Of a stretch of DNA of 64,000 bases, positions 1 to 64,000 are shown in pieces. Origin of the DNA: Stenotrophomonas maltophilia (GTDB lineage: Bacteria > Pseudomonadota > Gammaproteobacteria > Xanthomonadales > Xanthomonadaceae); NCBI RefSeq assembly GCF_003205835.1, contig NZ_CP029773.1:2264501-2328500 (forward strand). Direction: 5' to 3'. Below the pieces are notes generated by a model. That model did no database searches, was not told where the DNA came from, and saw only the letters and a list, made by a program, of their open reading frames with translations. The stretch's first letter is position 1. Every line of letters begins with the position of its first letter. A program made the translations under genes and the position numbers.

Positions 1-890
1 TGAACTCCGCACTGCTGTCGCGCTGCCGCGTGCATGTGCTGGAAGGTGTTTCACCTACCGACATCGTCGAGGCGCTGGAGCGTGCGCTGGGTGACCGCGA
101 ACGCGGCCTGGGCGAGGAGGGCATCGAGGTCGCCCCCGAGCTGCTGCTGGAAATCGCGACCGCCGCCGACGGCGACGTGCGTCGTGCGTTGACCCTGCTG
201 GAAATCGCCGCCGAACTGGCGGGCGGGGAGGGTGGGCGTATCACGCCGCAGACCTTGACCCAGGTGCTGGCCGACCGGACCCGTCGCTTCGACAAGGGCG
301 GCGAGCAGTTCTACGACCAGATCTCGGCGCTGCATAAATCCGTGCGCAGCTCCAACCCGGATGCCGCGCTGTACTGGCTGACCCGCATGCTCGATGGCGG
401 CTGCGATCCGTCCTACCTGGCGCGCCGGCTGACTCGCATGGCGATCGAGGACATCGGCCTGGCCGATCCGCGTGCGCAGAGCATGGCGCTGGAGGCCTGG
501 GACATCTACGAGCGGCTGGGCAGTCCGGAAGGCGAACTCGCGTTCGCTCAGTTGGTGCTGTACCTGGCCAGTACGGCGAAGTCGAATGCCGGCTATGCCG
601 CCTTCAACCAGGCCAAGGCCGACGTGCGCGAGAGTGGTACCGAAGAGGTGCCGCTGCACCTGCGCAATGCGCCGACCAAGCTGATGAAGGAGCTGGGCTA
701 CGGCGCCGAATACCAGTACGACCATGACGCCGAAGGCGGCATCGCACTGGACCAGACCGGTTTCCCGGATGCGATGGGCGAACGCGTGTATTACAACCCG
801 GTGCCGCGCGGCCTGGAAATCAAGCTGAAGGAAAAGCTGGATCGGCTGCGCGCCGAGCGCGAGGCGGCAAGGGCGGCAAAGGGCCGCTGA
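1..890 (+). CDS. rarA: Replication-associated recombination protein A (RarA/MgsA), 3' part
   Basis: The reading frame is open from the first base of the window (frame starting at base 3) to the stop at 890, so the 5' part with the Walker motifs lies outside. The first visible residues, NSALLSRCRVHVL, are the AAA+ arginine-finger region of RarA. The rest carries the family's C-terminal region (RRFDKGGEQFYDQISALHKSVR, MLDGGCDP, RMAIEDIGLADPRA) and the final helical tetramerisation domain with the conserved stretch YYNPVPRG. RarA is a clamp-loader-like ATPase that acts at stalled replication forks. A shorter paralogue lies at 52934-53995 and lacks this C-terminal domain. Confidence 0.93.
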   Translation, partial: NSALLSRCRVHVLEGVSPTDIVEALERALGDRERGLGEEGIEVAPELLLEIATAADGDVRRALTLLEIAAELAGGEGGRITPQTLTQVLADRTRRFDKGGEQFYDQISALHKSVRSSNPDAALYWLTRMLDGGCDPSYLARRLTRMAIEDIGLADPRAQSMALEAWDIYERLGSPEGELAFAQLVLYLASTAKSNAGYAAFNQAKADVRESGTEEVPLHLRNAPTKLMKELGYGAEYQYDHDAEGGIALDQTGFPDAMGERVYYNPVPRGLEIKLKEKLDRLRAEREAARAAKGR

Positions 891-904
891 CCCAGCTCTT
901 GCAG

Positions 905-980
905 AGTCGAGCCATGCTCGACTTCGCTCTTGCGCGGGTTACGGGTGCCTTCTGGAGCAGCAGCCGAGCATGGCTCGGCT
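905..980. repeat. Pair of inverted REP (SMAG-like) palindromes
   Basis: Two palindromes lie in opposite orientation: 905-923 (AGTCGAGC-CAT-GCTCGACT) and 962-980 (AGCCGAGC-ATG-GCTCGGCT). Their core matches the palindrome at 2614-2637, which ends in GTAG like the SMAG repeats of Stenotrophomonas maltophilia. They fill the gap after rarA, where a folded dimer could protect or end the transcript. No gene is visible between 891 and 1190. Calling them SMAG is inference from the core and the GTAG end. Confidence 0.7.
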
Positions 981-1061
981 CTTATCTCTTCCGACTCTGG
1001 CACCTTAGGTGCCGAGAGCCCGGCGCGGACGACCGTTCGGCTCTAGGTCTTTTCGATCGCT

Positions 1062-1070
1062 CTGTAGCAA
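1062..1070 (+). repeat. Left subterminal inverted repeat of the IS
   Basis: CTGTAGCAA is the exact reverse complement of 2114-2122. It sits about 120 bases before the transposase start, so the longer non-coding flank of this element is the 5' one. Confidence 0.7.
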
Positions 1071-2105
<1,035 letters not shown>

Positions 2106-2113
2106 CAAGACAG

Positions 2114-2122
2114 TTGCTACAG
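2114..2122 (+). repeat. Right subterminal inverted repeat of the IS
   Basis: TTGCTACAG, only nine bases after the transposase stop, is the exact complement of the left repeat. A decayed REP half begins about 12 bases further on. Confidence 0.7.
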
Positions 2123-2215
2123 GGGGCAATGGCAGTCGAGCATGGTTCGTCGCCACATTGTCCTGTGCGCCTGCATTTGGCACACTCCGCGGCTTCTCTT
2201 TCAAGGATCGATGCC

Positions 2216-2605
2216 GTGCAGGAAATGATTCTGCCGTTGAAGCGCTACGCCCAGTTCGAGGGCCGCGCCAACCGCCGCGAGTACTGGATGTACCAGCTGT
2301 TCCTGTTCCTGGTCGCAGCCGCGGTGATGCTGCTCGCCGGTGTGCTGGCGATCCTCCTGCGCAACAGCCCCGATGCGCTGGCCGGCATTCTGATCGGCAT
2401 GGTGGTACTGCTGGGCGTGATGTGGCTGGCCACGATCGTGCCGCTGATTGCCGTGACCGTACGCCGCCTGCATGACTGCAATCAGTCGGGCTGGCTGTTC
2501 CTGCTGGCGCTGGTGCCGGGCGGTGGCATTGTGATCATGATCTTCTCGCTGCTGCCGGGCACGCCGCAGGAGAACGTGTACGGTCCGGTGCCCGCGGGGC
2601 CGTGA
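2216..2605 (+). CDS. DUF805 inner-membrane protein
   Basis: This 129-residue protein has the DUF805 signature near its N-terminus (KRYAQFEGRANRREYWMY) and the VRRLHDCNQSGWL motif before the last membrane segment. Three hydrophobic stretches are visible, around residues 28-50, 60-86 and 98-118. The start is taken as GTG 2216, eight bases after AAGGAT. ATG 2225, three codons later, has a poorer spacing. Family members (E. coli YhaH, YhaI) have no firmly known function. The gene stands alone between the insertion sequence and a REP plus terminator. Confidence 0.85.
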   Translation: MQEMILPLKRYAQFEGRANRREYWMYQLFLFLVAAAVMLLAGVLAILLRNSPDALAGILIGMVVLLGVMWLATIVPLIAVTVRRLHDCNQSGWLFLLALVPGGGIVIMIFSLLPGTPQENVYGPVPAGP

Positions 2606-2613
2606 GGCTGCGG

Positions 2614-2637
2614 GAGTCGAGCATGGCTCGACTCTAC
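2614..2637 (-). repeat. SMAG-type REP palindrome with GTAG end
   Basis: Read on the minus strand from 2637 it begins GTAG and continues with GAGTCGAGC, a three-base loop and GCTCGACTC. The GTAG at one end of a palindrome defines the SMAG repeats of S. maltophilia. It sits just after the DUF805 stop. Confidence 0.75.
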
Positions 2638-2651
2638 CGGGGCAATGAACT

Positions 2652-2680
2652 GAAGCCGGCGTTTCGCCGGCTTCGTCATT
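2652..2680 (+). terminator. Rho-independent terminator after the DUF805 gene
   Basis: Ten-base perfect stem GAAGCCGGCG / CGCCGGCTTC (2652-2661 with 2665-2674), three-base loop TTT, followed by a T-rich tail at 2679-2683. Confidence 0.75.
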
Positions 2681-2730
2681 TTCATGGGGGTGTCGGTTGC
2701 GCGAGGCAGGATACCGGAGGGGCTGACGGC

Positions 2731-3567
2731 CTATGCAGCGCGTGCCGTTATGGGCAAGCCCAGTAGGCTGTCGTGGATGATGCCCCATTGCGGGTATTGG
2801 CTATCGTGCAGCTTGACGTCAACAAAGCCGGCTTCCCCCAGCAATCGCACCAGGTGAGGATACGAATAGATCCTCAGTTCCAAAGTTGAGCCGTCACCAC
2901 CATGGAAGGACAGGTCAGAGAATCGTTGCTCCCTGCCATCGCTGGTGATGTTGACAAGAACCCGATCCGCACCTTTGCCCTCGATCCGGTAGTCGTTGAG
3001 CTCAGGGAAGTGCTCAATCGTGACCTCGTGAAATCCATAGGGAACGGTGAGCACGAGCAGCCCGCCCGGCTTCAGCAATGCCCGCAGGTTTTCGAGCGTG
3101 CGCTCGCAGGGTCCATCCACGTGTTCCAGCACATCGGAGCTGACAACAAAGTCATATTTTCCCAGGTAGTGTGCGGCTGGGTGACGGATGTCCAGCATGG
3201 GGCGCTTGTGGAAGTAGGTATTGATGTAATCGAACTTGCGCCGCAGGGCACTAGTGTAGATATGGGCGTCGGTCATGCCGATTCCCTTGATCTGTCCGCG
3301 CCTGGGGGTCCGCTCAAGCACGCGGATCTCCCGCGCTTGGTCCAATTCCGACTGCAGGGCTGCCATGAGGGCACGGAAGCGCAGCGTTGATCCGCAGCCA
3401 ATACAGCTGCGGGTATCCCTTTCGGCGATGGCCTCGCGGGATGCTCGCAGGCGGAAACCGCAGATGTTGCAGGCGGGCCTCTCGGTGGTCGGGATGCTCA
3501 CGGGGAAGACGTGTGGGCGAATCGTGTCGAGCCCTTTTCGGGCAAGGCTGCGGCAAATGGCGTACAC
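2731..3567 (-). CDS. Class I SAM-dependent methyltransferase with N-terminal zinc ribbon
   Basis: The protein begins with a four-cysteine ribbon (C33-x2-C36 and C55-x2-C58) and continues with a Rossmann methyltransferase fold. DFVVSSDVLEHVDGP matches the post-II acidic loop and LKPGGLLVLTVPYG matches motif III. The glycine-rich SAM motif I is degenerate (IRVLERTPRRG). GTG 3567 was chosen because AGGGA lies ten bases upstream; an ATG at 3669 would add 34 residues without a ribosome site. Base composition looks clearly less GC-rich than its neighbours and an insertion sequence lies nearby, so transfer is plausible. The substrate is unknown; relatives often occur in sugar or surface-polymer loci, but none is here. 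Confidence 0.75.
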   Translation of the reverse strand: MYAICRSLARKGLDTIRPHVFPVSIPTTERPACNICGFRLRASREAIAERDTRSCIGCGSTLRFRALMAALQSELDQAREIRVLERTPRRGQIKGIGMTDAHIYTSALRRKFDYINTYFHKRPMLDIRHPAAHYLGKYDFVVSSDVLEHVDGPCERTLENLRALLKPGGLLVLTVPYGFHEVTIEHFPELNDYRIEGKGADRVLVNITSDGREQRFSDLSFHGGDGSTLELRIYSYPHLVRLLGEAGFVDVKLHDSQYPQWGIIHDSLLGLPITARAA

Positions 3568-3699
3568 GCTATGACAGTCCCTGTTCTTGTTGATGCCGCC
3601 TAGCTTGCCGTATGGCCTTGGCGCGAATCCAGCCTGCCGATTACCTCGTTTCGTGCCGAAGGTCCCCATGCGCGCGTGATACACAGTGTGACGTTTGAT

Positions 3700-3719
3700 C
3701 GATGTGATAATCATTCGCG
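3700..3719. promoter_or_regulatory. Putative Fur box before the iron unit
   Basis: GATAATCATT at 3706-3715 is a ten-base exact match to the core of the Fur consensus, with poorer agreement on the outer arms. It lies about 60 bases before the esterase start. The genes that follow (siderophore-type esterase, YncE-like protein, heme transporter) are all of classes that Fur controls, which supports the reading. Confidence 0.6.
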
Positions 3720-3779
3720 TTTGAGGTAGACTGCGGTCCCTTGTGAACCGGCGGCCGTGGGCCGCTTCTGCCGCCGCTG

Positions 3780-4808
3780 ATGAAGCATTTCGTCCTGCCT
3801 TCGCGCCGGGGCCGGTTGGCCCGCGGCCTGGCCGCCTTGATGATGGGTCTGCTCCTGGCCACCCCGTACGCCCATGCACAGCAGCGCAATCCGCTGCAGA
3901 AGATCGGCCACACCGTGCTCGACGAGCCCGCGGCCAGCTATCGCTTTGAGCATTTCGTGGTGGACAGCCCGGACCAGCAGCGCCGCTGGCGGGTGAACCT
4001 GGCGATCCCGGCCAAGGCCGGCAAGACGCCGCTGCCGGTGCTGTACGCGCTGGACGGCAACGCCGTGGCCATGGTGCTGGATCAGCCGTTGCTGGCCGAG
4101 CTGGCCGCACGCAAGGCGCCGCCGGTGCTGGTGCTGATCGGCTACGACAACGACCTGCGCATCGATTCCAAGGCACGCACCCGCGACTACACCGCGTGGA
4201 TCGACCGTGCCGATGACGAGAGCGGTACGACCCAGGCGGTCGGCGGTGGCGCCGCAGCCTTCCTGGATGTGATCGAACGCCGCATCAAGCCGGAAGTCGA
4301 GCGTCGCGCACGCATCGATACGCAGCAGCAAGCGCTGTGGGGTCACTCGCTGGGCGGGTTGTTCGTGCTCAATGCGTTGTACACCCGCCCCGCCGCCTTC
4401 CAGTCCTATCTGGCCGCCAGTCCATCGCTGTGGTGGAGCCAGGGCGCGGCCCTGGGTGATCCAGAACAGCAGTTCGTGCAGAACGCGCATGGCCAGCCGG
4501 CAAAGCTCTGGCTGATGCTGGGCGGCGCCGAGCGTGTCGGTGATCGCGGCAAGCGCGACATGAACAATCCGCGCGTGGTCGCACACCTGCGCCGCATCGG
4601 TGGCGCAACCCCGGATGCGGCGATGCAGCTGTCCGAACGGTTGGCCAAGGTGCCGGGCATGCGCGTGCAGTACCGTGAGTTCGACGGCCTCGGCCACGGC
4701 CCGATGCTGCCGGCGTCGTTCCATGCCGCGCTGCATGAGCTGTACGGCGTCACTGACCGCAGCGCCAGCGATGGCGCGCCCAACGGTGGTGACAACGCCG
4801 CCGAATGA
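3780..4808 (+). CDS. Periplasmic siderophore-type esterase (IroE/Fes-like alpha/beta hydrolase)
   Basis: The 342-residue protein starts with a signal peptide (two arginine pairs, then LAALMMGLLLATPYAHA). It belongs to the esterase D / IroE group: the nucleophile elbow is GHSLGG, followed by AASPSLWW, and a late histidine in DGLGHGPM completes the triad. IroE-type enzymes cleave catecholate siderophores such as enterobactin in the periplasm. Its place behind a Fur-like box and ahead of a heme transporter fits an iron role. The natural substrate cannot be read from the sequence. The C-terminal tail is rich in Asp, Asn and Gly and probably disordered. Confidence 0.85.
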   Translation: MKHFVLPSRRGRLARGLAALMMGLLLATPYAHAQQRNPLQKIGHTVLDEPAASYRFEHFVVDSPDQQRRWRVNLAIPAKAGKTPLPVLYALDGNAVAMVLDQPLLAELAARKAPPVLVLIGYDNDLRIDSKARTRDYTAWIDRADDESGTTQAVGGGAAAFLDVIERRIKPEVERRARIDTQQQALWGHSLGGLFVLNALYTRPAAFQSYLAASPSLWWSQGAALGDPEQQFVQNAHGQPAKLWLMLGGAERVGDRGKRDMNNPRVVAHLRRIGGATPDAAMQLSERLAKVPGMRVQYREFDGLGHGPMLPASFHAALHELYGVTDRSASDGAPNGGDNAAE

Positions 4809-4930
4809 ATCCCTTCGCACGCGATGCCGTGCGACCCCACTACCCAGGCGAGGCTGCCGACGTGCAGCGGCCCAGGCAACCGATGACTCCCGCGCCACGT
4901 GGCGCGGCCTACGTGTGCAAGGAGCCTTCC

Positions 4931-6307
4931 ATGTCGTTCCGTCCGTCTTTCCGTCTCACTTCCCTCGCCGCCGGCCTGTTGCTGGCGGTGACCGCCACCG
5001 CGCAGCCGGTGTTCGATCAGCCGGCCAACGCCACCTTCAAGGGTGAGGTCGTCTCACGCGGTGAGAACGTGGTTCCCGGCAGCACTGCCGACGTGGTCGG
5101 TCGCGGTTTCGTGCCGGGCCAGAAAGTCAGCCTGTTGCGTGGCGACAGCGTGCTCAACACGCAGCCGCTGGTGGTCGATGCCGATGGCAACTTCAAGACC
5201 CAGCTGAGCATTCCGGCCGACGCGGTGCCGGGCACCCACCCGGTGGTGGTGCGCGCCAGCCAGCCGGCTGCAGCCACCGTGCTGAAGCTGCGCGTCTCGC
5301 CGCAACTGCCGCTGTCCGGCCAGGCGCAGTTCGCCACCCAGTCCAACAAGCTGGTGCCGGGCCTGTATCAGTCCGCCTACAGCGCCGCCAGCAACGCGGT
5401 ATTCGTGACCTCGGCCGTGGGCCGCCCGCCGGTGACCCAGTCGCAGCTGCTGAAGCTGGACCCGAAGTCGCTGAAGGTGACCAAGGCGATCACCCCGGCG
5501 CAGGTGCCGGGCAGCACCAATGGTGCGGTGTACGCGGTCTACGGCGTGGGCGTGGATGACACCAATGGCAATGTCTGGGTCACCAATACCCGCCAGAACT
5601 CCATCGCGGTCTACCGCCAGAAGGATCTGTCGCTGGTCCACCAGTTCCCGGTCGATGCCGTGCCGCACGCGCGCGACGTAGTGGTTGATGGCACCCACGG
5701 CAAGGTGTTCGCCTCGGCCACGGGTGAGGACCACCTGTCGGTGTTCGACGCCAAGACCCTCAAGGAGCTGCCGGCGGTGACGCTGGAGTCCGGCGTGGAC
5801 GACGGCAAGTTCACTCCGATGAGCCTGGTGCTGGACGAGAAGGGCGGCAAGCTGTTCACCGTCAGCATCGGCACCCCGGAAGCGGCGGTGATCGACGTGG
5901 CCAGCGGCAAGGTCGAGAAGGTCATTGACCTGGGCAATTCGATCAGCGCCTCGGGCGTGGCCTTCGACGCAGCGCGCAACCGCCTGTACGTGGCCTCGCA
6001 GGGCACCGACAACCTGCTGATCGTCGATGTGGCCGCCGGCAAGGTACTGCATGACGTGCCGGTCGGCGCCGGCGCGCTGAACGTCGCCTTCGATGATGTC
6101 TCCGGCCTGGCCTACGTCAGCAACCGTGGCGCTGGCACGGTCACCGTGGTGAACGGTGACGGCAAGGTGGTCGCCAACCTCGACGGTGGCACGCTGCCGA
6201 ACCATGTCCGCGCCGACGGCAAGGGCAACGTGTTCGCAGTGAACAAGTCGCGCGGCGCCGAAGACCCGAAGGGTGACCGCATCACCCGCATCACCCCGAA
6301 GCAGTAA
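4931..6307 (+). CDS. Exported YncE-like beta-propeller protein with N-terminal Ig-like domain
   Basis: The start at 4931 has a strong ribosome site (AAGGAG, 4919-4924). Residues 1-25 are a signal peptide ending TATAQP. Residues of about 30-125 look like an immunoglobulin-like domain (VPGSTADVVGRGF, FKTQLSIPADAVPGTHPVVV). The remainder consists of repeated propeller blades with motifs such as NVWVTNTRQNSIAVY, RLYVASQGTDNLLIVDV and LAYVSNRGAGTVTVV. E. coli YncE is a periplasmic propeller controlled by Fur, which agrees with the location. Its biochemical job is unknown. It lies in the same direction and spacing as the esterase and hmuTUV. Confidence 0.85.
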   Translation: MSFRPSFRLTSLAAGLLLAVTATAQPVFDQPANATFKGEVVSRGENVVPGSTADVVGRGFVPGQKVSLLRGDSVLNTQPLVVDADGNFKTQLSIPADAVPGTHPVVVRASQPAAATVLKLRVSPQLPLSGQAQFATQSNKLVPGLYQSAYSAASNAVFVTSAVGRPPVTQSQLLKLDPKSLKVTKAITPAQVPGSTNGAVYAVYGVGVDDTNGNVWVTNTRQNSIAVYRQKDLSLVHQFPVDAVPHARDVVVDGTHGKVFASATGEDHLSVFDAKTLKELPAVTLESGVDDGKFTPMSLVLDEKGGKLFTVSIGTPEAAVIDVASGKVEKVIDLGNSISASGVAFDAARNRLYVASQGTDNLLIVDVAAGKVLHDVPVGAGALNVAFDDVSGLAYVSNRGAGTVTVVNGDGKVVANLDGGTLPNHVRADGKGNVFAVNKSRGAEDPKGDRITRITPKQ

Positions 6308-6358
6308 GTCACACGGCGGGGCGACGTGCGCGTCGCCCTGCCAGCAAGGAGAACGAGC

Positions 6359-7405
6359 ATGAACATCGCGTCCCGTCTGCGCCTGTGCGCACTTCCGTTG
6401 GCTGTCTCGCTGGCACTGGCTGCCTGTGGCGGTTCATCGACGCCCTCGGACACCGGCAAGCCGGCTGGGCCTGCCGCCGCGACCGCGGCTGACGAAGTTG
6501 CATTGCCGGCTGGCTGGCAGCGCGTGGCCGGCACCGATATGCCGGCCGTGCGCGACCAGAAGGCCGTGCTGCCGGCCAAGGTGCATTCCGATGACGGCGC
6601 CGACGTCGAGGTGGCCGATACCAGCCGCATCATCGCCGGTGGTGACGACGTGATCGCGGTGATCGAAGCGCTGGGACTGGACAAGCAGGTGTTCGCCGCG
6701 CCGACCAACACCACCACCCGGGCCGGCCTGGCCGCGCCGCACCAGTTCCTGTTCAACCGCACCACGGGCGTGGAAGGCGTGCTGAGCCTGAAGGGCTCGC
6801 TGTTCCTCGGCAACAGCCTGCGCCGCCATACCGAGCTGGCCAGGAAACTGCGCGAAGTGGGTGAACCGGCCGTGGTCATCGACGACCTGCAGCCAGCGCC
6901 GGACAAGGTGCGCAAGGTCGCCGCCGCACTAGGGCTGGCCGAGGCAGGGCAGGCGCTTGCCACGCAGGTGCAGCGTCAGCTCGACGAGGCTGCAGCGATT
7001 GGCAAGGGCCTGGGCCATGCGCCACGACTGATCCACGTCTCGGCCACCGGCGCCGGTGGCGCGCCGACCGTGGCCGGTGCTGACAGTGCGTCGGCGCAGC
7101 TGATCGCCCTGGCCGGCGGCGTCAACATCGGTACCGAAGCGGGAGTGAAGAACTACTCGCAGCTGAGCAATGAGGGCGTGGTCGCGGCGGCACCGGAGGT
7201 GATCCTGGTGACCGAGCATGACCTGCAGTTGTTCGGCGGCGCCGAGGGCCTGTGGAAGTCCTACCCGACGCTGAAGCAGACCCCGGCCGGGCAGGCCAAC
7301 CGGGTCTGGGTGATGCCGGATGTGCAGCTGAAGTACACCAGTGTCGGCTCCGGTGCTGGCGCGCTGGCGCTGGCCAAGGCCCTGGCGGCGTTGCCGAAGG
7401 CATGA
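6359..7405 (+). CDS. hmuT: Heme ABC transporter substrate-binding lipoprotein HmuT
   Basis: ATG 6359 follows AAGGAG (6346-6351). The first 22 residues form a lipoprotein signal peptide with lipobox LAAC. The rest is a class III periplasmic binding protein of the HmuT/PhuT type: DTSRIIAGGDDVIAVIEALGL near the N-terminus, and the late block VVAAAPEVILVTEHDL. It would take heme or an iron chelate in the periplasm and hand it to the permease encoded next. Its stop overlaps the hmuU start by four bases (ATGA). Heme is the likely ligand by family; an iron-siderophore is the alternative. Confidence 0.87.
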   Translation: MNIASRLRLCALPLAVSLALAACGGSSTPSDTGKPAGPAAATAADEVALPAGWQRVAGTDMPAVRDQKAVLPAKVHSDDGADVEVADTSRIIAGGDDVIAVIEALGLDKQVFAAPTNTTTRAGLAAPHQFLFNRTTGVEGVLSLKGSLFLGNSLRRHTELARKLREVGEPAVVIDDLQPAPDKVRKVAAALGLAEAGQALATQVQRQLDEAAAIGKGLGHAPRLIHVSATGAGGAPTVAGADSASAQLIALAGGVNIGTEAGVKNYSQLSNEGVVAAAPEVILVTEHDLQLFGGAEGLWKSYPTLKQTPAGQANRVWVMPDVQLKYTSVGSGAGALALAKALAALPKA

Positions 7406-8445
7406 GTCCGGCGGATCGGCGCCGCCGTCGCGGGCGGACGATGTTGCTGGTGGCGTTGCTGGCACTGCTGGGGGCGGTGCTGGCTTCATTCGCCGTCGGC
7501 CCGCTGCGGCTGCCGCCGCTGGAGGTGGTGCAGGCGCTGGGTGTGAAGCTGGGACTGCTTGATCCGCAGGCGGTCAGCAGTCGTGACCTGGCCGTGGTCT
7601 GGCAGCTGCGCATTCCGCGCGCCCTGTTGGGCGCAATGGTTGGTGCCTCGCTGGCGATGGCCGGTGCCAGCCTGCAGGGATTGTTCGGCAACCCGCTGGC
7701 CGATCCCGGTATCGTCGGTGTCAGCCAGGGTGCTGCGCTGGGTGCGGTCGCTGCCATTGTTCTCGGCGCCGCGGGCGCTGCCGGCTGGCTGGTGCCGGTG
7801 GCCGCGTTCGCTGGCGGCGCACTGGCAATCGGCCTGACCTACGCCTTGGCCCGGCCCGGCAAGGGTACGGGCAACGCCACGCTGCTGCTGGTCGGCATCG
7901 CGATGGCCGCGTTCTGCTCGGCGTTGATCGGTTTCCTTACATACATCGCCAGCGAGAGCGAGCTGCAGTCGCTGGTGTTCTGGCAGATGGGCTCGCTGGC
8001 GCGCGCCAACTGGGCCGATGTAGCGGCCGTGGTGCCGTTGTTCGCCATCGGTGTATTCGCGCTGCAGCGACTGGCTACGCCGTTGGACATGCTGGCGTTG
8101 GGTGAGCGCCAGGCACAGCACCTCGGGCTGGATGTCACCCGCACGCGGCGTCGCCTGGTGGCGTTCAGTGCGCTGCTGGTGGGTGCGGCGGTGGCGTTTG
8201 CGGGCTCGATCAGCTTCGTCGGCCTGGTGGTGCCGCACGTGGCGCGCCTGCTGGTCGGCCCTGGTCATCGCTGGCTGCTGCCGTTGTCCGGGCTGCTCGG
8301 TGCGCTGCTGATCGTGGTGGCCGACACCGCCGCGCGCACATTGGATCCGCCGGCGGAGATTCCGCTGGGCCTGTTCTCGGCTGCGCTGGGCGCACCGTTC
8401 TTCCTCTGGCTGGTGCTGCAGCAGCGCCGCAAGGCCGCTCCATGA
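7402..8445 (+). CDS. hmuU: Heme ABC transporter permease HmuU (FecCD family)
   Basis: A 347-residue, strongly hydrophobic protein with the FecCD/BtuC signatures: RIPRALLGAMVGASLAMAGA, GNPLADPGIVGVSQGA, FVGLVVPHVARLLVGPGHR and, at the end, EIPLGLFSAALGAPFFLWLV. About ten membrane helices can be placed. It overlaps hmuT and hmuV by four bases at each end, so the three genes form one translationally coupled unit. Two copies of such a permease normally pair with two ATPases in the inner membrane. Confidence 0.9.
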   Translation: MSPADRRRRRGRTMLLVALLALLGAVLASFAVGPLRLPPLEVVQALGVKLGLLDPQAVSSRDLAVVWQLRIPRALLGAMVGASLAMAGASLQGLFGNPLADPGIVGVSQGAALGAVAAIVLGAAGAAGWLVPVAAFAGGALAIGLTYALARPGKGTGNATLLLVGIAMAAFCSALIGFLTYIASESELQSLVFWQMGSLARANWADVAAVVPLFAIGVFALQRLATPLDMLALGERQAQHLGLDVTRTRRRLVAFSALLVGAAVAFAGSISFVGLVVPHVARLLVGPGHRWLLPLSGLLGALLIVVADTAARTLDPPAEIPLGLFSAALGAPFFLWLVLQQRRKAAP

Positions 8446-9203
8446 GCGGGCTGTTGAAGCTGCACGAGGTGGTGGTGCGCCGCCAGCAGCGCGAGATCCT
8501 GCATGGCATCTCGCTGGCGTTCGAACCGGGTACGGTCACCGCGCTGGTGGGCCCGAATGGCGCGGGCAAGTCCACGTTGTTGGCGGTCGCCGCCGGTGAC
8601 CTGCGCGTTGACGCGGGCGAAGTCAGTCTGCTGGGCCGGCCGCTGGCCAGCTACAAGGCCGGACCACTGGCGCGCGAGCGCGCGGTGATGCCACAGGAGC
8701 ATGGCGTGCGTTTCGCCTTCAGCGTGGAGGAAGTGGTGGCGATGGGACGGTTGCCGCATCCGCCGGATCCGGTGGCGGACGACGCCCAGGTGGAAGCGGC
8801 GATCGATGCCGCCGAGCTGCAGGCGCTGCGCCTGCGTGAGGTGCAGCAGCTGTCCGGGGGCGAGTCCGCACGGACCACGTTCGCGCGCGTGCTGGCGCAG
8901 GACACGCCGCTGCTGTTGCTCGATGAACCGACCGCTGCGCTCGATCTGCGCCACCAGGAGCGCACGCTGCGCAGTGTGCGCTCCTGTGCCGAAGCGGGTG
9001 CGTGCGTGATCGTGGTGCTGCACGACCTGAATCTGGCCGCCGGCTATGCCGACCGCATCGTGCTGCTGGAGCAGGGCAGGGTGGCGGCAGACGGTACGCC
9101 GTTGCAGGTGCTGACCGAGGACAACCTGCACCGCGTGTACCAGCAGGATGTTGTGGTGCTGGAGCATCCACGGCGTGGGGTGCCGCTGGTGGTGGTCACG
9201 TGA
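8442..9203 (+). CDS. hmuV: Heme ABC transporter ATP-binding protein HmuV
   Basis: A 253-residue ABC ATPase. Walker A is GPNGAGKST (residues 37-45), the Q-loop is MPQEHGV, the signature is LSGGESAR, Walker B is LLLLDEPTAALD, and the switch histidine lies in VVLHDLNLAAGYADR. It matches the HmuV/BtuD branch that energises FecCD permeases. It is the last gene of the iron unit, and no clear terminator follows before the lipoprotein gene at 9311. Confidence 0.92.
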   Translation: MSGLLKLHEVVVRRQQREILHGISLAFEPGTVTALVGPNGAGKSTLLAVAAGDLRVDAGEVSLLGRPLASYKAGPLARERAVMPQEHGVRFAFSVEEVVAMGRLPHPPDPVADDAQVEAAIDAAELQALRLREVQQLSGGESARTTFARVLAQDTPLLLLDEPTAALDLRHQERTLRSVRSCAEAGACVIVVLHDLNLAAGYADRIVLLEQGRVAADGTPLQVLTEDNLHRVYQQDVVVLEHPRRGVPLVVVT

Positions 9204-9310
9204 CGGTGTGAGGGCGTCGCGCTGGGCGCTTCTGACCGCGGCATCAGGCCCCTCAATGGCGCGGCGGCAGCGGATCCCGTATGCTCCGGCAGAACCAGGG
9301 GGCAAGCACG

Positions 9311-9934
9311 ATGAAAGGGATTTCGTGGGTGGTCGCGGCAGCGCTCGCGACGGTGCTGGGTGGGTGCGCGACGCTGAAGGCACGACCGGATGTTCCACTG
9401 GCCGCGGACGAGGGCTACGTGGTGATGTCGGTGAACTGTGCCACCAGCAACATCAGGCTGATCACGATCTTTGCCAGCGGCACGCGGTCGACGTCGCCGT
9501 TGGCTGACCTGCGCGGTGAATTCGAGTTCGGCTGCAGGGCCGGTCTGGCCGCAGTCCGCGCCAAGGCCGGGCGACACTATGTCGGCTACCTGACCGAACA
9601 CGGTTATGGATACGTCGGGGCGGTGCCCGAAGACGAAGCGCTGACTTTCGACGTGCGCGCAGGCGAAACGACCTACATCGGTGAAGTTGTGGTGTCTGGA
9701 CTGTTCGACCGCCTGCACTCAAGGCCGACCTGGATCTCGGTACGCGATCGCGAAGCGGAGTCGTTACGGCTGTTGCAGCAGACGCAGCCCTGGCTGCTGG
9801 AACGCCATCCCTTCCACACCCGGCTGGCGACACCAGCGCCGGGCGCGCCGAGCGCCGAAGTGCTCGCCGAGCAGTTCCGCAGCTGCACACCGGCGTGCGA
9901 CAGCATCCTGGCCCTGCCGCTGTTCATCCGCTGA
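9311..9934 (+). CDS. Putative lipoprotein of unknown function
   Basis: The 207-residue protein has a short signal peptide with lipobox LGGC (residues 15-18), so it is probably anchored in the outer membrane. The body is predicted to be mostly beta strand (YVVMSVNCATSNIRLITIFA, YVGYLTEHGYGYVG) and ends with a CTPAC cysteine pair. I recognise no family. It starts about 100 bases after hmuV with its own spacing, so it need not belong to the iron unit. Confidence 0.7.
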   Translation: MKGISWVVAAALATVLGGCATLKARPDVPLAADEGYVVMSVNCATSNIRLITIFASGTRSTSPLADLRGEFEFGCRAGLAAVRAKAGRHYVGYLTEHGYGYVGAVPEDEALTFDVRAGETTYIGEVVVSGLFDRLHSRPTWISVRDREAESLRLLQQTQPWLLERHPFHTRLATPAPGAPSAEVLAEQFRSCTPACDSILALPLFIR

Positions 9935-10037
9935 GCGGGAGGTTTCCAATGAAGTGGATCTGCAGGTGCTGACTGATGGGTCGCGCCATCCGGACGCTGT
10001 ATCATTCGGCGCCAGTTACATTCAATGGACTGATTCA

Positions 10038-10796
10038 ATGTTGCCCTCCGCTTCAGGTGTTTCGCGGACGTTGCTGTTCGCATCGGCCTTTTTCTCTGCA
10101 TTTGCCGCCAATGCGGCGTCGACATCTCCAGTTTCGCTGACCCACGCGGCCGAGAACGCCTCGCTGATCGAGACCCTGCATTCCAGTAGCGACGGTGCTG
10201 CTGTGACATCGATGAAGACGCAGTACTTCGCCAACGAGGAAATGTCGGTGAGCTGGGACGACCAGCAGGTGCTGGTGCTGTGCAGTGAAGCGGCGTACCT
10301 GCAGATTCCTGCCGCCAAGCTCAAGGCCGGAGCGTTGACCTCCGAGCAGCGGCAGATGATCGTCTATCAGGCACTGATGTCAGGCCTTGGGGTTGTCGCG
10401 GGCGTCGTCGGGCCGGCAGGCGAGGTGGTGGCCGTGGCTGATGACGGTAGCGAGACCCGCAGCGTTGGCGAAAGCAGGTGGGCGTATGGCGTCGAGCGCT
10501 ACGACGTCATCACCCAGCGGCTCCCGGATGGTGCGCTTCGGGTACGAACCCGCAAGACGGAAACCGTGAATACCACGCCGCCGGCCGGTCCGGACGACAT
10601 GTTCAGTACTGAGGACGACCAGGCGGCACGCCTGTCCGAGTTGGCGCCGGTGGGCAGCTGGACCGAGGTGGTTGTCCATGAGGGGCCGCGGCTGCCACAT
10701 GTGGATCCGGCGATGTCGTTGAAGGGCTGGATCTCGATGGGTGACGACCAGGCTGCGACGGTGGGTGAGGCGCGCAAGCTGCACGAGTGCAAGTGA
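10038..10796 (+). CDS. Hypothetical exported protein
   Basis: The frame from ATG 10038 gives 252 residues with a signal peptide (SRTLLFASAFFSAFAANA). It has no cysteine pair or lipobox at the cleavage site. No known domain is recognised. The mature part has an acidic middle (GPDDMFSTEDDQ) and closely spaced serines and threonines. No strong ribosome site precedes the start. The gene lies alone between the lipoprotein gene and a hairpin repeat. Confidence 0.6.
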   Translation: MLPSASGVSRTLLFASAFFSAFAANAASTSPVSLTHAAENASLIETLHSSSDGAAVTSMKTQYFANEEMSVSWDDQQVLVLCSEAAYLQIPAAKLKAGALTSEQRQMIVYQALMSGLGVVAGVVGPAGEVVAVADDGSETRSVGESRWAYGVERYDVITQRLPDGALRVRTRKTETVNTTPPAGPDDMFSTEDDQAARLSELAPVGSWTEVVVHEGPRLPHVDPAMSLKGWISMGDDQAATVGEARKLHECK

Positions 10797-10804
10797 GCTG
10801 AGCT

Positions 10805-10845
10805 GGGGTCAGAGCCCTTTGCCCGTGGCAAAGGGATCCGACCCC
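10805..10845. repeat. Intergenic hairpin repeat (GGGGTC...GACCCC)
   Basis: Near-perfect long hairpin: GGGGTCAGAGCCCTTTGCC pairs with GGCAAAGGGATCCGACCCC around a short loop, with mismatches in the middle of the stem. From memory, this form is frequent in Stenotrophomonas intergenic regions. No T-run follows. Confidence 0.6.
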
Positions 10846-10890
10846 GATGCCCGTCGGCCTCATCGTTCCATTAATGTGCGCAATATTCAC

Positions 10891-10918
10891 TTGCGCGCCA
10901 GATTGGCAGGTCTAGAAT
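10891..10918 (+). promoter_or_regulatory. Sigma-70-like promoter of the EF-G paralogue leader
   Basis: TTGCGC (10891-10896) and TAGAAT (10913-10918) are separated by 16 bases. The start point would be near 10925, at or just before the ATG of the first small leader ORF at 10926. Confidence 0.5.
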
Positions 10919-10925
10919 GCGCCCC

Positions 10926-11015
10926 ATGAACCGGATGCCGCTCCTGAAGTTTTTCACCCTGACCCGCGCAAGCGCGGAACGGGCGTGTCTGCCTGGAGCC
11001 CCACGAGGCCGTTGA
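10926..11015 (+). CDS. Small leader ORF 1 (29 residues)
   Basis: ATG 10926 to TGA 11015 encodes MNRMPLLKFFTLTRASAER and ten more residues. It begins at the predicted transcription start, so it would be leaderless. Within it GGGCGTGTCTG (10981-10991) can pair with CAGAGCGCCC (11039-11048), which is the left arm of the terminator at 11041. That is the arrangement expected for a leader peptide that controls an attenuator. Translation has not been shown, and the call rests on position and pairing. Confidence 0.4.
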   Translation: MNRMPLLKFFTLTRASAERACLPGAPRGR

Positions 11016-11040
11016 AGCGGCCATCGCTGGACCTTCGACA

Positions 11041-11069
11041 GAGCGCCCTCCGGGGCGCTCTTTTCGTTT
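11041..11069 (+). terminator. Terminator/attenuator in the leader of the EF-G paralogue
   Basis: Perfect stem GAGCGCCC / GGGCGCTC (11041-11048 with 11053-11060), loop TCCG, then TTTTCGTTT. It lies inside the leader, about 140 bases before the EF-G start and downstream of the only good promoter, so read-through must be allowed for the gene to be expressed. Confidence 0.7.
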
Positions 11070-11117
11070 CCGCAATTCCATTTCCCGTAACCCGATGTAC
11101 CGCAAGGAGAACGTGCC

Positions 11118-11147
11118 ATGCACCAGATCGCCGAGACCGAACGCTAG
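11118..11147 (+). CDS. Small leader ORF 2 (MHQIAETER)
   Basis: A nine-codon ORF with a textbook ribosome site (AAGGAG 11104-11109, eight bases before ATG). Its stop codon touches the left arm of a ten-base stem (11148-11157 with 11170-11179). A second stem (GCCAAC 11162-11167 with GTTGGC 11188-11193, plus an inner GGGG/CCCC) excludes the first. A ribosome ending here would cover the first stem and favour the second. The strong ribosome site makes translation likely. Confidence 0.5.
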   Translation: MHQIAETER

Positions 11148-11211
11148 CCGCGCACCCTGTCGCCAACCGGGGTGTGCGGCCCCCGAAGTTGGCTTTGCAG
11201 GAACCTTCCTC

Positions 11212-13248
11212 ATGAACACCCAAGTCCTTTCCCGCCGTCGCAACCTTGGCATCATTGCCCACATCGACGCCGGCAAGACCACGTTGACCGAACGCCTGCT
11301 ATGGAGAAGCGGCGAGATCCACCGCGTCGGCGAAGTGCACGATGGCAACGCGACCACTGATTTCTCGGCGATCGAACGCGAACGTGGCATCACCATCGGC
11401 GCTGCTGCCGTACAGGCGCAGTGGGCGCCGCGCGACCTGCCGCCGCATCGGCTGACCCTGATCGACACTCCGGGCCACATCGACTTCGCCATTGAAGTCG
11501 AGCGTTCGCTGCGCGTGCTTGACGGTGCCGTGGCCGTGTTCTCGGCCGTGGATGGCGTGCAGCCGCAGTCTGAGACGGTGTGGCGCCAGGCGCGGCGTCA
11601 CCGCGTGCCGTTGATCGCCTTCGTCAACAAGATGGACCGCGTCGGCGCTTCGTTCGAGCGCGTGCTGGAGCAGCTGCAGGACAAGCTGCAGGCGCGGCCG
11701 TGGGCGCTGGGCGTGCCGCTGGGCAGCGAAAGCGACTTCGGCGGCTGGGTCGACCTGGTCGATGAGCGCGTACTGCACTGGCAGGACGGTGCTGCGACCG
11801 CGATCACGCCCTGGGACAACACGCTGCGCGCAACGTGGCAGTCGCGACGCGATGCGTTGGTCGAGGCCGTGGCCGACCACGACGAACTTCTGGCCGATGC
11901 CTGGCTGGAAGGTCGCGCGATCGATGCCGAACAGCTGCGCGCGGCGATCCGCCGGGCGACGCTGGCCGGTGCGGGCGTGCCGGTACTGGCCGGTGCGGCC
12001 TTCAAGGACAAGGGCATCGAGACGCTGCTGGATGCGGTGGTCGATTACCTGCCGTCGCCGCTGGATCGCCCTGCCGTGACCGCCGAAAGCGAGAGCGGCG
12101 AGGTGGTGTTGCCGCCGGATCCGGACGGTCCGCTGGCCGGTCTGCTGTTCAAGATCACCCACCAGCAGCACGGTGCGCTGAGCTTCGTGCGGCTGTACTC
12201 GGGCACGTTGAAGGTCGGCGATGCCGTGGCCAGTTCGCAGCATCCGCAGGGGCGGCGTGTCAGCCGCCTGGTGCGGGTGCAGGCCGACCAGACCCACGAC
12301 ATCGAGCAGGCCGTGGCCGGCGATATCGTCGCGGTGCTGGGCTGGAAGGATGCGGTCAGCGGTGAAACGCTGAGTGGGCGTGCGCAGCCGTTGCGCCTGG
12401 AGAGCATCCAGGCCCAGATGCCGGTGCTGGCCTGGCGGTTGGAACCGGCGCGTGCGGCCGACCTGATCCGGATGGCGCAGGGTCTGGCCAGCCTGGCCCA
12501 GGAAGATCCGTCGTTCCGCGTCGAAACCGATCGCGACACGGCGGAGACCCTGGTCTGGGGCATGGGCGAGCTGCACCTGGAGGTGATGGTCGAGCGCCTG
12601 CGCAGCGAATGGAAGGTCGATGTGGGCGTGGGTGCGCCGCGCGTGGCCTACCAGGAGACGCCGATGCGTGCGATGAACGGCGTCGTCGGGCGACTGGTCA
12701 AGCAGACCGGTGGCCAGGGCCAGTTCGCGCACGTGGTGCTGGATGTGTCGCCGCGCGAGGACGACCAGGTCGTGTTCAACGACCGCATCGTCGGTGGCGT
12801 GGTGCCGCGCAGCTTCATCGCGGCGGTGGAGAAGGGCGTGCGTGCCGCGCTGTCGGAAGGTCCGCAGGGCCATCCGGTGGTCGGCATCGAGGTCAGTCTT
12901 GTCGATGGCCAGACCCATGCCAAGGACTCCTCGGAGATGGCGTTCCATCGCGCAGGCGCCGAGGCGATCAAGGCGGCGCTGGCCGAGGGTGGCACGCAGC
13001 TGCTGGAACCGGTGATGGCGGTGACGGTGCATTCGCCGTCAGCGTCGGTGGGTGATGTGGTCGGCGACCTCAATCGACGCCACGGCCGTATTGCCCGCAT
13101 CGAGGACCAGGACGGTCGTGCCGAGGTCAGTGGTTTCGCACCACTGGCGCAGCTGGTGGGTTACACCACCTCGCTGCGTTCGCTCAGCCAGGGGCGGGCC
13201 AGCAGTGAGGCGCACCTGCACGGCTACGAGCCGGTACGCGCTGCATGA
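11212..13248 (+). CDS. fusA: Elongation factor G family translational GTPase (EF-G paralogue)
   Basis: The 678-residue protein has all G motifs: G1 AHIDAGKTT (16-24), G2 RGITI, G3 DTPGH (85-89) and G4 NKMD (139-142). EF-G domains II to V follow, with the domain IV stretch QTGGQGQFAHV and domain V near LLEPVMAVTVHSP. It is shorter than housekeeping EF-G (about 700). It stands alone rather than in the str operon beside rpsL, rpsG and tuf, so it is probably a second EF-G or a ribosome-rescue or protection type GTPase. AGGAA lies eight bases before ATG 11212. The leader with two small ORFs and an attenuator suggests control by translation state. Confidence 0.85.
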   Translation: MNTQVLSRRRNLGIIAHIDAGKTTLTERLLWRSGEIHRVGEVHDGNATTDFSAIERERGITIGAAAVQAQWAPRDLPPHRLTLIDTPGHIDFAIEVERSLRVLDGAVAVFSAVDGVQPQSETVWRQARRHRVPLIAFVNKMDRVGASFERVLEQLQDKLQARPWALGVPLGSESDFGGWVDLVDERVLHWQDGAATAITPWDNTLRATWQSRRDALVEAVADHDELLADAWLEGRAIDAEQLRAAIRRATLAGAGVPVLAGAAFKDKGIETLLDAVVDYLPSPLDRPAVTAESESGEVVLPPDPDGPLAGLLFKITHQQHGALSFVRLYSGTLKVGDAVASSQHPQGRRVSRLVRVQADQTHDIEQAVAGDIVAVLGWKDAVSGETLSGRAQPLRLESIQAQMPVLAWRLEPARAADLIRMAQGLASLAQEDPSFRVETDRDTAETLVWGMGELHLEVMVERLRSEWKVDVGVGAPRVAYQETPMRAMNGVVGRLVKQTGGQGQFAHVVLDVSPREDDQVVFNDRIVGGVVPRSFIAAVEKGVRAALSEGPQGHPVVGIEVSLVDGQTHAKDSSEMAFHRAGAEAIKAALAEGGTQLLEPVMAVTVHSPSASVGDVVGDLNRRHGRIARIEDQDGRAEVSGFAPLAQLVGYTTSLRSLSQGRASSEAHLHGYEPVRAA

Positions 13249-13258
13249 AGAAGGTGAG

Positions 13259-13288
13259 GGGAGCCCGTTCGCGGGCTCCCTTTTTTTT
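13259..13288 (+). terminator. Strong rho-independent terminator after the EF-G paralogue
   Basis: Nine-base perfect stem GGGAGCCCG / CGGGCTCCC with loop TTCG, followed by eight T residues (13281-13288). Confidence 0.9.
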
Positions 13289-13303
13289 GTTGCCTGGAAC
13301 GCG

Positions 13304-13324
13304 CATCCACGCAAGGCGTGGATG
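13304..13324. repeat. Short REP-like hairpin
   Basis: CATCCACG (13304-13311), loop CAAGG, CGTGGATG (13317-13324): a perfect eight-base stem without a T-run, a few bases after the terminator. It resembles a variant REP core. Confidence 0.5.
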
Positions 13325-13449
13325 AATTCTTCGTGGCGTGCGGTTTTTTGCATTGCATCGCAACAAAACTGCAGAAAAAGCTGGATTAAAGTGATGCCTC
13401 ACGATAAATTGCGCACCCCCCGTTGCTCGCCGCCGCCCGCACCCCTCTC

Positions 13450-13722
13450 ATGCGTGATGACAAAGACCCCGGAACCCTGGAGCTGACCCTGCCGCGAAAG
13501 CGCGGTCGTCCGCCCAAGTTCGGGTACGCAATGAGTGATGCGCAGCGCGCCGCGCGCTACCGCGCCCGCCGGGCCGGGCAGGCCAACCATGCCGATGTGC
13601 GCTCCTGCTCGGACATGGTGCTGCTGGACAAGATCCGCGCGGCGGTGAGCGCGCGCGACACCGAGCTGGCCGGGTTCCTGGTCCACGTCCTCTGGCAGCG
13701 CTATCCCCTGCAGTTGAAATAG
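13450..13722 (+). CDS. Small basic protein with AT-hook motif
   Basis: Ninety residues. KRGRPPKFG near residue 17 is a classic AT-hook, which binds the minor groove of AT-rich DNA. It is followed by a very basic segment, SDAQRAARYRARRAGQ, then a helical C-terminal half (MVLLDKIRAAVSARD). It may be a small nucleoid or regulatory DNA-binding protein. The start at ATG 13450 was preferred because the nine codons before it are unlike the rest; no strong ribosome site is seen. It is a single gene with no obvious partner. Confidence 0.7.
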   Translation: MRDDKDPGTLELTLPRKRGRPPKFGYAMSDAQRAARYRARRAGQANHADVRSCSDMVLLDKIRAAVSARDTELAGFLVHVLWQRYPLQLK

Positions 13723-13832
13723 GCTGTCGGTGGGGTGGCCGTTGTCATCGAGCTTGTTGATAATGCGGGATTCAGGTTGTTCCCGCTGGCGCGCCCGGGA
13801 TGGCAGGCGCGCATGATCGAACGGTTCCCAAG

Positions 13833-14588
13833 ATGACCACCACCAGCGACACCACCACCGAAGCGGCGCCGAGCAGCGCCCCCCTGTTCTACACCCGTCC
13901 GGTGCCGCTGCAGGCCGATGTGCACGCCGATCTGCGCATCCTGCCGGGCAGGCTCGAGTTTGCTGCCGGCAACAACGCCATCCCGCTGGTGCTCGGCGAG
14001 TTCTCGCTGGCGCTGCATCACTTCCCGATCCTGTTCGCTGGCCCGACCGCGGTGCCGATGGCTGCCGTGGGCGTGTCCGACCAGAACCTGTTCATCAAGG
14101 ACGGCCTGTGGGAAGACGAGGCCTATATCCCGGCCTACCTGCGTCGTCACCCCTTCATCTTCATCGACACCGGCGCGGAGAACGACTTCCTGCTGGGCAT
14201 CGACGAAGAGAGCGCGCGCGTGGTCAAGGGTGGTGACGAAGGCCAGCCGCTGTTCGTCGATGGCAAGGCCACCGACATGGTGCAGCAGGCGTTGGAGTTC
14301 TGCGGCCAGTACACCCGCGAGCACGAACAGACCCAGGCCTTCTCCAGGGCGCTGATCGACAACGGCCTGCTGGTCGAGCGCAACGCCACCGTGCGTACCC
14401 CGGATGGCCGCGAATTCAACCTCAACGGCTTCCAGGTCGTGGACGTGGAGAAATTCGTGGCACTGCCGGAAGCGACCGTGATCGAGTGGCACCGCAGCGG
14501 CTGGCTGGCCCTGATCCACCAGCACCTGATGTCGCTGGGGCGTTTCAACGACCTGACCCGTCGCCAGGTCGAGCGTCTGGCGGCCTGA
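13833..14588 (+). CDS. SapC family protein
   Basis: A 251-residue protein that matches SapC throughout: LGEFSLALHHFPILFAGP, the block GLWEDEAYIPAYLRRHPFIF, and the C-terminal end LIHQHLMSLGRFNDLTRRQ. It has no signal peptide and looks cytoplasmic. SapC was named in connection with surface-layer secretion in Campylobacter, but most family members, often near TonB receptors, have no proven function. ATG 13833 was chosen because family proteins begin shortly before the PVPL stretch. It is convergent with the sensor kinase gene at 14589, and the stops nearly touch. Confidence 0.8.
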   Translation: MTTTSDTTTEAAPSSAPLFYTRPVPLQADVHADLRILPGRLEFAAGNNAIPLVLGEFSLALHHFPILFAGPTAVPMAAVGVSDQNLFIKDGLWEDEAYIPAYLRRHPFIFIDTGAENDFLLGIDEESARVVKGGDEGQPLFVDGKATDMVQQALEFCGQYTREHEQTQAFSRALIDNGLLVERNATVRTPDGREFNLNGFQVVDVEKFVALPEATVIEWHRSGWLALIHQHLMSLGRFNDLTRRQVERLAA

Positions 14589-16916
14589 TCAGTCAGAGCG
14601 CATGGCGTCCGCAATGCGGGAGCCATGCCAGTGCTGCAGCAGCTGCAGCAAGCGCCGCACATCGGCCCAGTCGGGTGCGGCGTCGTTTCCCAGCGCCCAC
14701 AGGTCGGACGCGATTCCGGCCTGATCGGTTGCGCAACAGAATTGCAGCGTACCCTGCAGGCGATGTGCGTGATGACGCAGCGCCGTGGCATCGTAGTCCT
14801 CCGCGGCCTGCTCGATGCCCAGCAGCTCGCCGTTGATGTCGGCCAGATAGGCCTGATCCAGCGGCGCGACGGTGTCGACGGTCGTAGCCCCTGCCGCTGG
14901 CGGCAGCTCCAGTGCCTGCAGCAGTTGTCCGATCTGCAGGGGCTTGGTCAGGACTGCATGGAAGCCTGCATTGCGGCAACGCGTCGCGTGCCTGCGTCCT
15001 GTCCGGGCTGACAGCGCAATCAGTCGCGGCGGTTCCCCGGGCTGGTTGCGCAGTTGCTGCGCCAGCGCGTAGCCATCCATGCCCTGCAGGCCGATGTCCA
15101 CCAGCACGATCCGTCGCGGGGTCTGCGCTTGCTCGGCAAGGGCATCGTCAGCGTCGGCCAGGGCGCGGACCTCGGCCCCAAGGCGGCGCAGTTGTTCGGC
15201 GATGATCTGGCGATTCATCGCGTGATCATCGACCAGCAACAGATCCAGGCCGGCAAGCGGAAGGCCGAGGCGTGTCTGTTCCGCTGGCGGCAAGTCGGAT
15301 CTTGCAGCCTGCACCGGCAAGCGCAGGGTAAACCGGCTGCCGCGACCCGGCACACTGTGCAGTGTCAGCGTGCCACGCATGGCGTGGGCCAGTTCGCGGG
15401 CGATCGCCAGGCCCAATCCGCTGCCGCCGCGCGCCTGCCCGTCCTTGCCTTGCTGGAACGGCTGGAACAATCGTGCAGCCTGGCGGGCATCGATGCCGAT
15501 GCCGCTGTCGATCACATCGAGCAGCAGCTCCTGGGGATCGGCGGCTGGCCTCAGTTGTATGCGCAGATCGATCCCGCCGATATCGGTGAACTTCACTGCG
15601 TTGGCCAGCAGGTTGTCGACAATCTGGCGCAGTCCCTCGGGGTCGAGAGCGACGGCGGATGCCTGGTCCGCCGTGCCTTCGAAGCGCAGTTCGAGTCCTT
15701 TCAGCAGTGCCTGTGGGCGGACTGCGTCCAACGATTGGCGGCAGAGCAGGAACACATCGCAGGCCTGTGCGCGGGGCGTGAATCCTCCTTCGGCCAAGCG
15801 CGCGAACTCCAGTGAGCGATTCAACATGCCGCGCAGCGCATGGCCTGCGGCTTTGGCGGCGGCAAGCAGTTCGCGTTGCGCCTTGGGCGCGGGCGATTGA
15901 CTGAGCAGGTCGATCGAGGCCAGCACCACCTGGGCCGAATTGCGTATCTCGTGGCTGATCACACCCGCTGCGCGTGTCTGCTTGCGCCGCTCACGTCCGT
16001 GTTGCTGGTGCAGCGAAAGCCAGAACACGGGAAGGCCGGCCAGCAGTGCCAGCACTGCCAACAGCCAGATCGGGGGCGGCGTGCGCAGCCAGTCCAGCGC
16101 CTTTCCAACCGGAGCCGGCAGTATCTGCCAGGCCCAGAGCTGCAGCAGGCCGGCATGCTCTTCCAGTGTGATGTCCTGCAGGGCCTGGTCGATGCGCGCC
16201 AGCAGTTGCCGGTCCTCGCGGCGTACCAGCAGGCGCAGGTCGGTGGAGAGTCCGATCTCGAATGGCTGCACCTGCAGCTGGCCGGCGAAGTACTGCCGGA
16301 TCATCGGTTGCAGTGTGGTCTCCACGCCTATCGCGACATCGGCCATGCCGGCCTCGACCGCGGCCAATGTGGCATGCCGGTCAGGCAGGTACAGCAGTGG
16401 AACCTGCGGATGATGGGCGTCCAGCCATCCGGCATAGGGCCCGCCGTTGACCACCGCAACCGTTCGGCCATCCAGTTGCGCGATGTCATGCGGCAAGCGC
16501 TCATCCACGCGGCCGGCCAGCATGGTCCTGCCACCTCGGAAAGGTGCAGAGGCCACCAGATGGGGGCAGGACGGCGGCAGATGCCTGGCCGCCCCGACCA
16601 CCAGTACCAGGTCGGCGTCGCCACGGCATACGGCGCTCACCGATGTGCCGGTGCTGGGGTAGGGGTGCTCCTTGAACTGGAGTCCGGAATGTCGCGCCAC
16701 GAGATCGGCGTAGCCGTGGGCGAGGGTGGGCAGCGGCGCCGTGCCCGCAAGGTCTGCGGGCAATGGGCGCAGCGAGGGTGCGGTGGCGACGCGGACCTCG
16801 CGACCGGGCAGCCATCGTTGTGACTGCGCGTCCTCGGCCGAAGCGGCCGGCAGCAGAAGCAGGGCCAGCAGCAGGAGGAGGGAGCCCTGCCGGCGAGGGT
16901 GGTCGCGCCGCGTCAC
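14589..16916 (-). CDS. BvgS-like hybrid sensor histidine kinase
   Basis: A 775-residue protein with a signal peptide and a periplasmic solute-binding-type sensor (about 30-265). A membrane helix (282-302) follows, then HisKA with H322 in SHEIRN, HATPase with N-box DNLLANAVKFTD and the SGLGLAI lid, and a receiver with D607 and K658. The last domain is an Hpt-type domain with H718 (HAHRLQG). This is the BvgS plan with one sensor domain and no PAS domain, passing phosphate H-D-H and then to the partner regulator. Its start overlaps the regulator's stop by four bases, so the two are co-translated. The ligand is unknown. Confidence 0.88.
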   Translation of the reverse strand: MTRRDHPRRQGSLLLLLALLLLPAASAEDAQSQRWLPGREVRVATAPSLRPLPADLAGTAPLPTLAHGYADLVARHSGLQFKEHPYPSTGTSVSAVCRGDADLVLVVGAARHLPPSCPHLVASAPFRGGRTMLAGRVDERLPHDIAQLDGRTVAVVNGGPYAGWLDAHHPQVPLLYLPDRHATLAAVEAGMADVAIGVETTLQPMIRQYFAGQLQVQPFEIGLSTDLRLLVRREDRQLLARIDQALQDITLEEHAGLLQLWAWQILPAPVGKALDWLRTPPPIWLLAVLALLAGLPVFWLSLHQQHGRERRKQTRAAGVISHEIRNSAQVVLASIDLLSQSPAPKAQRELLAAAKAAGHALRGMLNRSLEFARLAEGGFTPRAQACDVFLLCRQSLDAVRPQALLKGLELRFEGTADQASAVALDPEGLRQIVDNLLANAVKFTDIGGIDLRIQLRPAADPQELLLDVIDSGIGIDARQAARLFQPFQQGKDGQARGGSGLGLAIARELAHAMRGTLTLHSVPGRGSRFTLRLPVQAARSDLPPAEQTRLGLPLAGLDLLLVDDHAMNRQIIAEQLRRLGAEVRALADADDALAEQAQTPRRIVLVDIGLQGMDGYALAQQLRNQPGEPPRLIALSARTGRRHATRCRNAGFHAVLTKPLQIGQLLQALELPPAAGATTVDTVAPLDQAYLADINGELLGIEQAAEDYDATALRHHAHRLQGTLQFCCATDQAGIASDLWALGNDAAPDWADVRRLLQLLQHWHGSRIADAMRSD

Positions 16917-17539
16917 GGGGCGTCCTGTGGGCGCCGCATGGAATAGATTTCGGCATCGTTGCGCAGCCCGAGCTTGCGCAGGACCGCGATCTTCTGCGTG
17001 CTGACGGTCTTGACGCTGCGGTGACGGTGCAGCGCGATCTCGGAGACGGTCAGGCCAGCCAGCAGCAGGTTCAGCACTTCGCGCTCGTTGCGGCTGAGCT
17101 CACCACAGTCTGCCGGAATGGTGCGGTCGGGTGGCAGGCGCTCGAGCCCCTGCGACACACGGATGATCGCTTCGGACAGCATGGGCAGTGGCTCGGCCTT
17201 GCTGACGACACCGCCGATGCCGGCCTCCAGCAGGTGATGGAGATGGGTGGCGGGGGAGAGGGTGGCGAAGGCAAGCAGTGGCGTGCGTGGGAATGCGCTG
17301 CGCAGCAGGGGGATCAGCTCCGCGCTGCTGCGATCGTCGCGGGCCAGTGTCAGATCGATGATCGCGACATCCACCCGCGTCTTCTGCAGGGTCTGGATGA
17401 AGGCGTCACTGTGCCCGTGGCTGGCGATGATCCTGAAGCGGGCGTCCTGTGACAGGTGCAGGCCGGTGCCACGGCGGACGACTTCATGGTCGTCCAGGAG
17501 TGCCAGGCGCAGTCGGCGCGGTGCGGGATGTCCATTCAT
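16913..17539 (-). CDS. BvgA-like NarL/LuxR-type response regulator
   Basis: The 208-residue protein has an N-terminal receiver (acidic pair in LALLDDHE, phosphoacceptor D62 in IIDLTL) and a C-terminal LuxR helix-turn-helix (LSRNEREVLNLLLAGLTVSE, then the recognition helix around SVKTVSTQK). It is the partner of the hybrid kinase that begins within its stop codon. The receiver lysine is in VSKAE. A ten-base inverted repeat lies upstream at 17647-17683 and could be its own control site. Confidence 0.88.
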   Translation of the reverse strand: MNGHPAPRRLRLALLDDHEVVRRGTGLHLSQDARFRIIASHGHSDAFIQTLQKTRVDVAIIDLTLARDDRSSAELIPLLRSAFPRTPLLAFATLSPATHLHHLLEAGIGGVVSKAEPLPMLSEAIIRVSQGLERLPPDRTIPADCGELSRNEREVLNLLLAGLTVSEIALHRHRSVKTVSTQKIAVLRKLGLRNDAEIYSMRRPQDAP

Positions 17540-17646
17540 GCGCAGGGAGGTGATCGGCGCCGCAGGGGCGTGGCGATCATTCTGGCGCTGACGCCCCGCT
17601 GATCATTCAATCTGCAGGGTTTTTGCGATTATTCCTAAGAATCGAT

Positions 17647-17683
17647 CATCAATGAAAATTGAACTGGGCAATATTCATTGATG
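17647..17683. promoter_or_regulatory. Perfect inverted repeat upstream of the BvgA-like gene
   Basis: CATCAATGAA (17647-17656) and TTCATTGATG (17674-17683) are exact complements separated by 17 bases, in an AT-richer stretch about 110 bases before the regulator start. The centre-to-centre distance of 27 bases and the lack of a T-run suggest a protein-binding site rather than a terminator. Confidence 0.45.
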
Positions 17684-17702
17684 AGGGCGATGGACGAGCC
17701 GG

Positions 17703-18299
17703 TCAGGTCGGTGTTCCGCGCGGCTTGTGTGTGGCAGGTGCCATCAGGACGGTCAACAGCATGGTGTCGCCCTGTGTGCCGGCGTCGAGCCCGGTGGCCT
17801 CAAGCTCGTCGATCAATGCGTTGATGCGGGCGAGGCGCGCATCGTCGGCGCGGAAGGACAGGTGCCTGACCACGCAGTTGCGGTGCGGTCCTTCAAAGCG
17901 GGCGGCGGCATGGGTGGCGGCCGAGGCGAAGGCGCGCAGGGTGGCGGCGACGACGCGTGTCGCCACGTGAACGAGACTCCGCCGGCCGGACGGGGTGCGC
18001 ACCGCGTCGCGGGAGGACAGCTGTGCCGACGCCGCCGCGTAGACCGCTTCAGGCCGGCGGCCGGTGTCGCGGTGCTCGGTGATGCGTACCAGGCCATGCT
18101 TCTCCAGGTGCGCCAGATGGTGGTAGAGCGCTGTGGCCGGGCGGCCCAGGCGCTCGGCAAGCTCGCGGATGCTCGCGGGACCCTCTGCGTCCAGGCGCTG
18201 CAGTATCGCCATCCGTGTGGGGGAGGCCATCGCCGCAAGCTGGGTGGGTGTCAGCTTGAGCGCTGCCGGGCTGGGGTGGCTTGCGGCGGGGGAGTTCAT
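17703..18299 (-). CDS. ArsR-family helix-turn-helix regulator
   Basis: 198 residues. The winged helix-turn-helix occupies about 18-85 (LAAMASPTRMAILQRL, SIRELAERLGRPATALYHHLAHLEKHGLV). The C-terminal half has no cysteine metal site; an HRN-C pattern near residue 142 is the only cysteine feature. The type is close to the HTH_20 regulators. It is divergent from the serine hydrolase gene and its start codon lies inside the palindrome at 18298-18329, so it probably represses itself and the hydrolase. Confidence 0.85.
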   Translation of the reverse strand: MNSPAASHPSPAALKLTPTQLAAMASPTRMAILQRLDAEGPASIRELAERLGRPATALYHHLAHLEKHGLVRITEHRDTGRRPEAVYAAASAQLSSRDAVRTPSGRRSLVHVATRVVAATLRAFASAATHAAARFEGPHRNCVVRHLSFRADDARLARINALIDELEATGLDAGTQGDTMLLTVLMAPATHKPRGTPT

Positions 18300-18329
18300 A
18301 ATTCAAACTATAGTTCAAATTTGAATTAT
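18298..18329. promoter_or_regulatory. Operator-like palindrome between arsR-type gene and serine hydrolase
   Basis: ATAATTCAAA (18298-18307) and TTTGAATTAT (18320-18329) are perfect complements with a 12-base centre, and the centre itself contains a further TTCAAA. The palindrome overlaps the start codon of the regulator and abuts that of the hydrolase. It is a sharp AT-rich island in GC-rich DNA. Confidence 0.65.
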
Positions 18330-19814
18330 ATGGGCTCGGAAATGCGCACGGCACGTATCTGGATTGCCCTGGGTGGCCTGCTGTTGGCAATGATGGGCAG
18401 CAGCAGGCCCGCTGTTGCCACGGAAGTGATACGTAGCGATGTTTCGGGCAGAGCGAAAGGCACACTGGATGCGGCCGTGATCCAAGGCATCGACAGTGGC
18501 GTCGGCCAGGTCATGCGTCGCTTCAATGTTCCCGGTGCGGCGGTGATGGTCCTCCAGGACGGGCGCCTGGTCCACGCGAAGGCCTATGGCCAGCGCGATC
18601 TGGCGCGGGGGCTGGCGGTGCGTGCCGACACGCCCTTCGAGATCGGCTCGATCACCAAGCAGTTCACCGCCGCTGCGGTCGTGCAGCTGCAGGAGGCCGG
18701 CAGGCTCACGCTGGATGATCCACTTGCCAGGTACCTGCCAGACGCCCCGCATGCGCAGGAGGTGACCCTGCGCCAGCTGCTGTCCCATACCAGCGGCCTG
18801 CATGACTATTTCGACGGGCCCGAACCGGAGGTCGATGCCCTGGTGACGCAGCCGATTGCGTTTGATCGGCTGATCGCGCGTATCAGCGATCGCCCTCTCG
18901 ATTTCGCGCCGGGCAGCCGCTGGTCGTACTCCAATACCGGATACATCCTGCTCGGCCGGGTCATCGAGGTGGTATCGGGCGAGCGTTACGTCGACTACGT
19001 GCGACGGCACCTGCTGGAGCCGCTGGGCATGCGGCATACCTTCACCCTGGCCGACACGGGGCGACTGCAAGGCATGGCGGTGGGGTATCGGCACGAGGCG
19101 GGCGTGCTGCGCCGATCACCTTACTTCCACCCGGACTGGAGCGGTGCTGCCGGCGCCCTGGTCAGTACGCTGGACGACCTCGCGCGCTGGGACCACGGCC
19201 TGAGCGAGGGTCGCGTGGTCAGCCAGGCCGGCTACCGTGAAATGATCACGCCGGTCCACACCGGTGAGGGTGGCAGCGCCGACTATGGGCTGGGGTTGTT
19301 CGTCAATGCGGTCTACGGCCAGGCCCGGATCGGCCATACCGGTGGTTCGCAGGGGTTCACCACCGCCGACGAGTATTTTCCCGATCTTGGGCTGCGCATC
19401 ATTGCCTTCACCAATCTTGGGGACAAGGCGCCGGAGGCCGGGATCACGCTGACCAATGCGGTCTTCAGTGCGCTTCATCCCGCCATCGTCGCTGCCTGGA
19501 GCCGGCCTGCGCCTGGCGAAGAGGCCGCAGTGACCGCGCGTGCGCGTGCGACGTTTGAACAATTGCAGGCCGGGCACGGCTATGCGGATTTCAGCGCGAA
19601 CCTGCGTGCAAGGCTGGAGGCGGGGATGGGCGCCGGGCTATCGAAGGCGGTCGCGCCCTACGGGGAGCCGGTCACCCTGATCTTCAAAGGTACCCAGGCC
19701 AGCGAGAAGGGCACGATGTACCGCTACGTGGCAACCTTTGGGCCGGGCGTCTTCATGCCGTACATGATCCGCCCCGACGAAGAAGGCAAGGTTGCAGGGT
19801 TCGCGCTGGATTGA
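18330..19814 (+). CDS. Serine hydrolase, class C beta-lactamase family
   Basis: From ATG 18330 the protein has 494 residues with a signal peptide (IWIALGGLLLAMMGSSRPAVA). The penicillin-binding fold is shown by SITK (nucleophile Ser and general base Lys), YSNTGY (the YxN motif) and HTGGSQG (the KTG equivalent). A further domain of about 130 residues follows. Such exported enzymes act as esterases or D-Ala peptidases more often than as true beta-lactamases. A second ATG at 18342 is also possible; neither has a good ribosome site, so the transcript may be leaderless. Its 3' end overlaps the convergent GNAT gene by 91 bases. Confidence 0.82.
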   Translation: MGSEMRTARIWIALGGLLLAMMGSSRPAVATEVIRSDVSGRAKGTLDAAVIQGIDSGVGQVMRRFNVPGAAVMVLQDGRLVHAKAYGQRDLARGLAVRADTPFEIGSITKQFTAAAVVQLQEAGRLTLDDPLARYLPDAPHAQEVTLRQLLSHTSGLHDYFDGPEPEVDALVTQPIAFDRLIARISDRPLDFAPGSRWSYSNTGYILLGRVIEVVSGERYVDYVRRHLLEPLGMRHTFTLADTGRLQGMAVGYRHEAGVLRRSPYFHPDWSGAAGALVSTLDDLARWDHGLSEGRVVSQAGYREMITPVHTGEGGSADYGLGLFVNAVYGQARIGHTGGSQGFTTADEYFPDLGLRIIAFTNLGDKAPEAGITLTNAVFSALHPAIVAAWSRPAPGEEAAVTARARATFEQLQAGHGYADFSANLRARLEAGMGAGLSKAVAPYGEPVTLIFKGTQASEKGTMYRYVATFGPGVFMPYMIRPDEEGKVAGFALD

Positions 19815-20329
19815 CTGCCGGGAGCGGCTGCGTCCAGGGTGCGGGCCATTTCGCGGGTCGGCGCCCAGCCCAGATCGGCGTACAGCGGCCTTCCCTGTTC
19901 GGTGGCGTGCAGTACCGCATAGGTGACGCCGCGTTCGGCGAAAGCACGGTCGGCCCATGACATCAGCGTGCGGGCGATCCCACGCCGGCGATAGGCCGGT
20001 TCGACGTAGACGTTCAACACATAGCCACGGCTGTCCTGCTCCGGGTGGGCAGGGTGGGGCGGCCAGTCGATCAGCATCAGGCCGATGCCCGCGATGGGGC
20101 GCCCCTGGTCCGTGAGGGCAAATCCGAAATAGTCGCCGCAGGCCAGGCGCGGCGCGAGCCAGGCACGGAAGGGGCCGGCCATCTGCTCCAGCACGTCTGC
20201 TGGGCGGCCACTCTCGCGGAACATCGCCTCGCGGTGGGCGCAGATCAGATCCAGGTCATCGGCGAGCAGGGCCCGAATCCCAAAGCCATCACTGCCTGGC
20301 AGGTCTGTACTGTCGAAGTGCCCGTCCAT
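19724..20329 (-). CDS. GNAT-family N-acetyltransferase
   Basis: The 201-residue protein has a GNAT core: GYVLNVYVEPAYRRRGIARTLM contains the acetyl-CoA site RRRGIA, and AVLHATEQGRPLYADLGW is the usual motif B. ATG 20329 has GAGG six bases upstream; an in-frame ATG at 20341 does not. The last 30 residues are encoded on the strand opposite the end of the serine hydrolase gene and look like an unstructured tail, so a stop may have been lost. The substrate is unknown. Confidence 0.8.
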   Translation of the reverse strand: MDGHFDSTDLPGSDGFGIRALLADDLDLICAHREAMFRESGRPADVLEQMAGPFRAWLAPRLACGDYFGFALTDQGRPIAGIGLMLIDWPPHPAHPEQDSRGYVLNVYVEPAYRRRGIARTLMSWADRAFAERGVTYAVLHATEQGRPLYADLGWAPTREMARTLDAAAPGSQSSANPATLPSSSGRIMYGMKTPGPKVAT

Positions 20330-20415
20330 CGTCCGCCTCATCCGTTTAAACCTTTCTGGCAACCCCTGCATCGTATCTGCATGGAGCATGACGGACGCAG
20401 GGGGATGCACCTTCC

Positions 20416-21735
20416 ATGATGGGCTATTACCTGAAGCTGGCGCTGCACAACGCCAGGCGCAACACGATCATTACCGCACTGATGGTGCTGGCGGTTGCCG
20501 TGGGGATCGGCGCCAGCATGACCACGCTGACCGTCACCCACCTGCTTTCCGGGGATCCGCTGCCTGGCCGGAGTGATCGGATCTTCTATCCGCAGGTGGA
20601 CGTCGATCCTGGATCGAAAGGACGCGAACCACACGACGTACTCGACTATCGGACCGCGCACGATCTCTGGTCATCCGGCCAGGCAGACCGGCAGACCATG
20701 GTGGTGGTCAATCCGGTGAAGCTCCGTTCGGACCTGGCCGGGACGGCGCCGCTGATGGGATCTTCGATCTCGACCACGGCGGACTTCTTCCCCATGTTCG
20801 AGGTGCCCTTCCAGTATGGCCGTGCCTGGACGGCTGACGATGACCAGCGTCGCGGCCGCGTCGCGGTCATCTCGGCCCGGTTGAACCAGCGCCTGTTCGG
20901 GGGCCGCGACAGTGTCGGCCAGACCCTCCGGGTCAAGGATACCCATGTGCAGGTGATCGGCGTGCTGGATCACTGGCGGCCCTCCCCCTTGTTCTACAAG
21001 ATCAGGGGAGGGCGGTTCTCGGGTGGCGAGACGTCAAGTTTCTACGCCGCGGCCGATGACATCTATCTGCCGATGTCGACCAGCCTGGATATCAACGAGG
21101 GCGACTTCCAGCCCTTTACCTGCTGGGCAATGCCCGATAAGCCGGGTGTGCTGCAGAACTCGCCCTGCGTGGCGGTCGCGGTCTGGGTGGAACTGGGCAG
21201 CCCGGAGAAGGTGGCCGGCTATCGTCGCTATCTGGCCAACTACGCCGGCGAACAGCAGCGTCTGGGGCGCATCCGGCACGCCGACAATACCCGGCTCCGC
21301 TCGTTGATGGCGTGGCTGGACTTCAACCAGGTAGTGCCGAGTGACGTGAAGGTACAGACGGTGCTGTCCTTTGCGTTCCTGATGGTCTGCCTGGCCAATG
21401 TGGTCGGGCTGCTGCTGGCGCGCTTCCTGCGCCACGGCGGAGAAATCGGCCTGCGGCGCGCGCTGGGTGCCAGCCGGCGTGCGGTGTTCATGCAATGCAT
21501 GCTGGAAGCCGGGCTGATCGGTGTCGCCGGAGGGTTGGGCGGGCTGCTGCTGACCTTGCTGGGCCTGTGGGTGATCCGCACCCAGCCGGTTGCCTACGCG
21601 GACCTGATCCATCTGGACCCGGCCATGTTCATGGCCACCTTCGGTCTTTCCCTGCTGGCCAGCCTGGTGGCAGGCGCGATTCCCGCCTATCGCGCGAGTT
21701 CGATCCAGCCCGTGGCGCAGCTCAAGCTGCTGTAG
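20416..21735 (+). CDS. MacB/FtsX-type ABC transporter permease
   Basis: A 439-residue protein with one N-terminal membrane helix (about 20-40), a large extracytoplasmic MacB_PCD domain, and three C-terminal helices of the FtsX domain starting near residue 315 (VLSFAFLMVCLANVVGLLL, then GEIGLRRALGASRRAV). The last motif is the coupling segment that contacts the ATPase. It is followed 11 bases later by a second permease of the same type. No ATPase or membrane-fusion gene lies beside them. Confidence 0.85.
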   Translation: MMGYYLKLALHNARRNTIITALMVLAVAVGIGASMTTLTVTHLLSGDPLPGRSDRIFYPQVDVDPGSKGREPHDVLDYRTAHDLWSSGQADRQTMVVVNPVKLRSDLAGTAPLMGSSISTTADFFPMFEVPFQYGRAWTADDDQRRGRVAVISARLNQRLFGGRDSVGQTLRVKDTHVQVIGVLDHWRPSPLFYKIRGGRFSGGETSSFYAAADDIYLPMSTSLDINEGDFQPFTCWAMPDKPGVLQNSPCVAVAVWVELGSPEKVAGYRRYLANYAGEQQRLGRIRHADNTRLRSLMAWLDFNQVVPSDVKVQTVLSFAFLMVCLANVVGLLLARFLRHGGEIGLRRALGASRRAVFMQCMLEAGLIGVAGGLGGLLLTLLGLWVIRTQPVAYADLIHLDPAMFMATFGLSLLASLVAGAIPAYRASSIQPVAQLKLL

Positions 21736-21746
21736 AGGACACGATC

Positions 21747-22961
21747 ATGCAAACCGGACTGATCATCGCAGCGCTGCGCAAGCACCGGCTGGCCACCCTG
21801 TTGATTGCATTGGAGATCGCGCTGGCCTGCGCCGTGCTGTGCAATGCCATCTTCATGCTCACCGAGAAGGGGCGTGCACTGAACCTGGACAGTGGCCTGG
21901 CCGAGTCGTCGCTGGGCATTGTGCAGCTCTCCGGATTCGATGCCGCGCAGGCCGCTGACCTCAATGCCCGTGTGACCGGTGCACTGCAGGCGATTCCGGG
22001 CGTAACGTCGGTCGGCATCATCAGCGCCGTTCCGTTCGGTGAGCCGGGTGTCCGCGCGGGTGTCCATACCGATGAGAGCAGCAACGTCTTCGGCGGGGTC
22101 CTCGATTTCTACCTGGGTGATGCGGTGGCGATCCAGGCGCTGGGCCTGAAGCTGTTGGCCGGGCGCCTGCCGGATGCCGCCGAGTACGCGCCGATCGGGC
22201 AGTACGTGCCCGCCAATGCGCCGATCCTGGTGACGCGGCAGCTGGCAGAGCGTTACTGGCCCGGTGAGCCGGCAGTGGGGCGCAGCCTGTGGTCGATGGA
22301 CAGCCGTTTCACCGTTATCGGCGTGGTCGAGCACCTGGCTGTGTCACAGCCAGGTGGAGGGGAGGCGCTGGGCAATGATTGGTCCGTGCTGATGCCGGCC
22401 AAGCCAGGTCCGCAGTTGGCGGGGCGCTACCTGGTGCGGGCCGCGCCCGAAGCGCTGCCGCGGGTCATGGCCGACGCACAGCGGGCGGTGGCAGCAGTGG
22501 CCCCCGACGTGGTATTCGACCAGGCCGCCAGCCGCACCGTCGCCGAGCTGCGCGCGGACTATTTCCATGGCGCCAGGTTGATGATGGCGCTGCTGGCGGG
22601 CGTGATCGTCGCGCTGCTGGGAGCCACCGCGCTGGGCATTGTCGGCCTGGCCAGCTACTGGGTAGAGCAGCGGCGCAGGCAGATCGGCATCCGCCGTGCG
22701 CTGGGTGCTACCCGCCGCGACATCCTGCGCTACTTCCAGCTGGAGAACTTCCTGGTCGTGAGCCTGGGTGTCGTAGTTGGCGCGTTGCTGGCCTATGCAT
22801 TCAACCTCGGTCTGATGCGGTTCTACGAACTGCCCCGGCTTCCACTGGCGTACCTGCCGATCAGTGCGCTGGCGCTGTGGCTGCTGGGGCAGGTGGCGGT
22901 ACTGGCACCTGCATTGAGGGCGTCCGCGATCATGCCCGTGCAGGCCATCCGGTCTGCCTGA
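21747..22961 (+). CDS. MacB/FtsX-type ABC transporter permease, second subunit
   Basis: The 404-residue protein has the same plan as its upstream partner: N-terminal helix (LATLLIALEIALACAVLCN), periplasmic domain, and three C-terminal helices with the coupling motif RRRQIGIRRALGATRRDI. GAGGA precedes ATG 21747. The two probably form a heterodimer that extrudes or releases a substrate with an ATPase encoded elsewhere. It could serve in antimicrobial peptide or lipoprotein handling, as in MacB or LolCDE relatives, but the sequence does not decide. Confidence 0.85.
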   Translation: MQTGLIIAALRKHRLATLLIALEIALACAVLCNAIFMLTEKGRALNLDSGLAESSLGIVQLSGFDAAQAADLNARVTGALQAIPGVTSVGIISAVPFGEPGVRAGVHTDESSNVFGGVLDFYLGDAVAIQALGLKLLAGRLPDAAEYAPIGQYVPANAPILVTRQLAERYWPGEPAVGRSLWSMDSRFTVIGVVEHLAVSQPGGGEALGNDWSVLMPAKPGPQLAGRYLVRAAPEALPRVMADAQRAVAAVAPDVVFDQAASRTVAELRADYFHGARLMMALLAGVIVALLGATALGIVGLASYWVEQRRRQIGIRRALGATRRDILRYFQLENFLVVSLGVVVGALLAYAFNLGLMRFYELPRLPLAYLPISALALWLLGQVAVLAPALRASAIMPVQAIRSA

Positions 22962-23050
22962 TTTCCGGTGCTGCATGCTCAGGGCGCTTGACGTGCCTGC
23001 GGGCGCGCCCCGCATGATGGGTGTCTCCCGCAGATGCTGCCGTTCTCCCT

Positions 23051-24241
23051 ATGACTACCGCTTCCCTGCTTGATCCTGCCGCGTTCGATATGCCACGCGA
23101 TGTGCTGTGGCTTTCCCATTGCAAGGACGGGCCGCTGCCGCGGGCATCCGCGGATGCGGTGCAGGCATTGATGGGGGTGCAGCTGCGGCCGTGGGAGTTG
23201 CGCTGGGAGGAGGACTTCCTGGATGTCCAGCGCAGGTTGCGGCATGCCGCTGCGACGCTGCTGGCCGCTGACGCTGCGGACATCAGCCTGATGACCTGCA
23301 CCTCGTCCGGCCTGGAGGCCGTTGCGTTCGGTTACCCCTGGCAGGCCGGTGACGAGATCCTGATTCCGGCAGGCGAGTTTCCCAGCAACCGCCTGCCGTG
23401 GCTGGCGTTGTCCCGACGCGGCGTGCAGTGCCGGGAGATCGACCTGTGGCAGCCAGGCCAGCGCCCGACCGCACGGGATGCGCCGGAAGATCGGCTGATC
23501 GAAGCGATCACGCCGCGCACCCGGATGATCGCCGCCTCCTGGGTGCGCTTCCAGGATGGAATCAAACTGGATCTGCAGAAACTGGGAACGGCCTGTCGCG
23601 GCGCGGGTGTCGATCTTGTGGTTGATGCGATCCAGGGTGCCGGCACGACAACGCTCGAACTGACGGGCGTGAGCGCGCTGGCGACCGGGGGCCACAAGGG
23701 CCTGCTGGGCCTGCAGGGGCAGGGCTTCCTTTGGACCGAGCCCGGGTTCCGCCAGAAGCTGGTTCCGCTGGGAACCTGGCTCTCCGGGCCCGAGGAGTTC
23801 TCGCAGACTTCGGACCCGGCGCCCGCGGCCGACCTCTGGGCCACGGACGGACGGCGGCTGGAAGCGGGCAGTCCTTCGATCCTGTCGTGCGAGGCACTTG
23901 CCTCATCACTGCAGCTGCTGCTGGACTGTGGCGGTGTGGCCGCCATCCAGGCGCATGTGGCATCGCTGCAGCGGCAGCTGCTCGAACAATTGGCGCTGGG
24001 TGACGGGACGTGGCGTGCGGAAGCTGCGCGATTGATGGCGCTGCTCGAACAGGATCGCCTGGGCCCGACGCTCTGTTTCGCGCTTCCGGAGGATCGGTTG
24101 GCGCGCCTGCTGGCGACAGCAGAGGCGCAGGGCATCCACAGCAGCGTCCGGTTGGGTTATCTGCGCGTCGCGCTCCATTGCTGGCATGACGCCGAGGATG
24201 TCAGGCGCTGCGCAGCGTGGCTGCTGGGCACGCTCGACTGA
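23051..24241 (+). CDS. Aminotransferase class V-fold PLP enzyme
   Basis: The 396-residue protein follows the class V pattern of cysteine desulfurases and kynureninases: CTSSGLEAVAFGYPW near residue 88, DLVVDAIQGAG containing the PLP-ring aspartate, and the Schiff-base lysine in TGGHKGLLGLQG. No desulfurase active-site cysteine loop is obvious. The reaction could be lysis, desulfuration or epimerisation. ATG 23051 was chosen because family proteins start shortly before the WLSHCKDGPLP segment. It is a single gene between the permeases and an orphan receiver. Confidence 0.8.
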   Translation: MTTASLLDPAAFDMPRDVLWLSHCKDGPLPRASADAVQALMGVQLRPWELRWEEDFLDVQRRLRHAAATLLAADAADISLMTCTSSGLEAVAFGYPWQAGDEILIPAGEFPSNRLPWLALSRRGVQCREIDLWQPGQRPTARDAPEDRLIEAITPRTRMIAASWVRFQDGIKLDLQKLGTACRGAGVDLVVDAIQGAGTTTLELTGVSALATGGHKGLLGLQGQGFLWTEPGFRQKLVPLGTWLSGPEEFSQTSDPAPAADLWATDGRRLEAGSPSILSCEALASSLQLLLDCGGVAAIQAHVASLQRQLLEQLALGDGTWRAEAARLMALLEQDRLGPTLCFALPEDRLARLLATAEAQGIHSSVRLGYLRVALHCWHDAEDVRRCAAWLLGTLD

Positions 24242-24257
24242 TCCGGAGCACGGACGT

Positions 24258-24629
24258 TCAATGCCCGGTTACGGTGCGATGCACCGCCTGCTGCAGCATG
24301 TCGAGATGGAACGGCTTGGCCACGAACGGCGCGCGGCGATGCCGCGCCGGAACGAGCTGGTCATAGACTGCTGAAACGAACAGATAGGGAATGCCGAGGT
24401 CGGCCAGGCGGTCGGCAACCGGAAACACCACGCCGTCACGCAGCTCCACATCCAGCACGGCGCCATCGAAGTGCTGGGTGTCGAGCAGTCCCATCGCGTC
24501 GAACACGCTGTACGCGTGGGTCACCTGGCTGCCCCCGTCCTGTAGTGCCTGCTCCATCAAGGCGGCCAGGTCGAACTGATCCTCCACCAGCAACAGGTTG
24601 CAGGTGCGCGGATGAGATAGGGGATGCAT
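24258..24629 (-). CDS. Single-domain response regulator (orphan receiver)
   Basis: A 123-residue CheY-like receiver with no output domain: acidic pocket LLVEDQFD, phosphoacceptor Asp in GAVLDVELRD, threonine/serine position in FVSAVYD and the conserved lysine in FVAKPFH. It is encoded alone, convergent with the PLP-enzyme gene, with no kinase beside it. It may be a phosphate sink or act with one of the hybrid kinases in this window; that is only a guess. Confidence 0.85.
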   Translation of the reverse strand: MHPLSHPRTCNLLLVEDQFDLAALMEQALQDGGSQVTHAYSVFDAMGLLDTQHFDGAVLDVELRDGVVFPVADRLADLGIPYLFVSAVYDQLVPARHRRAPFVAKPFHLDMLQQAVHRTVTGH

Positions 24630-24752
24630 GCCGGAGGTGCCTGTCTTGCGGTGGGGTAATGCAGTGTGCGCAGCGGCACATCAACGCCGTGGATGCGCCG
24701 CGTCAGGTTGGCGCGAAATGCCGCCTGCGTTCACCGGTTTCCAGCGAAGACG

Positions 24753-25286
24753 TCATCGCACCGACTGCGGCACGCGCCGCAGCTTGCGGGTGTCATAGCC
24801 CATCGCCGCAATGCGCTGCACTGCCTGCTGGTAGTCGCTTTCCGAGACCTGCGGCGTACGTGCCATATACCAGACGTAGTCACGCTTGCTGCGCGCCACG
24901 ATGGTCTGGCGGTAGTCTTCGTCGAGCCAGGCGATGATGTATTCGGCCTGGATCGGCCAGATGAACTGCATGCCCCAGACGGCGCCGTTTCCTTCCTTCT
25001 CCACCCGGCCGATCGGATGCATCGACTTCTGCGGGGCGTCGAAGCTGCCCTTGCGATAGGTGAAGGTGGTCTGGATGCGCCCATCCGGTCGCAGCGCGTA
25101 ACTTTCCACGGCGTCGAAGGCCTCGCGCTCGGGCCGTGAGGGAATGTGTGCGATCACGTACCAGTCGCCCATGAAACGCGGCACGTCCACCGCGGATGGG
25201 CGCGGCAAGGGGCGGGTGTCACTCGCGCTGCAGCCGGAACCGAACAGGCCGACCGCGAGCAGGGGAAGCAGCGAGAACATGCGCAT
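24753..25286 (-). CDS. blc: Lipocalin family lipoprotein (Blc-like)
   Basis: The 177-residue protein has a lipoprotein signal (SLLPLLAVGLFGSGC). Lipocalin motifs are FMGDWYVIAHIP at the first strand, AEYIIAWLDEDYRQTIVARSKRDYVWYMARTP in the middle and SESDYQQAVQRIAAMGYD near the end. Bacterial lipocalins sit on the inner face of the outer membrane and bind fatty acids or lysophospholipids. GAGG precedes ATG 25286 by six bases. It closes the lipid operon, eight bases after the second methyltransferase, which suits a role in handling modified lipids. Confidence 0.88.
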   Translation of the reverse strand: MRMFSLLPLLAVGLFGSGCSASDTRPLPRPSAVDVPRFMGDWYVIAHIPSRPEREAFDAVESYALRPDGRIQTTFTYRKGSFDAPQKSMHPIGRVEKEGNGAVWGMQFIWPIQAEYIIAWLDEDYRQTIVARSKRDYVWYMARTPQVSESDYQQAVQRIAAMGYDTRKLRRVPQSVR

Positions 25287-25294
25287 GCGGCACC

Positions 25295-26368
25295 TCAACG
25301 GGGACGGAACAGGTAGTGGGCCACCAGCCACTGCTGGCCATCGTCGTAGCCGAACAGCTCGGCACAGGCCATCCAGAACATGCGCCAGCGCTGCCACCAG
25401 ATTTTTGCGGCAGCCTGGCCATATGTGGCGACCAGGATGGGCATCACGTCCCCGCGCGCTGCATCCTGGTTGGCCAGCCAGTGATCTGCGGTGCGCTGGT
25501 AGTGGGTGCCATCCAGCAACCAGCGCTGCTGCAACTGCAGGTCGCGCTGGAAGTGCAGCAGGGTGTCGGCAGCGGGCATCAGGCCGCCGGTGAAGAAGTG
25601 GCGGCCCATCCAGTTGTCACCGCCGCCGGTCTCGAACGGATACATCAGCGTGCGGTGGGCGAAGATGTGCACGAACAGCGCGCCGTCGGGCTTCAGCCAC
25701 TGGCTGATCCGCGCCAGCAGGCGTTCGTAGTTGCGCACATGCTCGAACATTTCCACCGACACACAGCGGTCGAACTGTGCCGTCGGCAGTTCAAGTTCGT
25801 TGACGTCGCGGGTCAGTACCTCGACATTGCCCAGGCCGCGCGCCTGGCATTGCGCCATGATGTACTGGCGTTGGCTGTGCGAATTGGAAACGGCGGTGAT
25901 ATGCGCCTGCGGATAGCGTTCGGCCATCCACAACGTCAGTGAGCCCCAGCCACAGCCGAGTTCAAGAATCTGTTGGCCGTTTGCCAGGGCGGCACGCTGG
26001 CCGTACAGCTCTAGCATGGCTTCCTCGGCCTGGTCCAGGGTTTCCCGGCCGGTGGGGTAGTAGCAGCTGCTGTACTTCAGACGCTTGCCCAGGCAGGCCT
26101 GGAAGAAGGCTGCCGGCACTTCATAGTGCTGCCGGTTGGCCGCGTCGACATGCAGCGCCAGCGGGCTGTCGGCGAGTTCTGCGATGCGACGGCCGAAGCG
26201 CGCGGACTGTGCTTCGATACCGCCCAGCATTTCCTCGTGCAGGCGTTGCGCGCACAGGCGACGGATGCCGGCGCGCAGCGCCGCATCGGGAACCAGTCCG
26301 CGCTCGGCCCAGGCGATCAGCCCGGTTTCCGCGTCGTCGGCCGGGTTCAGTGACGGGATCGCGCTCAT
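25295..26368 (-). CDS. Cfa-like SAM-dependent methyltransferase (second copy)
   Basis: 357 residues. The class I SAM motif ILELGCGWGSLTLWMA and the Cfa-like block CVSVEMFEHVRNYERLL are clear, and HYEVPAAFF plus LKYSSCYYP match the lipid-binding entry region of cyclopropane synthases. It lacks the long N-terminal domain of true Cfa. Shorter Cfa-like enzymes methylate unsaturated acyl chains rather than closing a ring, for example UfaM in furan fatty acid synthesis of Rhodobacter. It overlaps the DUF1295 gene by four bases. The exact product is inference. Confidence 0.83.
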   Translation of the reverse strand: MSAIPSLNPADDAETGLIAWAERGLVPDAALRAGIRRLCAQRLHEEMLGGIEAQSARFGRRIAELADSPLALHVDAANRQHYEVPAAFFQACLGKRLKYSSCYYPTGRETLDQAEEAMLELYGQRAALANGQQILELGCGWGSLTLWMAERYPQAHITAVSNSHSQRQYIMAQCQARGLGNVEVLTRDVNELELPTAQFDRCVSVEMFEHVRNYERLLARISQWLKPDGALFVHIFAHRTLMYPFETGGGDNWMGRHFFTGGLMPAADTLLHFQRDLQLQQRWLLDGTHYQRTADHWLANQDAARGDVMPILVATYGQAAAKIWWQRWRMFWMACAELFGYDDGQQWLVAHYLFRPR

Positions 26369-27150
26369 GCGGAATGCTCCTTGGAAGAACGGGGGAACCA
26401 GGGGAAGAACATCGGCGTGCTGCGCTGGTAGGCGCGGTAGTCGTCGCCGCGGCTGCGCAGCGCCTGCTTTTCGGTGAACGGAATGCCGCTCAGGTAGCGC
26501 AGGAACACGTACATCAGCAGCGGTCCGGCCCAGGCCAGCCACCACAGCGGCGAGCCCACCGCGAGCAAGACGTAGCTGAACCAGTGCAGCCATTCGAAGA
26601 AGTAGTTGGGGTGGCGGGAGTAGCGCCACAGCCCGTCGCGGCAGGTGCGACCCTTGTTCGCCGGATCCGCGCGGAACCGGGCCAGTTGATGGTCGGCCAG
26701 GCTCTCGCCACCGACACTCAGTAGCCAGACGAGTGCGGCGGCCACGACCCAAGGTGTCAGGTCGGCACGGGGATTGGCAGCCGCCGCGGCAAAGGGCAGG
26801 GCGAACAGTACGACCAGCAATGCCTGGGCCATGAAAAAGCCGAAGATCCTGCCCTGATGCCCATGCCAGTACTCACGCAGGTAACGGTAACGCCCATCCT
26901 CCTGCTCGTGACGGACTCGGTGCCACAGGTGCAGGGCGAGTCGACTGCCCCACAGGCCGCCAAGCAGCCCCAGTGCAACCCGTGGCACGACCGCGCCGTC
27001 ACCAAGCAGTGCCAGCAGCAGCGCAGATGCGCCCACGCCCTTGGCCCAGAGCACGTCGACCACGCCGATGTTGCGGTGGCGGCGCTGCCAGGCCCAGCCC
27101 CAGCTCATCACCAGCACGGCATACAGCAGGACCCACAACAGATTGATCAT
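26365..27150 (-). CDS. DUF1295 membrane protein (steroid 5-alpha-reductase-like)
   Basis: A 261-residue integral membrane protein with six or seven helices and the family's C-terminal signature GLWRYSRHPNYFFEWLHWFSY, which is shared with isoprenylcysteine methyltransferases and steroid reductases. DUF1295 proteins are thought to reduce a double bond in a lipid. In ChrR-type regulons they accompany Cfa-like enzymes. It starts inside the end of the DUF2878 gene and its stop overlaps the next methyltransferase, so it belongs firmly to the eight-gene unit. Confidence 0.87.
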   Translation of the reverse strand: MINLLWVLLYAVLVMSWGWAWQRRHRNIGVVDVLWAKGVGASALLLALLGDGAVVPRVALGLLGGLWGSRLALHLWHRVRHEQEDGRYRYLREYWHGHQGRIFGFFMAQALLVVLFALPFAAAAANPRADLTPWVVAAALVWLLSVGGESLADHQLARFRADPANKGRTCRDGLWRYSRHPNYFFEWLHWFSYVLLAVGSPLWWLAWAGPLLMYVFLRYLSGIPFTEKQALRSRGDDYRAYQRSTPMFFPWFPRSSKEHSA

Positions 27151-27692
27151 GACGGTGCTCCGGCCAAGGGCGGCGGAATGGTGCTGGAGCCGCGACGAGC
27201 GGCCATGCACAGCAGCGAAAGCGCGATGCTCCAGCCCACACCCAGCACCAGCAGGCCCTGCCACAGTGGCGCAGTGAATCGAACCGCATCGAAACCGCGC
27301 GCTGCGGAGAGATACGCCAGCGGGGCCAGCAGCAGGCCGAACAGGGCTGGTAGGGCAGGGTGGCGCAGCAGGAAGCGCATCGAGGTGGTCAGCGTCATCG
27401 CAAACGCGGCCCACAACGCCATGATCCAGGGCGGCGGCGCCCAGCCCAGCGGGGCAGCAGCGTAGCGCACGGCGCCGCTGGCGGCGGCACTGGCGTCGAC
27501 CAGCCACGCGCAGGCCAGCGCCAACAGCATCAGCCGAAGATCCAGCCGCGGTTGCGGCGAGGTCAGCAGCTGGCTGCCGATGTAGAGCGATGCTGCCAGC
27601 AGCGCCGGCCATTGCAAGCCGCGCCCGGCGCCGGCCACGGCGCACAGCCAGACCAGCTGGTTGCCAAGCAGATTGGCCCAGAACCGGCGCAT
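27147..27692 (-). CDS. DUF2878 integral membrane protein
   Basis: A 181-residue hydrophobic protein with about five helices and the DUF2878 features FWANLLGNQLVWLCAV at the N-terminus and PPPWIMALWAAFAMTLTTSM in the middle. The family has no proven function but recurs beside Cfa, DUF1365 and FAD-oxidoreductase genes. ATG 27692 lies one base after the stop of cfa. Confidence 0.82.
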   Translation of the reverse strand: MRRFWANLLGNQLVWLCAVAGAGRGLQWPALLAASLYIGSQLLTSPQPRLDLRLMLLALACAWLVDASAAASGAVRYAAAPLGWAPPPWIMALWAAFAMTLTTSMRFLLRHPALPALFGLLLAPLAYLSAARGFDAVRFTAPLWQGLLVLGVGWSIALSLLCMAARRGSSTIPPPLAGAPS

Positions 27693-27693
27693 C

Positions 27694-28953
27694 TCAGTCG
27701 CCTTGACCCGATGCGCCAGCGGGACGATGCCCTGGGCGCGCCAGCAGCAGATGCGAAACGCCGATCGAACGCTCCAGGAAGCCGCCCTCGCAATAGGCCA
27801 GGTAGAACTCCCACATCCGGCAGAAGCGCGCGTCAAAGCCCTGCGCCTGCACGGCGGGCAGCTGGGCAAGGAAGCGTTGGCGCCACGCGCGCAGGGTCAG
27901 TGCGTAGGAGTGGCCGAAATCCTGCTGGGCGACCAGCTGCAGGTCACTGGAGCGGGTCTTGGCGGCCATGATCGCGTTGATCGATGGAATGAAACTGCCG
28001 GGGAACACGTAGCGTTTGATGTAGTCGACGCTGCGCCGTGCCTGTTCGTAACGGTGATCCTCGATGGTGATCGCCTGCAGCAGGGCCACGCCATCCAGCT
28101 TCAGCAGTCGCTGCAGCGTGGCCATGTAGGTGTCCAAGTATTCCGCGCCGATGGCTTCGATCATCTCGATCGAGACCAGCTTGTCGTACTGACCCTGCAG
28201 GTCGCGATAGTCCTGCATCAGCAGCGTGACCTTGTCCTGCAGGCCGGCGATGCGGACGCGCTCGGTGGCCAGCGCATGCTGCTCGGCGGAGATGGTGGTG
28301 GTGGTGACGTGGCAGCCATAGTGCTGTGCCGCGTGCAGCGCAAAACCGCCCCAACCGGTACCGATCTCCACCACACGGTCGCCCGGCTTGAGCTGCAGCT
28401 GCTGGCAGATGCGGTCCAGCTTGCGGTGCGAGGCGGACTCCAGCGACTCGCCGTCTTCGGCGAACAGGGCCGAGGAGTACATCAGGTCCGGCGACAGGAA
28501 CAGGGCGAAGAAATCGTTGCCGAGGTCATAGTGCGCAGCGATGTTGCGGCGGCTGCCTTCACGGCTGTTGCGGCGCAGGCGGTTCCAGCCGCGCAACAGC
28601 CAGCCGCCCACTCGGGCCGGGCCGTGTTCCATGCTGTCGAGCAGATCGCGATTGCGCACCAGCAGGCGTATAAGTGCGACCTGGTCGTCACAGCGCCATT
28701 CGCCGTGGATGTAGCTTTCGCCGGCGCCGACGCTGCCTTGTGCCGCCACCTTGCGATAGAACGCCGGGTCATCGATGGTGACGGTGACATGCAGTTCGCC
28801 GCGGGCATCGCCCAACCACACTTCGCCCAGCGCGTCGCGCACGCACAGGCGACCGTCGCGCATCGGGGCCAGCTGGGCCAGCAGGCGGCGGCGCAGGAAG
28901 GCATCCAATGCGCCGGGGCGCGGCAGCGCGACCGAAGGAGTCATCGAGTTCAT
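27694..28953 (-). CDS. cfa: Cyclopropane-fatty-acyl-phospholipid synthase
   Basis: The 419-residue enzyme has the full Cfa length. An N-terminal domain (ELHVTVTIDDPAFYRKVA, GSVGAGESYIHGEW) is followed by the lipid-entry block NIAAHYDLGNDFF and the SAM motif VVEIGTGWGGFALHAA. The conserved stretches SIEMIEAIGAEYLDTY, DYIKRYVFPG and FCRMWEFYLAYCEGGF complete the match. It would transfer a methylene from SAM to the double bond of acyl chains in membrane phospholipids. It overlaps DUF1365 by four bases. This is the standard neighbourhood, also seen fused in plant cyclopropane synthases. Confidence 0.92.
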   Translation of the reverse strand: MNSMTPSVALPRPGALDAFLRRRLLAQLAPMRDGRLCVRDALGEVWLGDARGELHVTVTIDDPAFYRKVAAQGSVGAGESYIHGEWRCDDQVALIRLLVRNRDLLDSMEHGPARVGGWLLRGWNRLRRNSREGSRRNIAAHYDLGNDFFALFLSPDLMYSSALFAEDGESLESASHRKLDRICQQLQLKPGDRVVEIGTGWGGFALHAAQHYGCHVTTTTISAEQHALATERVRIAGLQDKVTLLMQDYRDLQGQYDKLVSIEMIEAIGAEYLDTYMATLQRLLKLDGVALLQAITIEDHRYEQARRSVDYIKRYVFPGSFIPSINAIMAAKTRSSDLQLVAQQDFGHSYALTLRAWRQRFLAQLPAVQAQGFDARFCRMWEFYLAYCEGGFLERSIGVSHLLLARPGHRPAGASGQGD

Positions 28954-29717
28954 CGCGGTTTCTCGGCAAGGGTGGGGTGGTCGTGCACGGGATTGCGTTT
29001 CAGCCACAGCCGCAACGCGTGCCAGTGGATGGCGGCCACCACTTGGGTGGTCATCAGTGGATAGCAGGCAAGGACGCGTGCCAGCCCGCGGCCATCCAGG
29101 GCGTGCCGTTGCATGACCTGGGTGGCATCAAACTGGCGCGTGCCGTGGCGCCAGACCTGCATGTGCACGCGCAGATCCCCATCAGGGCAGTTGAACCGCC
29201 AGTCGTAATGGCAATCCATCGGCATGAAGGGCGAGACATGGAAGCACTTGTCGAACCGCCAGCGCAGCGAGGTGCCTTCGTGCGTGGCCGTCGCGACTGG
29301 CAGCACGTAGGCATGCCGCTCCTTCCAGGGCGTGTTGGTGATCTCGGCGACGATGCAGTCCAGCGTGCTGCCATCGGCCCGATAGCAGTAGTAGAAGCTG
29401 ACCGGGTTGAACACATGCCCGGCGAAGCGGAGATGGGTGAGCAGGCGGACCGGGCCGGTGGGCCGGTAGCCGAGGGTGGATGCAGCGTGGTCGCGCACTG
29501 CATCGGCCAAAGGCCGCGCGGGATCGCCGAAGTAATCGCTGCGACGGAACTCGGCCAGGTTGCGGCGATTGATCGACCACAGCCAGCGCCCGGCGAACAC
29601 GCTGTCGAGTTCATCCAGGTCGAGCAGCAGCTGTGCGATCGGATAGCGGAACGCATGCGGGTGCGGGAGGTGCCGGCGGTGCATCACCTGCCCGAAGTAG
29701 AGTGCACTGGCGCTCAT
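28950..29717 (-). CDS. DUF1365 domain protein
   Basis: 255 residues with the DUF1365 motifs YFGQVMHRRHLPHPHAFRYP, RLLTHLRFAGHVFNPVSFYYCY, NTPWKERHAYVLP and HVSPFMPMDCHYDW. The family's role is unknown, but it is almost always encoded between an FAD oxidoreductase and a Cfa enzyme, as here. Its ends overlap both neighbours by four bases, so the three proteins are probably made in step and may work as a complex. Confidence 0.9.
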   Translation of the reverse strand: MSASALYFGQVMHRRHLPHPHAFRYPIAQLLLDLDELDSVFAGRWLWSINRRNLAEFRRSDYFGDPARPLADAVRDHAASTLGYRPTGPVRLLTHLRFAGHVFNPVSFYYCYRADGSTLDCIVAEITNTPWKERHAYVLPVATATHEGTSLRWRFDKCFHVSPFMPMDCHYDWRFNCPDGDLRVHMQVWRHGTRQFDATQVMQRHALDGRGLARVLACYPLMTTQVVAAIHWHALRLWLKRNPVHDHPTLAEKPR

Positions 29718-30991
29718 GCGGCCACCTCGCCGGGAGCCGCCATGACGCGGTGCGGTTCGCAGGTGCGCAGTGCATCGACCACGCGGCGGGCGCTGCGGAT
29801 GCCGTCCTCATGGAAGCCCCAGCCCCAATAGGCGCCCGCGAACCAGGTGTGGCGGCGGCCCTGCAGCTCGGCCCAGCGCTGTTGCGCGCGCACTGCGGCA
29901 TGGTCGTGCACCGGGTGGGCGTAGCGCAGGGTGCGCAGCACCTTGCCGGGGTCGATCGCCGCGCTGCGGTTGAGCGTTACCACCAGGGGCGTGTTGCCGG
30001 GCAGGTCCTGCAGCAGGTTCATGCAGTAGCTGACCGTGCACGGCGCGGCAGGATCGCGGGGCACATGGGCGTTCCATGCCGCCCACGCCTTGCGGTTGCG
30101 CGGCAGTAATGACGCATCGGTGTGCAGCACCGCTTCATTGGTTTGATAGCGGATGGCGCCGAGCACGTCGCGCTCGATGGGGTCGGCGTCACGCAGCAGC
30201 GCCAGGGTCTGGTCGCTGTGGCAGGCCAGGATGACCTCATCGAAGCCTTCCACGCCGGCCGCGCTGTGCACGCGCGCGCCCCAGGGCATGCGCTCGACCG
30301 ACTGCACCGGGCACTCCAGCCGCTCATGCACCCGCCAGCGGGCGCGCAGGGCATCGACATAGCGCGCCGATCCGCCGCTCACCACCCGCCACGGCGCACG
30401 CCCGGTCATCTGCAGCATCTGGTGGTTGGCCATGAACTGGGCCAGATAGCGCGCCGGGAAGTCCATCACCGTAGCCGTCGGGGACGACCACAACGCGGAG
30501 GCCATCGGCAGCAGGTGCTCGTCGATGAAGGCATCGCCGTAGCGCTGGCTGCGCAGGTACTGGCCCAGCGTTGGGCCCTCGTCTTCTGCCAGCAACAGGG
30601 GGGCATCGCGATAGAACCGGCGCAGGTCGGCCAGCATGCCCCAGAACCGCGGTGATACCAGGTTGCGGCGCTGGCAGAACAGGCCATCCAGCGAGGTCGC
30701 GTTGTACTCCACGCCGCTGCGCTCGCTGTGCATGGAAAAGCTCATTTTGGTCGGCTTCGACGCCACGCCCAGCTCGTCGAACAGCGCGCTCAGCAAGGGG
30801 TAGTGGAGCGGATTGAACACGATGAAGCCGGTGTCCACCGCCATGCGCTGGCCATCCACCTCCAGGTCATGGGTGTGGGTATGACCGCCCAGATAGTCGT
30901 TGGCCTCGTACAGCGTGACGTCGTGTTCGCCGTCCAGCCACCAGGCGCTGGCCAGTCCGGCAATGCCCGAGCCGATGATTGCGATGCGCAT
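29714..30991 (-). CDS. FAD-dependent amine-oxidase-like oxidoreductase
   Basis: A 425-residue flavoprotein. IIGSGIAGLASAWWL is the N-terminal dinucleotide-binding fold, YEANDYLGGHTHTH is the usual second FAD contact, and FAGAYWGWGFHEDGIRSA binds FAD near the C-terminus. It belongs to the NAD/FAD-binding group that stands before DUF1365 and Cfa. In plant cyclopropane synthases a domain of this type is fused to the N-terminus of Cfa, which suggests an oxidative step on the same acyl chain. ATG 30991 follows the desaturase stop by one base. Confidence 0.88.
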   Translation of the reverse strand: MRIAIIGSGIAGLASAWWLDGEHDVTLYEANDYLGGHTHTHDLEVDGQRMAVDTGFIVFNPLHYPLLSALFDELGVASKPTKMSFSMHSERSGVEYNATSLDGLFCQRRNLVSPRFWGMLADLRRFYRDAPLLLAEDEGPTLGQYLRSQRYGDAFIDEHLLPMASALWSSPTATVMDFPARYLAQFMANHQMLQMTGRAPWRVVSGGSARYVDALRARWRVHERLECPVQSVERMPWGARVHSAAGVEGFDEVILACHSDQTLALLRDADPIERDVLGAIRYQTNEAVLHTDASLLPRNRKAWAAWNAHVPRDPAAPCTVSYCMNLLQDLPGNTPLVVTLNRSAAIDPGKVLRTLRYAHPVHDHAAVRAQQRWAELQGRRHTWFAGAYWGWGFHEDGIRSARRVVDALRTCEPHRVMAAPGEVAA

Positions 30992-30992
30992 G

Positions 30993-31943
30993 TCAGTACC
31001 TCGCCTTGGCCAGCACCCACTCGGGAATGGGCTTGAGTCCTTTGACCAGCCCAAGCGCCGCCATCGCGCGCAGTCCATACCAGGTCAGGTCGACTTCCCA
31101 CCAGCGGAAGCCCTGGCGGACGGTGCCCGGGAAGAAGTGGTGGTTGTTGTGCCAGCCTTCGCCGAAGGTGAGCAGCGCCAGCCAGAGGTTGTTGCGACTG
31201 TCATCGCGGGTCTCGAAACGGCGGCGGCCGAAGCGGTGCGCCAGCGAGTTGATGGTGACCGTGGCATGGAACAGCACGATGGTGGAGATGAAGAAGCCCC
31301 ACACCAGCAGTTGCGGGCCGGAGGTGTGCAGGCCCGGTGTCCAGCGCTCCAACCCGGCGCCCAATGCATACAGCGCTGCGGCCAGCAGTACCGGCACGGC
31401 CGTATCGAAACGGTCCAGCCAGCGCAGTTCGGGGAAGCGTGCCAGGTCCGGTACCCGCGACAGATCGGTGGCAAAGGCCTCACGGGTCAGGAACCAGCCC
31501 ATGTGGCTGCGCCAGAAACCGCCTTCACGTGGGGAGTGCGGGTCCAGCGGCTGGTCGGCGTGCCGATGGTGGTGGCGATGATGGGCGGCCCACCACAGCG
31601 GTCCGCGCTGTACGCTGGAGGCGCCGATCACCGCGAACACGAACTGCACCGGTCGCGATGCCTGGAAGGTGCGGTGTGAGAAGTAGCGGTGGTAGAACGC
31701 GGTGATCGCGAACATACGCACTGCATACAATGCCGCAGCGACCACGACGGCCGTCCATGAGGCACCGACCCAGATCACCGCCAGGCAGGCGACATGCATC
31801 AGCGCGAACGGCACGGCTCGCACCCAGTCGATGCGCCCCGGCCGCTCGCCGGTGGCCTCTGCGGCGTTGCCGGTATCGAACCAGCGCTGCAGCGTGCGCA
31901 GCAGGCGCCAGCGTCGACGGGGAAGGGGCGCTACAGAGGCCAT
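30993..31943 (-). CDS. Acyl-lipid/acyl-CoA delta-9-type fatty acid desaturase
   Basis: The 316-residue membrane di-iron desaturase shows all three histidine boxes: HYRYFSH, HHRHHH and HNNHH. Four membrane helices can be placed. It would introduce the double bond that the downstream Cfa-type enzymes need. It is the first gene of the eight-gene operon, preceded at 31974-32000 by an ECF-type promoter that matches the one in front of the sigma factor. A ribosome site is weak (GCCGAGATC). Confidence 0.9.
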   Translation of the reverse strand: MASVAPLPRRRWRLLRTLQRWFDTGNAAEATGERPGRIDWVRAVPFALMHVACLAVIWVGASWTAVVVAAALYAVRMFAITAFYHRYFSHRTFQASRPVQFVFAVIGASSVQRGPLWWAAHHRHHHRHADQPLDPHSPREGGFWRSHMGWFLTREAFATDLSRVPDLARFPELRWLDRFDTAVPVLLAAALYALGAGLERWTPGLHTSGPQLLVWGFFISTIVLFHATVTINSLAHRFGRRRFETRDDSRNNLWLALLTFGEGWHNNHHFFPGTVRQGFRWWEVDLTWYGLRAMAALGLVKGLKPIPEWVLAKARY

Positions 31944-31973
31944 GGCGGATCTCGGCGGGTGTCGTGTCTTCCT

Positions 31974-32000
31974 TTACGCAGCAGGATGCGCAATGGATGC
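31974..32000 (-). promoter_or_regulatory. ECF-type promoter of the lipid operon
   Basis: On the minus strand GCATCC (32000-31995) is followed after 15 bases by GCGTAA (31979-31974) and then AGGAAGA. The sigma gene's own promoter has GCATCC, 15 bases, GCGTAC and AGGGGA. The desaturase start is about 30 bases further on. Confidence 0.65.
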
Positions 32001-32024
32001 GCCACGGCGCAGTAAATTTCCACT

Positions 32025-32801
32025 TCACCTGGGCGTCACGACGCAACGCTCCACCAGGGGTTGCGCCCACGCCTGTTGCCAGTCGCCTGCCGTTCGCTCG
32101 GCTGGTGGCGAGCTGAAGCGCACGGTCACCGGCGGATAGCTGCCGCGGGTGTCGCGCAGGTTGCTGGTGCCGCGGAACTCCAGCAGGCGACGGTCGCCGT
32201 TGGCATAGACCAGTGACAGGCGCGGTGCGATGCCGCCGTACCAGGTGTCCAGGCTGACTTCGATTGCCTGGGCGTCGATGCCCTGCCAGCGAACAGGGCC
32301 GGTGCGTCGCACCTGCACCGGGAAGTAGCGCTGACGTGCCGGCACCAGGAACGGTAGCGTGATGCGCTCGCCCCGCAGCAGCGTCGGCCAGTGCAGGCGT
32401 ACGGCAGCGTCGAATCCCGCATCGATGACCGCGTCCGGTGGCAGTTCAAGCCGGCGTCGACGCAGCAGGCTGGCGGCATCCTCCTTCCAGGCAATCGACA
32501 CCGAGTCGCCAGCTGCGTCGACTTCGGCGGTCTGGCCGCTGCGGCGGTCCTGCAGCGAATAGCCCCGTGCCTGCGGGCGGGCGCTGGCTGGCAAGTGCTT
32601 GCGGGCGAAGGGCTGGCCATCCGGGCACTGGTACAGCACCCAGCGCTCGGCACCCTCCGTTGCTTCGCGCCGCCAGTGCACTTCACGGTAGAGGATGTCG
32701 CCCTGCGCGGAGGTGGCCACGCCTTCACTTCGCAGCCAGGGTGCCGCCAGCGCAGCATGGGGCAGGCACAGCAGCAGCCAGGCAGTGCGCATGGTGTTCA
32801 T
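32025..32801 (-). CDS. Exported protein of unknown function in the ECF regulon
   Basis: 258 residues with a short signal peptide (TAWLLLCLPHAALA). The mature part is beta-rich (GDILYREVHWRRE, RGYSLQDRRSG, FPVQVRRTGPVRW) and ends with a lone cysteine. I do not recognise a named family. It is divergent from the sigma gene, and an ECF-type promoter of the same architecture (32824-32850) stands before it, so it is probably controlled with the lipid operon. A periplasmic lipid-related role is inference from that context. ATG 32792 is an alternative start. Confidence 0.75.
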   Translation of the reverse strand: MNTMRTAWLLLCLPHAALAAPWLRSEGVATSAQGDILYREVHWRREATEGAERWVLYQCPDGQPFARKHLPASARPQARGYSLQDRRSGQTAEVDAAGDSVSIAWKEDAASLLRRRRLELPPDAVIDAGFDAAVRLHWPTLLRGERITLPFLVPARQRYFPVQVRRTGPVRWQGIDAQAIEVSLDTWYGGIAPRLSLVYANGDRRLLEFRGTSNLRDTRGSYPPVTVRFSSPPAERTAGDWQQAWAQPLVERCVVTPR

Positions 32802-32823
32802 CCGGAAAGGGAGGGCCCAGGTC

Positions 32824-32850
32824 ATACGGCGGGGATGGCCGGTTGGATGC
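32824..32850 (-). promoter_or_regulatory. ECF-type promoter of the exported-protein gene
   Basis: Minus strand: GCATCC (32850-32845), 15 bases, then CCGTAT (32829-32824). It has the same spacing as the other two ECF-type promoters, and lies 22 bases before the start codon. Confidence 0.55.
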
Positions 32851-32862
32851 GCTACGTCGCCT

Positions 32863-32889
32863 GCATCCAATTGCGGCCTTCGCGCGTAC
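32863..32889 (+). promoter_or_regulatory. ECF-type promoter of the sigma factor gene (autoregulation)
   Basis: GCATCC (32863-32868), 15 bases, then GCGTAC (32884-32889) and AGGGGA. Together with the promoters at 31974 and 32824 it suggests that the sigma factor drives its own gene and both neighbouring units. Confidence 0.65.
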
Positions 32890-32925
32890 AGGGGACAGAC
32901 CTTCACCCGCCCGCCGCGAACGCAG

Positions 32926-33549
32926 ATGTACCCTGACGCCGCCAGCACACTCCTCAACTTCGATACCGCACGCATCGTGTCCAGTTCCCAGCAGCCGAGC
33001 AGCGAGCCGACGAACTGGGCCGGTGACATGGACGGCGTGGCACGGCTTCGTGACCGCGACTGTTTCATGCGGATCTACGACTACTTCATGCCGCGGTTGT
33101 GCGTGTACCTGCGCGGGCTGGGCGTGCCCGACGCGGTGGCAGAGGAGCTGGCGCAGGAGAGCCTGTTGCGCCTGTGGCTGCGGGCCGCCGATTTCGACCC
33201 CGGGCAGGGGGCCTTGAGTACGTGGCTGTATCGCATCGCCCGCAACCTGCATATCGATCGCATACGGCGCGAACGCAGCTGGATGCAGGTGCAGGCCGCG
33301 GTGGAAGATGCGGCAGCACTGGATGTGGTCGAGCGCAGCAGTGCCGAGCAGTTCGCCGATCAGGCGCGCCTGCGCCAGCGCATCAACGAGCTGCCTGCGG
33401 TGCAGGCGCGGCTGGTGCGGATGTCCTATTTCGAAGCCAAGAGCCACAGCGAAATCGCCGAGGCGTTGGGCATGCCGCTGGGGACGGTCAAATCACACCT
33501 GCGCCGAGCGTTCCTGCAACTGCAGGCGAAAGTGGGAGGTGCGCTGTGA
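32926..33549 (+). CDS. ECF sigma factor of the ChrR-associated type
   Basis: The 207-residue protein has sigma region 2 (FMRIYDYFMPRLCVYL, EELAQESLLRLWLRA, STWLYRIARNLHIDRIRRER) and region 4 (LPAVQARLVRMSYFEAKSHSEIAEALGMPLGTVKSHLRRA). A ChrR-type anti-sigma gene follows with a four-base overlap, the arrangement of Rhodobacter rpoE-chrR, which answers to singlet oxygen. The true start is uncertain: ATG 32926, GTG 32977 and ATG 33028 are all possible, and the first 35 residues are not conserved-looking. It probably directs RNA polymerase to the GCATCC-N15-GCGTA promoters. Confidence 0.88.
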   Translation: MYPDAASTLLNFDTARIVSSSQQPSSEPTNWAGDMDGVARLRDRDCFMRIYDYFMPRLCVYLRGLGVPDAVAEELAQESLLRLWLRAADFDPGQGALSTWLYRIARNLHIDRIRRERSWMQVQAAVEDAAALDVVERSSAEQFADQARLRQRINELPAVQARLVRMSYFEAKSHSEIAEALGMPLGTVKSHLRRAFLQLQAKVGGAL

Positions 33550-34220
33550 ATCCGCACCACCACCTGCACGAATCCACCCTGATGAGCTATGCCGCCGGGG
33601 CGCTGCCGGCGCCGTTGAGTATCGTGGCCGGTGCCCACCTGGAGCAGTGCCCGCATTGCCGTCAGCGCCTGCGCGAGGCTGAGGCGATCGGCTCTGCTCT
33701 GCTGGAACAGACACAGCCGTCCACCGCCGATTCGCGGCGTGAGCAGTTGCGTGAGGCCATGCTGATGCAGTTGGCTGCGGAAATGCCGATTGCCATGACC
33801 GGAGCCGCGCGTTCCGTGCCGAAGGAGCGGCCCGAGGCCGACCCGGACCATCTGCCTGCCTCGCTGCACCCTTTCTTCGGCGCCTCGCTCAGCGGGTTGC
33901 GTTGGCGCTGGATGGCGCCGGGCGTGCACTGCATCCGTGCGGAGCAGATGCCGTCGCTGATCATGCTGAAGATCGCCCCGGGCAAGTGCCTGCCCATGCA
34001 CAGCCATGGCCGCAGCGAGCTGACCCAGATCCTGCGCGGTTCCTACAACGATGCGCTGGGGCTGTTTGCGCCGGGCGACGTGGCGGATCTGGATGAGGAC
34101 GTGGAGCATCAGCCGGTGACGGCGCCGGGCGTACCGTGCATCTGCGTGTCGGCGCTGGATGCGCCACTGGTGTTCAGTGGCTGGCTGGCGCGGAAGATCC
34201 AGCGTTTCGTGAAGCTCTAG
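33546..34220 (+). CDS. chrR: ChrR-type zinc anti-sigma factor with cupin domain
   Basis: GTG 33546 overlaps the sigma stop by four bases, giving 224 residues. The zinc site of the anti-sigma domain is intact: H6, H31, C35 and C38, the same positions as in Rhodobacter sphaeroides ChrR. The C-terminal cupin keeps its metal ligands H152, H154 and E158 (HSHGRSE) and H188 (VEHQ). In the known system the first domain holds the sigma factor and the cupin is needed for release upon singlet oxygen or hydroperoxide. The same response is expected here. Confidence 0.92.
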   Translation: MNPHHHLHESTLMSYAAGALPAPLSIVAGAHLEQCPHCRQRLREAEAIGSALLEQTQPSTADSRREQLREAMLMQLAAEMPIAMTGAARSVPKERPEADPDHLPASLHPFFGASLSGLRWRWMAPGVHCIRAEQMPSLIMLKIAPGKCLPMHSHGRSELTQILRGSYNDALGLFAPGDVADLDEDVEHQPVTAPGVPCICVSALDAPLVFSGWLARKIQRFVKL

Positions 34221-34221
34221 G

Positions 34222-34923
34222 ATGCGTGCAGCGATGGCATTGGGCGCGCTACGGATTCTGTTGACCGGTGCCACGGGGCTGGTGGGGCAGGGCGTGGCCC
34301 TGGCCTGCCAGCGCTCGCTCCGGGTTGCCGATCTGACTGCACTGGTCCGGCGCCCGGGCAGCCTCGACGGTAGCGGCAGCGAACTGATCGTGCCGGACTT
34401 CCTTAGGATCGAGGAACGGCAGGATGATCTGTCGGGGTTCGATGCCTGCTTCTACTGTGCCGGCGCTCCACCGGTCGGCACGGCCGAGGCCGAGTACCGA
34501 AGGGTGACACTGGACACCACCTTGGCCGTCGCCCGCGCCTGGGCCACGGTGAACCCGCAGGGGTGTTTCCTGTATGTATCCGGCGCCGGTGCGGATGCGC
34601 GAAGCCGGTTGATGCCATTGCGGATCAAGGGCGAGGCAGAGCGGGCACTGCAGTCGCTGCCGGTCCGCACGGTCATGCTGCGTCCGGGTGGCGTTCGCCC
34701 CGTGCAGGGCACCGGCACCCGTCATGGCCTGCTGAAGCCGCTGTACTGGGGTGGCGCACCCTTGATGAAACTGGCGGGTGTGATCGCGCCGTCACTGGTG
34801 ACCAGCAACCTGGCACTGGGCCAGGCGATGATTGCGCTGGCCGGCATGGAGCATTCGCCGGCCACGGTGGAGTGCGCGGACATCAACCGGATCGCGACGG
34901 ACGTGCGCGACCCGGTTGCCTGA
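34222..34923 (+). CDS. NAD(P)-binding Rossmann-fold protein (atypical SDR)
   Basis: The 233-residue protein starts with a dinucleotide-binding fold (ILLTGATGLVGQGVALAC) and has YVSGAGADARS and RIKGEAERAL, as in the HTATIP2/YwnB-like atypical SDRs. LRPGGVRP follows near residue 155. The canonical YxxxK pair is not evident. It begins one base after the chrR stop, so it is probably co-transcribed with the sigma/anti-sigma pair. It may reduce a lipid-peroxide product, but this is inference. Confidence 0.8.
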   Translation: MRAAMALGALRILLTGATGLVGQGVALACQRSLRVADLTALVRRPGSLDGSGSELIVPDFLRIEERQDDLSGFDACFYCAGAPPVGTAEAEYRRVTLDTTLAVARAWATVNPQGCFLYVSGAGADARSRLMPLRIKGEAERALQSLPVRTVMLRPGGVRPVQGTGTRHGLLKPLYWGGAPLMKLAGVIAPSLVTSNLALGQAMIALAGMEHSPATVECADINRIATDVRDPVA

Positions 34924-34925
34924 TC

Positions 34926-37325
34926 TCAGTGCGCCGCACCTTCCAGCGCGGTACGCACCGCCTGGGCCAGGTCGCTGCGGGTAAATGGCTTGGGCAGCAG
35001 CGCGGCCGCCCGGCCCTGGCTGCCGACCGCGTCGTGATCGCGCGGATAGCCTGAGGTGAACAGGACCGCGACGTCGGGCCAGCGCTCCCGGACTTCCCGC
35101 ACCAGCTCCCAGCCCGACATGCCGGGCATCACCACGTCGGAGAACAGCAGGTCGACCGTGGTGTCCGGACGTTCCAGCAGCCGCAGTGCGGACGGGCCAT
35201 CGTGCGCTTCCAGCACGCGATAGCCCAGCAGGCGCAGTGCATCAACGGTGTGCGCACGCACATCATCGTTGTCCTCGGCCACCAGGATGGTTTCCTCGCG
35301 TGGCGAGTAACCGGCCAGGCCGGTCGGTGGTGCGCTCGCCTCGCAGGGCAGGGCCAGTGCCGAACGCGGGAACATCATGGTGATGCTGGTGCCGCCGCCC
35401 TCCACCGAATCGATCAGTACATGGCCGCCGGACTGCTTGACGAAGCCATGCACCATCGACAGGCCCAGGCCGGTACCACGGCCAACCTGCTTGGTGGTGA
35501 AGAAGGGTTCGAACACGCGCGCGAGGGTGGCCGCGTCCATGCCGTGGCCATTGTCGCGAACCCGCAGCATCACGTACTCGCCAGGCGCTGCATCGGGGAA
35601 CAAGGCGGCGTAGTCGTGGTCGAGATGGCTGTTGTCGACCTCGATCACCAGCCGGCCCCCGTGGGGCATGGCATCGCGGGCGTTGACGGCCAGGTTCAGT
35701 ACCGATGCCTCCAGCTGGCTGACGTCGATCTCGACGCACCAGACGTCCTCGGCGGCGCGGATTTCCAGCTGTACCAGCTCACCCAGGGCGCGCTGCAGCA
35801 TGTCATGCATGTCCAGCAGGCGGTCGTTGAGATTGGCTGCCTGGCTGTGCAGTGGCTGGCGCCGGGCAAATGCCAGCAGGCGCTGGGTCAGGCTGGCGGC
35901 ACGGCCCACGCCTTTCAGAGCATTGTCCAGCGCACGACTGACCATGGCGCCCGGCTCGCCGGCCCGCTCGCTGAGCAGCATGGCGTGTTCAACGTTGCCG
36001 GAAATCACCGTCAGGATGTTGTTGAAATCGTGGGCGATGCCGCCGGTGAGCTGGCCCACCGCTTCAATCTTCTGTGACTGGCGCAGCGCATGCTCGGCCT
36101 GCAGGCGTGCAGTCGTTTCCACCGCTTCGGAGACCACGGCGGTCACCGCGCCCTCGGCATCCAACAGCGGACGGAACGAGAAATCGTAGCTGCGGCGGCC
36201 GGTCGGCAGTTCCAGCTCCAGCGCATGCAACGAGCTGTGGCCCTTCGCGGCAGCGGCAATGGCCTGGTCCACGAGGATGCCGACGTCATCGCTGGTGGCA
36301 AACCACGGCGATTGCCCGTAGCGCTGGCCTACAACGTCGGGCTTGTCGGCCAATACGGCAGCCAACGAGGCGACATTGGCGTCGACCACGCGGCCATCCA
36401 GGTCCAGCAGCACCTGATGCTGGAAGCTGGATTCGAAGATGGCCTGCAAGCGTCGCTTGCTGGCCCGGAGTTCGGTGGTACGCGCCTGCACCTGCCGTTC
36501 GAGCAGCTGGTTGTCTTCGCGTAGGGCCAGTTCCGCCTGCTTCAGCCCGGAGACGTCGCTGCCCAGGCAGATGTAGCCGACCACGGCGCCGTCGGCGCCT
36601 CGCTCCGGCACGCAGTCCATCTGCACGAAACGTGATTCGCCGCTGCGGTGGGCCAGCTCCACCTGGAAGCGGGTGCGCTCGCCCTGCAGCACCCGTTCGA
36701 TGCTGGGCAGCGCCTGCTCAAACGCGGAGATTCCGCTGACATCGCGCGCCGTACGGCCCAGCAGTTCGGCCAGGCTGACGCCGTGCCAGTCCAGGAAGGC
36801 CTTGTTGGCGAAGCGGTAGCGATGCTCCTTGTCGAGCTGGGCGATCAGTGCCGGGACGGCATCGGTCACCTGTTGCAGCTGGGCCTGGCTGTCATTCAGG
36901 GCGGCCTGCGCGTGGGCCAGCTGGGTACGCTCGTGCGCCTCCTGGCGGGCGCGGCGGATCGCATCCGGCAGGCGCTGCAGGCGCTGCTTGACCACGTAGT
37001 CGCGTGCGCCACGGGTCAGCGCCTGCACCGCCAGCTCCTCGGTCAGCGTGCCGGAAACGAAGATGAAGGGCGTCTGCGGAATCCGCTCGCGCGCCAGCGC
37101 CAGTGCAGCGTCGCCGTCGAATCCGGGCAGCACATGATCGGCCAGGATGACATCGAAGGCGCGATTCTCGATTGCCTCGATGAAGGCATTGCGGGTCCAC
37201 AGGCGCTCAGCCTCGAAGTCGAGGCCGGCCCGGTGCAATTGTGCGGTGATCAACTCCGCATCAAGCGCACTGTCCTCCAGCATGAGGATGCGCAGGCGCT
37301 CGCTGCGGCGCGATCCATCACGCAT
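34926..37325 (-). CDS. Hybrid histidine kinase with receiver at both ends and PAS domains
   Basis: A 799-residue soluble protein. It opens with a receiver (LMLEDSALDAEL; phosphoacceptor in ILADHVLPG; YVVKQRL), then two PAS domains joined by a coiled coil (ELALREDNQLLERQVQARTTEL). The kinase core is HisKA (GGIAHDFNNILTVI) with HATPase (NLAVNARDAMPHGG, GTGLGLSMVHGF), and a C-terminal receiver follows (LLFSDVVMPGMSG, LLPKPF). There is no membrane helix. It overlaps the preceding receiver gene by eight bases, so it should take part in the same light pathway as the bacteriophytochrome. Confidence 0.88.
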   Translation of the reverse strand: MRDGSRRSERLRILMLEDSALDAELITAQLHRAGLDFEAERLWTRNAFIEAIENRAFDVILADHVLPGFDGDAALALARERIPQTPFIFVSGTLTEELAVQALTRGARDYVVKQRLQRLPDAIRRARQEAHERTQLAHAQAALNDSQAQLQQVTDAVPALIAQLDKEHRYRFANKAFLDWHGVSLAELLGRTARDVSGISAFEQALPSIERVLQGERTRFQVELAHRSGESRFVQMDCVPERGADGAVVGYICLGSDVSGLKQAELALREDNQLLERQVQARTTELRASKRRLQAIFESSFQHQVLLDLDGRVVDANVASLAAVLADKPDVVGQRYGQSPWFATSDDVGILVDQAIAAAAKGHSSLHALELELPTGRRSYDFSFRPLLDAEGAVTAVVSEAVETTARLQAEHALRQSQKIEAVGQLTGGIAHDFNNILTVISGNVEHAMLLSERAGEPGAMVSRALDNALKGVGRAASLTQRLLAFARRQPLHSQAANLNDRLLDMHDMLQRALGELVQLEIRAAEDVWCVEIDVSQLEASVLNLAVNARDAMPHGGRLVIEVDNSHLDHDYAALFPDAAPGEYVMLRVRDNGHGMDAATLARVFEPFFTTKQVGRGTGLGLSMVHGFVKQSGGHVLIDSVEGGGTSITMMFPRSALALPCEASAPPTGLAGYSPREETILVAEDNDDVRAHTVDALRLLGYRVLEAHDGPSALRLLERPDTTVDLLFSDVVMPGMSGWELVREVRERWPDVAVLFTSGYPRDHDAVGSQGRAAALLPKPFTRSDLAQAVRTALEGAAH

Positions 37326-37785
37326 TGTGCTGCCCCGAGCCGTTGGGGCGATGCGGTGGTGGCTGGTTGGTGATGCCCCAGAACATGCCCAGGCCCTGGA
37401 TCGCGTCGAAGAATTCCTTGAAATCGACTGGCTTGACCACGAACGCATTGACGCCCAGTTCGTAACTGCGCACCAGATCCTGCTCTTCGCGGGAGGAGGT
37501 CAGCATCACCACCGGCGTGCTGCTCAGGTTCGAATCGCCACGCACCTGCTCCAGCACCTCCAGGCCGTTCACCTTGGGCAGCTTCAGGTCCAGCAGCACC
37601 ACCACCGGGCCGCCGTGGTTGGCGCCGGCGAATTTGCCTTCGCAGCGCAGGTAATCCAGCGCTTCGGCGCCGTCACGTACATGGATGACATCGTTCAGCA
37701 ACTGGCAACGCGCAAGTGCGGCCAGCGTCAGCTCTGCATCCTTGGGGCTGTCCTCTACCAGGAGGATCGGCCGCAGGTCCCTCAT
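37318..37785 (-). CDS. Phytochrome-associated response regulator (Rcp1-like)
   Basis: A 155-residue receiver of the Rcp1 type: LLVEDSPKDAEL, phosphoacceptor in VVLLDLKLPKVNG, VMLTSSREEQD and FVVKPVDFKEF. The C-terminal extension is the dimer arm typical of phytochrome partners. It overlaps the stop of the bacteriophytochrome gene by four bases and the downstream hybrid kinase by eight. It probably receives phosphate from the phytochrome. Confidence 0.9.
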   Translation of the reverse strand: MRDLRPILLVEDSPKDAELTLAALARCQLLNDVIHVRDGAEALDYLRCEGKFAGANHGGPVVVLLDLKLPKVNGLEVLEQVRGDSNLSSTPVVMLTSSREEQDLVRSYELGVNAFVVKPVDFKEFFDAIQGLGMFWGITNQPPPHRPNGSGQHNA

Positions 37786-40022
37786 GGGTGATCTCCTGTG
37801 GAACGGGGTAAGGTGAAATGGATCGTGGCGCCCTTGCCGGGTTCGCCCTCGGCCCAGGTCCTGCCGCCATGGCGGCCGACGATACGGCGCACATTGGCCA
37901 GGCCGATGCCGGTGCCTTCGAATTCCTCGACGTGATGCAGGCGCTGGAACACGCCGAACAGCTTGTCGACATAACGCATGTCGAAACCGCAGCCGTTGTC
38001 GCGCACGAAGAAGTGGTCCTCCTCATCGAGGCGCTCATGGCCGATCTCGATCACCGCCTGCTCGCGCTCACGGGTGAATTTGACCGCGTTGGCCAGCAGG
38101 TTCTGCCAGACCAGGCGCATCATCGTCGGGTCGGCCTGCACCTCCGGCAGCGGCGCCAGCGTCCACTGTACGTCGCGTCCGGCGTAGTCCAGTGCCAGGC
38201 TCCTGCGGACATCCTCGGCCAGTGCCGCCATGTCCAGCCGCACCCGGCCGAGCGTGGAGCGGCCCATCTGCGAGAAGCTCAGCAGGTCGTCCACCAGCGT
38301 TCCGGCAGATTTGGCCGATTCCACGATGGTATCCAGGAAGCGGCGCTCGGTATCGTTGAGGCGTTCGCCGGCCGAGCTGCCCAGCAGCTCCGAGTAACCG
38401 ACGATGTGGCGGAAGGGCGCACGCAGGTCGTGGCTGACCGAATAGGAAAACGCTTCGAGTTCCTTGTTGCTGCGGACCAGCTGCTCGTTGAGCTCGGCCA
38501 TTTCCTCGGCCTTGCGCAGCACGATGTCGACGATGGCGGTGCGCATCTCGTGGGCGGCATCACGGTCGGCATCGTTCCACGGCAGGCTGCGCTGCTGCAC
38601 GGTTTCCTTCCAGGCCTCGAAGGAGCTGCGCGGCGACAGTGCCACGTCGAGTGCCGCGGTCTTGCGCGGATCGCCGCCCCAGCGCACGGTACGCACCACT
38701 TCTGGGCGGAACCACATCAGGTAGCTGTCATGCAGCTGCGAAATGGACACCGCCAGTACGCCGCTGGCCACGTCGGACAGGCGCGCGCCTGGCGCCCAGT
38801 CGGCTGCCAGATGGTCACTGCAGTACGTTTCCTGCCCGGCCTGCTGTGCCGCCAGCCAATCGGCCAGGGCCAGCACGTCGGTTGCGGGCGGGCACTGGCC
38901 CACACGCATGCAGTCGCCCTTGTGCACGATGGCGGCGCCTGCTGCGCCGGTCAGCGACAGCAGGCTGGCTTCGTCTTGGCGCAGTGCAGCCATGAAATCT
39001 TCGTCGCCGGCCATGCGTGCCAACAGCTTGACCAGCACCGAACGGCGGGCCACGCGCTCTTCGATGGCGCGTGCACGCTCCTTCAGCGCGATCTGCAACG
39101 ACAGGATCTGGCCCATGAATTCGCAGGCAGTGCGCACGTGATAGGGCAGGCGGCGCGGCTGAACCGTGTGGCAGGACACCAGACCCCACAGCTGGCCCTC
39201 ATGCACCAGTGACACCGACATCGACGCGCCGGTGCCCATGTTGCGCATGTACTGCAGGTGCACGGGCGAAACGCTGCGCAGCACGGCCAGGCTCAGGTCG
39301 GTGGCCGGCGCGTCGCGGTGCGCCTCGCTGCGCATCAGTAGGGCAGGGGTGTAGTTGTTGTCCGCGATCAGTCGCACCCGGTTGCGCCGATACAGCTCGC
39401 GGGCCTGGGCCGGAATGTCCGATTCTGGGAAGCGCAGGTCCAGGTAGGACGGCAACAGGCCGTTGCCATCCTCGGCGACCACGATGCCGTTCCAGCCGGT
39501 GTCGAACTGGTAGACCAGGGTGCGGTCGAAGCCGGTCAGCCGGCGCATGTGCGCGGCCGCCAGCTGGCACAGATCTTCCACGGTGGTAGCCGATTCGATG
39601 CCGGTCATCAGTTCGCGGATCGACGGATACAGTTCTTCCAGCGAGCCAGGCTGGCCGGGAACCGGTGCCTCCAGCTCGACCAGCAGATCGGTGGCGGAGC
39701 GATGCACCAACAGCTGATGCCGGCCGTGGCCATCCAGGTGCACGGCGCCGACATGTGTGCTGCTGCCCACCGCGGCCTGCTGGAACAGCGCCTGGAAGGG
39801 CGCCAGTACGCCGCCCAGTACCTCGCTGACATGCTGCATCAAGGGTTCGCCGAACTGCTGCAGCAGCCCTTGCTGGCTGATGGCACGCTCACGCACCCGC
39901 AGTGACTGCGGCTCCACTACCAGAAGCACACCGTATGGCTGGATGGCACCGGGCGTATGAATCGGCTCACGCGCACAACGGGACTGGGCGGTGTCGTGCG
40001 TGGACTCGGCAGAAGGCATCAA
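37782..40022 (-). CDS. bphP: Bacteriophytochrome histidine kinase
   Basis: 746 residues in the order PAS-GAF-PHY-HisKA-HATPase. C16 in SRCAREPIHTPGAIQPYG is the biliverdin-binding cysteine of bacterial phytochromes. The GAF pocket shows FPESDIPAQAR and YMRNMGTGASMSVSLV, and the PHY tongue region WFRPEVVRTVRWGGDPRK is present. H531 in SHDLRAPFRH is the phosphorylation site. The protein would sense red/far-red light. No heme oxygenase gene for biliverdin lies beside it, although TspO, which binds porphyrins, is close by at 40582. Confidence 0.95.
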   Translation of the reverse strand: MMPSAESTHDTAQSRCAREPIHTPGAIQPYGVLLVVEPQSLRVRERAISQQGLLQQFGEPLMQHVSEVLGGVLAPFQALFQQAAVGSSTHVGAVHLDGHGRHQLLVHRSATDLLVELEAPVPGQPGSLEELYPSIRELMTGIESATTVEDLCQLAAAHMRRLTGFDRTLVYQFDTGWNGIVVAEDGNGLLPSYLDLRFPESDIPAQARELYRRNRVRLIADNNYTPALLMRSEAHRDAPATDLSLAVLRSVSPVHLQYMRNMGTGASMSVSLVHEGQLWGLVSCHTVQPRRLPYHVRTACEFMGQILSLQIALKERARAIEERVARRSVLVKLLARMAGDEDFMAALRQDEASLLSLTGAAGAAIVHKGDCMRVGQCPPATDVLALADWLAAQQAGQETYCSDHLAADWAPGARLSDVASGVLAVSISQLHDSYLMWFRPEVVRTVRWGGDPRKTAALDVALSPRSSFEAWKETVQQRSLPWNDADRDAAHEMRTAIVDIVLRKAEEMAELNEQLVRSNKELEAFSYSVSHDLRAPFRHIVGYSELLGSSAGERLNDTERRFLDTIVESAKSAGTLVDDLLSFSQMGRSTLGRVRLDMAALAEDVRRSLALDYAGRDVQWTLAPLPEVQADPTMMRLVWQNLLANAVKFTREREQAVIEIGHERLDEEDHFFVRDNGCGFDMRYVDKLFGVFQRLHHVEEFEGTGIGLANVRRIVGRHGGRTWAEGEPGKGATIHFTLPRSTGDHP

Positions 40023-40271
40023 AGGCGGGACTCATGATTCGTGGATGGCTGGAGTGGCCCAGCGTTGCATCCGGCATGCATGGATGGTGACGCAAAATCG
40101 TGCATTCGCATACCAGCACGTGCGCGTGAAGAACGTTTCATTCAAACCTGAATTCTTCATCTGAGCATTCCAACAGCACTTGCACGTTTCGCGAAAGGTA
40201 CATGTGCGCTGCACGCGCGCTCGACACCGACTTGCCTAGGGTGAATGCACATTCCTGAGTAACCACGCCAC

Positions 40272-40565
40272 GTGAACCTGCAGACCTTGCCTTCAACGCC
40301 ATACCGCATGCTTGCCGACAGCTGCCAGTTTGAGCTGCTGGATGTGGATGCCCTGCAGGATCCGGCCAGTGGGCGCCTGCTCCACCTGTACTCGCTGGTT
40401 GCGCGCTGCCTGTGCTGCGAAACGGTGTTCAAGGCGGAAGAGGGGCAGGGACTGGTCAGCCACACCGCCGCGCGCGTGGTGCGATGCCCCACGGGTTGTG
40501 GCCAGCAGGCGTTCAAGCCGGCGTTGCTGCGTGCATGGCAGCCGCAGTGCGTCGCACAGGCCTGA
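40272..40565 (+). CDS. Small zinc-ribbon-like protein of unknown function
   Basis: 97 residues from GTG 40272. Two cysteine pairs, CLCC (about residue 46) and CPTGC (about 72), could bind zinc. No family is recognised. It is divergent from the bacteriophytochrome gene and convergent with tspO. The ribosome site is weak, so the start is not certain. An intergenic stretch at 40023-40271 holds no other gene. Confidence 0.55.
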   Translation: MNLQTLPSTPYRMLADSCQFELLDVDALQDPASGRLLHLYSLVARCLCCETVFKAEEGQGLVSHTAARVVRCPTGCGQQAFKPALLRAWQPQCVAQA

Positions 40566-40581
40566 GAGCACTGATACGGGG

Positions 40582-41082
40582 TCACAGCAACCCGGGATTG
40601 GCGCGCCACACCGCGAAGTTCAGCGCGGATGCGAACGATATCCAGGCCAGGTAAGGCAGCAGCATCACCGCCGCACCACGATGGATGCGGGCGAAGGCAA
40701 CGATCGTTGCGCACACCAGCGTGATCAGTACCAGGATGTCGACGAAGGCCAGCGCGCCCAGCTTCCAGCCGAAGAACAGCCAGCTCCATAGCGCATTGAC
40801 GGCCAACTGCAGCAGATAGAGCGTCAGCCCCGGTTGTGCACCTCGCCAGCCGCGCTCACGCCAGACCAGCCATGCAGCAACAGCCATCATCCCGTAGAGC
40901 AGGCTCCATACCGGGCCAAACACGCTGGCAGGCGGTGCCCAGGCGGGAAGGGCGAGAGTGGCGTAGAAGCTGGCGGCGGATGTCGATGCCCATGCGCCGA
41001 CTGCCGCCGCCGCAAAAGTGACCACACCCCATCCCAGAAGACCCATAACCTGTGAACGCCGCTTCATTCCGTGCCGCTCCAT
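40582..41082 (-). CDS. tspO: TspO/MBR family tryptophan-rich sensory protein
   Basis: A 166-residue membrane protein with five helices and the TspO signatures LPAWAPPASVFGPVWSLLYGMMAVAAWLVW and NALWSWLFFGWKLG. TspO binds and degrades porphyrins in a light- and oxygen-linked way; in Rhodobacter it modulates photosynthesis genes. Its closeness to a bacteriophytochrome suggests a shared response to light. ATG 41067, five codons in, is an alternative start. Confidence 0.93.
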   Translation of the reverse strand: MERHGMKRRSQVMGLLGWGVVTFAAAAVGAWASTSAASFYATLALPAWAPPASVFGPVWSLLYGMMAVAAWLVWRERGWRGAQPGLTLYLLQLAVNALWSWLFFGWKLGALAFVDILVLITLVCATIVAFARIHRGAAVMLLPYLAWISFASALNFAVWRANPGLL

Positions 41083-41138
41083 CCTGCGTTTACCCGCTCA
41101 TACGAACGGAAGCGGCAAATGGATGCAGCCCGGGGCGA

Positions 41139-43337
41139 TCAGTCTGAAGAACCCGCGGCGCTTCCACCTTCGGCAGCCGGCAACAGCGAAGGGCGCTGAT
41201 CGAACCATTCACGCGCCTTGGCCAGATGCCACTGGCGCTGTTCGCCATCAAGCTCGATGCCGGCGCCCAGCAGCCCCCAGCGCAGATAGAGATCGCCACG
41301 CTTGCGCTGCTCCAGCAGATCCAGCCGCGCACGTACCGACAGGCGATCATTCTCGGCCTGCAGGCCGTCGACCAGAAGATGCCCCGGGCGCCAACGCAGC
41401 GTGGCCTGTGCATCGACCTGGCCGGAGTCGAGCAGGGACAGCGTCCAGCGCGGATAGTCGGTGCGCTTGGCGAACACGGCCAGCAAGGGGCGTGCATCGC
41501 TCAGGGTCAGATCGGTGATAGCGTCCACCTGGAACGGAGACTGCGCGTCGATGCGGCCCCGCTTGAACACGGCGCAGCCTTTCCACGCGCTGCTGGAATC
41601 GGTGCGCGCCACCTGCACATTGCGCAGCTCCACGGTGGTGCCGGACAGATCGAAATGGCGCTGGTTGAAGTCCCCACGGCGAAGCGTCGCGTTCACGTCG
41701 ACATCGCCGCCCATGTCCAGGCCCGCCACCTTGGCGCTGGCATTGCGACCCAGCAGCCGCGCGGTGCCGTGGCCGACGCGGCCATCGGTGTCGAGCGTGG
41801 CGTCGCCGCTGAGGCTGCCGGTGCCACGCAGCAGGCGCACCTGTTGAGAGCCAAGGTAGCGGTTGTAGGCGGCCAGGTCCGGGATGGTCGCTTGGCTGAA
41901 GCGCAGCCGCGCACGAACGCCCTTGCGCAGTTCCTGCAGGCGGCCGTCGCCGGTGAGGTCCACGGCCAGGTCGCGCCCGTCGAACAGGCGCACATCCTTC
42001 GCATCGCTTGGGCGAGCGGTGAAGCGGGGCAGCCGGATCGCCAGCTGTGCCTGAGTGGGGGTGCCGGCCTTCAGCTCGCCATGCGCACTGGCCGTGCCGG
42101 CCAGGCGCACGCCAGCGACCTCGGCCACGGCGGCAGCCGAAGGAATATCCACGGTGCTGCCTTCGATCAGCTCACCATTGCGCAGGCGTAGGTCGGCCTT
42201 CAGCGTGCCGCCGCCATCCAGCTGCAGCCACGGCTTGCGCACGAACAGGGCAGGGATCCAGTTGAGCGAGGTGAAGGTCCATTCGCCACGCACGGTACCG
42301 GAGCTGCGCTCCAGCAGCTGGGAAGGGTGCTGGAAGGGAATCTCGCGCCCGGTGATGTGCAGGTCGGCATCGATGCCGGCGGCCGAATCCGGGCGTGGCG
42401 GCAGGCGGGCCTGCAGGCGCAGGTCGTTGGCTACATTGAGCTGCAGGGCCAGCACACCGCGATCGGGCGCGCCATCGCCGAGGAAGAGCGGCACCTGCCA
42501 CAGCGCGCGGTCACCGGGTTGCAGTTGGCCGTCGATCAGGTGGACCGCCAGTTGCAGGCGTCCGGGCACGGGCGCGCTGGAGATCTTTGGCGTTGTGGCG
42601 TCCGTATCCATGCGCAGGCCCTGGCTGCGCGCGTCCAAATCAAGTTGCGCATGCAGCAGCTTCAACTTGGCCAGGCCAGGCGCCTGATCGCGATAGTGGC
42701 GCGGATAGCTGAAGCGCGCAGTCAGATCCATGTCGCCCAGCAGCTGCACGCCGTCATAGCTGGTATCTGCTTTGCTGAACGAGACCTCGGAATCGAACAG
42801 TTCCGATGGGCCGCCGCGCAGCTGCTTGAGGAACCCGACCGTGCCCTGGCCCTTGCCGATGATCAGCAGCTTGCCGAGCCGGGCGCTGCGGATGCTGTCG
42901 CTGTCGATGGCGTCGAAACGCAGGGTCCAACCCTGGTCGCCGCGCGGGGGCGACGGAATGGCGTCCTCGACGCGACTGATTTCGGCCGACACGCCTGTGG
43001 CCTGCAATCGGGGAACCCGCACTTCGCGGCGGAACAGGGGCAGCACGGCCAGCCGGGCGCTGGCGCGTTCGGCGTGCAGCACGTAGACGGTGTGGTTGAC
43101 GTGCCCGCGCATGTGCACGTTCCACGCGATCACATGGCCAGGCAGCAGCGTGATGGCCGGGCCGGTGGTCATCACGAACTTGTGCGGCTTGCGGTTGGTG
43201 ACCTGGTCGAACAGCGGGGTGTTGAGGAAGATGTTGCCGGCCAGCAGGTAGGCAGCGTACACGACAAGCAGAATGCGCACCGTGAGGCGCGCATGACGAG
43301 GCCATTGAGGGTAGCGAACGGAAATCAGCGACTTCAA
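41139..43337 (-). CDS. AsmA/YdbH-like large envelope protein
   Basis: 732 residues with an N-terminal membrane helix (LTVRILLVVYAAYLLAGNIFL) and a long periplasmic part made of repeated beta segments (LQLAVHLIDGQL, LALQLNVANDLRLQARL, TLKADLRLRNGEL, AQATLRWRPGHLLVDGLQ). This repetition is that of AsmA, TamB and YdbH proteins, which span the periplasm and move phospholipids to the outer membrane. No close named match is recognised. The acidic and serine-rich C-terminus is short. The gene stands alone. Confidence 0.7.
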   Translation of the reverse strand: MKSLISVRYPQWPRHARLTVRILLVVYAAYLLAGNIFLNTPLFDQVTNRKPHKFVMTTGPAITLLPGHVIAWNVHMRGHVNHTVYVLHAERASARLAVLPLFRREVRVPRLQATGVSAEISRVEDAIPSPPRGDQGWTLRFDAIDSDSIRSARLGKLLIIGKGQGTVGFLKQLRGGPSELFDSEVSFSKADTSYDGVQLLGDMDLTARFSYPRHYRDQAPGLAKLKLLHAQLDLDARSQGLRMDTDATTPKISSAPVPGRLQLAVHLIDGQLQPGDRALWQVPLFLGDGAPDRGVLALQLNVANDLRLQARLPPRPDSAAGIDADLHITGREIPFQHPSQLLERSSGTVRGEWTFTSLNWIPALFVRKPWLQLDGGGTLKADLRLRNGELIEGSTVDIPSAAAVAEVAGVRLAGTASAHGELKAGTPTQAQLAIRLPRFTARPSDAKDVRLFDGRDLAVDLTGDGRLQELRKGVRARLRFSQATIPDLAAYNRYLGSQQVRLLRGTGSLSGDATLDTDGRVGHGTARLLGRNASAKVAGLDMGGDVDVNATLRRGDFNQRHFDLSGTTVELRNVQVARTDSSSAWKGCAVFKRGRIDAQSPFQVDAITDLTLSDARPLLAVFAKRTDYPRWTLSLLDSGQVDAQATLRWRPGHLLVDGLQAENDRLSVRARLDLLEQRKRGDLYLRWGLLGAGIELDGEQRQWHLAKAREWFDQRPSLLPAAEGGSAAGSSD

Positions 43338-43452
43338 CCTTCATCACATGGGGAGCCAGCGCACTATTGCGAAGTGTTGGGTTGCACCGTGTGAACGCGG
43401 GCGTGGAGACGGTCTGAAGTCGGCGACCTGGAGCAATTAGGTGGCACTTGGA

Positions 43453-43483
43453 ATAAGTGCAATGCTTTTTTCCGGGATTATCA
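43453..43483. promoter_or_regulatory. Shared LysR-type box upstream of the first hydrolase gene
   Basis: A 31-base element running from ATAAGTGCAATGC to GGGATTATCA matches 25 of 31 bases at 48272-48302 without a gap, and stands 57 bases before the start at 43541. Its left part also forms a small palindrome (GCACTT / AAGTGC, 43444-43460). Confidence 0.55.
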
Positions 43484-43540
43484 ACCCAATAGCGGCGGCC
43501 TACGCTTTGCCTGCCGAATCCAATCCCCTGGAGAACTGAA

Positions 43541-44479
43541 ATGAGCACCCAACAGACCGTCAGTTTCAAGAACCGTAGCTGGGATGTCGCCGCCACCCTG
43601 CGCTTTCCGGAAGGCTTCGACCCTGCCAGCAAGTACGCCGCCATCGTCTGCGCGCACCCGATCAGCAGCTGCAAGGAGCAGACGTCGGGCGCCATCTACG
43701 GTGAGGCACTGACCGCCGCTGGTTTCATCACTCTCGCTTTTGACGCCTCCACCCAAGGCGCCAGCGGTGGTGAGCCCCGCTTCATGGAAGATCCCGCTAC
43801 CCGTGTGGAGGACTTCCGCTGTGCCATGGATTACCTGATGACGCTGCCGTACATCGATGAAGACCGTGTTGGCGTGCTGGGCGTCTGCGGCGGCGGTGGC
43901 TATGCGGTGAGTGCGGCCACTACCGACCACCGATTCAAGGCAGTCGGCACGGTGGTGGCTGCCAACTATGGCCGGCTGATGCGTGAGGGTGACATGTCGC
44001 CGGATGCTGCGTTGAAGACGTTGGAAGCGCTGGGCAAGCAGCGCACTGCCGAGGCACGGGGTGCTGAGCCGTTGATCGTGGGTTACATTCCCGGCTCTGA
44101 AGCGGAGCGCGAAGCTGCTGGAATCAACGACATCGACATCGTCGAGGCGGTGCAGTACTACTGCACGCCGCGTGGCCAGCAGCCGGGCTCGCCGAACAAG
44201 CTGCGCTTCACCAGCACCGGCGCCGCCCTGAGCTGGGATGCCTTTGCGTTCACCGAGCATCTGCTGACTCAGCCGCTGCACATCGTCATCGGCGGTGTGC
44301 CCGGTGGCTTCGGTTCGTATCGTGACGGCCTGGAGCTGTACGCAAGGGCGCGTTCGGTGCAGAAGAGCATCCAGATCGTGGCCGGCGCCAGCCACTACGA
44401 GCTGTATGACCAGCCAGCAGCCACCACCCAGGCGCTGCAGCAGCTGATTCGGTTCTACCGGACGCATCTTGGCGCTTGA
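43541..44479 (+). CDS. Dienelactone-hydrolase-like alpha/beta hydrolase
   Basis: The 312-residue protein has an alpha/beta-hydrolase fold with a cysteine at the nucleophile elbow (GVCGGGGYAVS), as in dienelactone hydrolases. The final histidine lies in AGASHYELYDQP, and IVCAHPISSCKEQTSG and TLAFDASTQGASGGEPR form the entrance. It is a paralogue of the protein at 48371-49285, with which it shares the motif set TPRGQ and LYDQP and an upstream element. It has no signal peptide. The substrate is unknown. Confidence 0.82.
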   Translation: MSTQQTVSFKNRSWDVAATLRFPEGFDPASKYAAIVCAHPISSCKEQTSGAIYGEALTAAGFITLAFDASTQGASGGEPRFMEDPATRVEDFRCAMDYLMTLPYIDEDRVGVLGVCGGGGYAVSAATTDHRFKAVGTVVAANYGRLMREGDMSPDAALKTLEALGKQRTAEARGAEPLIVGYIPGSEAEREAAGINDIDIVEAVQYYCTPRGQQPGSPNKLRFTSTGAALSWDAFAFTEHLLTQPLHIVIGGVPGGFGSYRDGLELYARARSVQKSIQIVAGASHYELYDQPAATTQALQQLIRFYRTHLGA

Positions 44480-44505
44480 TGCAACAAGGCCAACCAGAGC
44501 AGCGT

Positions 44506-44547
44506 ACGTCCCGCCGGCCCATTTCAGGCCGGCGGGACGTTTGCTTT
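44506..44547. terminator. Bidirectional terminator between convergent genes
   Basis: Fourteen-base perfect stem ACGTCCCGCCGGCC / GGCCGGCGGGACGT (44506-44519 with 44527-44540), seven-base loop. TTGCTTT follows on the plus strand, and the reverse side reads into the short SDR tail. Confidence 0.8.
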
Positions 44548-45415
44548 ACAGCTGGATCTGCACTGTAGCGGCGCCCTCGAACGCGGTATCGAGACCGCGC
44601 TCACGCCACCTGGCCAGATCGGCCTGGCGGTTGGCCAGGGTGGTCTCCCAGATCGAATAGGCATCCGCACCCAGCATCAGCCGCACCGGCGGGTCATCGC
44701 TGGCTACAACGTCCAGCATGCGCTGCGCGGCCTTTTCCGGGTCACCCATCTGCTGCCCGGAGGATGATTCCAGGTAGGTTTCGAATGGCTCCACAACCGG
44801 CCGATAAGCATCGATGCGGTGTGCTGGCCGCATGTTGGCATCACCGGCGAACTCGGTGCGGAACGCGCCCGGATCCACCAGCGTCACCCGGATGCCGAGC
44901 GGCTTTGCTTCGATCGCCAGTGCTTCGGTCCAGCCTTCGATAGCGAACTTCGCTGCACAGTAGGGACCGGCCGCGTTCATTGCCACCAGCCCGGCAATGC
45001 TGCTGACAGTGAGAATGTGGCCAGCGCCTTGCTTCCGCATCTGCGGCAACACGGCGCGACTCATTTCGGCAGCAGCGAAGAAGTTCAGCTCCATCTGCTC
45101 GCGCAGCTGTTCCAGGCTGAACTCCTCGCAGGCGCCCACCACACCGCGGCCAGCCACATTGGCCAGCACATCGATGCGCCCGAAGCGTTCGATGGCGTCG
45201 GCCACGGCACGTGCACGGCCATCGGCATCGTTCACGTCAAGCGCCAGCGGCAGGACGTGGTCCTCATGGCCTGCGGCGATCGCGCGAAGGCGGTCCAGCC
45301 GCCGCGCGGTAACGATGGCGCGGTCACCCCGGGCAATGACCGCTTCGGAAAGGGCCTTGCCCAGGCCGGATGACGCACCGGTGATGAACCAGACACGTGG
45401 TTGTTGTGTATTCAT
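44546..45415 (-). CDS. SDR family oxidoreductase
   Basis: 289 residues of classical short-chain dehydrogenase type. The cofactor site is TGASSGLGKAL (arginines downstream favour NADPH), NVAG is the structural motif, and the catalytic S-Y-K is in VSSIAG and YCAAK. The long C-terminal part (VEPFETYLESSSGQ) is like that of YusZ/retinol-type SDRs. The start at 45415 lacks a clear ribosome site. It lies between the bidirectional terminator and another SDR gene in the same direction. Confidence 0.87.
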   Translation of the reverse strand: MNTQQPRVWFITGASSGLGKALSEAVIARGDRAIVTARRLDRLRAIAAGHEDHVLPLALDVNDADGRARAVADAIERFGRIDVLANVAGRGVVGACEEFSLEQLREQMELNFFAAAEMSRAVLPQMRKQGAGHILTVSSIAGLVAMNAAGPYCAAKFAIEGWTEALAIEAKPLGIRVTLVDPGAFRTEFAGDANMRPAHRIDAYRPVVEPFETYLESSSGQQMGDPEKAAQRMLDVVASDDPPVRLMLGADAYSIWETTLANRQADLARWRERGLDTAFEGAATVQIQL

Positions 45416-45449
45416 TGGAGAATCCTGCGGAATGTTGTGCAACACGCGA

Positions 45450-46223
45450 TCAGATGATGGTCAATCCACCGTCGACCACCAGTTCGGCACCGATGACGTA
45501 GGACGCGTCATCGCTGGCCAGGAACAGCGCGGCCTTGGCGATTTCCTCCGAAGTGCCGACGCGGCCGATCGGAATGCCCTTGAGCAGGCTTTCCAAGAGT
45601 TGCGGATCCTCGGTGAAATGGGTCGCCATCGGCGTGTCGATCAGCCCCGGGTAGATGCCGTTGACACGGATGCCGCGGCGGGCGAAATCGACGGCGGCGG
45701 CCTTGGTCAGGTGACGGCTGCCGCCCTTGGAGGCGCTGTAGCCCGGCGGCACGTCGGGGAAGACGATGATGCCGGCGGCGGACGAGATGTTGATGATCGC
45801 GCCACTGTGCTGCAGTTCCATCTGCGGCGTGACCGCCTTGATGCCATGGAACTGGCTGGTCAGATTGACGTCGATGACGTGGCTGAAGTCCTCGGCCGTG
45901 GCGTTGTCCCAGCGGCCGTCGCGCGGCCCCGGCGTGCCGGCGTTGTTGACCAGGATATCGATGCGGCCATGGCGCTCGATTGTGGTGGCGGCCACCTCGG
46001 CCCATTGTTCGGGCCGGGTCACATCCAGGAACGCCGATGTTGCACGATGGCCCTGGGCGGTGAGGTCCTGCACCAGTGCGTCAAGGTTCTGTTTGCGGTC
46101 GGGGGTGCCGGTAGCAACAACGACGGCGCCTTCGCTGGCGAAGACCCGGGCGATGACCGCGCCCATGCCGGTGCCGCTGCCGGCGCCGGTGATGATGGCG
46201 ACTTTGTCCTGCAGGCGTTTCAT
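45450..46223 (-). CDS. SDR family oxidoreductase
   Basis: A 257-residue classical SDR: TGAGSGTGMGAVIA, NNAGTPGP, ISSAAG and YSASK, with the C-terminal VVDGGLTII. It is a clear paralogue of 61949-62707, which has the same GMGA cofactor loop, the NNAG(T/L)PGP motif and SYV(I/T)GAE end. It is divergent from the AraC gene at 46346, which probably controls it. The substrate is unknown. Confidence 0.9.
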   Translation of the reverse strand: MKRLQDKVAIITGAGSGTGMGAVIARVFASEGAVVVATGTPDRKQNLDALVQDLTAQGHRATSAFLDVTRPEQWAEVAATTIERHGRIDILVNNAGTPGPRDGRWDNATAEDFSHVIDVNLTSQFHGIKAVTPQMELQHSGAIINISSAAGIIVFPDVPPGYSASKGGSRHLTKAAAVDFARRGIRVNGIYPGLIDTPMATHFTEDPQLLESLLKGIPIGRVGTSEEIAKAALFLASDDASYVIGAELVVDGGLTII

Positions 46224-46345
46224 GGGCAATTCCTGTGTCTGATCGGGAGCGGGGCGGTGATGTGCCGCCATGGAATGCACGATAGGCCCGGGGTTCTGTA
46301 CGATCCATGCCGTGGCGTTCGCCTGACTTCTTCGAGCGTACGGAT

Positions 46346-47272
46346 ATGAGCGCTGATCCGCTGTCCGATGTGCTGTCACTGCTGCAGCCAAGCAGCCAGT
46401 TCTTTGCCGGATTCGATGCCGCCGGCGACTGGGCATTCGATTTCCCGGCGCACGAAGGCATCAAGTTCACGGCAGTCATGGGGGGCGGCTGCTGGGGCCG
46501 CGTCGAGGGTGAGCCCGCACCGTTCCACTTCGAAGCCGGCGACTGCTTCCTGCTCAACAGCCGCTGCCGGTTCGTGCTCGCTTCGGATCCTGCAGTGGCC
46601 ATCGCCAGCGGCGAGCCCATCATCGAAGCGGCGGCGCGGCAGGGCGTTGTCACTCACAACGGGGGAGGAGAGACCTTCCTCATCAGCGGCCGATTCGCGT
46701 TTCCCGGGCGGCATGCCGCCGTGCTGTTCGATGCGCTGCCACCCCTGATCCATGTGCCACGTGCTTCGGGACAAGCAGGCGTGCTGCGCTGGGCGCTGGA
46801 TCAATGGGCCAATGAACTGCACGCGCCGCAGCCGGGCGCAGGGTTGATGTCCACCCATCTGGCCCATCTCATGCTGGTACAGGTGCTGCGCCTGCACCTG
46901 GCTACCCCGGGCCGGGTGCCGAAGGGCTGGTTCCTGGCCCTGACCGACAGCCACATCAGCCTGGCCCTCGGGGCGATGCACGCAGCTCCGGCCCAGTCCT
47001 GGACGCTGGAGTCACTGGCGCGTATCGCCGGGGTTTCGCGCACGGTGTTCGCGCAGCGCTTCAAGGCACTGGTCGGGCACACGGCAATGGACTATCTGTC
47101 ACGTTGGCGGATGCTGCTTGCGGCGGACCGGCTGTCCCATGGCGCCGATGCCGTGTCCAGTATTGCCTTTGCCGTGGGCTACGAATCGGAGAGTGCGTTC
47201 AGTACTGCGTTCAAGCGCATCATGGGGCAGGCGCCCGCGCAGTATCGCAGGCAGGCCACCTCGCCCAGGTAA
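46346..47272 (+). CDS. AraC-family regulator with cupin-6 domain
   Basis: 308 residues. The N-terminal cupin (about 1-180; GIKFTAVMGGGCWGRVEG, FEAGDCFLLNSRCRF) is the AraC_binding_2 type. The C-terminal pair of helix-turn-helix motifs reads WTLESLARIAGVSRTVFAQRFKALVGHTAMDYL and AVSSIAFAVGYESESAFSTAFKRIMG. It is divergent from the SDR at 45450. A paralogue of the same plan lies at 54961-55890. Confidence 0.9.
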   Translation: MSADPLSDVLSLLQPSSQFFAGFDAAGDWAFDFPAHEGIKFTAVMGGGCWGRVEGEPAPFHFEAGDCFLLNSRCRFVLASDPAVAIASGEPIIEAAARQGVVTHNGGGETFLISGRFAFPGRHAAVLFDALPPLIHVPRASGQAGVLRWALDQWANELHAPQPGAGLMSTHLAHLMLVQVLRLHLATPGRVPKGWFLALTDSHISLALGAMHAAPAQSWTLESLARIAGVSRTVFAQRFKALVGHTAMDYLSRWRMLLAADRLSHGADAVSSIAFAVGYESESAFSTAFKRIMGQAPAQYRRQATSPR

Positions 47273-47278
47273 GAAGTA

Positions 47279-48256
47279 TCAGGTCGTGCGCCGGCGAGGC
47301 CTGGCCGGTGCACGCTGGGTGGCGGCACGTGTTGCACTCGTTGCGGTGCGCTTCCTGCTGTCTTCCAAGTTGTCACGCAACGCTTGCAGCAACAGTGTGA
47401 ACACCGGCGAAGCCAAGCGCCGGTTCGGGTAGTAGAGGTGATACCCCTCGTAAGTCTTGCGCCACTCGGTCAGCGCCTCGACCAGCTCTCCTGACGCCAG
47501 CCAGTCCTGCACGTAATGCAGTGGAAGATAGGTAAGGCCGACGCCCTGCAAAGCTGCATCGCGCATGGCCGAAATACTGTTGACCACCACCTGGCCTTCG
47601 GACTTCACCCGGTGGTCGCGGCCGGCGCGAGTGAATGTCCAGGCATAGATCTCGCCATGGGTGGGCAGGCGCAGGTTCACACACTGGTGCTCCACCAGCT
47701 GCTGCGGCTGTTGGGGTGCCGGGTGGCGGGCGAAGTAGGCCGGTGATGCCACCACCACCATCGGTATCGGCAGGCTGATCGGCACTGCGATCATGTCCTT
47801 GGCAACCAGGCCGCCGCGACGCACGCCGGCATCGAAGCGCCCGCTGACGATGTCGGTCAACCCGTAGTCGGTGGTGATTTCCACACGGATGTCGGGGTAG
47901 TCCGGTACCAGCCGGGCGATGGCGGGCATCAATACAGCGTGCACGGCGTATTCGTCTGCGGTCAGGCGCAGGGTGCCGGCGGGCTTGTCGCGCAGTTCAC
48001 CGATGCGGGCCAACCCGGCTTCCAGTTCGTTCATGGCCGGGCCGATGAGTCCGAGCAGGCGCTCGCCGGCCTCGGTCAGGGCCACGCTGCGGGTGGTGCG
48101 AGCGAACAGGCGCAGCCCCAGGCGGGTTTCCAGCCCGCGGATGATCTGGCTGAGCGAAGACTGGGTGATGCCCAGCCGGATCGCGGCGCGGGTGAAGCTT
48201 GCCTCTTCGGCAACCATCAGAAAGGCCGAGAGATCCTTGAGGTGACTGCCTGCCAT
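47279..48256 (-). CDS. LysR-family regulator
   Basis: 325 residues. The N-terminal winged helix-turn-helix (LSAFLMVAEEASFTRAAIRLGITQSSLSQIIRGLETRLGLRLF) is followed by a substrate-binding-type effector domain. The C-terminus is very basic (RTATSATRAATQRAPARPRRRTT region). It is divergent from the hydrolase gene at 48371; the 31-base element at 48272-48302 in the gap, repeated before 43541, is the likely binding site. Confidence 0.9.
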   Translation of the reverse strand: MAGSHLKDLSAFLMVAEEASFTRAAIRLGITQSSLSQIIRGLETRLGLRLFARTTRSVALTEAGERLLGLIGPAMNELEAGLARIGELRDKPAGTLRLTADEYAVHAVLMPAIARLVPDYPDIRVEITTDYGLTDIVSGRFDAGVRRGGLVAKDMIAVPISLPIPMVVVASPAYFARHPAPQQPQQLVEHQCVNLRLPTHGEIYAWTFTRAGRDHRVKSEGQVVVNSISAMRDAALQGVGLTYLPLHYVQDWLASGELVEALTEWRKTYEGYHLYYPNRRLASPVFTLLLQALRDNLEDSRKRTATSATRAATQRAPARPRRRTT

Positions 48257-48271
48257 TGGGTGGTCCTGCTT

Positions 48272-48302
48272 ATAAGTCCATTACGATTTTTGCGGATTAT
48301 CA
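48272..48302. promoter_or_regulatory. Shared LysR-type box upstream of the second hydrolase gene
   Basis: The 31-base element from ATAAGTCCATTACG to CGGATTATCA lies 15 bases from the lysR start and 68 bases before 48371. It matches 43453-43483 at 25 of 31 positions with no gap. Confidence 0.6.
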
Positions 48303-48370
48303 CCGCGCCATGCCAGCCCTATCGTAGCTGTCATTCCACACAACGTGGACAGCAACCTGTGAGGACGGCA

Positions 48371-49285
48371 ATGAAAGCAGTGCAATTCCCCAATGGCAAC
48401 ATCACCATGGCCGGCCAGCTGCATGTGCCGGAGCACGCCGCACTGTCGGCCCGTCATCCGGCCATCGTGGTCGTTCACCCGGCCGGTGGCGTGAAGGAGC
48501 AGACCGCAACGGTGCATGCGGCCAGCCTGGTCAAGCAGGGCTTCGTGGTGTTGACCTTCGATGCCTCCTGCCAAGGCAACAGCACCGGCGCGCCGCGCGG
48601 CAATGAGAACCCGTATGCGCGCGTGGCCGATATCAGCGCGGCGATTGACCTGCTGCTCACGCTGCCGATCGTCGACGCCGATCGGATGGGTGTGCTCGGC
48701 ATCTGTGCCGGTGGCGGCTATGCGGCACACGCCACGATGAACGATCGCCGCATCCGCGCGGTGGGCACCATCAGTGCCGTCAATTACGGCCAGATGTTCC
48801 GCCAGGGTTGGGACGGCGGCGCCGATCCCCGGAATTCAGTCGCGCTGCTTGATGCCGCAGCGCAGGCTCGCAGCCGTCAGGCCGAGGGCGGACCGCTCCA
48901 GTACCAGGATGCGCTTCCAGCCAACCGCGAAGCGGCCACACACCCGGACTTTGCCGAGGCCTTCGACTACTACCGCACACCGCGTGGCCAGCATCCGAAC
49001 GCCACTGGGCTGTTCCCGCTGCAGAACCTGGCCGAACTGGTGGGCTACGACGCCTTCAACAACGCGGAACTGTTCCTCACCCAACCGTTGCTGGCGATCG
49101 CCGGCAGCGAGGCCGGCACCCGCTGGATGAGCGAGGAGCTGCACCGGCGCGCGGCCAGCACCGACAAGCACCTGCTGATCCTGGCCGGTGGTACCCACGT
49201 GGCGCTGTACGACCAGCCCGAATTCGTGACGCGTGCGGGCGCGGCACTGGGCGAGTTCTACCACCAGGCGCTGGTGGCGCGCTGA
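48371..49285 (+). CDS. Dienelactone-hydrolase-like alpha/beta hydrolase
   Basis: A 304-residue paralogue of 43541-44479. The nucleophile elbow is again a cysteine (GICAGGGYAAH), with VVVHPAGGVKEQT at the entrance and the histidine in AGGTHVALYDQPEF. It is followed 44 bases later by an alcohol dehydrogenase, so the two may form a short catabolic unit under the divergent LysR regulator. The substrate is unknown. Confidence 0.83.
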   Translation: MKAVQFPNGNITMAGQLHVPEHAALSARHPAIVVVHPAGGVKEQTATVHAASLVKQGFVVLTFDASCQGNSTGAPRGNENPYARVADISAAIDLLLTLPIVDADRMGVLGICAGGGYAAHATMNDRRIRAVGTISAVNYGQMFRQGWDGGADPRNSVALLDAAAQARSRQAEGGPLQYQDALPANREAATHPDFAEAFDYYRTPRGQHPNATGLFPLQNLAELVGYDAFNNAELFLTQPLLAIAGSEAGTRWMSEELHRRAASTDKHLLILAGGTHVALYDQPEFVTRAGAALGEFYHQALVAR

Positions 49286-49329
49286 GCACGCCAGTACGGC
49301 GTTTCGTTGAATTACTCAAGGATCTGCAG

Positions 49330-50373
49330 ATGAAAACCCAGGCCTACGCAGCGCTGTCGGCAACCACGCCAATGGTGCCGCACACCATCGAACGTCGTGA
49401 ACTGCGTGACGACGATGTCGCTATCGAAATCCTCTACAGCGGCGTCTGCCATTCGGATCTGCACATGGTCCGCAACGACTGGGGCAGGGCGATCTATCCG
49501 GTCGTGCCCGGCCACGAGATCATCGGTCGTGTGGTGGCCACCGGCGCGTCTGCGCATCGCTTCAAGGCCGGTGATGCAGTGGCTGTCGGTACCTTCGTCG
49601 ACAGCTGCGAGCACTGCGATCAGTGCCACAAGGGCGAAGAGCACATGTGCCGCGAGGTGCTGACCGAGACCTACAACGGCCTGGACCGCGTGACGGGCCA
49701 GCCGACCCTGGGTGGCTATGCGCGGCACATTGTGGTGAAGGAGGCTTTCGTGCTGCGCGTGCCCGAAGGATTGGACCTGTCTCGAGCCGCACCGCTGCTG
49801 TGTGCCGGCATCACCACTTATTCGCCGCTGCGCACCTGGAACGTTGGCCCCGGCAGCCGGGTGGCCGTGGTTGGCCTGGGCGGGCTGGGCCACATGGCGG
49901 TCAAGCTGGCGATCGGACTGGGCGCACACGTCACCGTCATCAGCCGCTCGCGCGCCAAGCAGGCCGACGCGCTTGCTCTGGGTGCAGAGGCACTCCTGCC
50001 GACCGACGATGCGCAGGCATTGGCGGCTGCCGCTTCCAGCTTCGACCTGATCGTCGATACCGTACCGACCAAGCACGACATCAACCCGTACATTCCGCTG
50101 CTGGATATCGACGGCACGCTGGTGGTCGTCGGGCAACTGGGCGATCTGCAGGAGCCGTTCACCGTGCCCATGATCATGGGCCGCCGCCGCGTAGCAGGCT
50201 CGATGATCGGCGGAATCCGCGAGACCCAGGAAATGCTGGACTTCTGTGCGCGACAACAGATCCTGCCGGACTGCGAGCTGATCCGCATGGACCAGATCAA
50301 CGAGGCCTTTGATCGGCTTGAGCGGGCCGACGTGCGTTATCGCTTCGTCATCGACATGTCCACGTTGGCCTGA
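49330..50373 (+). CDS. Zinc-dependent NAD(P) alcohol dehydrogenase (CAD/YahK type)
   Basis: 347 residues. Catalytic zinc ligands are in GVCHSDLH and GHEIIGRV, and the structural zinc site is CEHCDQCHKGEEHMC. The cofactor fold is VVGLGGLGHMAVKLA. This is the cinnamyl-alcohol-dehydrogenase subgroup, which reduces a range of aldehydes with NADPH. A ribosome site (AAGGAT) lies upstream. It follows a hydrolase and precedes a flavin monooxygenase in the same direction. Confidence 0.92.
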   Translation: MKTQAYAALSATTPMVPHTIERRELRDDDVAIEILYSGVCHSDLHMVRNDWGRAIYPVVPGHEIIGRVVATGASAHRFKAGDAVAVGTFVDSCEHCDQCHKGEEHMCREVLTETYNGLDRVTGQPTLGGYARHIVVKEAFVLRVPEGLDLSRAAPLLCAGITTYSPLRTWNVGPGSRVAVVGLGGLGHMAVKLAIGLGAHVTVISRSRAKQADALALGAEALLPTDDAQALAAAASSFDLIVDTVPTKHDINPYIPLLDIDGTLVVVGQLGDLQEPFTVPMIMGRRRVAGSMIGGIRETQEMLDFCARQQILPDCELIRMDQINEAFDRLERADVRYRFVIDMSTLA

Positions 50374-50405
50374 AGGCCTGCGGTAGAGCGGACGAGGAGT
50401 ACAGC

Positions 50406-51509
50406 ATGCGCACGGCATTGATCATTGGTGGTTCGCTGGCGGGATTGTCAGCGGCCCTGGCACTGGCCAACGTCGGCGTGGCCTCCACCGTGCTCGAGCG
50501 AGCACCGGCGCGTGGGCGCGCTGGTGTGGCCATCCGCGCCGGCGGCACTGCCTTGCGGATGGCATTCACTGTACCGGCGAGCCAGCAGGTGGTGGATGCA
50601 TTGGGCGGTGATGCCATCGAACAGGCCGTGCTGCCGCATGCGTGGTGGGACGTCTACAGTGCGCTCCGCCAGGCGGCCTGCGTCGAGCCCGGCATCACGC
50701 TGGTGGATGGCGAGGCGGTGGTCACCGTTGGTGAGCGGGTTGACGCGGCATGGGCCCGTAGCGCAGAAGGGCGGGAGTGGACGGCCGACCTGCTGATCGG
50801 GGCCGATGGCCATCGGAGCCTGGTTCGACGGTGCGTCGCCCCGGAGCAGCCCGAGGCCTCCTACGCAGGCTATCTGGCGTGGCTGGGGCAACTCGACGTG
50901 CCACCCCGGAACGCGCGTGCGCTGAGCGGTGTCGAGTTCCATTCGGCCGGCCACGATGTGCTGGCCATCTACCCGTTGCTGGAGGCTGCACACGCCACCC
51001 CGCGATGCGTGGGTTGGGCGTGGTTCGAAGCGCGCAGCACCCGGCTGTTGCAGGCCCTCGGTGCGGTCTGTGAGGACCGGGTGCGGTTCACGCCGACGGC
51101 GGACGCAGTGCCCGCAGACGCCCGTATTGCGTTGGCCAATCGTGCGCGGGTGCAGTGGCCTGCACCGTGGGGCAAGGCACTTTCGCGGGCGATCCGCCAG
51201 GCGGGCGCGCTGCCGATGCCCATCTCCGAGTACGTCCCCACGCAGGTCGCGCGCGGGCGCCTGGCCCTGGTGGGGGACGCTGCGCATGCGCAATCGCCGA
51301 TGACCGGCGCGGGATTCGCTGAGTCCATGCTCGATGCCCTGCACGTGTCACGGGCGTTACGCCTGGAACCCGACGTGGTGGACGCTCTGGTGCTCTACCA
51401 GCAACGGCGCCTGCCCCACATGCGCGAGCAGGTGCTGCAGGGCCAGGTCTTCGGGCGCTCCTTCCGCGACGCCACTTCGCCGGGTGCGGCGCGCCAGCGC
51501 TGGGCCTGA
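50406..51509 (+). CDS. FAD-dependent monooxygenase (group A)
   Basis: 367 residues with the aromatic-hydroxylase features IIGGSLAGLSAALALA (FAD fold), DLLIGADGHRSLVR (DG motif) and LALVGDAAHAQSPMTGAGF (GD motif). GAGGA precedes ATG 50406. It would hydroxylate a small aromatic or similar compound with NAD(P)H and oxygen. The C-terminal thioredoxin-like domain of larger hydroxylases is missing. It lies in a same-direction run with the VOC and SDR genes. Confidence 0.87.
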   Translation: MRTALIIGGSLAGLSAALALANVGVASTVLERAPARGRAGVAIRAGGTALRMAFTVPASQQVVDALGGDAIEQAVLPHAWWDVYSALRQAACVEPGITLVDGEAVVTVGERVDAAWARSAEGREWTADLLIGADGHRSLVRRCVAPEQPEASYAGYLAWLGQLDVPPRNARALSGVEFHSAGHDVLAIYPLLEAAHATPRCVGWAWFEARSTRLLQALGAVCEDRVRFTPTADAVPADARIALANRARVQWPAPWGKALSRAIRQAGALPMPISEYVPTQVARGRLALVGDAAHAQSPMTGAGFAESMLDALHVSRALRLEPDVVDALVLYQQRRLPHMREQVLQGQVFGRSFRDATSPGAARQRWA

Positions 51510-51534
51510 CTTCATTCCGAACCGAGACAGAAAC

Positions 51535-51960
51535 ATGTTCAGTCACGTAACCCTTGGCAGCAACGATCTTGTGCGGTCCCGTCGCTTCTACGACGCCGTA
51601 ATGGGAGTACTCGGCGCCCGCCCGGCACTCAGCCTCAACTTCAATTCCGAGCGCATCCTCTACCAGCACGCAGGTAGCCTGCTGGTGCTGGCCACGCCGC
51701 TGAACGGCGAAGCTGCCTCGGCGGCCAATGGCGGCACCATCGGCCTGCTCATGGCCAACCCGGCACAGGTGGATGCCTTCCATGCTGCGGCGCTGGCCAA
51801 CGGTGGAGCCTCGTGCGAGGAACCGCCCGGTGTGCGCGAGACTCCGGCGGGCTCGCTGTATCTGGCCTACCTGCGTGACCCGGACGGCAACAAGCTATGC
51901 GCGTTCCATACGCTGGCCGATTCCGCTCCCACGCTTGACACTGCGGGGGCGTCCTCGTGA
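51535..51960 (+). CDS. VOC family protein (glyoxalase/dioxygenase fold)
   Basis: A 141-residue single-domain vicinal-oxygen-chelate protein: FSHVTLGSNDLVRSRRFYDAVMG at the start, and YLAYLRDPDGNKLCAFH at the end with the last metal ligand position. Metal ligands appear to be H4 and a late glutamate-equivalent region. The reaction cannot be inferred. It overlaps the next SDR gene by four bases. Confidence 0.88.
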   Translation: MFSHVTLGSNDLVRSRRFYDAVMGVLGARPALSLNFNSERILYQHAGSLLVLATPLNGEAASAANGGTIGLLMANPAQVDAFHAAALANGGASCEEPPGVRETPAGSLYLAYLRDPDGNKLCAFHTLADSAPTLDTAGASS

Positions 51961-52934
51961 TGAGCCCTCAGCGCCCCCTGAACTCCGGCTTCGACCGGAC
52001 GAGTTCCGCAGCCGATGTGGTGCGAGGTATCGATCTGCGCGGCAAGCGGGCCATCATCACTGGCGGCCACGGTGGCCTAGGCCTGGAAACCACCCGGGCC
52101 CTGGCCAGCGCCGGCGCTGACGTGCTGGTACTTGCGCGCAACCCGACGGCGGCCCGGGCCACGCTGGCCGATGTGCCCGGGGTGGAGGTGGACATGCTTG
52201 ATCTTGCGGACCAGACCAGCGTGCGTGCCTGTGCCGAGCGCTTCGTCGCCAGCGGACGCAGGGCGGATATCGTGATCTGCAATGCCGCAGTCATGGCCAA
52301 CGACGAATCGCGCGTGGGCAACGGTTGGGAATCGCAGTTCGGCACCAACCACCTGGGTCATTTTGCATTGGTCAATCTGCTGCGGCCGGCCATTGCGCGA
52401 GGTGCCCGCATCGTTTCGCTGTCCTCGATGGGACATCACTATTCGCCCATGCGCTGGACGGACCTGCAGTTCGAAACGGGGTACGACAAGTGGCTGGCCT
52501 ATGGGCAGTCCAAGACCGCCATCGCGCTGTTCGCGTTGCACCTGGATGTACTCGGTCGCGCTGCTGGCGTGCGTTCCTACTCGGTCCATCCGGGCAAGAT
52601 CCACACGGCGCTGCAGCGCCACATGGCACTGGAAGAAATGCAGGCATTGGGTTGGCTTGATGCAGAGGGCCGGTTGATCGACCCCAGTTTCAAGACGTCC
52701 GCTCAAGGTGCGGCGACCACGGTGTGGGCGGCCACATCGTCGCTGCTGGATGGCGCCGGTGGGGTGTACTGCGAGGACTGCGACGTCGCATGGGAGGAAG
52801 ATCTTCCCGTGCCGAGCGAAGGGGGTGTTCGCCCGTATGCGGTGGACGTCGCGCAGGCAGAACGCCTGTGGCGGCTGTCGGCCGAGCTGACCGGTATCAA
52901 TGCTTTCGCTGGCGTGACGTCAGGCGCGGAGTGA
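51957..52934 (+). CDS. SDR family oxidoreductase (retinol-dehydrogenase-like)
   Basis: A 325-residue SDR of the RDH/WW-oxidoreductase type: TGGHGGLGLETTRAL binds the cofactor, NAAVM and TNHLGHF are the middle motifs, and LSSMGHH with YGQSKTA holds the catalytic S-Y-K. It overlaps the VOC gene by four bases at its start and the RarA-like gene by one base at its end (TGATG), so the group is translationally coupled. Confidence 0.88.
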   Translation: MMSPQRPLNSGFDRTSSAADVVRGIDLRGKRAIITGGHGGLGLETTRALASAGADVLVLARNPTAARATLADVPGVEVDMLDLADQTSVRACAERFVASGRRADIVICNAAVMANDESRVGNGWESQFGTNHLGHFALVNLLRPAIARGARIVSLSSMGHHYSPMRWTDLQFETGYDKWLAYGQSKTAIALFALHLDVLGRAAGVRSYSVHPGKIHTALQRHMALEEMQALGWLDAEGRLIDPSFKTSAQGAATTVWAATSSLLDGAGGVYCEDCDVAWEEDLPVPSEGGVRPYAVDVAQAERLWRLSAELTGINAFAGVTSGAE

Positions 52935-53995
52935 TGTCGGAGGTGCGTGCCCCCTTGGCCGAACGGCTGCGCCCGGTATCGCTTGCCGGCGTTGCCGGGC
53001 AGTCCCATCTGCTGGCGGATGGACAGCCGCTGCAGCGGGCACTGGAAGCAGGCCTGCCACGTTCGATCATCCTGTGGGGGCCGCCGGGGTGTGGCAAGAC
53101 CAGTATCGCGCAACTGCTACTGTGGGCATCGGGGCATCGCCACACATCGCTGCCGGCAGCGGTGATGACGCCCTCCGAACTGGGCCGGGCGCTGGCCGTG
53201 GCCAGCCACCAGGCAGGGCGCGGCCACCTGCTGTTCGTCGACGAGGTTCATCGCCTGGACCGTGCCACGCAGGATGTCCTGGTACGTCATCTGCAGGGCA
53301 ACGACGCCCGCTTGCTTGCTGCCACCACCGAGAATCCGTCGTTCCAGTTGCGACCGTCACTGCTTCAGCGCTGCGACGTTCATGTACTGCAGCCGCTGCA
53401 GCCGATCCACATCATCGGACAACTGCGGCGTGCTCTGGTGGATGGGATGCAGGGGCTGGCCCACTGCGATCTGAAGATCGACGACGACATTCTGGGCGCC
53501 ATCGCCGTTCGCGCTGATGGAGATCTGCGCAGGGCGCTGAATGCTCTGGAGATCCTGGCGGATCTGGCGCCTGCGGATGGTCGGATCCCCCATTCGTTGC
53601 TGGATGACGCGCTGCCCCGCCAGGTGCGCCGCTTCGACAAGCAGGGTGAATTGTTCTACGACCAGATATCCGCAGCGTTCAAGTCGGTGCGCAGCACGAA
53701 TCCCGACGCGGCCCTGTACTGGATCTGCCGGATGCTGGATGGAGGCTGTGATCCACGGTACCTGGCCCGCAACCTGAGCAAGATGGCCATCGAGGACATC
53801 GGCCTGTCCGACCCGAGAGCACAGACCAGGGCCCTGGAGGCCTGGAAGGTACTGGAGCGTTTCGGCGACGAACTGGGCGCGGCCGCACTGGCCAACACGG
53901 CCCTGTACCTGGGGGCCACCCATAAATCCAACGCCACGGTGATGGCATGGCTGAACGCGCGCTCGCGCAGCGGGTCACCTGCGGACGCTGGCTGA
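52934..53995 (+). CDS. Short RarA-like AAA+ ATPase (paralogue without C-terminal domain)
   Basis: 353 residues. Walker A is GPPGCGKTS (49-57), Walker B is LLFVDE (D103, E104), the sensor segment is ATTENPSFQL, and an arginine finger lies in LLQRC (R146). The region RRFDKQGELFYDQISAAFKSVRSTNPDAALYW closely matches the rarA copy at 1-890. It stops after ALYLGATHKSNATVMAWLNA, where normal RarA (about 440 residues) continues into its tetramerisation domain with YYNPVPRG. The start overlaps the SDR stop (TGATG). It could act as a smaller assembly or be on its way to decay, but the ATPase motifs are intact. Confidence 0.88.
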   Translation: MSEVRAPLAERLRPVSLAGVAGQSHLLADGQPLQRALEAGLPRSIILWGPPGCGKTSIAQLLLWASGHRHTSLPAAVMTPSELGRALAVASHQAGRGHLLFVDEVHRLDRATQDVLVRHLQGNDARLLAATTENPSFQLRPSLLQRCDVHVLQPLQPIHIIGQLRRALVDGMQGLAHCDLKIDDDILGAIAVRADGDLRRALNALEILADLAPADGRIPHSLLDDALPRQVRRFDKQGELFYDQISAAFKSVRSTNPDAALYWICRMLDGGCDPRYLARNLSKMAIEDIGLSDPRAQTRALEAWKVLERFGDELGAAALANTALYLGATHKSNATVMAWLNARSRSGSPADAG

Positions 53996-54144
53996 GTGAT
54001 CCCGGTCAGCCACGCATGGCCTGAGCGTTGCACGCGGCGCCTAATGACCTGAACACGACGTTTGCGGCCATGGCATGGAACCCAACGCCCGCCGCAGCTG
54101 TTTCAACCCGCGCACGATGTGCGCCTCAACAAGGTGAATGTGAG

Positions 54145-54942
54145 ATGCAACTTGGTATCCAGAACAAGGTCGCCGTGGTTACCGGTGCGACCCAGGGCAT
54201 CGGCTATGCCATCGCCAGCACGTTGCTGGCGGAGGGCGCTACGGTGGTGGTGAATGGCCGCAGGAGCGACCAGGTGGACCAGGCTGTTGCGCGGCTGAAG
54301 GCCGAGCACGGCGAGGCAGCACCGGTGCAGGGCGTGGTTGCGGACCTGGCCAGCGCGGCGGGTTGCAACGTGCTGCTGGCACAGGTGCCGGCGTGCGACA
54401 TCATGGTCAACAATGCCGCTGTCTTCGAAACCGCAGACTTCTTCGAGATTGCCGATGACACGTGGGACACCTACTGGGCGGTGAACATCATGGCTGGCAT
54501 GCGCCTTGCGCGTTCGTACCTGCCGGCCATGGCAGGCAAGGCCTGGGGCAGGGTGGTCTTCATCGGCTCGGAGTGCGGCATCAGCACGCCTCCCGACATG
54601 TTGCACTACGCAACCACCAAGACCGCACTGCTGGGTCTCTCGCGTGGCATGGCCAAGCGCATGGCCGGTACTGGCGTGACCGTCAACGCGGTGCTGCCGG
54701 GGCCGACCCTGAGCGAAGGTGTGGAGGCGATGTTGCAGGATGAGATCCGCCGGACCGGCAAGAGCATCGAGGAGCAGGGCGCGGCGCTGGTGAAGGCCAT
54801 GCGGCCTTCGTCGATCACCGAGCGCTTCCAGACTGCGCAGGAAGTGGCCAACCTGGTGGCCTACACCTGCTCAAGCCTCGCATCCGGCACTACCGGCGCC
54901 GCGCTGCGTGCGGATGGTGGCGTGGCTGACACGCCATTCTGA
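54145..54942 (+). CDS. SDR family oxidoreductase
   Basis: 265 residues: TGATQGIGYAIA, NNAAVFE, GSECG and YATTK, the catalytic lysine being in TTK. The ribosome site AAGGTG lies eight bases before ATG 54145. It resembles the 3-oxoacyl-ACP-reductase-like SDRs that end LRADGGVADTPF. It is convergent with the AraC gene at 54961 and is probably an independent transcript. Confidence 0.88.
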   Translation: MQLGIQNKVAVVTGATQGIGYAIASTLLAEGATVVVNGRRSDQVDQAVARLKAEHGEAAPVQGVVADLASAAGCNVLLAQVPACDIMVNNAAVFETADFFEIADDTWDTYWAVNIMAGMRLARSYLPAMAGKAWGRVVFIGSECGISTPPDMLHYATTKTALLGLSRGMAKRMAGTGVTVNAVLPGPTLSEGVEAMLQDEIRRTGKSIEEQGAALVKAMRPSSITERFQTAQEVANLVAYTCSSLASGTTGAALRADGGVADTPF

Positions 54943-54960
54943 TGCACCTGACTGCCGCCG

Positions 54961-55890
54961 TCAGTCCGCATCGATACTGGTGCGGACCTGGCGGCGATAG
55001 CGGCCAGGTGCGACGTCCATCACCCGGGTAAAGGCTGCGATGAAGGAGAACTCGGAGCTGTAGCCCACGTCTGCCGCGATGCGTGCCAGCGTCTGCTGGG
55101 TGCTGCGCAGGCGGGAGGCGGCCAACAGCATGCGCCAGTTGGTCAGGTACTCGATGGGCGATACGCCCATCAGCTGCTTGAAGCGGCCGGCGTAGACCGT
55201 GCGTGACATGGCCGCGATGCTGGCAAGATCGTCCAGCCGCCAGGTACGGGCCGGCTCGCCGTGCATCGCGCGGATGCTGTCGGCGATACGCGGGTCGGTC
55301 ATGGCCTGCATCCAGCCGGGCGGCAGGGCAGGGTGCTCGGAGGACAGGAACAGGCGGAGCATCTCCACCAGCATCAGATGGGCAAGGTGCTCGACCACCA
55401 GCGCAGCCCCCGGGCGTGGCTGTACCAGTTCTTCGGCAAGGCGGGCCAGCGCACGGCGCAGCAGGATGGCCTCGCTGTCGCCATGTGACACCTGCACGAT
55501 ACCGGGCAAGGGGTCGAGGACGCGCACCGCATCGGTATCGGCGAAGCGGAAGCTGCCGCTGACGATCAGATGGTCGCCGCCGCCGTGCAGCGTCCTGCGG
55601 CCAGTGGCTTCGAGGTCGAGTACCGAGGCTGCATCAACAGGGGCGAGTTGAGGGTCGCTGCACAGGACATACGAGCCGGCTTTGCTGAGCAGGAAGCAGT
55701 CACCTTGCTGCAGGTGCTGCAGCTGTTGGCTGCCCTCGGCGGAGATCCAGCATTCCCCGCGCTCGACGGCACAGAACTTGATGCCCTGCCGGTTGGGAAA
55801 ACGCAGTGACCATGGGCCCGCCACATCCAGCGCTGCGGTGCGCGTATGGGTGGGGCGGAGCAGGGTTAGTACTTCAGACAGAGGATCCAT
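54961..55890 (-). CDS. AraC-family regulator with cupin-6 domain
   Basis: 309 residues, a paralogue of 46346-47272 (both start DPLS-V-LL and share GIKF, GDCFLL and the spacing of the helix-turn-helix pair). The C-terminal helices read WRLDDLASIAAMSRTVYAGRFKQLMGVSPIEYL and TLARIAADVGYSSEFSFIAAFTRV. It lies divergent to the efflux operon at 56154 and probably controls it. Confidence 0.9.
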   Translation of the reverse strand: MDPLSEVLTLLRPTHTRTAALDVAGPWSLRFPNRQGIKFCAVERGECWISAEGSQQLQHLQQGDCFLLSKAGSYVLCSDPQLAPVDAASVLDLEATGRRTLHGGGDHLIVSGSFRFADTDAVRVLDPLPGIVQVSHGDSEAILLRRALARLAEELVQPRPGAALVVEHLAHLMLVEMLRLFLSSEHPALPPGWMQAMTDPRIADSIRAMHGEPARTWRLDDLASIAAMSRTVYAGRFKQLMGVSPIEYLTNWRMLLAASRLRSTQQTLARIAADVGYSSEFSFIAAFTRVMDVAPGRYRRQVRTSIDAD

Positions 55891-56153
55891 GCACCAGAAC
55901 GGCAACAGAAGGGCCGCGCATAGCGTACCGCGCCAACCCCGTCTCCAGCGCGAAGCGGGCGGACGATTGCACATCAACCACGAACGGTGGCGAATGGTAC
56001 CGCCCATGCTCCGTTCCTAGAATTTCCGGCTGGACGTGCCGGTCGCCGGCCTGCGTCCCGGTCCATCTTTCCACCTCGGCGGCATGGCGCTTGCCGCCCT
56101 GCGCCTTCCGGGCCCTTCCTCGTGAACCCACTTCCAGAATTGCGGTGGCCGGC

Positions 56154-58004
56154 ATGAATGCGGCGGCCACCCTGTTGTTCGCATTGAAGCTCTATGTGGC
56201 CTGCATGTTGGCGTTCGTCGCCTCCGTGCACCTCGGGCTGGAGCAGAATTACTGGGCCAGCGTGACCTGCGTCGCGTTGGCCAATCCAATCTCGGCCAAT
56301 GTCCGCTCCAAAGCGCTGTACCGTCTATTGGGCACCCTCGGTGCCGGCGTGACTGCGCTGGCCATCGGCGGCCTGTTCGGCATTCTTTCCTTCCCGGTGG
56401 TGCTGGCCAGTGGTGTGGTTGCCACGCTGGGCTTCACCGTGGCGGCGGCCAACCGCACCCCACGGGCATATGCGCTGCAGTTGTTTGCCGTCACGTTGTG
56501 CCTGATCGCCGTGGGCAACGTGGAGCATCCGGGGCGCCTGTTCGACATCGCGCTGCTGCGCGTCACCGAGATCTGCATCGGCATCGCCGCGATCACCCTG
56601 GTGGACGGCCTGGCGCCAACCGCGTTGGGCCCGTCGGTGAGAACCCGACTGCGCCGCTGGTTACCAGATGTCAGGCAGTGGCTGGACGACGCGGTCGCTG
56701 GCAACGTGGCTACGGACGTGGCTGCGCAGCATCGGCTCAAGGCCGTGGCCGACCTTTCGGCGCTCTCGTTGGTGGCCGAGCAGCTGCGTTTCGACAGCAC
56801 GGTAAGCAATCGCCAGCACCGGCTGCTGTTTGCGCTGCAGCGGCGGCTGGCGCGTCTTGTGCCCTTGATCGGAGCGTTGGAAGCGACGACCGCGGGCAGC
56901 TCGCGCCTGCATGACCCGGCCTGGCGCGCGCGCATCGTGGCAACACGCCAGCGCGACCTGGCCCGTGCACGGCAGGCATGGACCGATATCCAGGTGCTGG
57001 ATGATGCCCTGGAGAAGGGTGATCCGCTGCCGCCGCATCTGGAGCGCAGCCTGGCCACGAGCCAGCCACTGCCGCTCGCGCCGGATCATCATCACGCACT
57101 CCGCATCGGCGGTGGCTGCGCCCTCGCGTATGCGCTGATCTGCCTGCTGTGGTGGGCCACCGGCTGGGCACAGGGGCCGAACATGCTGATCATGGGCACC
57201 GTGACGCTGGCCTTCTTCGGCATCTTCGATGGTGCCAATCTGGCTGCGATGAAGTTCGGTCGCTTCGCCGCGTTGTCGGTCGCGTTGTCGGTGGTACTGG
57301 GATACCTGCTTCTGCCCACGGCCCAGAGCTTCACTGGATTCGCACTTGCGTGTGCACTGGTGATCCTGCCATTGGCGGTGTGGAGCATCGAGGAGCCGCT
57401 GGCGATCCTGCTGCTGGCGCTGACACTCAGTAATGCAGGTCTGGCCAGTCACTACCAGCCCCAGGACTTCGGCACCTTCCTGGACATGGCCGCGGGAACC
57501 CTGATCGGCATCTTCATCGGCTTCTTCTGCCTGTTGCTGGTCAAGCGCATGGGCGCCGAAGCGGCCTCGAAGCGATTGCAGGAGGACGGGCGGCAGGACC
57601 TGGCGACGCTGAGCCGGACCGCGGATCGCGACGTGGAGGACGCCTTCCTTGAGCGCGATCTCGATCGCATCGGGCAGCTTGGCGCCCGTGCCACAGGCGC
57701 GAATGCGGTGGCGGCAGCGCACCTGTTTCGGCAGCTTCGCCTCGGCCACAGCCTGGTGCACCTGCAACGTGCCACCCACTATGTGACAGGGATCGAACGC
57801 GACTTGCTGGATGCGCTGATGCGTCGACTCCACCGTGAACTGGCGGGCGCAGCGTCGCCCGGAATGCTGGGCGATCACCTCGACCGGGTGCTGCGACGCG
57901 ACATCCTGCTGGGCAGCCCGGAAGGCGACGCACTGACCGATGCACTGGTTCACCTGCGCCTGGCCCTGGAGCCGGTGCCGGCGCAGAACGGAGAGGCAGC
58001 ATGA
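56154..58004 (+). CDS. FUSC-family inner-membrane efflux transporter (AaeB-like)
   Basis: 616 residues with two blocks of membrane helices (about 5-165 and 315-450), each followed by a long soluble helical part. This is the FUSC/AaeB plan for export of aromatic acids and fusaric acid. YWASVTCVALANPISANVR is the first conserved block. ATG 56154 was chosen because membrane helix 1 begins directly after it. Followed with four-base overlaps by DUF1656, a membrane-fusion protein and an outer-membrane factor, it forms a complete pump. S. maltophilia FuaABC is of this class, but here the neighbour regulator is AraC, not LysR. Confidence 0.87.
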   Translation: MNAAATLLFALKLYVACMLAFVASVHLGLEQNYWASVTCVALANPISANVRSKALYRLLGTLGAGVTALAIGGLFGILSFPVVLASGVVATLGFTVAAANRTPRAYALQLFAVTLCLIAVGNVEHPGRLFDIALLRVTEICIGIAAITLVDGLAPTALGPSVRTRLRRWLPDVRQWLDDAVAGNVATDVAAQHRLKAVADLSALSLVAEQLRFDSTVSNRQHRLLFALQRRLARLVPLIGALEATTAGSSRLHDPAWRARIVATRQRDLARARQAWTDIQVLDDALEKGDPLPPHLERSLATSQPLPLAPDHHHALRIGGGCALAYALICLLWWATGWAQGPNMLIMGTVTLAFFGIFDGANLAAMKFGRFAALSVALSVVLGYLLLPTAQSFTGFALACALVILPLAVWSIEEPLAILLLALTLSNAGLASHYQPQDFGTFLDMAAGTLIGIFIGFFCLLLVKRMGAEAASKRLQEDGRQDLATLSRTADRDVEDAFLERDLDRIGQLGARATGANAVAAAHLFRQLRLGHSLVHLQRATHYVTGIERDLLDALMRRLHRELAGAASPGMLGDHLDRVLRRDILLGSPEGDALTDALVHLRLALEPVPAQNGEAA

Positions 58005-58219
58005 TCGGAGAGCTCGACCTGGCTGGACTGTTTGTCTCGCCGTTGCTGCCGTGCCTGCTGATCGGATTCGTGCTGCGCATTGCATTGTCGCGCGTGCTGG
58101 ATCGGATTGGCGCCTATCGGCTGCTCGGCAATCGCCCTCTGTTCGACCTGTCGCTGCTGGTGATGCTCGTCGGCGCGCTCATGGTTCTCTTTCCGCTTGT
58201 CTGGCGCACATCGTCATGA
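58001..58219 (+). CDS. DUF1656 small membrane protein (AaeX-like)
   Basis: 72 residues with two membrane helices (FVSPLLPCLLIGFVLRIAL and FDLSLLVMLVGALMVLFPLVW). DUF1656 proteins are found between the FUSC and HlyD genes of AaeXAB-type pumps. It overlaps both neighbours by four bases. Confidence 0.9.
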   Translation: MIGELDLAGLFVSPLLPCLLIGFVLRIALSRVLDRIGAYRLLGNRPLFDLSLLVMLVGALMVLFPLVWRTSS

Positions 58220-59115
58220 AGAATCTGCAACCCCTGCTGCTTGCCGTTGCCCGGCAAGCCCTTACCCTCATGTTCAGTGCCATTGCTGCGTTCGTGGCCT
58301 GGCACATCTACAGCTACTACATCAGTGCGCCACAGACCCGTGACGGCAAGATCCGCGCCGACGTGGTGGCATTGGCCACCGAGGTCTCCGGTCGCGTCTC
58401 TGAAGTACATGTGAGAGACAACCAGCAGGTGCAGCGTGGGCAGGTCCTGTTCGTGCTGGACCGTGACCGCCTGGCCAATGCCCTGGAACGGGCGGACGCC
58501 GCGGTGGCACTGGCTGCGGAGCGATCCCGCTCTGCGCGCCGTGAGGCTTCGCGCTACGGTGGATTGGTCGGCGTAGCATCCGACCAGGACATCGCTGCCC
58601 GCCGCACGCAGGCTGAAGAGGCGGCGGCCAGTCATCGCCAGGCCATCGCTGAGCGGGACCTGGCGCGCTTGAATCTTGAAAGCGCTACCGTGCGTTCGCC
58701 GGTGAACGGCACCATCAGCAATTTCTCGTTGCGCCCCGGCACCTACGCCAGCGCAGGCCAGCCGTTGGTGAGCATCGTCGACAGCGAGAGCTATCACGTC
58801 GCAGGCTACTTCGAGGAGACCAAATTGCCACGCATCCATCCAGGTGCACCGGTCCAGGTTCATGTGATGGGTGAGGCCGCCACGCTGCGTGGCCACGTGG
58901 CCGGCCTGGCACCGGGCATCGATGACCGTGAGCGTGTGACTGCAAATGGCACCCTGCTGGCGAACGTCAATCCGACGTTCACCTGGATCCGGCTGGCCCA
59001 GCGCATTCCAGTGCGGGTCGAACTGGATGAAATCCCTGAAGGGATGGCGATGATCGCGGGGCGCACCGCCACGGTGACCCTGATCGAAGACGATTCGCAG
59101 GGGAGGACCCCATGA
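58216..59115 (+). CDS. HlyD-type periplasmic membrane-fusion protein (AaeA/EmrA-like)
   Basis: The 299-residue protein has an N-terminal membrane helix (LTLMFSAIAAFVAWHIY), a split biotinyl-lipoyl domain (VALATEVSGRVSEVHVRDNQ; ATVRSPVNGTISNFSLRPG) around a helical hairpin, and a beta-barrel end (WIRLAQRIPVRVEL). It would link the FUSC pump to the outer-membrane channel. It overlaps DUF1656 and the NodT-type gene by four bases. Confidence 0.92.
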   Translation: MKNLQPLLLAVARQALTLMFSAIAAFVAWHIYSYYISAPQTRDGKIRADVVALATEVSGRVSEVHVRDNQQVQRGQVLFVLDRDRLANALERADAAVALAAERSRSARREASRYGGLVGVASDQDIAARRTQAEEAAASHRQAIAERDLARLNLESATVRSPVNGTISNFSLRPGTYASAGQPLVSIVDSESYHVAGYFEETKLPRIHPGAPVQVHVMGEAATLRGHVAGLAPGIDDRERVTANGTLLANVNPTFTWIRLAQRIPVRVELDEIPEGMAMIAGRTATVTLIEDDSQGRTP

Positions 59116-60551
59116 TGCGCGCCGTTCCCTATGGGCATGTTGTCCGGCGGGTACTGCCGATGTGCATCGTGCTGGCCATCAGCGCGTGCCGTACCGTAGG
59201 GCCGGACTACCGGCCTCCGGTACCGCCGGCTGCAGGCCTTGGGTTTGCATCGATCGAACCCGTACAGGGAGCGCCGGCGGCCCTCAGCAATGCTCCGTTA
59301 CCAGAACGATGGTGGCGGCTGTACGACGACCCCGCGCTCGATGCCCTTGTGCAGCGCGCCCTTGCCGCCAACACCGATCTGCGGATCGCACAGGCGCGGC
59401 TGGAGCAGGCCCGAGCTCAGGCGCGGGAGGTCCGCGCCGCAGCGGGTGTGGGTACTGCTGTCAGTGCCGGGGCAGGTGCCAGCCAGGCTTCCAGCCTCGG
59501 TCTTGGATCCAGTGCAGGCGTGCATGCCAGTTTCGATGCTGGCATCAGCATCGACTACGATCTTGATCTGGCCGGGCGGGTAAAGCGGCTCCTCGAGGCG
59601 CAGGACGCGCAGACCGGGGCCGTCGCTGCGGCGCGGGACCTGGCCACCATCGGTATTGTCAGCGACGTGGTGCGCGCGTACACCGACAGTTGCGCCGCCG
59701 GCGTGAGCCAGCAGGTGGTGGCACGTTCCATTCAGCTGCAGGCCTCGGAGCTGGCATTGATCGAGCGTGCGTGGAAGGCCGGGCAGCAGCCAGCCATCAA
59801 TGTAACCCGCGCCAGGGGCTTGCTTGGGCAGCTGCAGGCGCAGATACCGCCACTACAGGCCGGCCAGCAATCCGCACTGTCACGACTGGCGTTGCTGCTG
59901 GGACAGGCATCCTCGCAACTGGATGCGCAGTACCAGCACTGCACCTCGATTCCGACCATGGCCGGTGTGGTGCCGGCGGGCGAGGGCGCTGACCTGATCC
60001 GACGGCGCCCGGACGTACGTGCGGCCGAGCGTCGACTGGCAGCGGCCACGGCACGAATCGGTGTGGAGATGGCGGGCCTGTATCCCAGTGTGCATCTTGG
60101 CTTGAGTGCGGGTGCCACATCGCGTCGACTGGACCATCTGTTCGACGATTCCGCACTGCGCTATTCGGTAGGCCCGCTGGTGTCATGGAGCTTTCCGAAC
60201 CGCTCCGTGGCACGGGCGAGGATAGACGCTGCCGACGCGGCGTCACGGGCTGAACTCGCCGCCTTCGACGGTACGGTTCTCAAGGCGTTGTCGGAAACAG
60301 AGATTGCCGCGGCAGCCTATGCCAAGGCATTGGAAGAGAACGCCGTACTGGTGGATGTGCGCGGGGCGGCCCGACTGGCGCATGCGCAACAGCAGCAGAT
60401 GCTGAAGGCGGGAACAGTATCGGCATTGGAAGCGCTGGATGTGGCGCGTAGCCTTGCGGCGGCCGAGCAGGCCGTCGCCACCTCCGATGCGACGGTCGCT
60501 CGAAGCCGCATCGCCCTGTTCCTGGCGCTGGGAGGAGGATGGGAGTCGTAA
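59112..60551 (+). CDS. NodT-family outer-membrane efflux lipoprotein
   Basis: 479 residues with a lipoprotein signal (VLPMCIVLAISAC, lipobox cysteine about 26) and then VGPDYRPP, the standard opening of the NodT/OprM family. Two repeated helical-hairpin halves contain ANTDLRIAQARLEQARAQ and RRRPDVRAAERRLAAATARIG. As a trimer it forms the outer channel of the pump encoded upstream. Confidence 0.92.
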   Translation: MMRAVPYGHVVRRVLPMCIVLAISACRTVGPDYRPPVPPAAGLGFASIEPVQGAPAALSNAPLPERWWRLYDDPALDALVQRALAANTDLRIAQARLEQARAQAREVRAAAGVGTAVSAGAGASQASSLGLGSSAGVHASFDAGISIDYDLDLAGRVKRLLEAQDAQTGAVAAARDLATIGIVSDVVRAYTDSCAAGVSQQVVARSIQLQASELALIERAWKAGQQPAINVTRARGLLGQLQAQIPPLQAGQQSALSRLALLLGQASSQLDAQYQHCTSIPTMAGVVPAGEGADLIRRRPDVRAAERRLAAATARIGVEMAGLYPSVHLGLSAGATSRRLDHLFDDSALRYSVGPLVSWSFPNRSVARARIDAADAASRAELAAFDGTVLKALSETEIAAAAYAKALEENAVLVDVRGAARLAHAQQQQMLKAGTVSALEALDVARSLAAAEQAVATSDATVARSRIALFLALGGGWES

Positions 60552-60606
60552 GGAAGGGCCGGAATGCAATCGGGGTCATGGCTGGCCCCAATGCACCGTC
60601 TTCTCC

Positions 60607-61899
60607 TCAGGCAAGACGAACGCGGGGTTGGACGCAGCCGTTCAGGCGTTCGGCCATCCACAGCAGGGTCGCCTTGCGGAAGCCGTGCAGCGCATGCTGG
60701 TGGCGGCGATAAAGCAGCGCATGGCTGAGATGTGCGAATCGTCCCTTGATCGACGCGCCACGGAAGAATCCGAAGTCTCCCAGCGTGCCAAAGGCGTTGT
60801 AATCGCTGATCGAAACGATTGCACCGAAGTCACGGAACGCGAACTCGGGCAGCGGCCGGCCCTCCAGCCAGGCCGGAAGGTGGCGGGCCAGATGCTGTGC
60901 TTGCTGGGTGGCTACCTGCGCCGTAGGTGGCAGGGCGCGTGTGGCACCGGCCAAGGTCAGGCTTGCGGCATCCCCGAGCACGAAGACGGTGTCGTCCGTT
61001 GTGGATTGCAGGCTGGGGCGCACCCGCACCTGATTGGCATGATTGAGCTCCAGCCCATCCAGGCCCTCTGCAAACGTGATGCCTTTCACCCCAGCCGCCC
61101 AGACCATGAGGTCTGCGGGAACCAGGTTGCCATCGGCCTGACGGAAGCCTTCGGCCTCGGCGGCGATCACGGATGCCCCGGTCAGGACCTGGAAACCGAT
61201 GTTGCGCAACTGGTGTGTGGCCGACGCCGAGATCGCTGGGGTAAACGCCTGCAGGATGCGTGGGCCTCCCTCCAGCAGGGTCAAATCCAGGCGATCACGA
61301 AGGGTAGGGTCTGCATAGCTGGAAGCGAGTTCCAGCAACCGACTCAGTTCCGCAGCCAACTCCACACCGGTGGCACCGCCCCCGACGATGGCCACACGCA
61401 GGCGGTCGTCCTGGGCCATGGCACGCATCACCCGGGTTCGAAGTGCATCATTGAAGACTTCGGCCTGGGCCAGGCTGTCGATGAAGTGGCAGTGCTCGCG
61501 GACGCCGGGCGTGCCGAAATCATTGGCATGGCTGCCCATGGCGAGGATGAGCACGTCGTAGGGGATTCGATGCGCAGGTACCCGCAACTCTCCGTCGGGT
61601 GAGCGCAGGTCGCTGATATGGACTTCCCGCGATTCCCGGTCCAGGCCGCGCATTTCCCCCGGCTGGTAAGTGAAGCCGTGCTCGCTGGCATGCGCCAGCA
61701 ATACCACCTGTTGCTGCTGCAGGCTGCGCGTGCCCGCTGCCAGCGTGTGCAGCATGGGCTTCCAGATATGGGTGGGGCTCTTGTCCACCACAGTGACGGC
61801 GGCACGACCGCTGCGACCCAGCTGTTGGCCGAGCTGGGTCGCAAGCAGCAAGCCGCCGATGCCACCGCCGACGATGACGATTCTCTTCTGATCTGACAT
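60607..61899 (-). CDS. ndh: Type II NADH dehydrogenase (NDH-2)
   Basis: 430 residues with two dinucleotide folds, FAD at IVIVGGGIGGLLLATQLG and NADH at VAIVGGGATGVELAAELSR. VFVLGDAASL is the second FAD contact and the C-terminal part ends in a basic helix for membrane binding. It is a single-subunit, non-proton-pumping quinone reductase of the inner membrane. It is convergent with the efflux operon and follows the SDR at 61949 in the same direction. Confidence 0.88.
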   Translation of the reverse strand: MSDQKRIVIVGGGIGGLLLATQLGQQLGRSGRAAVTVVDKSPTHIWKPMLHTLAAGTRSLQQQQVVLLAHASEHGFTYQPGEMRGLDRESREVHISDLRSPDGELRVPAHRIPYDVLILAMGSHANDFGTPGVREHCHFIDSLAQAEVFNDALRTRVMRAMAQDDRLRVAIVGGGATGVELAAELSRLLELASSYADPTLRDRLDLTLLEGGPRILQAFTPAISASATHQLRNIGFQVLTGASVIAAEAEGFRQADGNLVPADLMVWAAGVKGITFAEGLDGLELNHANQVRVRPSLQSTTDDTVFVLGDAASLTLAGATRALPPTAQVATQQAQHLARHLPAWLEGRPLPEFAFRDFGAIVSISDYNAFGTLGDFGFFRGASIKGRFAHLSHALLYRRHQHALHGFRKATLLWMAERLNGCVQPRVRLA

Positions 61900-61948
61900 G
61901 GGGTGTGCCTGTTGGCGCGAGGGCAAGGCCGTCCCGCGCCGGGTGGGC

Positions 61949-62707
61949 TCAGACAATGACGTAGCCGCCATCGACAACGATCTCGGCACCGGTGACATAG
62001 GACGCTTCGTCGCTGGCCAGGAACAGCACCACATTGGCAACTTCCTCTGCACGTCCGAAGCGACCAAGCGGGATGCGTGAGCGCATGCCATGGTTGGCGC
62101 CATCGTTGGCGATCAGGTCCTTGTTCTGTGGCGTATCGATGATGCCCGGGTGCACCGAGTTGACGCGGATGTTGAAGCTGGCGAACTCGGCAGCAGCCCC
62201 CTTGGCAAGCAGGCGGTTGGCGCCCTTGGAGGGGCAATAGCCAGGATGGATGCCGGTGATGGCCACGAGTCCACAGATGGACGACATGTTCACGATCGAG
62301 CCCTTGCCCGCGCGCTTCATGTGCGGACTGACCACCTTCATGCCGAGGAAATGGCTGTTGAGGTTGAGCTGGATGATGGCGTTGAAGCCTTCCAGCGTGG
62401 CGTTGTCCCAGGTATCAAAAGGGCCGGGAAGCCCTGCATTGTTGACCAGGACGTCGATGCGGCCGTGCGTTGCGATGACCTGGTCGACCACGTCGTTCCA
62501 CTGGTCTTCGCGGGTGACATCCAGGGGCAGGGCCGTGGCCGACAGGCCTTCAGCACTGAGCTCCGCTGCAATGGCCAGTGCCGCGTCGGCGCGGATGTCA
62601 GTGATGAAGACGTGGGCGCCCTCGCGCGCGAACAGGCGGGCATCGGCCGCCCCCATGCCGGCACCCGCGCCGGTGATGATTGCTACTTTTTCCTTCAAAC
62701 GTGCCAT
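61949..62707 (-). CDS. SDR family oxidoreductase
   Basis: 252 residues: TGAGAGMGAADARLF, NNAGLPGP, MSSICG and YCPSK, C-terminal VVDGGYVIV. It is the closest relative in this window of 45450-46223. It precedes NDH-2 by about 50 bases in the same direction, so the two may be transcribed together. Confidence 0.9.
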   Translation of the reverse strand: MARLKEKVAIITGAGAGMGAADARLFAREGAHVFITDIRADAALAIAAELSAEGLSATALPLDVTREDQWNDVVDQVIATHGRIDVLVNNAGLPGPFDTWDNATLEGFNAIIQLNLNSHFLGMKVVSPHMKRAGKGSIVNMSSICGLVAITGIHPGYCPSKGANRLLAKGAAAEFASFNIRVNSVHPGIIDTPQNKDLIANDGANHGMRSRIPLGRFGRAEEVANVVLFLASDEASYVTGAEIVVDGGYVIV

Positions 62708-62907
62708 GTGAACGCCTCTGTGCTGTGGATCATGGGTTGAGAGGCCCATGCGCTGCGGCTCACTGGCCGGCGCCGGATTCTGCATCCATTGGGCGCTCTG
62801 GCAGCTCTCAATCCCATGTGCGGGCGTCCGCATTACCTTCGGGATTGTTCATGCCTGGATTCTGCTAGTGTCCGCCTTGCCCACTACGCTGATCCGCGAG
62901 GAACCGC

Positions 62908-63387
62908 ATGGAAATCCGACCCGCCAGCGCGGACGACATCGAGACCATGTGGGCGATCTTCCAGGCCGCCATTGCGACGGAAGATGCGCTTCCGTTCGCC
63001 GGCACCTTCGAGGCCGGGACCTTTCGGAGCCATTGGTTCGGAGTACAGGCGGCCTTTGTGGCCGTTCTGGAAGGGCGCGTGGCCGGAATGTACAAGATGG
63101 GTGCCAACTATCCAGACCTGGGCGCGCACGTGGCCAGCGCTACCTATGTAGTCGATCCCCGGGTGCAAGGTCGCGGCATTGGCCGGGCGCTGGTGGAGCA
63201 CAGTCTTGATCGAGCCAGATCGGAAGGCTTCCTGGCCATGCAGTTCAATTACGTGGTCAGTACCAATGCGCCAGCGGTTGAGCTGTATCGGAAGCTGGGC
63301 TTCGCCGTGGTCGGGACGCTACCTGCGGCGTTCCGGCATCGGTCGCTGGGGTTGGTTGATGTATATGTGATGCACCGGTTCCTGTAG
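62908..63387 (+). CDS. GNAT-family N-acetyltransferase
   Basis: A 159-residue GNAT: ATYVVDPRVQGRGIGRALVEHSL contains the acetyl-CoA loop (QGRGIG), and MQFNYVVSTNAPAVELYRKLGF is motif B. The start region MEIRPASADDIETMW is typical. The target is unknown. It is convergent with azoR. Confidence 0.9.
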   Translation: MEIRPASADDIETMWAIFQAAIATEDALPFAGTFEAGTFRSHWFGVQAAFVAVLEGRVAGMYKMGANYPDLGAHVASATYVVDPRVQGRGIGRALVEHSLDRARSEGFLAMQFNYVVSTNAPAVELYRKLGFAVVGTLPAAFRHRSLGLVDVYVMHRFL

Positions 63388-63404
63388 ACAGCGATATCGC
63401 TGTC
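63387..63404. repeat. 18-base perfect palindrome at the end of the GNAT gene
   Basis: GACAGCGATATCGCTGTC begins within the GNAT stop codon. The stem has no loop, and neither strand carries a T-run, so it is not a usual terminator. Confidence 0.45.
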
Positions 63405-63476
63405 CATCGGCTTCGGTGCGTCGGGCGGAATGGGATTGAAATGCCGTGGCGATGTGTACCGCCGACGGCACAGCTA

Positions 63477-64000
63477 TCAGGCGAAGACGCGCTCGATGTC
63501 CAGCTGGGCGTGCCGCAGTGCCTGTGCACGCGCATCGTCGCCCATTGCCAGACCTTCGGCCCGGATGAACTGCAGGTCGGTGACGCCCAGGAAGCCGAAC
63601 AGGCTGGTCAGGTAGGTTTCGTGATGATCCATGGCCGCGCCGGGCGCATCACCTGCATACATGCCGCCGCGCGTGGAGGCGATCAGCACCCGCTTGCCGC
63701 CCGCCAGGCCTTCCGGCCCCTGTGCGGTGTAGCGGAAGGTCTTGCCGGCCACCGCGATGCGGTCGATCCATGCCTTGAGCTGGCTGGGAATGCTGAAGTT
63801 GTACATCGGTGCTCCGATGACGACGACATCGGCCTGCAGGAAGGCATCCAGATCGTCGGTACCGAGCGCCACGTCCTGCTGCAGGGCATCGGCTTCGATG
63901 GGGGCGCCCTGGGCAGCGGCAAGGTGGGGCGGGGCAAGGTGGTCGACCGGTGCCAGGGCGAGGTCGCGGTAGGTCACGCTCACGTCGCCATGCTGCTGGC
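63477..64000 (-). CDS. azoR: FMN-dependent NADH-azoreductase, 3' part
   Basis: The frame is open to the right edge of the window (upstream codons read [12 protein letters not shown]), so the true start lies beyond 64000. Visible AzoR features are [24 protein letters not shown] (the FMN phosphate and dimer region) and [11 protein letters not shown]. The C-terminal [22 protein letters not shown] matches the family throughout. The enzyme reduces quinones and azo compounds with NADH and protects against electrophilic quinone stress. Confidence 0.92.

Follow-up and report, generated by a model that had tools for sequence, protein, structure and literature searches.

A conserved two-module leader with two small open reading frames, a predicted ribosome-responsive switch, upstream of an EF-G paralogue in Stenotrophomonas maltophilia

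An elongation factor G paralogue (EF-G2) of Stenotrophomonas maltophilia is preceded by a two-module RNA leader at positions 10926-11212 of the window, i.e. the 64,000-nucleotide stretch of DNA analysed here (Table 1). Comparison with the leaders of orthologues strongly supports control of EF-G2 by the small open reading frames (ORFs) in this region. We consider it fairly probable that the leader acts as a two-stage switch which turns EF-G2 on upon ribosome stalling. The attenuator principle is known from some antibiotic-resistance genes, and the two-part leader of EF-G2 is predicted, by analogy, to be a variant of it. Many bacteria carry spare EF-G copies, for few of which a use has been established. 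A leader predicted to read ribosomes links EF-G2 to translation stress and to conditions worth testing. If ribosome inhibitors induce it, EF-G2 may have been overlooked as a tolerance factor of Stenotrophomonas, Lysobacter and their relatives, and its leader would lend itself directly as a reporter for ribosome-slowing drugs.

EF-G2 scored 741.9 bits with the NCBIfam EF-G model, is 46% identical to the other EF-G of its own genome, and has intact GTPase motifs and domain IV. Its scores stayed below the cut-offs of the tetracycline ribosomal protection model tet_protect (374.3 vs 775 bits) and the Tet(M) model (207 vs 1420 bits) so that, unlike the tet(M) product, it is no Tet protein. Absence of an RGITI motif is given as a criterion for the EFG II subfamily (PMC3150367); EF-G2 possesses this motif, and we therefore rejected it as a member. 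An inverted repeat with a T run follows the gene, which thus appears to be transcribed alone.

Table 1. Features of the EF-G2 locus in window coordinates; the promoter, the EF-G2 ribosome site and start codon, and the inverted repeat were read from the sequence.
Feature	Position	Strand	Details
Predicted promoter	10891..10918	+	-35 TTGCGC 10891-10896, 16-base spacer, -10 TAGAAT 10913-10918
ORF1, leader peptide MNRMPLLKFFTLTRASAERACLPGAPRGR	10926..11015	+	ATG 10926-10928, stop 11013-11015, 29 codons
Hairpin A	10964..10977	+	inside ORF1, directly 5' of the antiterminator strand
Antiterminator strand GGGCGTGTCTG	10981..10991	+	inside ORF1, GGGCG segment; can pair with 11039-11048
Intrinsic terminator	11039..11061	+	hairpin 11040-11061; left arm 11040-11048 common to the antiterminator pairing
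ORF2 with ribosome site	11104..11147	+	AAGGAG 11104-11109; MHQIAETER, ATG 11118-11120 to TAG 11145-11147
Stem 1	11148..11179	+	11148-11157 with 11170-11179; begins directly 3' of the ORF2 stop
Stem 2	11162..11193	+	GCCAAC 11162-11167 (stem 1 loop) with GTTGGC 11188-11193; pseudoknot topology
EF-G2 ribosome site and start codon	11199..11214	+	AGGAA 11199-11203, ATG 11212
EF-G2	11212..13248	+	678 aa, all five EF-G domains (Pfam)
Inverted repeat with T run	13259..13288	+	3' of EF-G2

The first-pass annotation had placed a promoter such that the transcript would start at the ATG of ORF1. The predicted promoter is weak, with 8 of 12 consensus matches and thus under the threshold of our scan, which found no promoter in the region, although its -10 region is kept within Stenotrophomonas. 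In other Stenotrophomonas the distance from the -10 box to the ATG is about 20 bases longer. A transcript beginning at the ATG would therefore probably be peculiar to the S. maltophilia group.

The ORF1 module

ORF1 was found in all 125 distinct leaders parsed from three families of the order, with leaders sharing identical 400 bases upstream counted once. An ORF of this kind was present in 114/114 distinct leaders for which the examined 150 bases were complete, as compared to 451 of 4560 dinucleotide shuffles (9.9%). For alignment of ORF1, antiterminator and terminator we used 52 of the 69 distinct ORF1 peptides, hand-picked to remove near copies. Within these 52 sequences, differences in the Pro-Leu-Leu codons were distributed over the three codon positions as 51/51/923, i.e. 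fell nearly all on the third position, which indicates coding selection on this part of the peptide. No ribosome site is visible by eye at ORF1 in the S. maltophilia group and several relatives. Hairpin A had a mean energy of -10.8 kcal/mol over 112 leaders, as opposed to -6.1 kcal/mol for shuffles.

The 29-codon ORF, the terminator and the pairing of an ORF1 segment with the terminator's left arm were all confirmed at the positions given in the earlier annotation. The terminator hairpin was the sole match in a terminator scan, where shuffles of the region average 0.8 such sites. Six core pairs of the antiterminator form in 99.0% of the alignment cells and six of the terminator in 99.7%; by virtue of their common left arm the two structures are mutually exclusive, and both are kept in at least 99% of cells. 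In either structure, one of the six pairs was changed on both sides (in 20/52 sequences for the antiterminator and 24/52 for the terminator). The covariation score of the antiterminator was reached by 0/500 shuffles, and the number of doubly changed pairs alone was matched by 429/500 (antiterminator) and 419/500 (terminator) shuffles. Since the doubly changed pair divides the sequences by clade, few events may underlie the change.

When a ribosome was modelled on codons 1-13 of ORF1, the predicted mean antiterminator probability in 99 Xanthomonadaceae-type leaders was 0.89-0.98. It fell to 0.22 at codon 15, did not exceed 0.10 over codons 16-25 and lay at 0.14-0.22 for codons 26-29; in shuffled sequences with the ribosome placed on codon 5, it was 0.20. 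The profile was weaker and bumpier in the 15 Luteibacter-type leaders (0.07-0.71 over codons 1-15). Ribosome position is hence predicted to toggle this module, clearly so in the former group and more weakly in the latter, and the likeliest role of module 1 is that of a ribosome-mediated transcription attenuator, as judged from sequence comparison and folding. Two folding results weigh against this reading. With the modelled ribosome on the ORF1 stop, the antiterminator probability still exceeded 0.5 in 49/114 leaders, so termination must precede the departure of that ribosome. Besides, read-through was favoured in 88/114 leaders in the absence of any ribosome, meaning that stage 1 may sense missing translation rather than a particular stall. 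Arg-x-Arg occurs in 111/125 ORF1 peptides, mostly late; a ribosome stalled there would favour termination, which counts against a model of read-through upon stalling.

ORF2 and the pseudoknot

ORF2 was recovered in 124 of the 125 distinct leaders and in all three families with a pattern that included its ribosome site; module 2 is absent from one leader (L218). Two leaders (L163 and L197) were missed by this pattern, and both ORFs were seen there by eye. ORF2 comprises nine codons in 96 of the 124 leaders; a 14-codon form occurs in 23 and a 22-codon form in two; in these longer versions, the stop lies inside or past the stem. The ORF2 ribosome site was stronger than that of EF-G2 in 104/104 leaders compared, though partly owing to selection, as the search pattern contained GGAG or GAG of that site. 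The comparison covered leaders in which the EF-G2 start matched our start pattern; in 51 of the 104, the EF-G2 site was weaker than -4 kcal/mol.

The nine-codon ORF with its perfect ribosome site and a stop adjoining a stem is thus present as first annotated. For the two mutually exclusive stems proposed there, a pseudoknot is the better description: stem 2 is formed with the stem 1 loop, a geometry in which the two need not exclude each other. The loop's partner segment lies just 5' of the EF-G2 ribosome site, giving an H-type pseudoknot topology. For the pseudoknot alignment, 70 of 95 distinct leaders were hand-picked to remove near copies. In stem 1, 95.3% of cells are paired and 6/10 pairs are changed on both sides; stem 2 is paired in 99.8% of cells and shows almost no variation in the 70 sequences. 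Overall, 97.0% of cells are paired, 60 cells are changed on both sides, and the covariation score was reached in 0/500 shuffles. In Luteibacter-type leaders, a different 9-bp pairing takes the place of stem 2 in 14/14 sequences, with the same topology and 93.8% of cells paired. This alignment covered 14 of the 15 such leaders, the one left out being L208, where a 10-bp pairing in place of stem 2 was seen by eye. Stem 2 is nearly invariant within each family, Xanthomonadaceae and Luteibacter-type.

Proposed switch, alternatives and known systems

At stage 1, free translation of ORF1 would bring a ribosome over the GGGYG strand; with the terminator then able to fold, RNA polymerase would come to a halt. 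If a ribosome were instead detained anywhere within roughly the first 13 codons, this strand would be available to the left arm of the terminator, allowing read-through. At stage 2, the read-through mRNA would load ribosomes at the strong ORF2 site, and a ribosome that has arrived at the ORF2 stop, or close to it, probably sets the state of the pseudoknot. Since the pseudoknot follows this stop and precedes the EF-G2 ribosome site, the weaker of the two sites, translation of EF-G2 may be coupled to that of ORF2. The anatomy of the leader, its conservation, its compensatory changes and the predicted folding of stage 1 come from the comparisons above; we infer that ribosomes stall on the leader in life, that stage 2 acts in this direction and that EF-G2 assists ribosomes in this kind of stress. 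If true, two distinct ribosome sensors would act in series on one mRNA, at transcription and at translation, an arrangement that would be unusual.

Other readings were weighed against this one. Module 2 could be of the erm/tet(Q) type, with stem 1 and an extended stem 2 alternating, one of them hiding the EF-G2 site and a stalled ribosome freeing it. Stem 1 indeed adjoins the ORF2 stop, stem 2 uses its loop, and the extended stem-2 hairpin appeared in several of seven leaders folded with a ribosome on the stop. In nested folds, which cannot represent pseudoknots, a ribosome at codon 9 made the EF-G2 site cheaper to open in 59/109 leaders and costlier in 28, in each case by over 0.5 kcal/mol; at codon 8, the cost went up in 49 of the 109 and down in 24 (leader L168 was excluded from accessibility folding and ribosome-site comparisons). 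The ribosome site furthermore lies in neither stem arm, and the inner helix of the extended stem 2 was at shuffle level (mean z -0.07, n=62). We regard this mechanism as unlikely. Accordingly, the tet(M)/erm likeness drawn in the first-pass annotation is retained in part: the logic of tet(M) and ermK fits module 1 by folding, but the erm-type part is unsupported for module 2. That the pseudoknot is instead a binding site of EF-G2 or a ribosomal protein, with ORF2 incidental to such autoregulation, would agree with the strong conservation of stems 1 and 2. ORF2 is kept as well, however, mostly at its nine-codon length (96/124) and with an acidic sixth residue in 43/46 distinct sequences, and we give autoregulation very little credence.

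As to stage 1, Xanthomonadaceae ORF1 peptides are leucine-rich near Pro-Leu-Leu, as might be expected of an attenuator that senses charged leucine tRNA. We rejected leucine attenuation because the Luteibacter-type peptides, e.g. MFRCKHDLMHVPPIAPWARRGCAR, lack the leucine run; the regulated gene, too, is a translation factor rather than a leucine gene, and such an attenuator seems very improbable. It is also quite improbable that positions 10926-11061 mainly encode a small regulatory RNA, with EF-G2 expressed by occasional read-through or from another promoter. The predicted promoter and terminator bound about 135 bases, and the leader weakly resembles two Rfam families below their cut-offs (28.4 vs 46 and 25.5 vs 47 bits). 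Both resemblances, however, are concentrated on the terminator hairpin and the one preceding it, and we took them for chance; at the curated cut-offs of Rfam 15 the leader had no match, and only sX15 was found elsewhere in the window. What is conserved, moreover, is the ORF together with the antiterminator, and confident matches to the element lie only before EF-G2 (see below).

The switch proposed here shares its leader ORF, antiterminator and intrinsic terminator with the ribosome-mediated transcription attenuators of the drug-resistance genes tet(M), ermK, lmo0919 and mef/mel (PMC5418344) and with that of hflXr (PMC6310831). In these, slow translation favours read-through, as predicted for EF-G2; besides, the tet(M) product is likewise an EF-G relative and HflXr a ribosome factor. 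Unlike them, the EF-G2 leader continues with a second ORF and a pseudoknot, and it has been kept in different genera and three families. Of the ORF1 peptides, 1/125 has the Arg-Leu-Arg motif known from macrolide leaders. Compared with translational attenuators of the ermC and tet(Q) type (PMC5418344), ORF2 is alike in being a leader ORF with a strong site before a translation-related gene, whereas the EF-G2 ribosome site was not consistently masked in nested folds of 109 leaders.

A topology like that of RepY-RepZ coupling is present in the EF-G2 leaders of Xanthomonadaceae, of the Luteibacter type and in L208. In RepY-RepZ, a short leader ORF ends by a stem, and the loop of that stem forms a pseudoknot by pairing with a segment immediately 5' of the second gene's ribosome site. 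This translational coupling is that of plasmid ColIb-P9 and the IncB and IncL/M relatives (works cited in PMC10724649). EF-G2, by contrast, is no plasmid replication gene, and an inhibitory stem over its ribosome site was looked for in the leader and not found. A further chromosomal EF-G paralogue is Streptomyces fusB (SCO6589), which a WblC/WhiB7 study places within paralogue sets differing in tetracycline/WblC response (PMC7157823). Its control, unlike the one proposed for EF-G2, lies with a transcription factor.

Distribution of the leader

The first-pass annotation had suggested comparing leaders of orthologues, with loss of the small ORFs and stems in relatives as evidence against leader control. 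Such loss was not observed: both ORFs are kept (125/125 and 124/125), and compensatory changes occur in both modules, namely in pseudoknot stem 1 and in a single pair of either the antiterminator or the terminator alignment, respectively. A model of module 2 had one true match in its own genome, with the next at E 0.28; in 200 genomes, 17 of 19 matches lay at EF-G2, and the other two (G417, G418) were weak, fell in the regions of other genes and lacked the motif. For module 1, there was one true match in its own genome (the second at E 0.26), and 19 of the 30 matches listed from 151 genomes, including the 15 best, were at EF-G2. Seven of the 11 others were inspected (L286, L291, L293-L296, L298) and had the look of generic terminators or intragenic matches; the rest are L292, L297, L299 and L300, of which the last two overlap inspected places. 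In the genomes searched, confident matches of both modules are found only before EF-G2.

In the open-licence literature, no paper combined Stenotrophomonas, elongation factor G and leader peptide, and no title among the best matches listed described an EF-G2 leader; in two S. maltophilia transcriptome papers, the term occurs in one table row for an elongation factor G and elsewhere for GreA.

Tentatively, and with confidence well short of even, we suggest that a clade of full-length EF-G paralogues in Proteobacteria and Actinobacteria comprises stress translocases under leader-peptide control, with the Xanthomonadales version being a two-key lock. A stall on ORF1 would pass transcription and reaching ORF2 would open the pseudoknot for EF-G2 translation, so that the protein would be made only with ribosomes slowed yet able to initiate. 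A class-wide search for genomes of the Massilia type listed matches mostly of about 50% identity, which we took for ordinary EF-G. In our tree, a 100/99 branch has EF-G2 on one side together with relatives from outside the order, one Massilia and three actinobacterial genes, and by eye their leaders contain ORFs as well. In the three actinobacterial relatives, GAAAWY boxes were seen by eye beside the leader ORFs.

An EF-G paralogue of patchy occurrence

The genome that carries the window comprises 4.89 Mb in a single contig (window, G000:C1:2264501-2328500); Stenotrophomonas maltophilia genomes are the closest named relatives among those scanned. EF-G2, the elongation factor G paralogue behind the leader, is a 678-aa protein with the full EF-G domain set; domain IV is complete and the protein has the GTPase motifs, RGITI and DTPGH among them. 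A second EF-G of the same genome (C1:843318) is 46% identical to it. In PMC3150367, EF-G duplicates are divided among four subfamilies; the names Stenotrophomonas, Xanthomonas and Streptomyces do not occur in its text. Assignment of EF-G2 to the EFG II subfamily was ruled out because RGITI is present.

Features of the EF-G2 leader and its surroundings
Feature	Position in window	Strand	Remark
Small RNA sX15 of Xanthomonadaceae	1006-1165	-	RF02234, 150.1 bits
ABC transporter, B12 or siderophore type	6326-9203		substrate-binding protein, permease, ATPase; by eye; upstream of leader
ORF1	10926-11015		29 codons; module 1
Antiterminator strand	10981-10991		module 1
Intrinsic terminator	11040-11061		module 1
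ORF2	11118-11147		module 2
Stem 1	11148-11157/11170-11179		module 2
Stem 2	11162-11167/11188-11193		module 2
EF-G2	11212-13248	+	
Inverted repeat and T run	13259-13288		3' of EF-G2
Hybrid sensor kinase and LuxR-type regulator gene	14589-17539	-	by eye

Within the genus Stenotrophomonas, the occurrence of EF-G2 is patchy, with orthologues (74-100% identity, E = 0) in 69/91 genomes. At E <= 1e-200, orthologues were found in 52/297 sampled genomes of the family (6/54 genera) and 42/299 of the order (6/85 genera), the named carriers including Lysobacter enzymogenes, Tahibacter soli and Luteibacter species. As for the remaining 22/91 Stenotrophomonas genomes, their best match was an ordinary EF-G or weaker. 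A 39-protein EF-G tree contained a 100/99 branch with 27 proteins, regarded as ordinary EF-G, on one side and, on the other, eight EF-G2 from the order together with a Massilia protein and three from actinobacteria. The clade of EF-G2 and actinobacterial proteins that this would imply is provisional, since the Massilia branch is long and ordinary actinobacterial EF-G were left out.

ORF1 and probable attenuation in module 1

The first-pass annotation had likened this leader, with its two small ORFs, terminator and mutually exclusive stems, to tet(M)/erm-type control. The two-ORF arrangement was borne out and extended: among 125 distinct leaders parsed, an ATG-started ORF of 28-36 codons (ORF1) occurred in 125 and ORF2 in 124, the search pattern for the latter containing part of its ribosome site. 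ORF1 ends 25-36 bases 5' of the core of the terminator left arm (125 leaders), and such an ORF was found in 114/114 real leaders with the full 150 bases available vs 451/4560 dinucleotide-shuffled versions of that stretch, judged by identical criteria. Conservation of the small peptides was likewise found. In Xanthomonadaceae, ORF1 retains Pro-Leu-Leu near the N-terminal start, and pairwise differences in these codons numbered 51/51/923 at positions 1/2/3 (52 sequences), a third-position bias that points to selection on the encoded peptide. Luteibacter types typically have Cys-Lys-His near the start and Ala-Arg-Arg-Gly-Cys-Ala-Arg further on, and the ORF1 peptide of leader L208 starts MTAVAPLILPIRLRVCAGRVRV. 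In ORF2, residue six is acidic in 43/46 distinct sequences and residue seven is Thr or Pro in 43/46.

Six core pairs join the antiterminator strand to the terminator left arm, formed in 99.0% of alignment cells; 5' of this strand, a hairpin lies within ORF1 (112 leaders). Among 52 sequences, 28 have U-A, 20 have C-G and two have U-G as the fourth pair, a change that runs along clades. None of 500 shuffles matched the antiterminator covariation score, but the covarying pair is one of six, the same number being found in 429/500 shuffles. The terminator core is 99.7% paired, also with one covarying pair.

We folded each leader to the end of the terminator left arm with the ribosome footprint forced unpaired; the footprint size is an assumption, and the following probabilities come from folding without co-transcriptional kinetics. 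In 99 Xanthomonadaceae-type leaders, the mean antiterminator probability was 0.89-0.98 with the modelled ribosome on codons 1-13, 0.65 at codon 14, 0.22 at codon 15 and not above 0.10 over codons 16-25, followed by 0.14-0.22 over codons 26-29. The 15 Luteibacter-type leaders gave 0.26-0.66 on codons 1-7, a dip to 0.07 at codon 10, a rise to 0.71 at codon 15 and <=0.19 beyond; shuffled leaders gave 0.20 with the ribosome at codon 5. A ribosome on early ORF1 codons would leave the terminator left arm held in the antiterminator, and one on later codons would release it. This folding shift fits the attenuator reading, which is supported for module 1 as its likely mode of action. Without a ribosome, the mean probability was 0.74 (>0.5 in 88/114 leaders), so that absent initiation on ORF1 should yield read-through in most species too; with the ribosome on the ORF1 stop, it was still >0.5 in 49/114. 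Arg-x-Arg, a motif type linked to macrolide-dependent stalling, is present in 111/125 ORF1 peptides; most instances lie in the later part of the ORF, and a ribosome stalled there would favour termination.

In the literature, tet(M) is listed as under transcription attenuation, ermC and tet(Q) as under translation attenuation (PMC5418344), and control of the ribosome factor HflXr is described as acting via a leader ORF of 14 aa together with a terminator (PMC6310831). No description of the EF-G2 leader was found among the best literature matches listed.

ORF2, the predicted pseudoknot and module 2

ORF2 is usually nine codons long (96/124 leaders); the others have 14 codons (23 leaders), 22 or 10 (two leaders each) or seven (one leader). 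Its ribosome site outscores that of EF-G2 in 104/104 leaders compared, the latter being weaker than -4 kcal/mol in 51/104. In the window, stem 1 (10 pairs) begins immediately 3' of the ORF2 stop; over 70 sequences, 95.3% of its cells are paired. Compensatory changes, which the first-pass annotation had proposed to look for, were seen on both sides of six stem 1 pairs and at the single antiterminator and terminator pairs. GCCAAC in the stem 1 loop pairs with GTTGGC, whose end lies 18 bases 5' of the EF-G2 start (stem 2), near-invariantly across the 70 sequences. In 14 Luteibacter-type leaders, a different 9-bp pairing, invariant there, replaces stem 2 (whole structure 93.8% paired), and L208 has a 10-bp pairing in its place (by eye). 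The predicted topology, a stem loop pairing downstream beside the ribosome site, is thus retained though its sequence changes.

Were module 2 an attenuator of the erm type, the EF-G2 site should be exposed by a ribosome that sits on the ORF2 stop. The opening cost of the site went down by >0.5 kcal/mol in 59/109 leaders and up in 28/109, and with the ribosome one codon before the stop it went down in 24 and up in 49 of 109, all computed by nested folding, which cannot represent a pseudoknot. Besides, an extended stem-2 hairpin competing with stem 1 stayed at shuffle level (62 leaders, mean z -0.07). We infer pseudoknot-linked coupling in place of the erm-type part of the earlier reading. A strong ribosome site at ORF2, an often weak one at EF-G2 and the predicted pseudoknot lying between the two suggest that module 2 couples EF-G2 translation to ORF2; this is our preferred reading, though we are less confident of it than of that for module 1. 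The pseudoknot between the two sites may link their translation, much as RepY and RepZ of ColIb-P9 are translationally coupled. We consider two-stage control, by attenuation in module 1 and coupling in module 2, reasonably probable, and erm-type attenuation in module 2 unlikely. That antiterminator and terminator covariation amounts to single pairs, and that accessibility is mixed rather than flatly negative, makes the former slightly less and the latter slightly more probable.

Leaders of several genomes (L037, L118, L123) carry palindromic GTCGAC-type repeats between terminator and ORF2, which we take to resemble the GTAG/SMAG repeats of Stenotrophomonas; with such insertions, the spacing between modules seems free. 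Leader L218 (G551:C1:2389092-2389991) keeps module 1 and has entirely lost module 2, EF-G2 beginning shortly 3' of the terminator.

Occurrence of the leader elsewhere

The module 2 covariance model and the module 1 model each found one true copy in the genome that carries the window. Across many genomes, searched with stricter filters at which weak matches were lost, the former gave 19 matches in 200 genomes of the order (17 at EF-G2, while the two with the lowest scores lay among other genes and lacked the motif), and 19 of the 30 listed matches of the latter in 151 genomes, including the 15 best, lay at EF-G2. Seven of the 11 other module 1 matches were inspected; they resembled generic terminators or were intragenic. 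It seems, then, that the leader is dedicated to EF-G2. Rfam 15 has no family at or above cut-off in the leader.

Outside the order, a Massilia EF-G gene (L054) has a leader with a terminator and two ORFs, one starting MNSMDILFFTF and a second, short one (by eye). Two Streptomyces and one Kribbella EF-G paralogues (L086, L094, L115) share, by eye, a leader ORF with RYEVILVS or RYDVILVS and also have GAAAWY boxes. These resemble the boxes that PMC7157823 describes for WblC/WhiB7; that paper places the EF-G paralogue fusB (SCO6589) among paralogue sets differing in WblC and tetracycline response. In L086, a long GC-rich inverted repeat lies 3' of the leader ORF (by eye).
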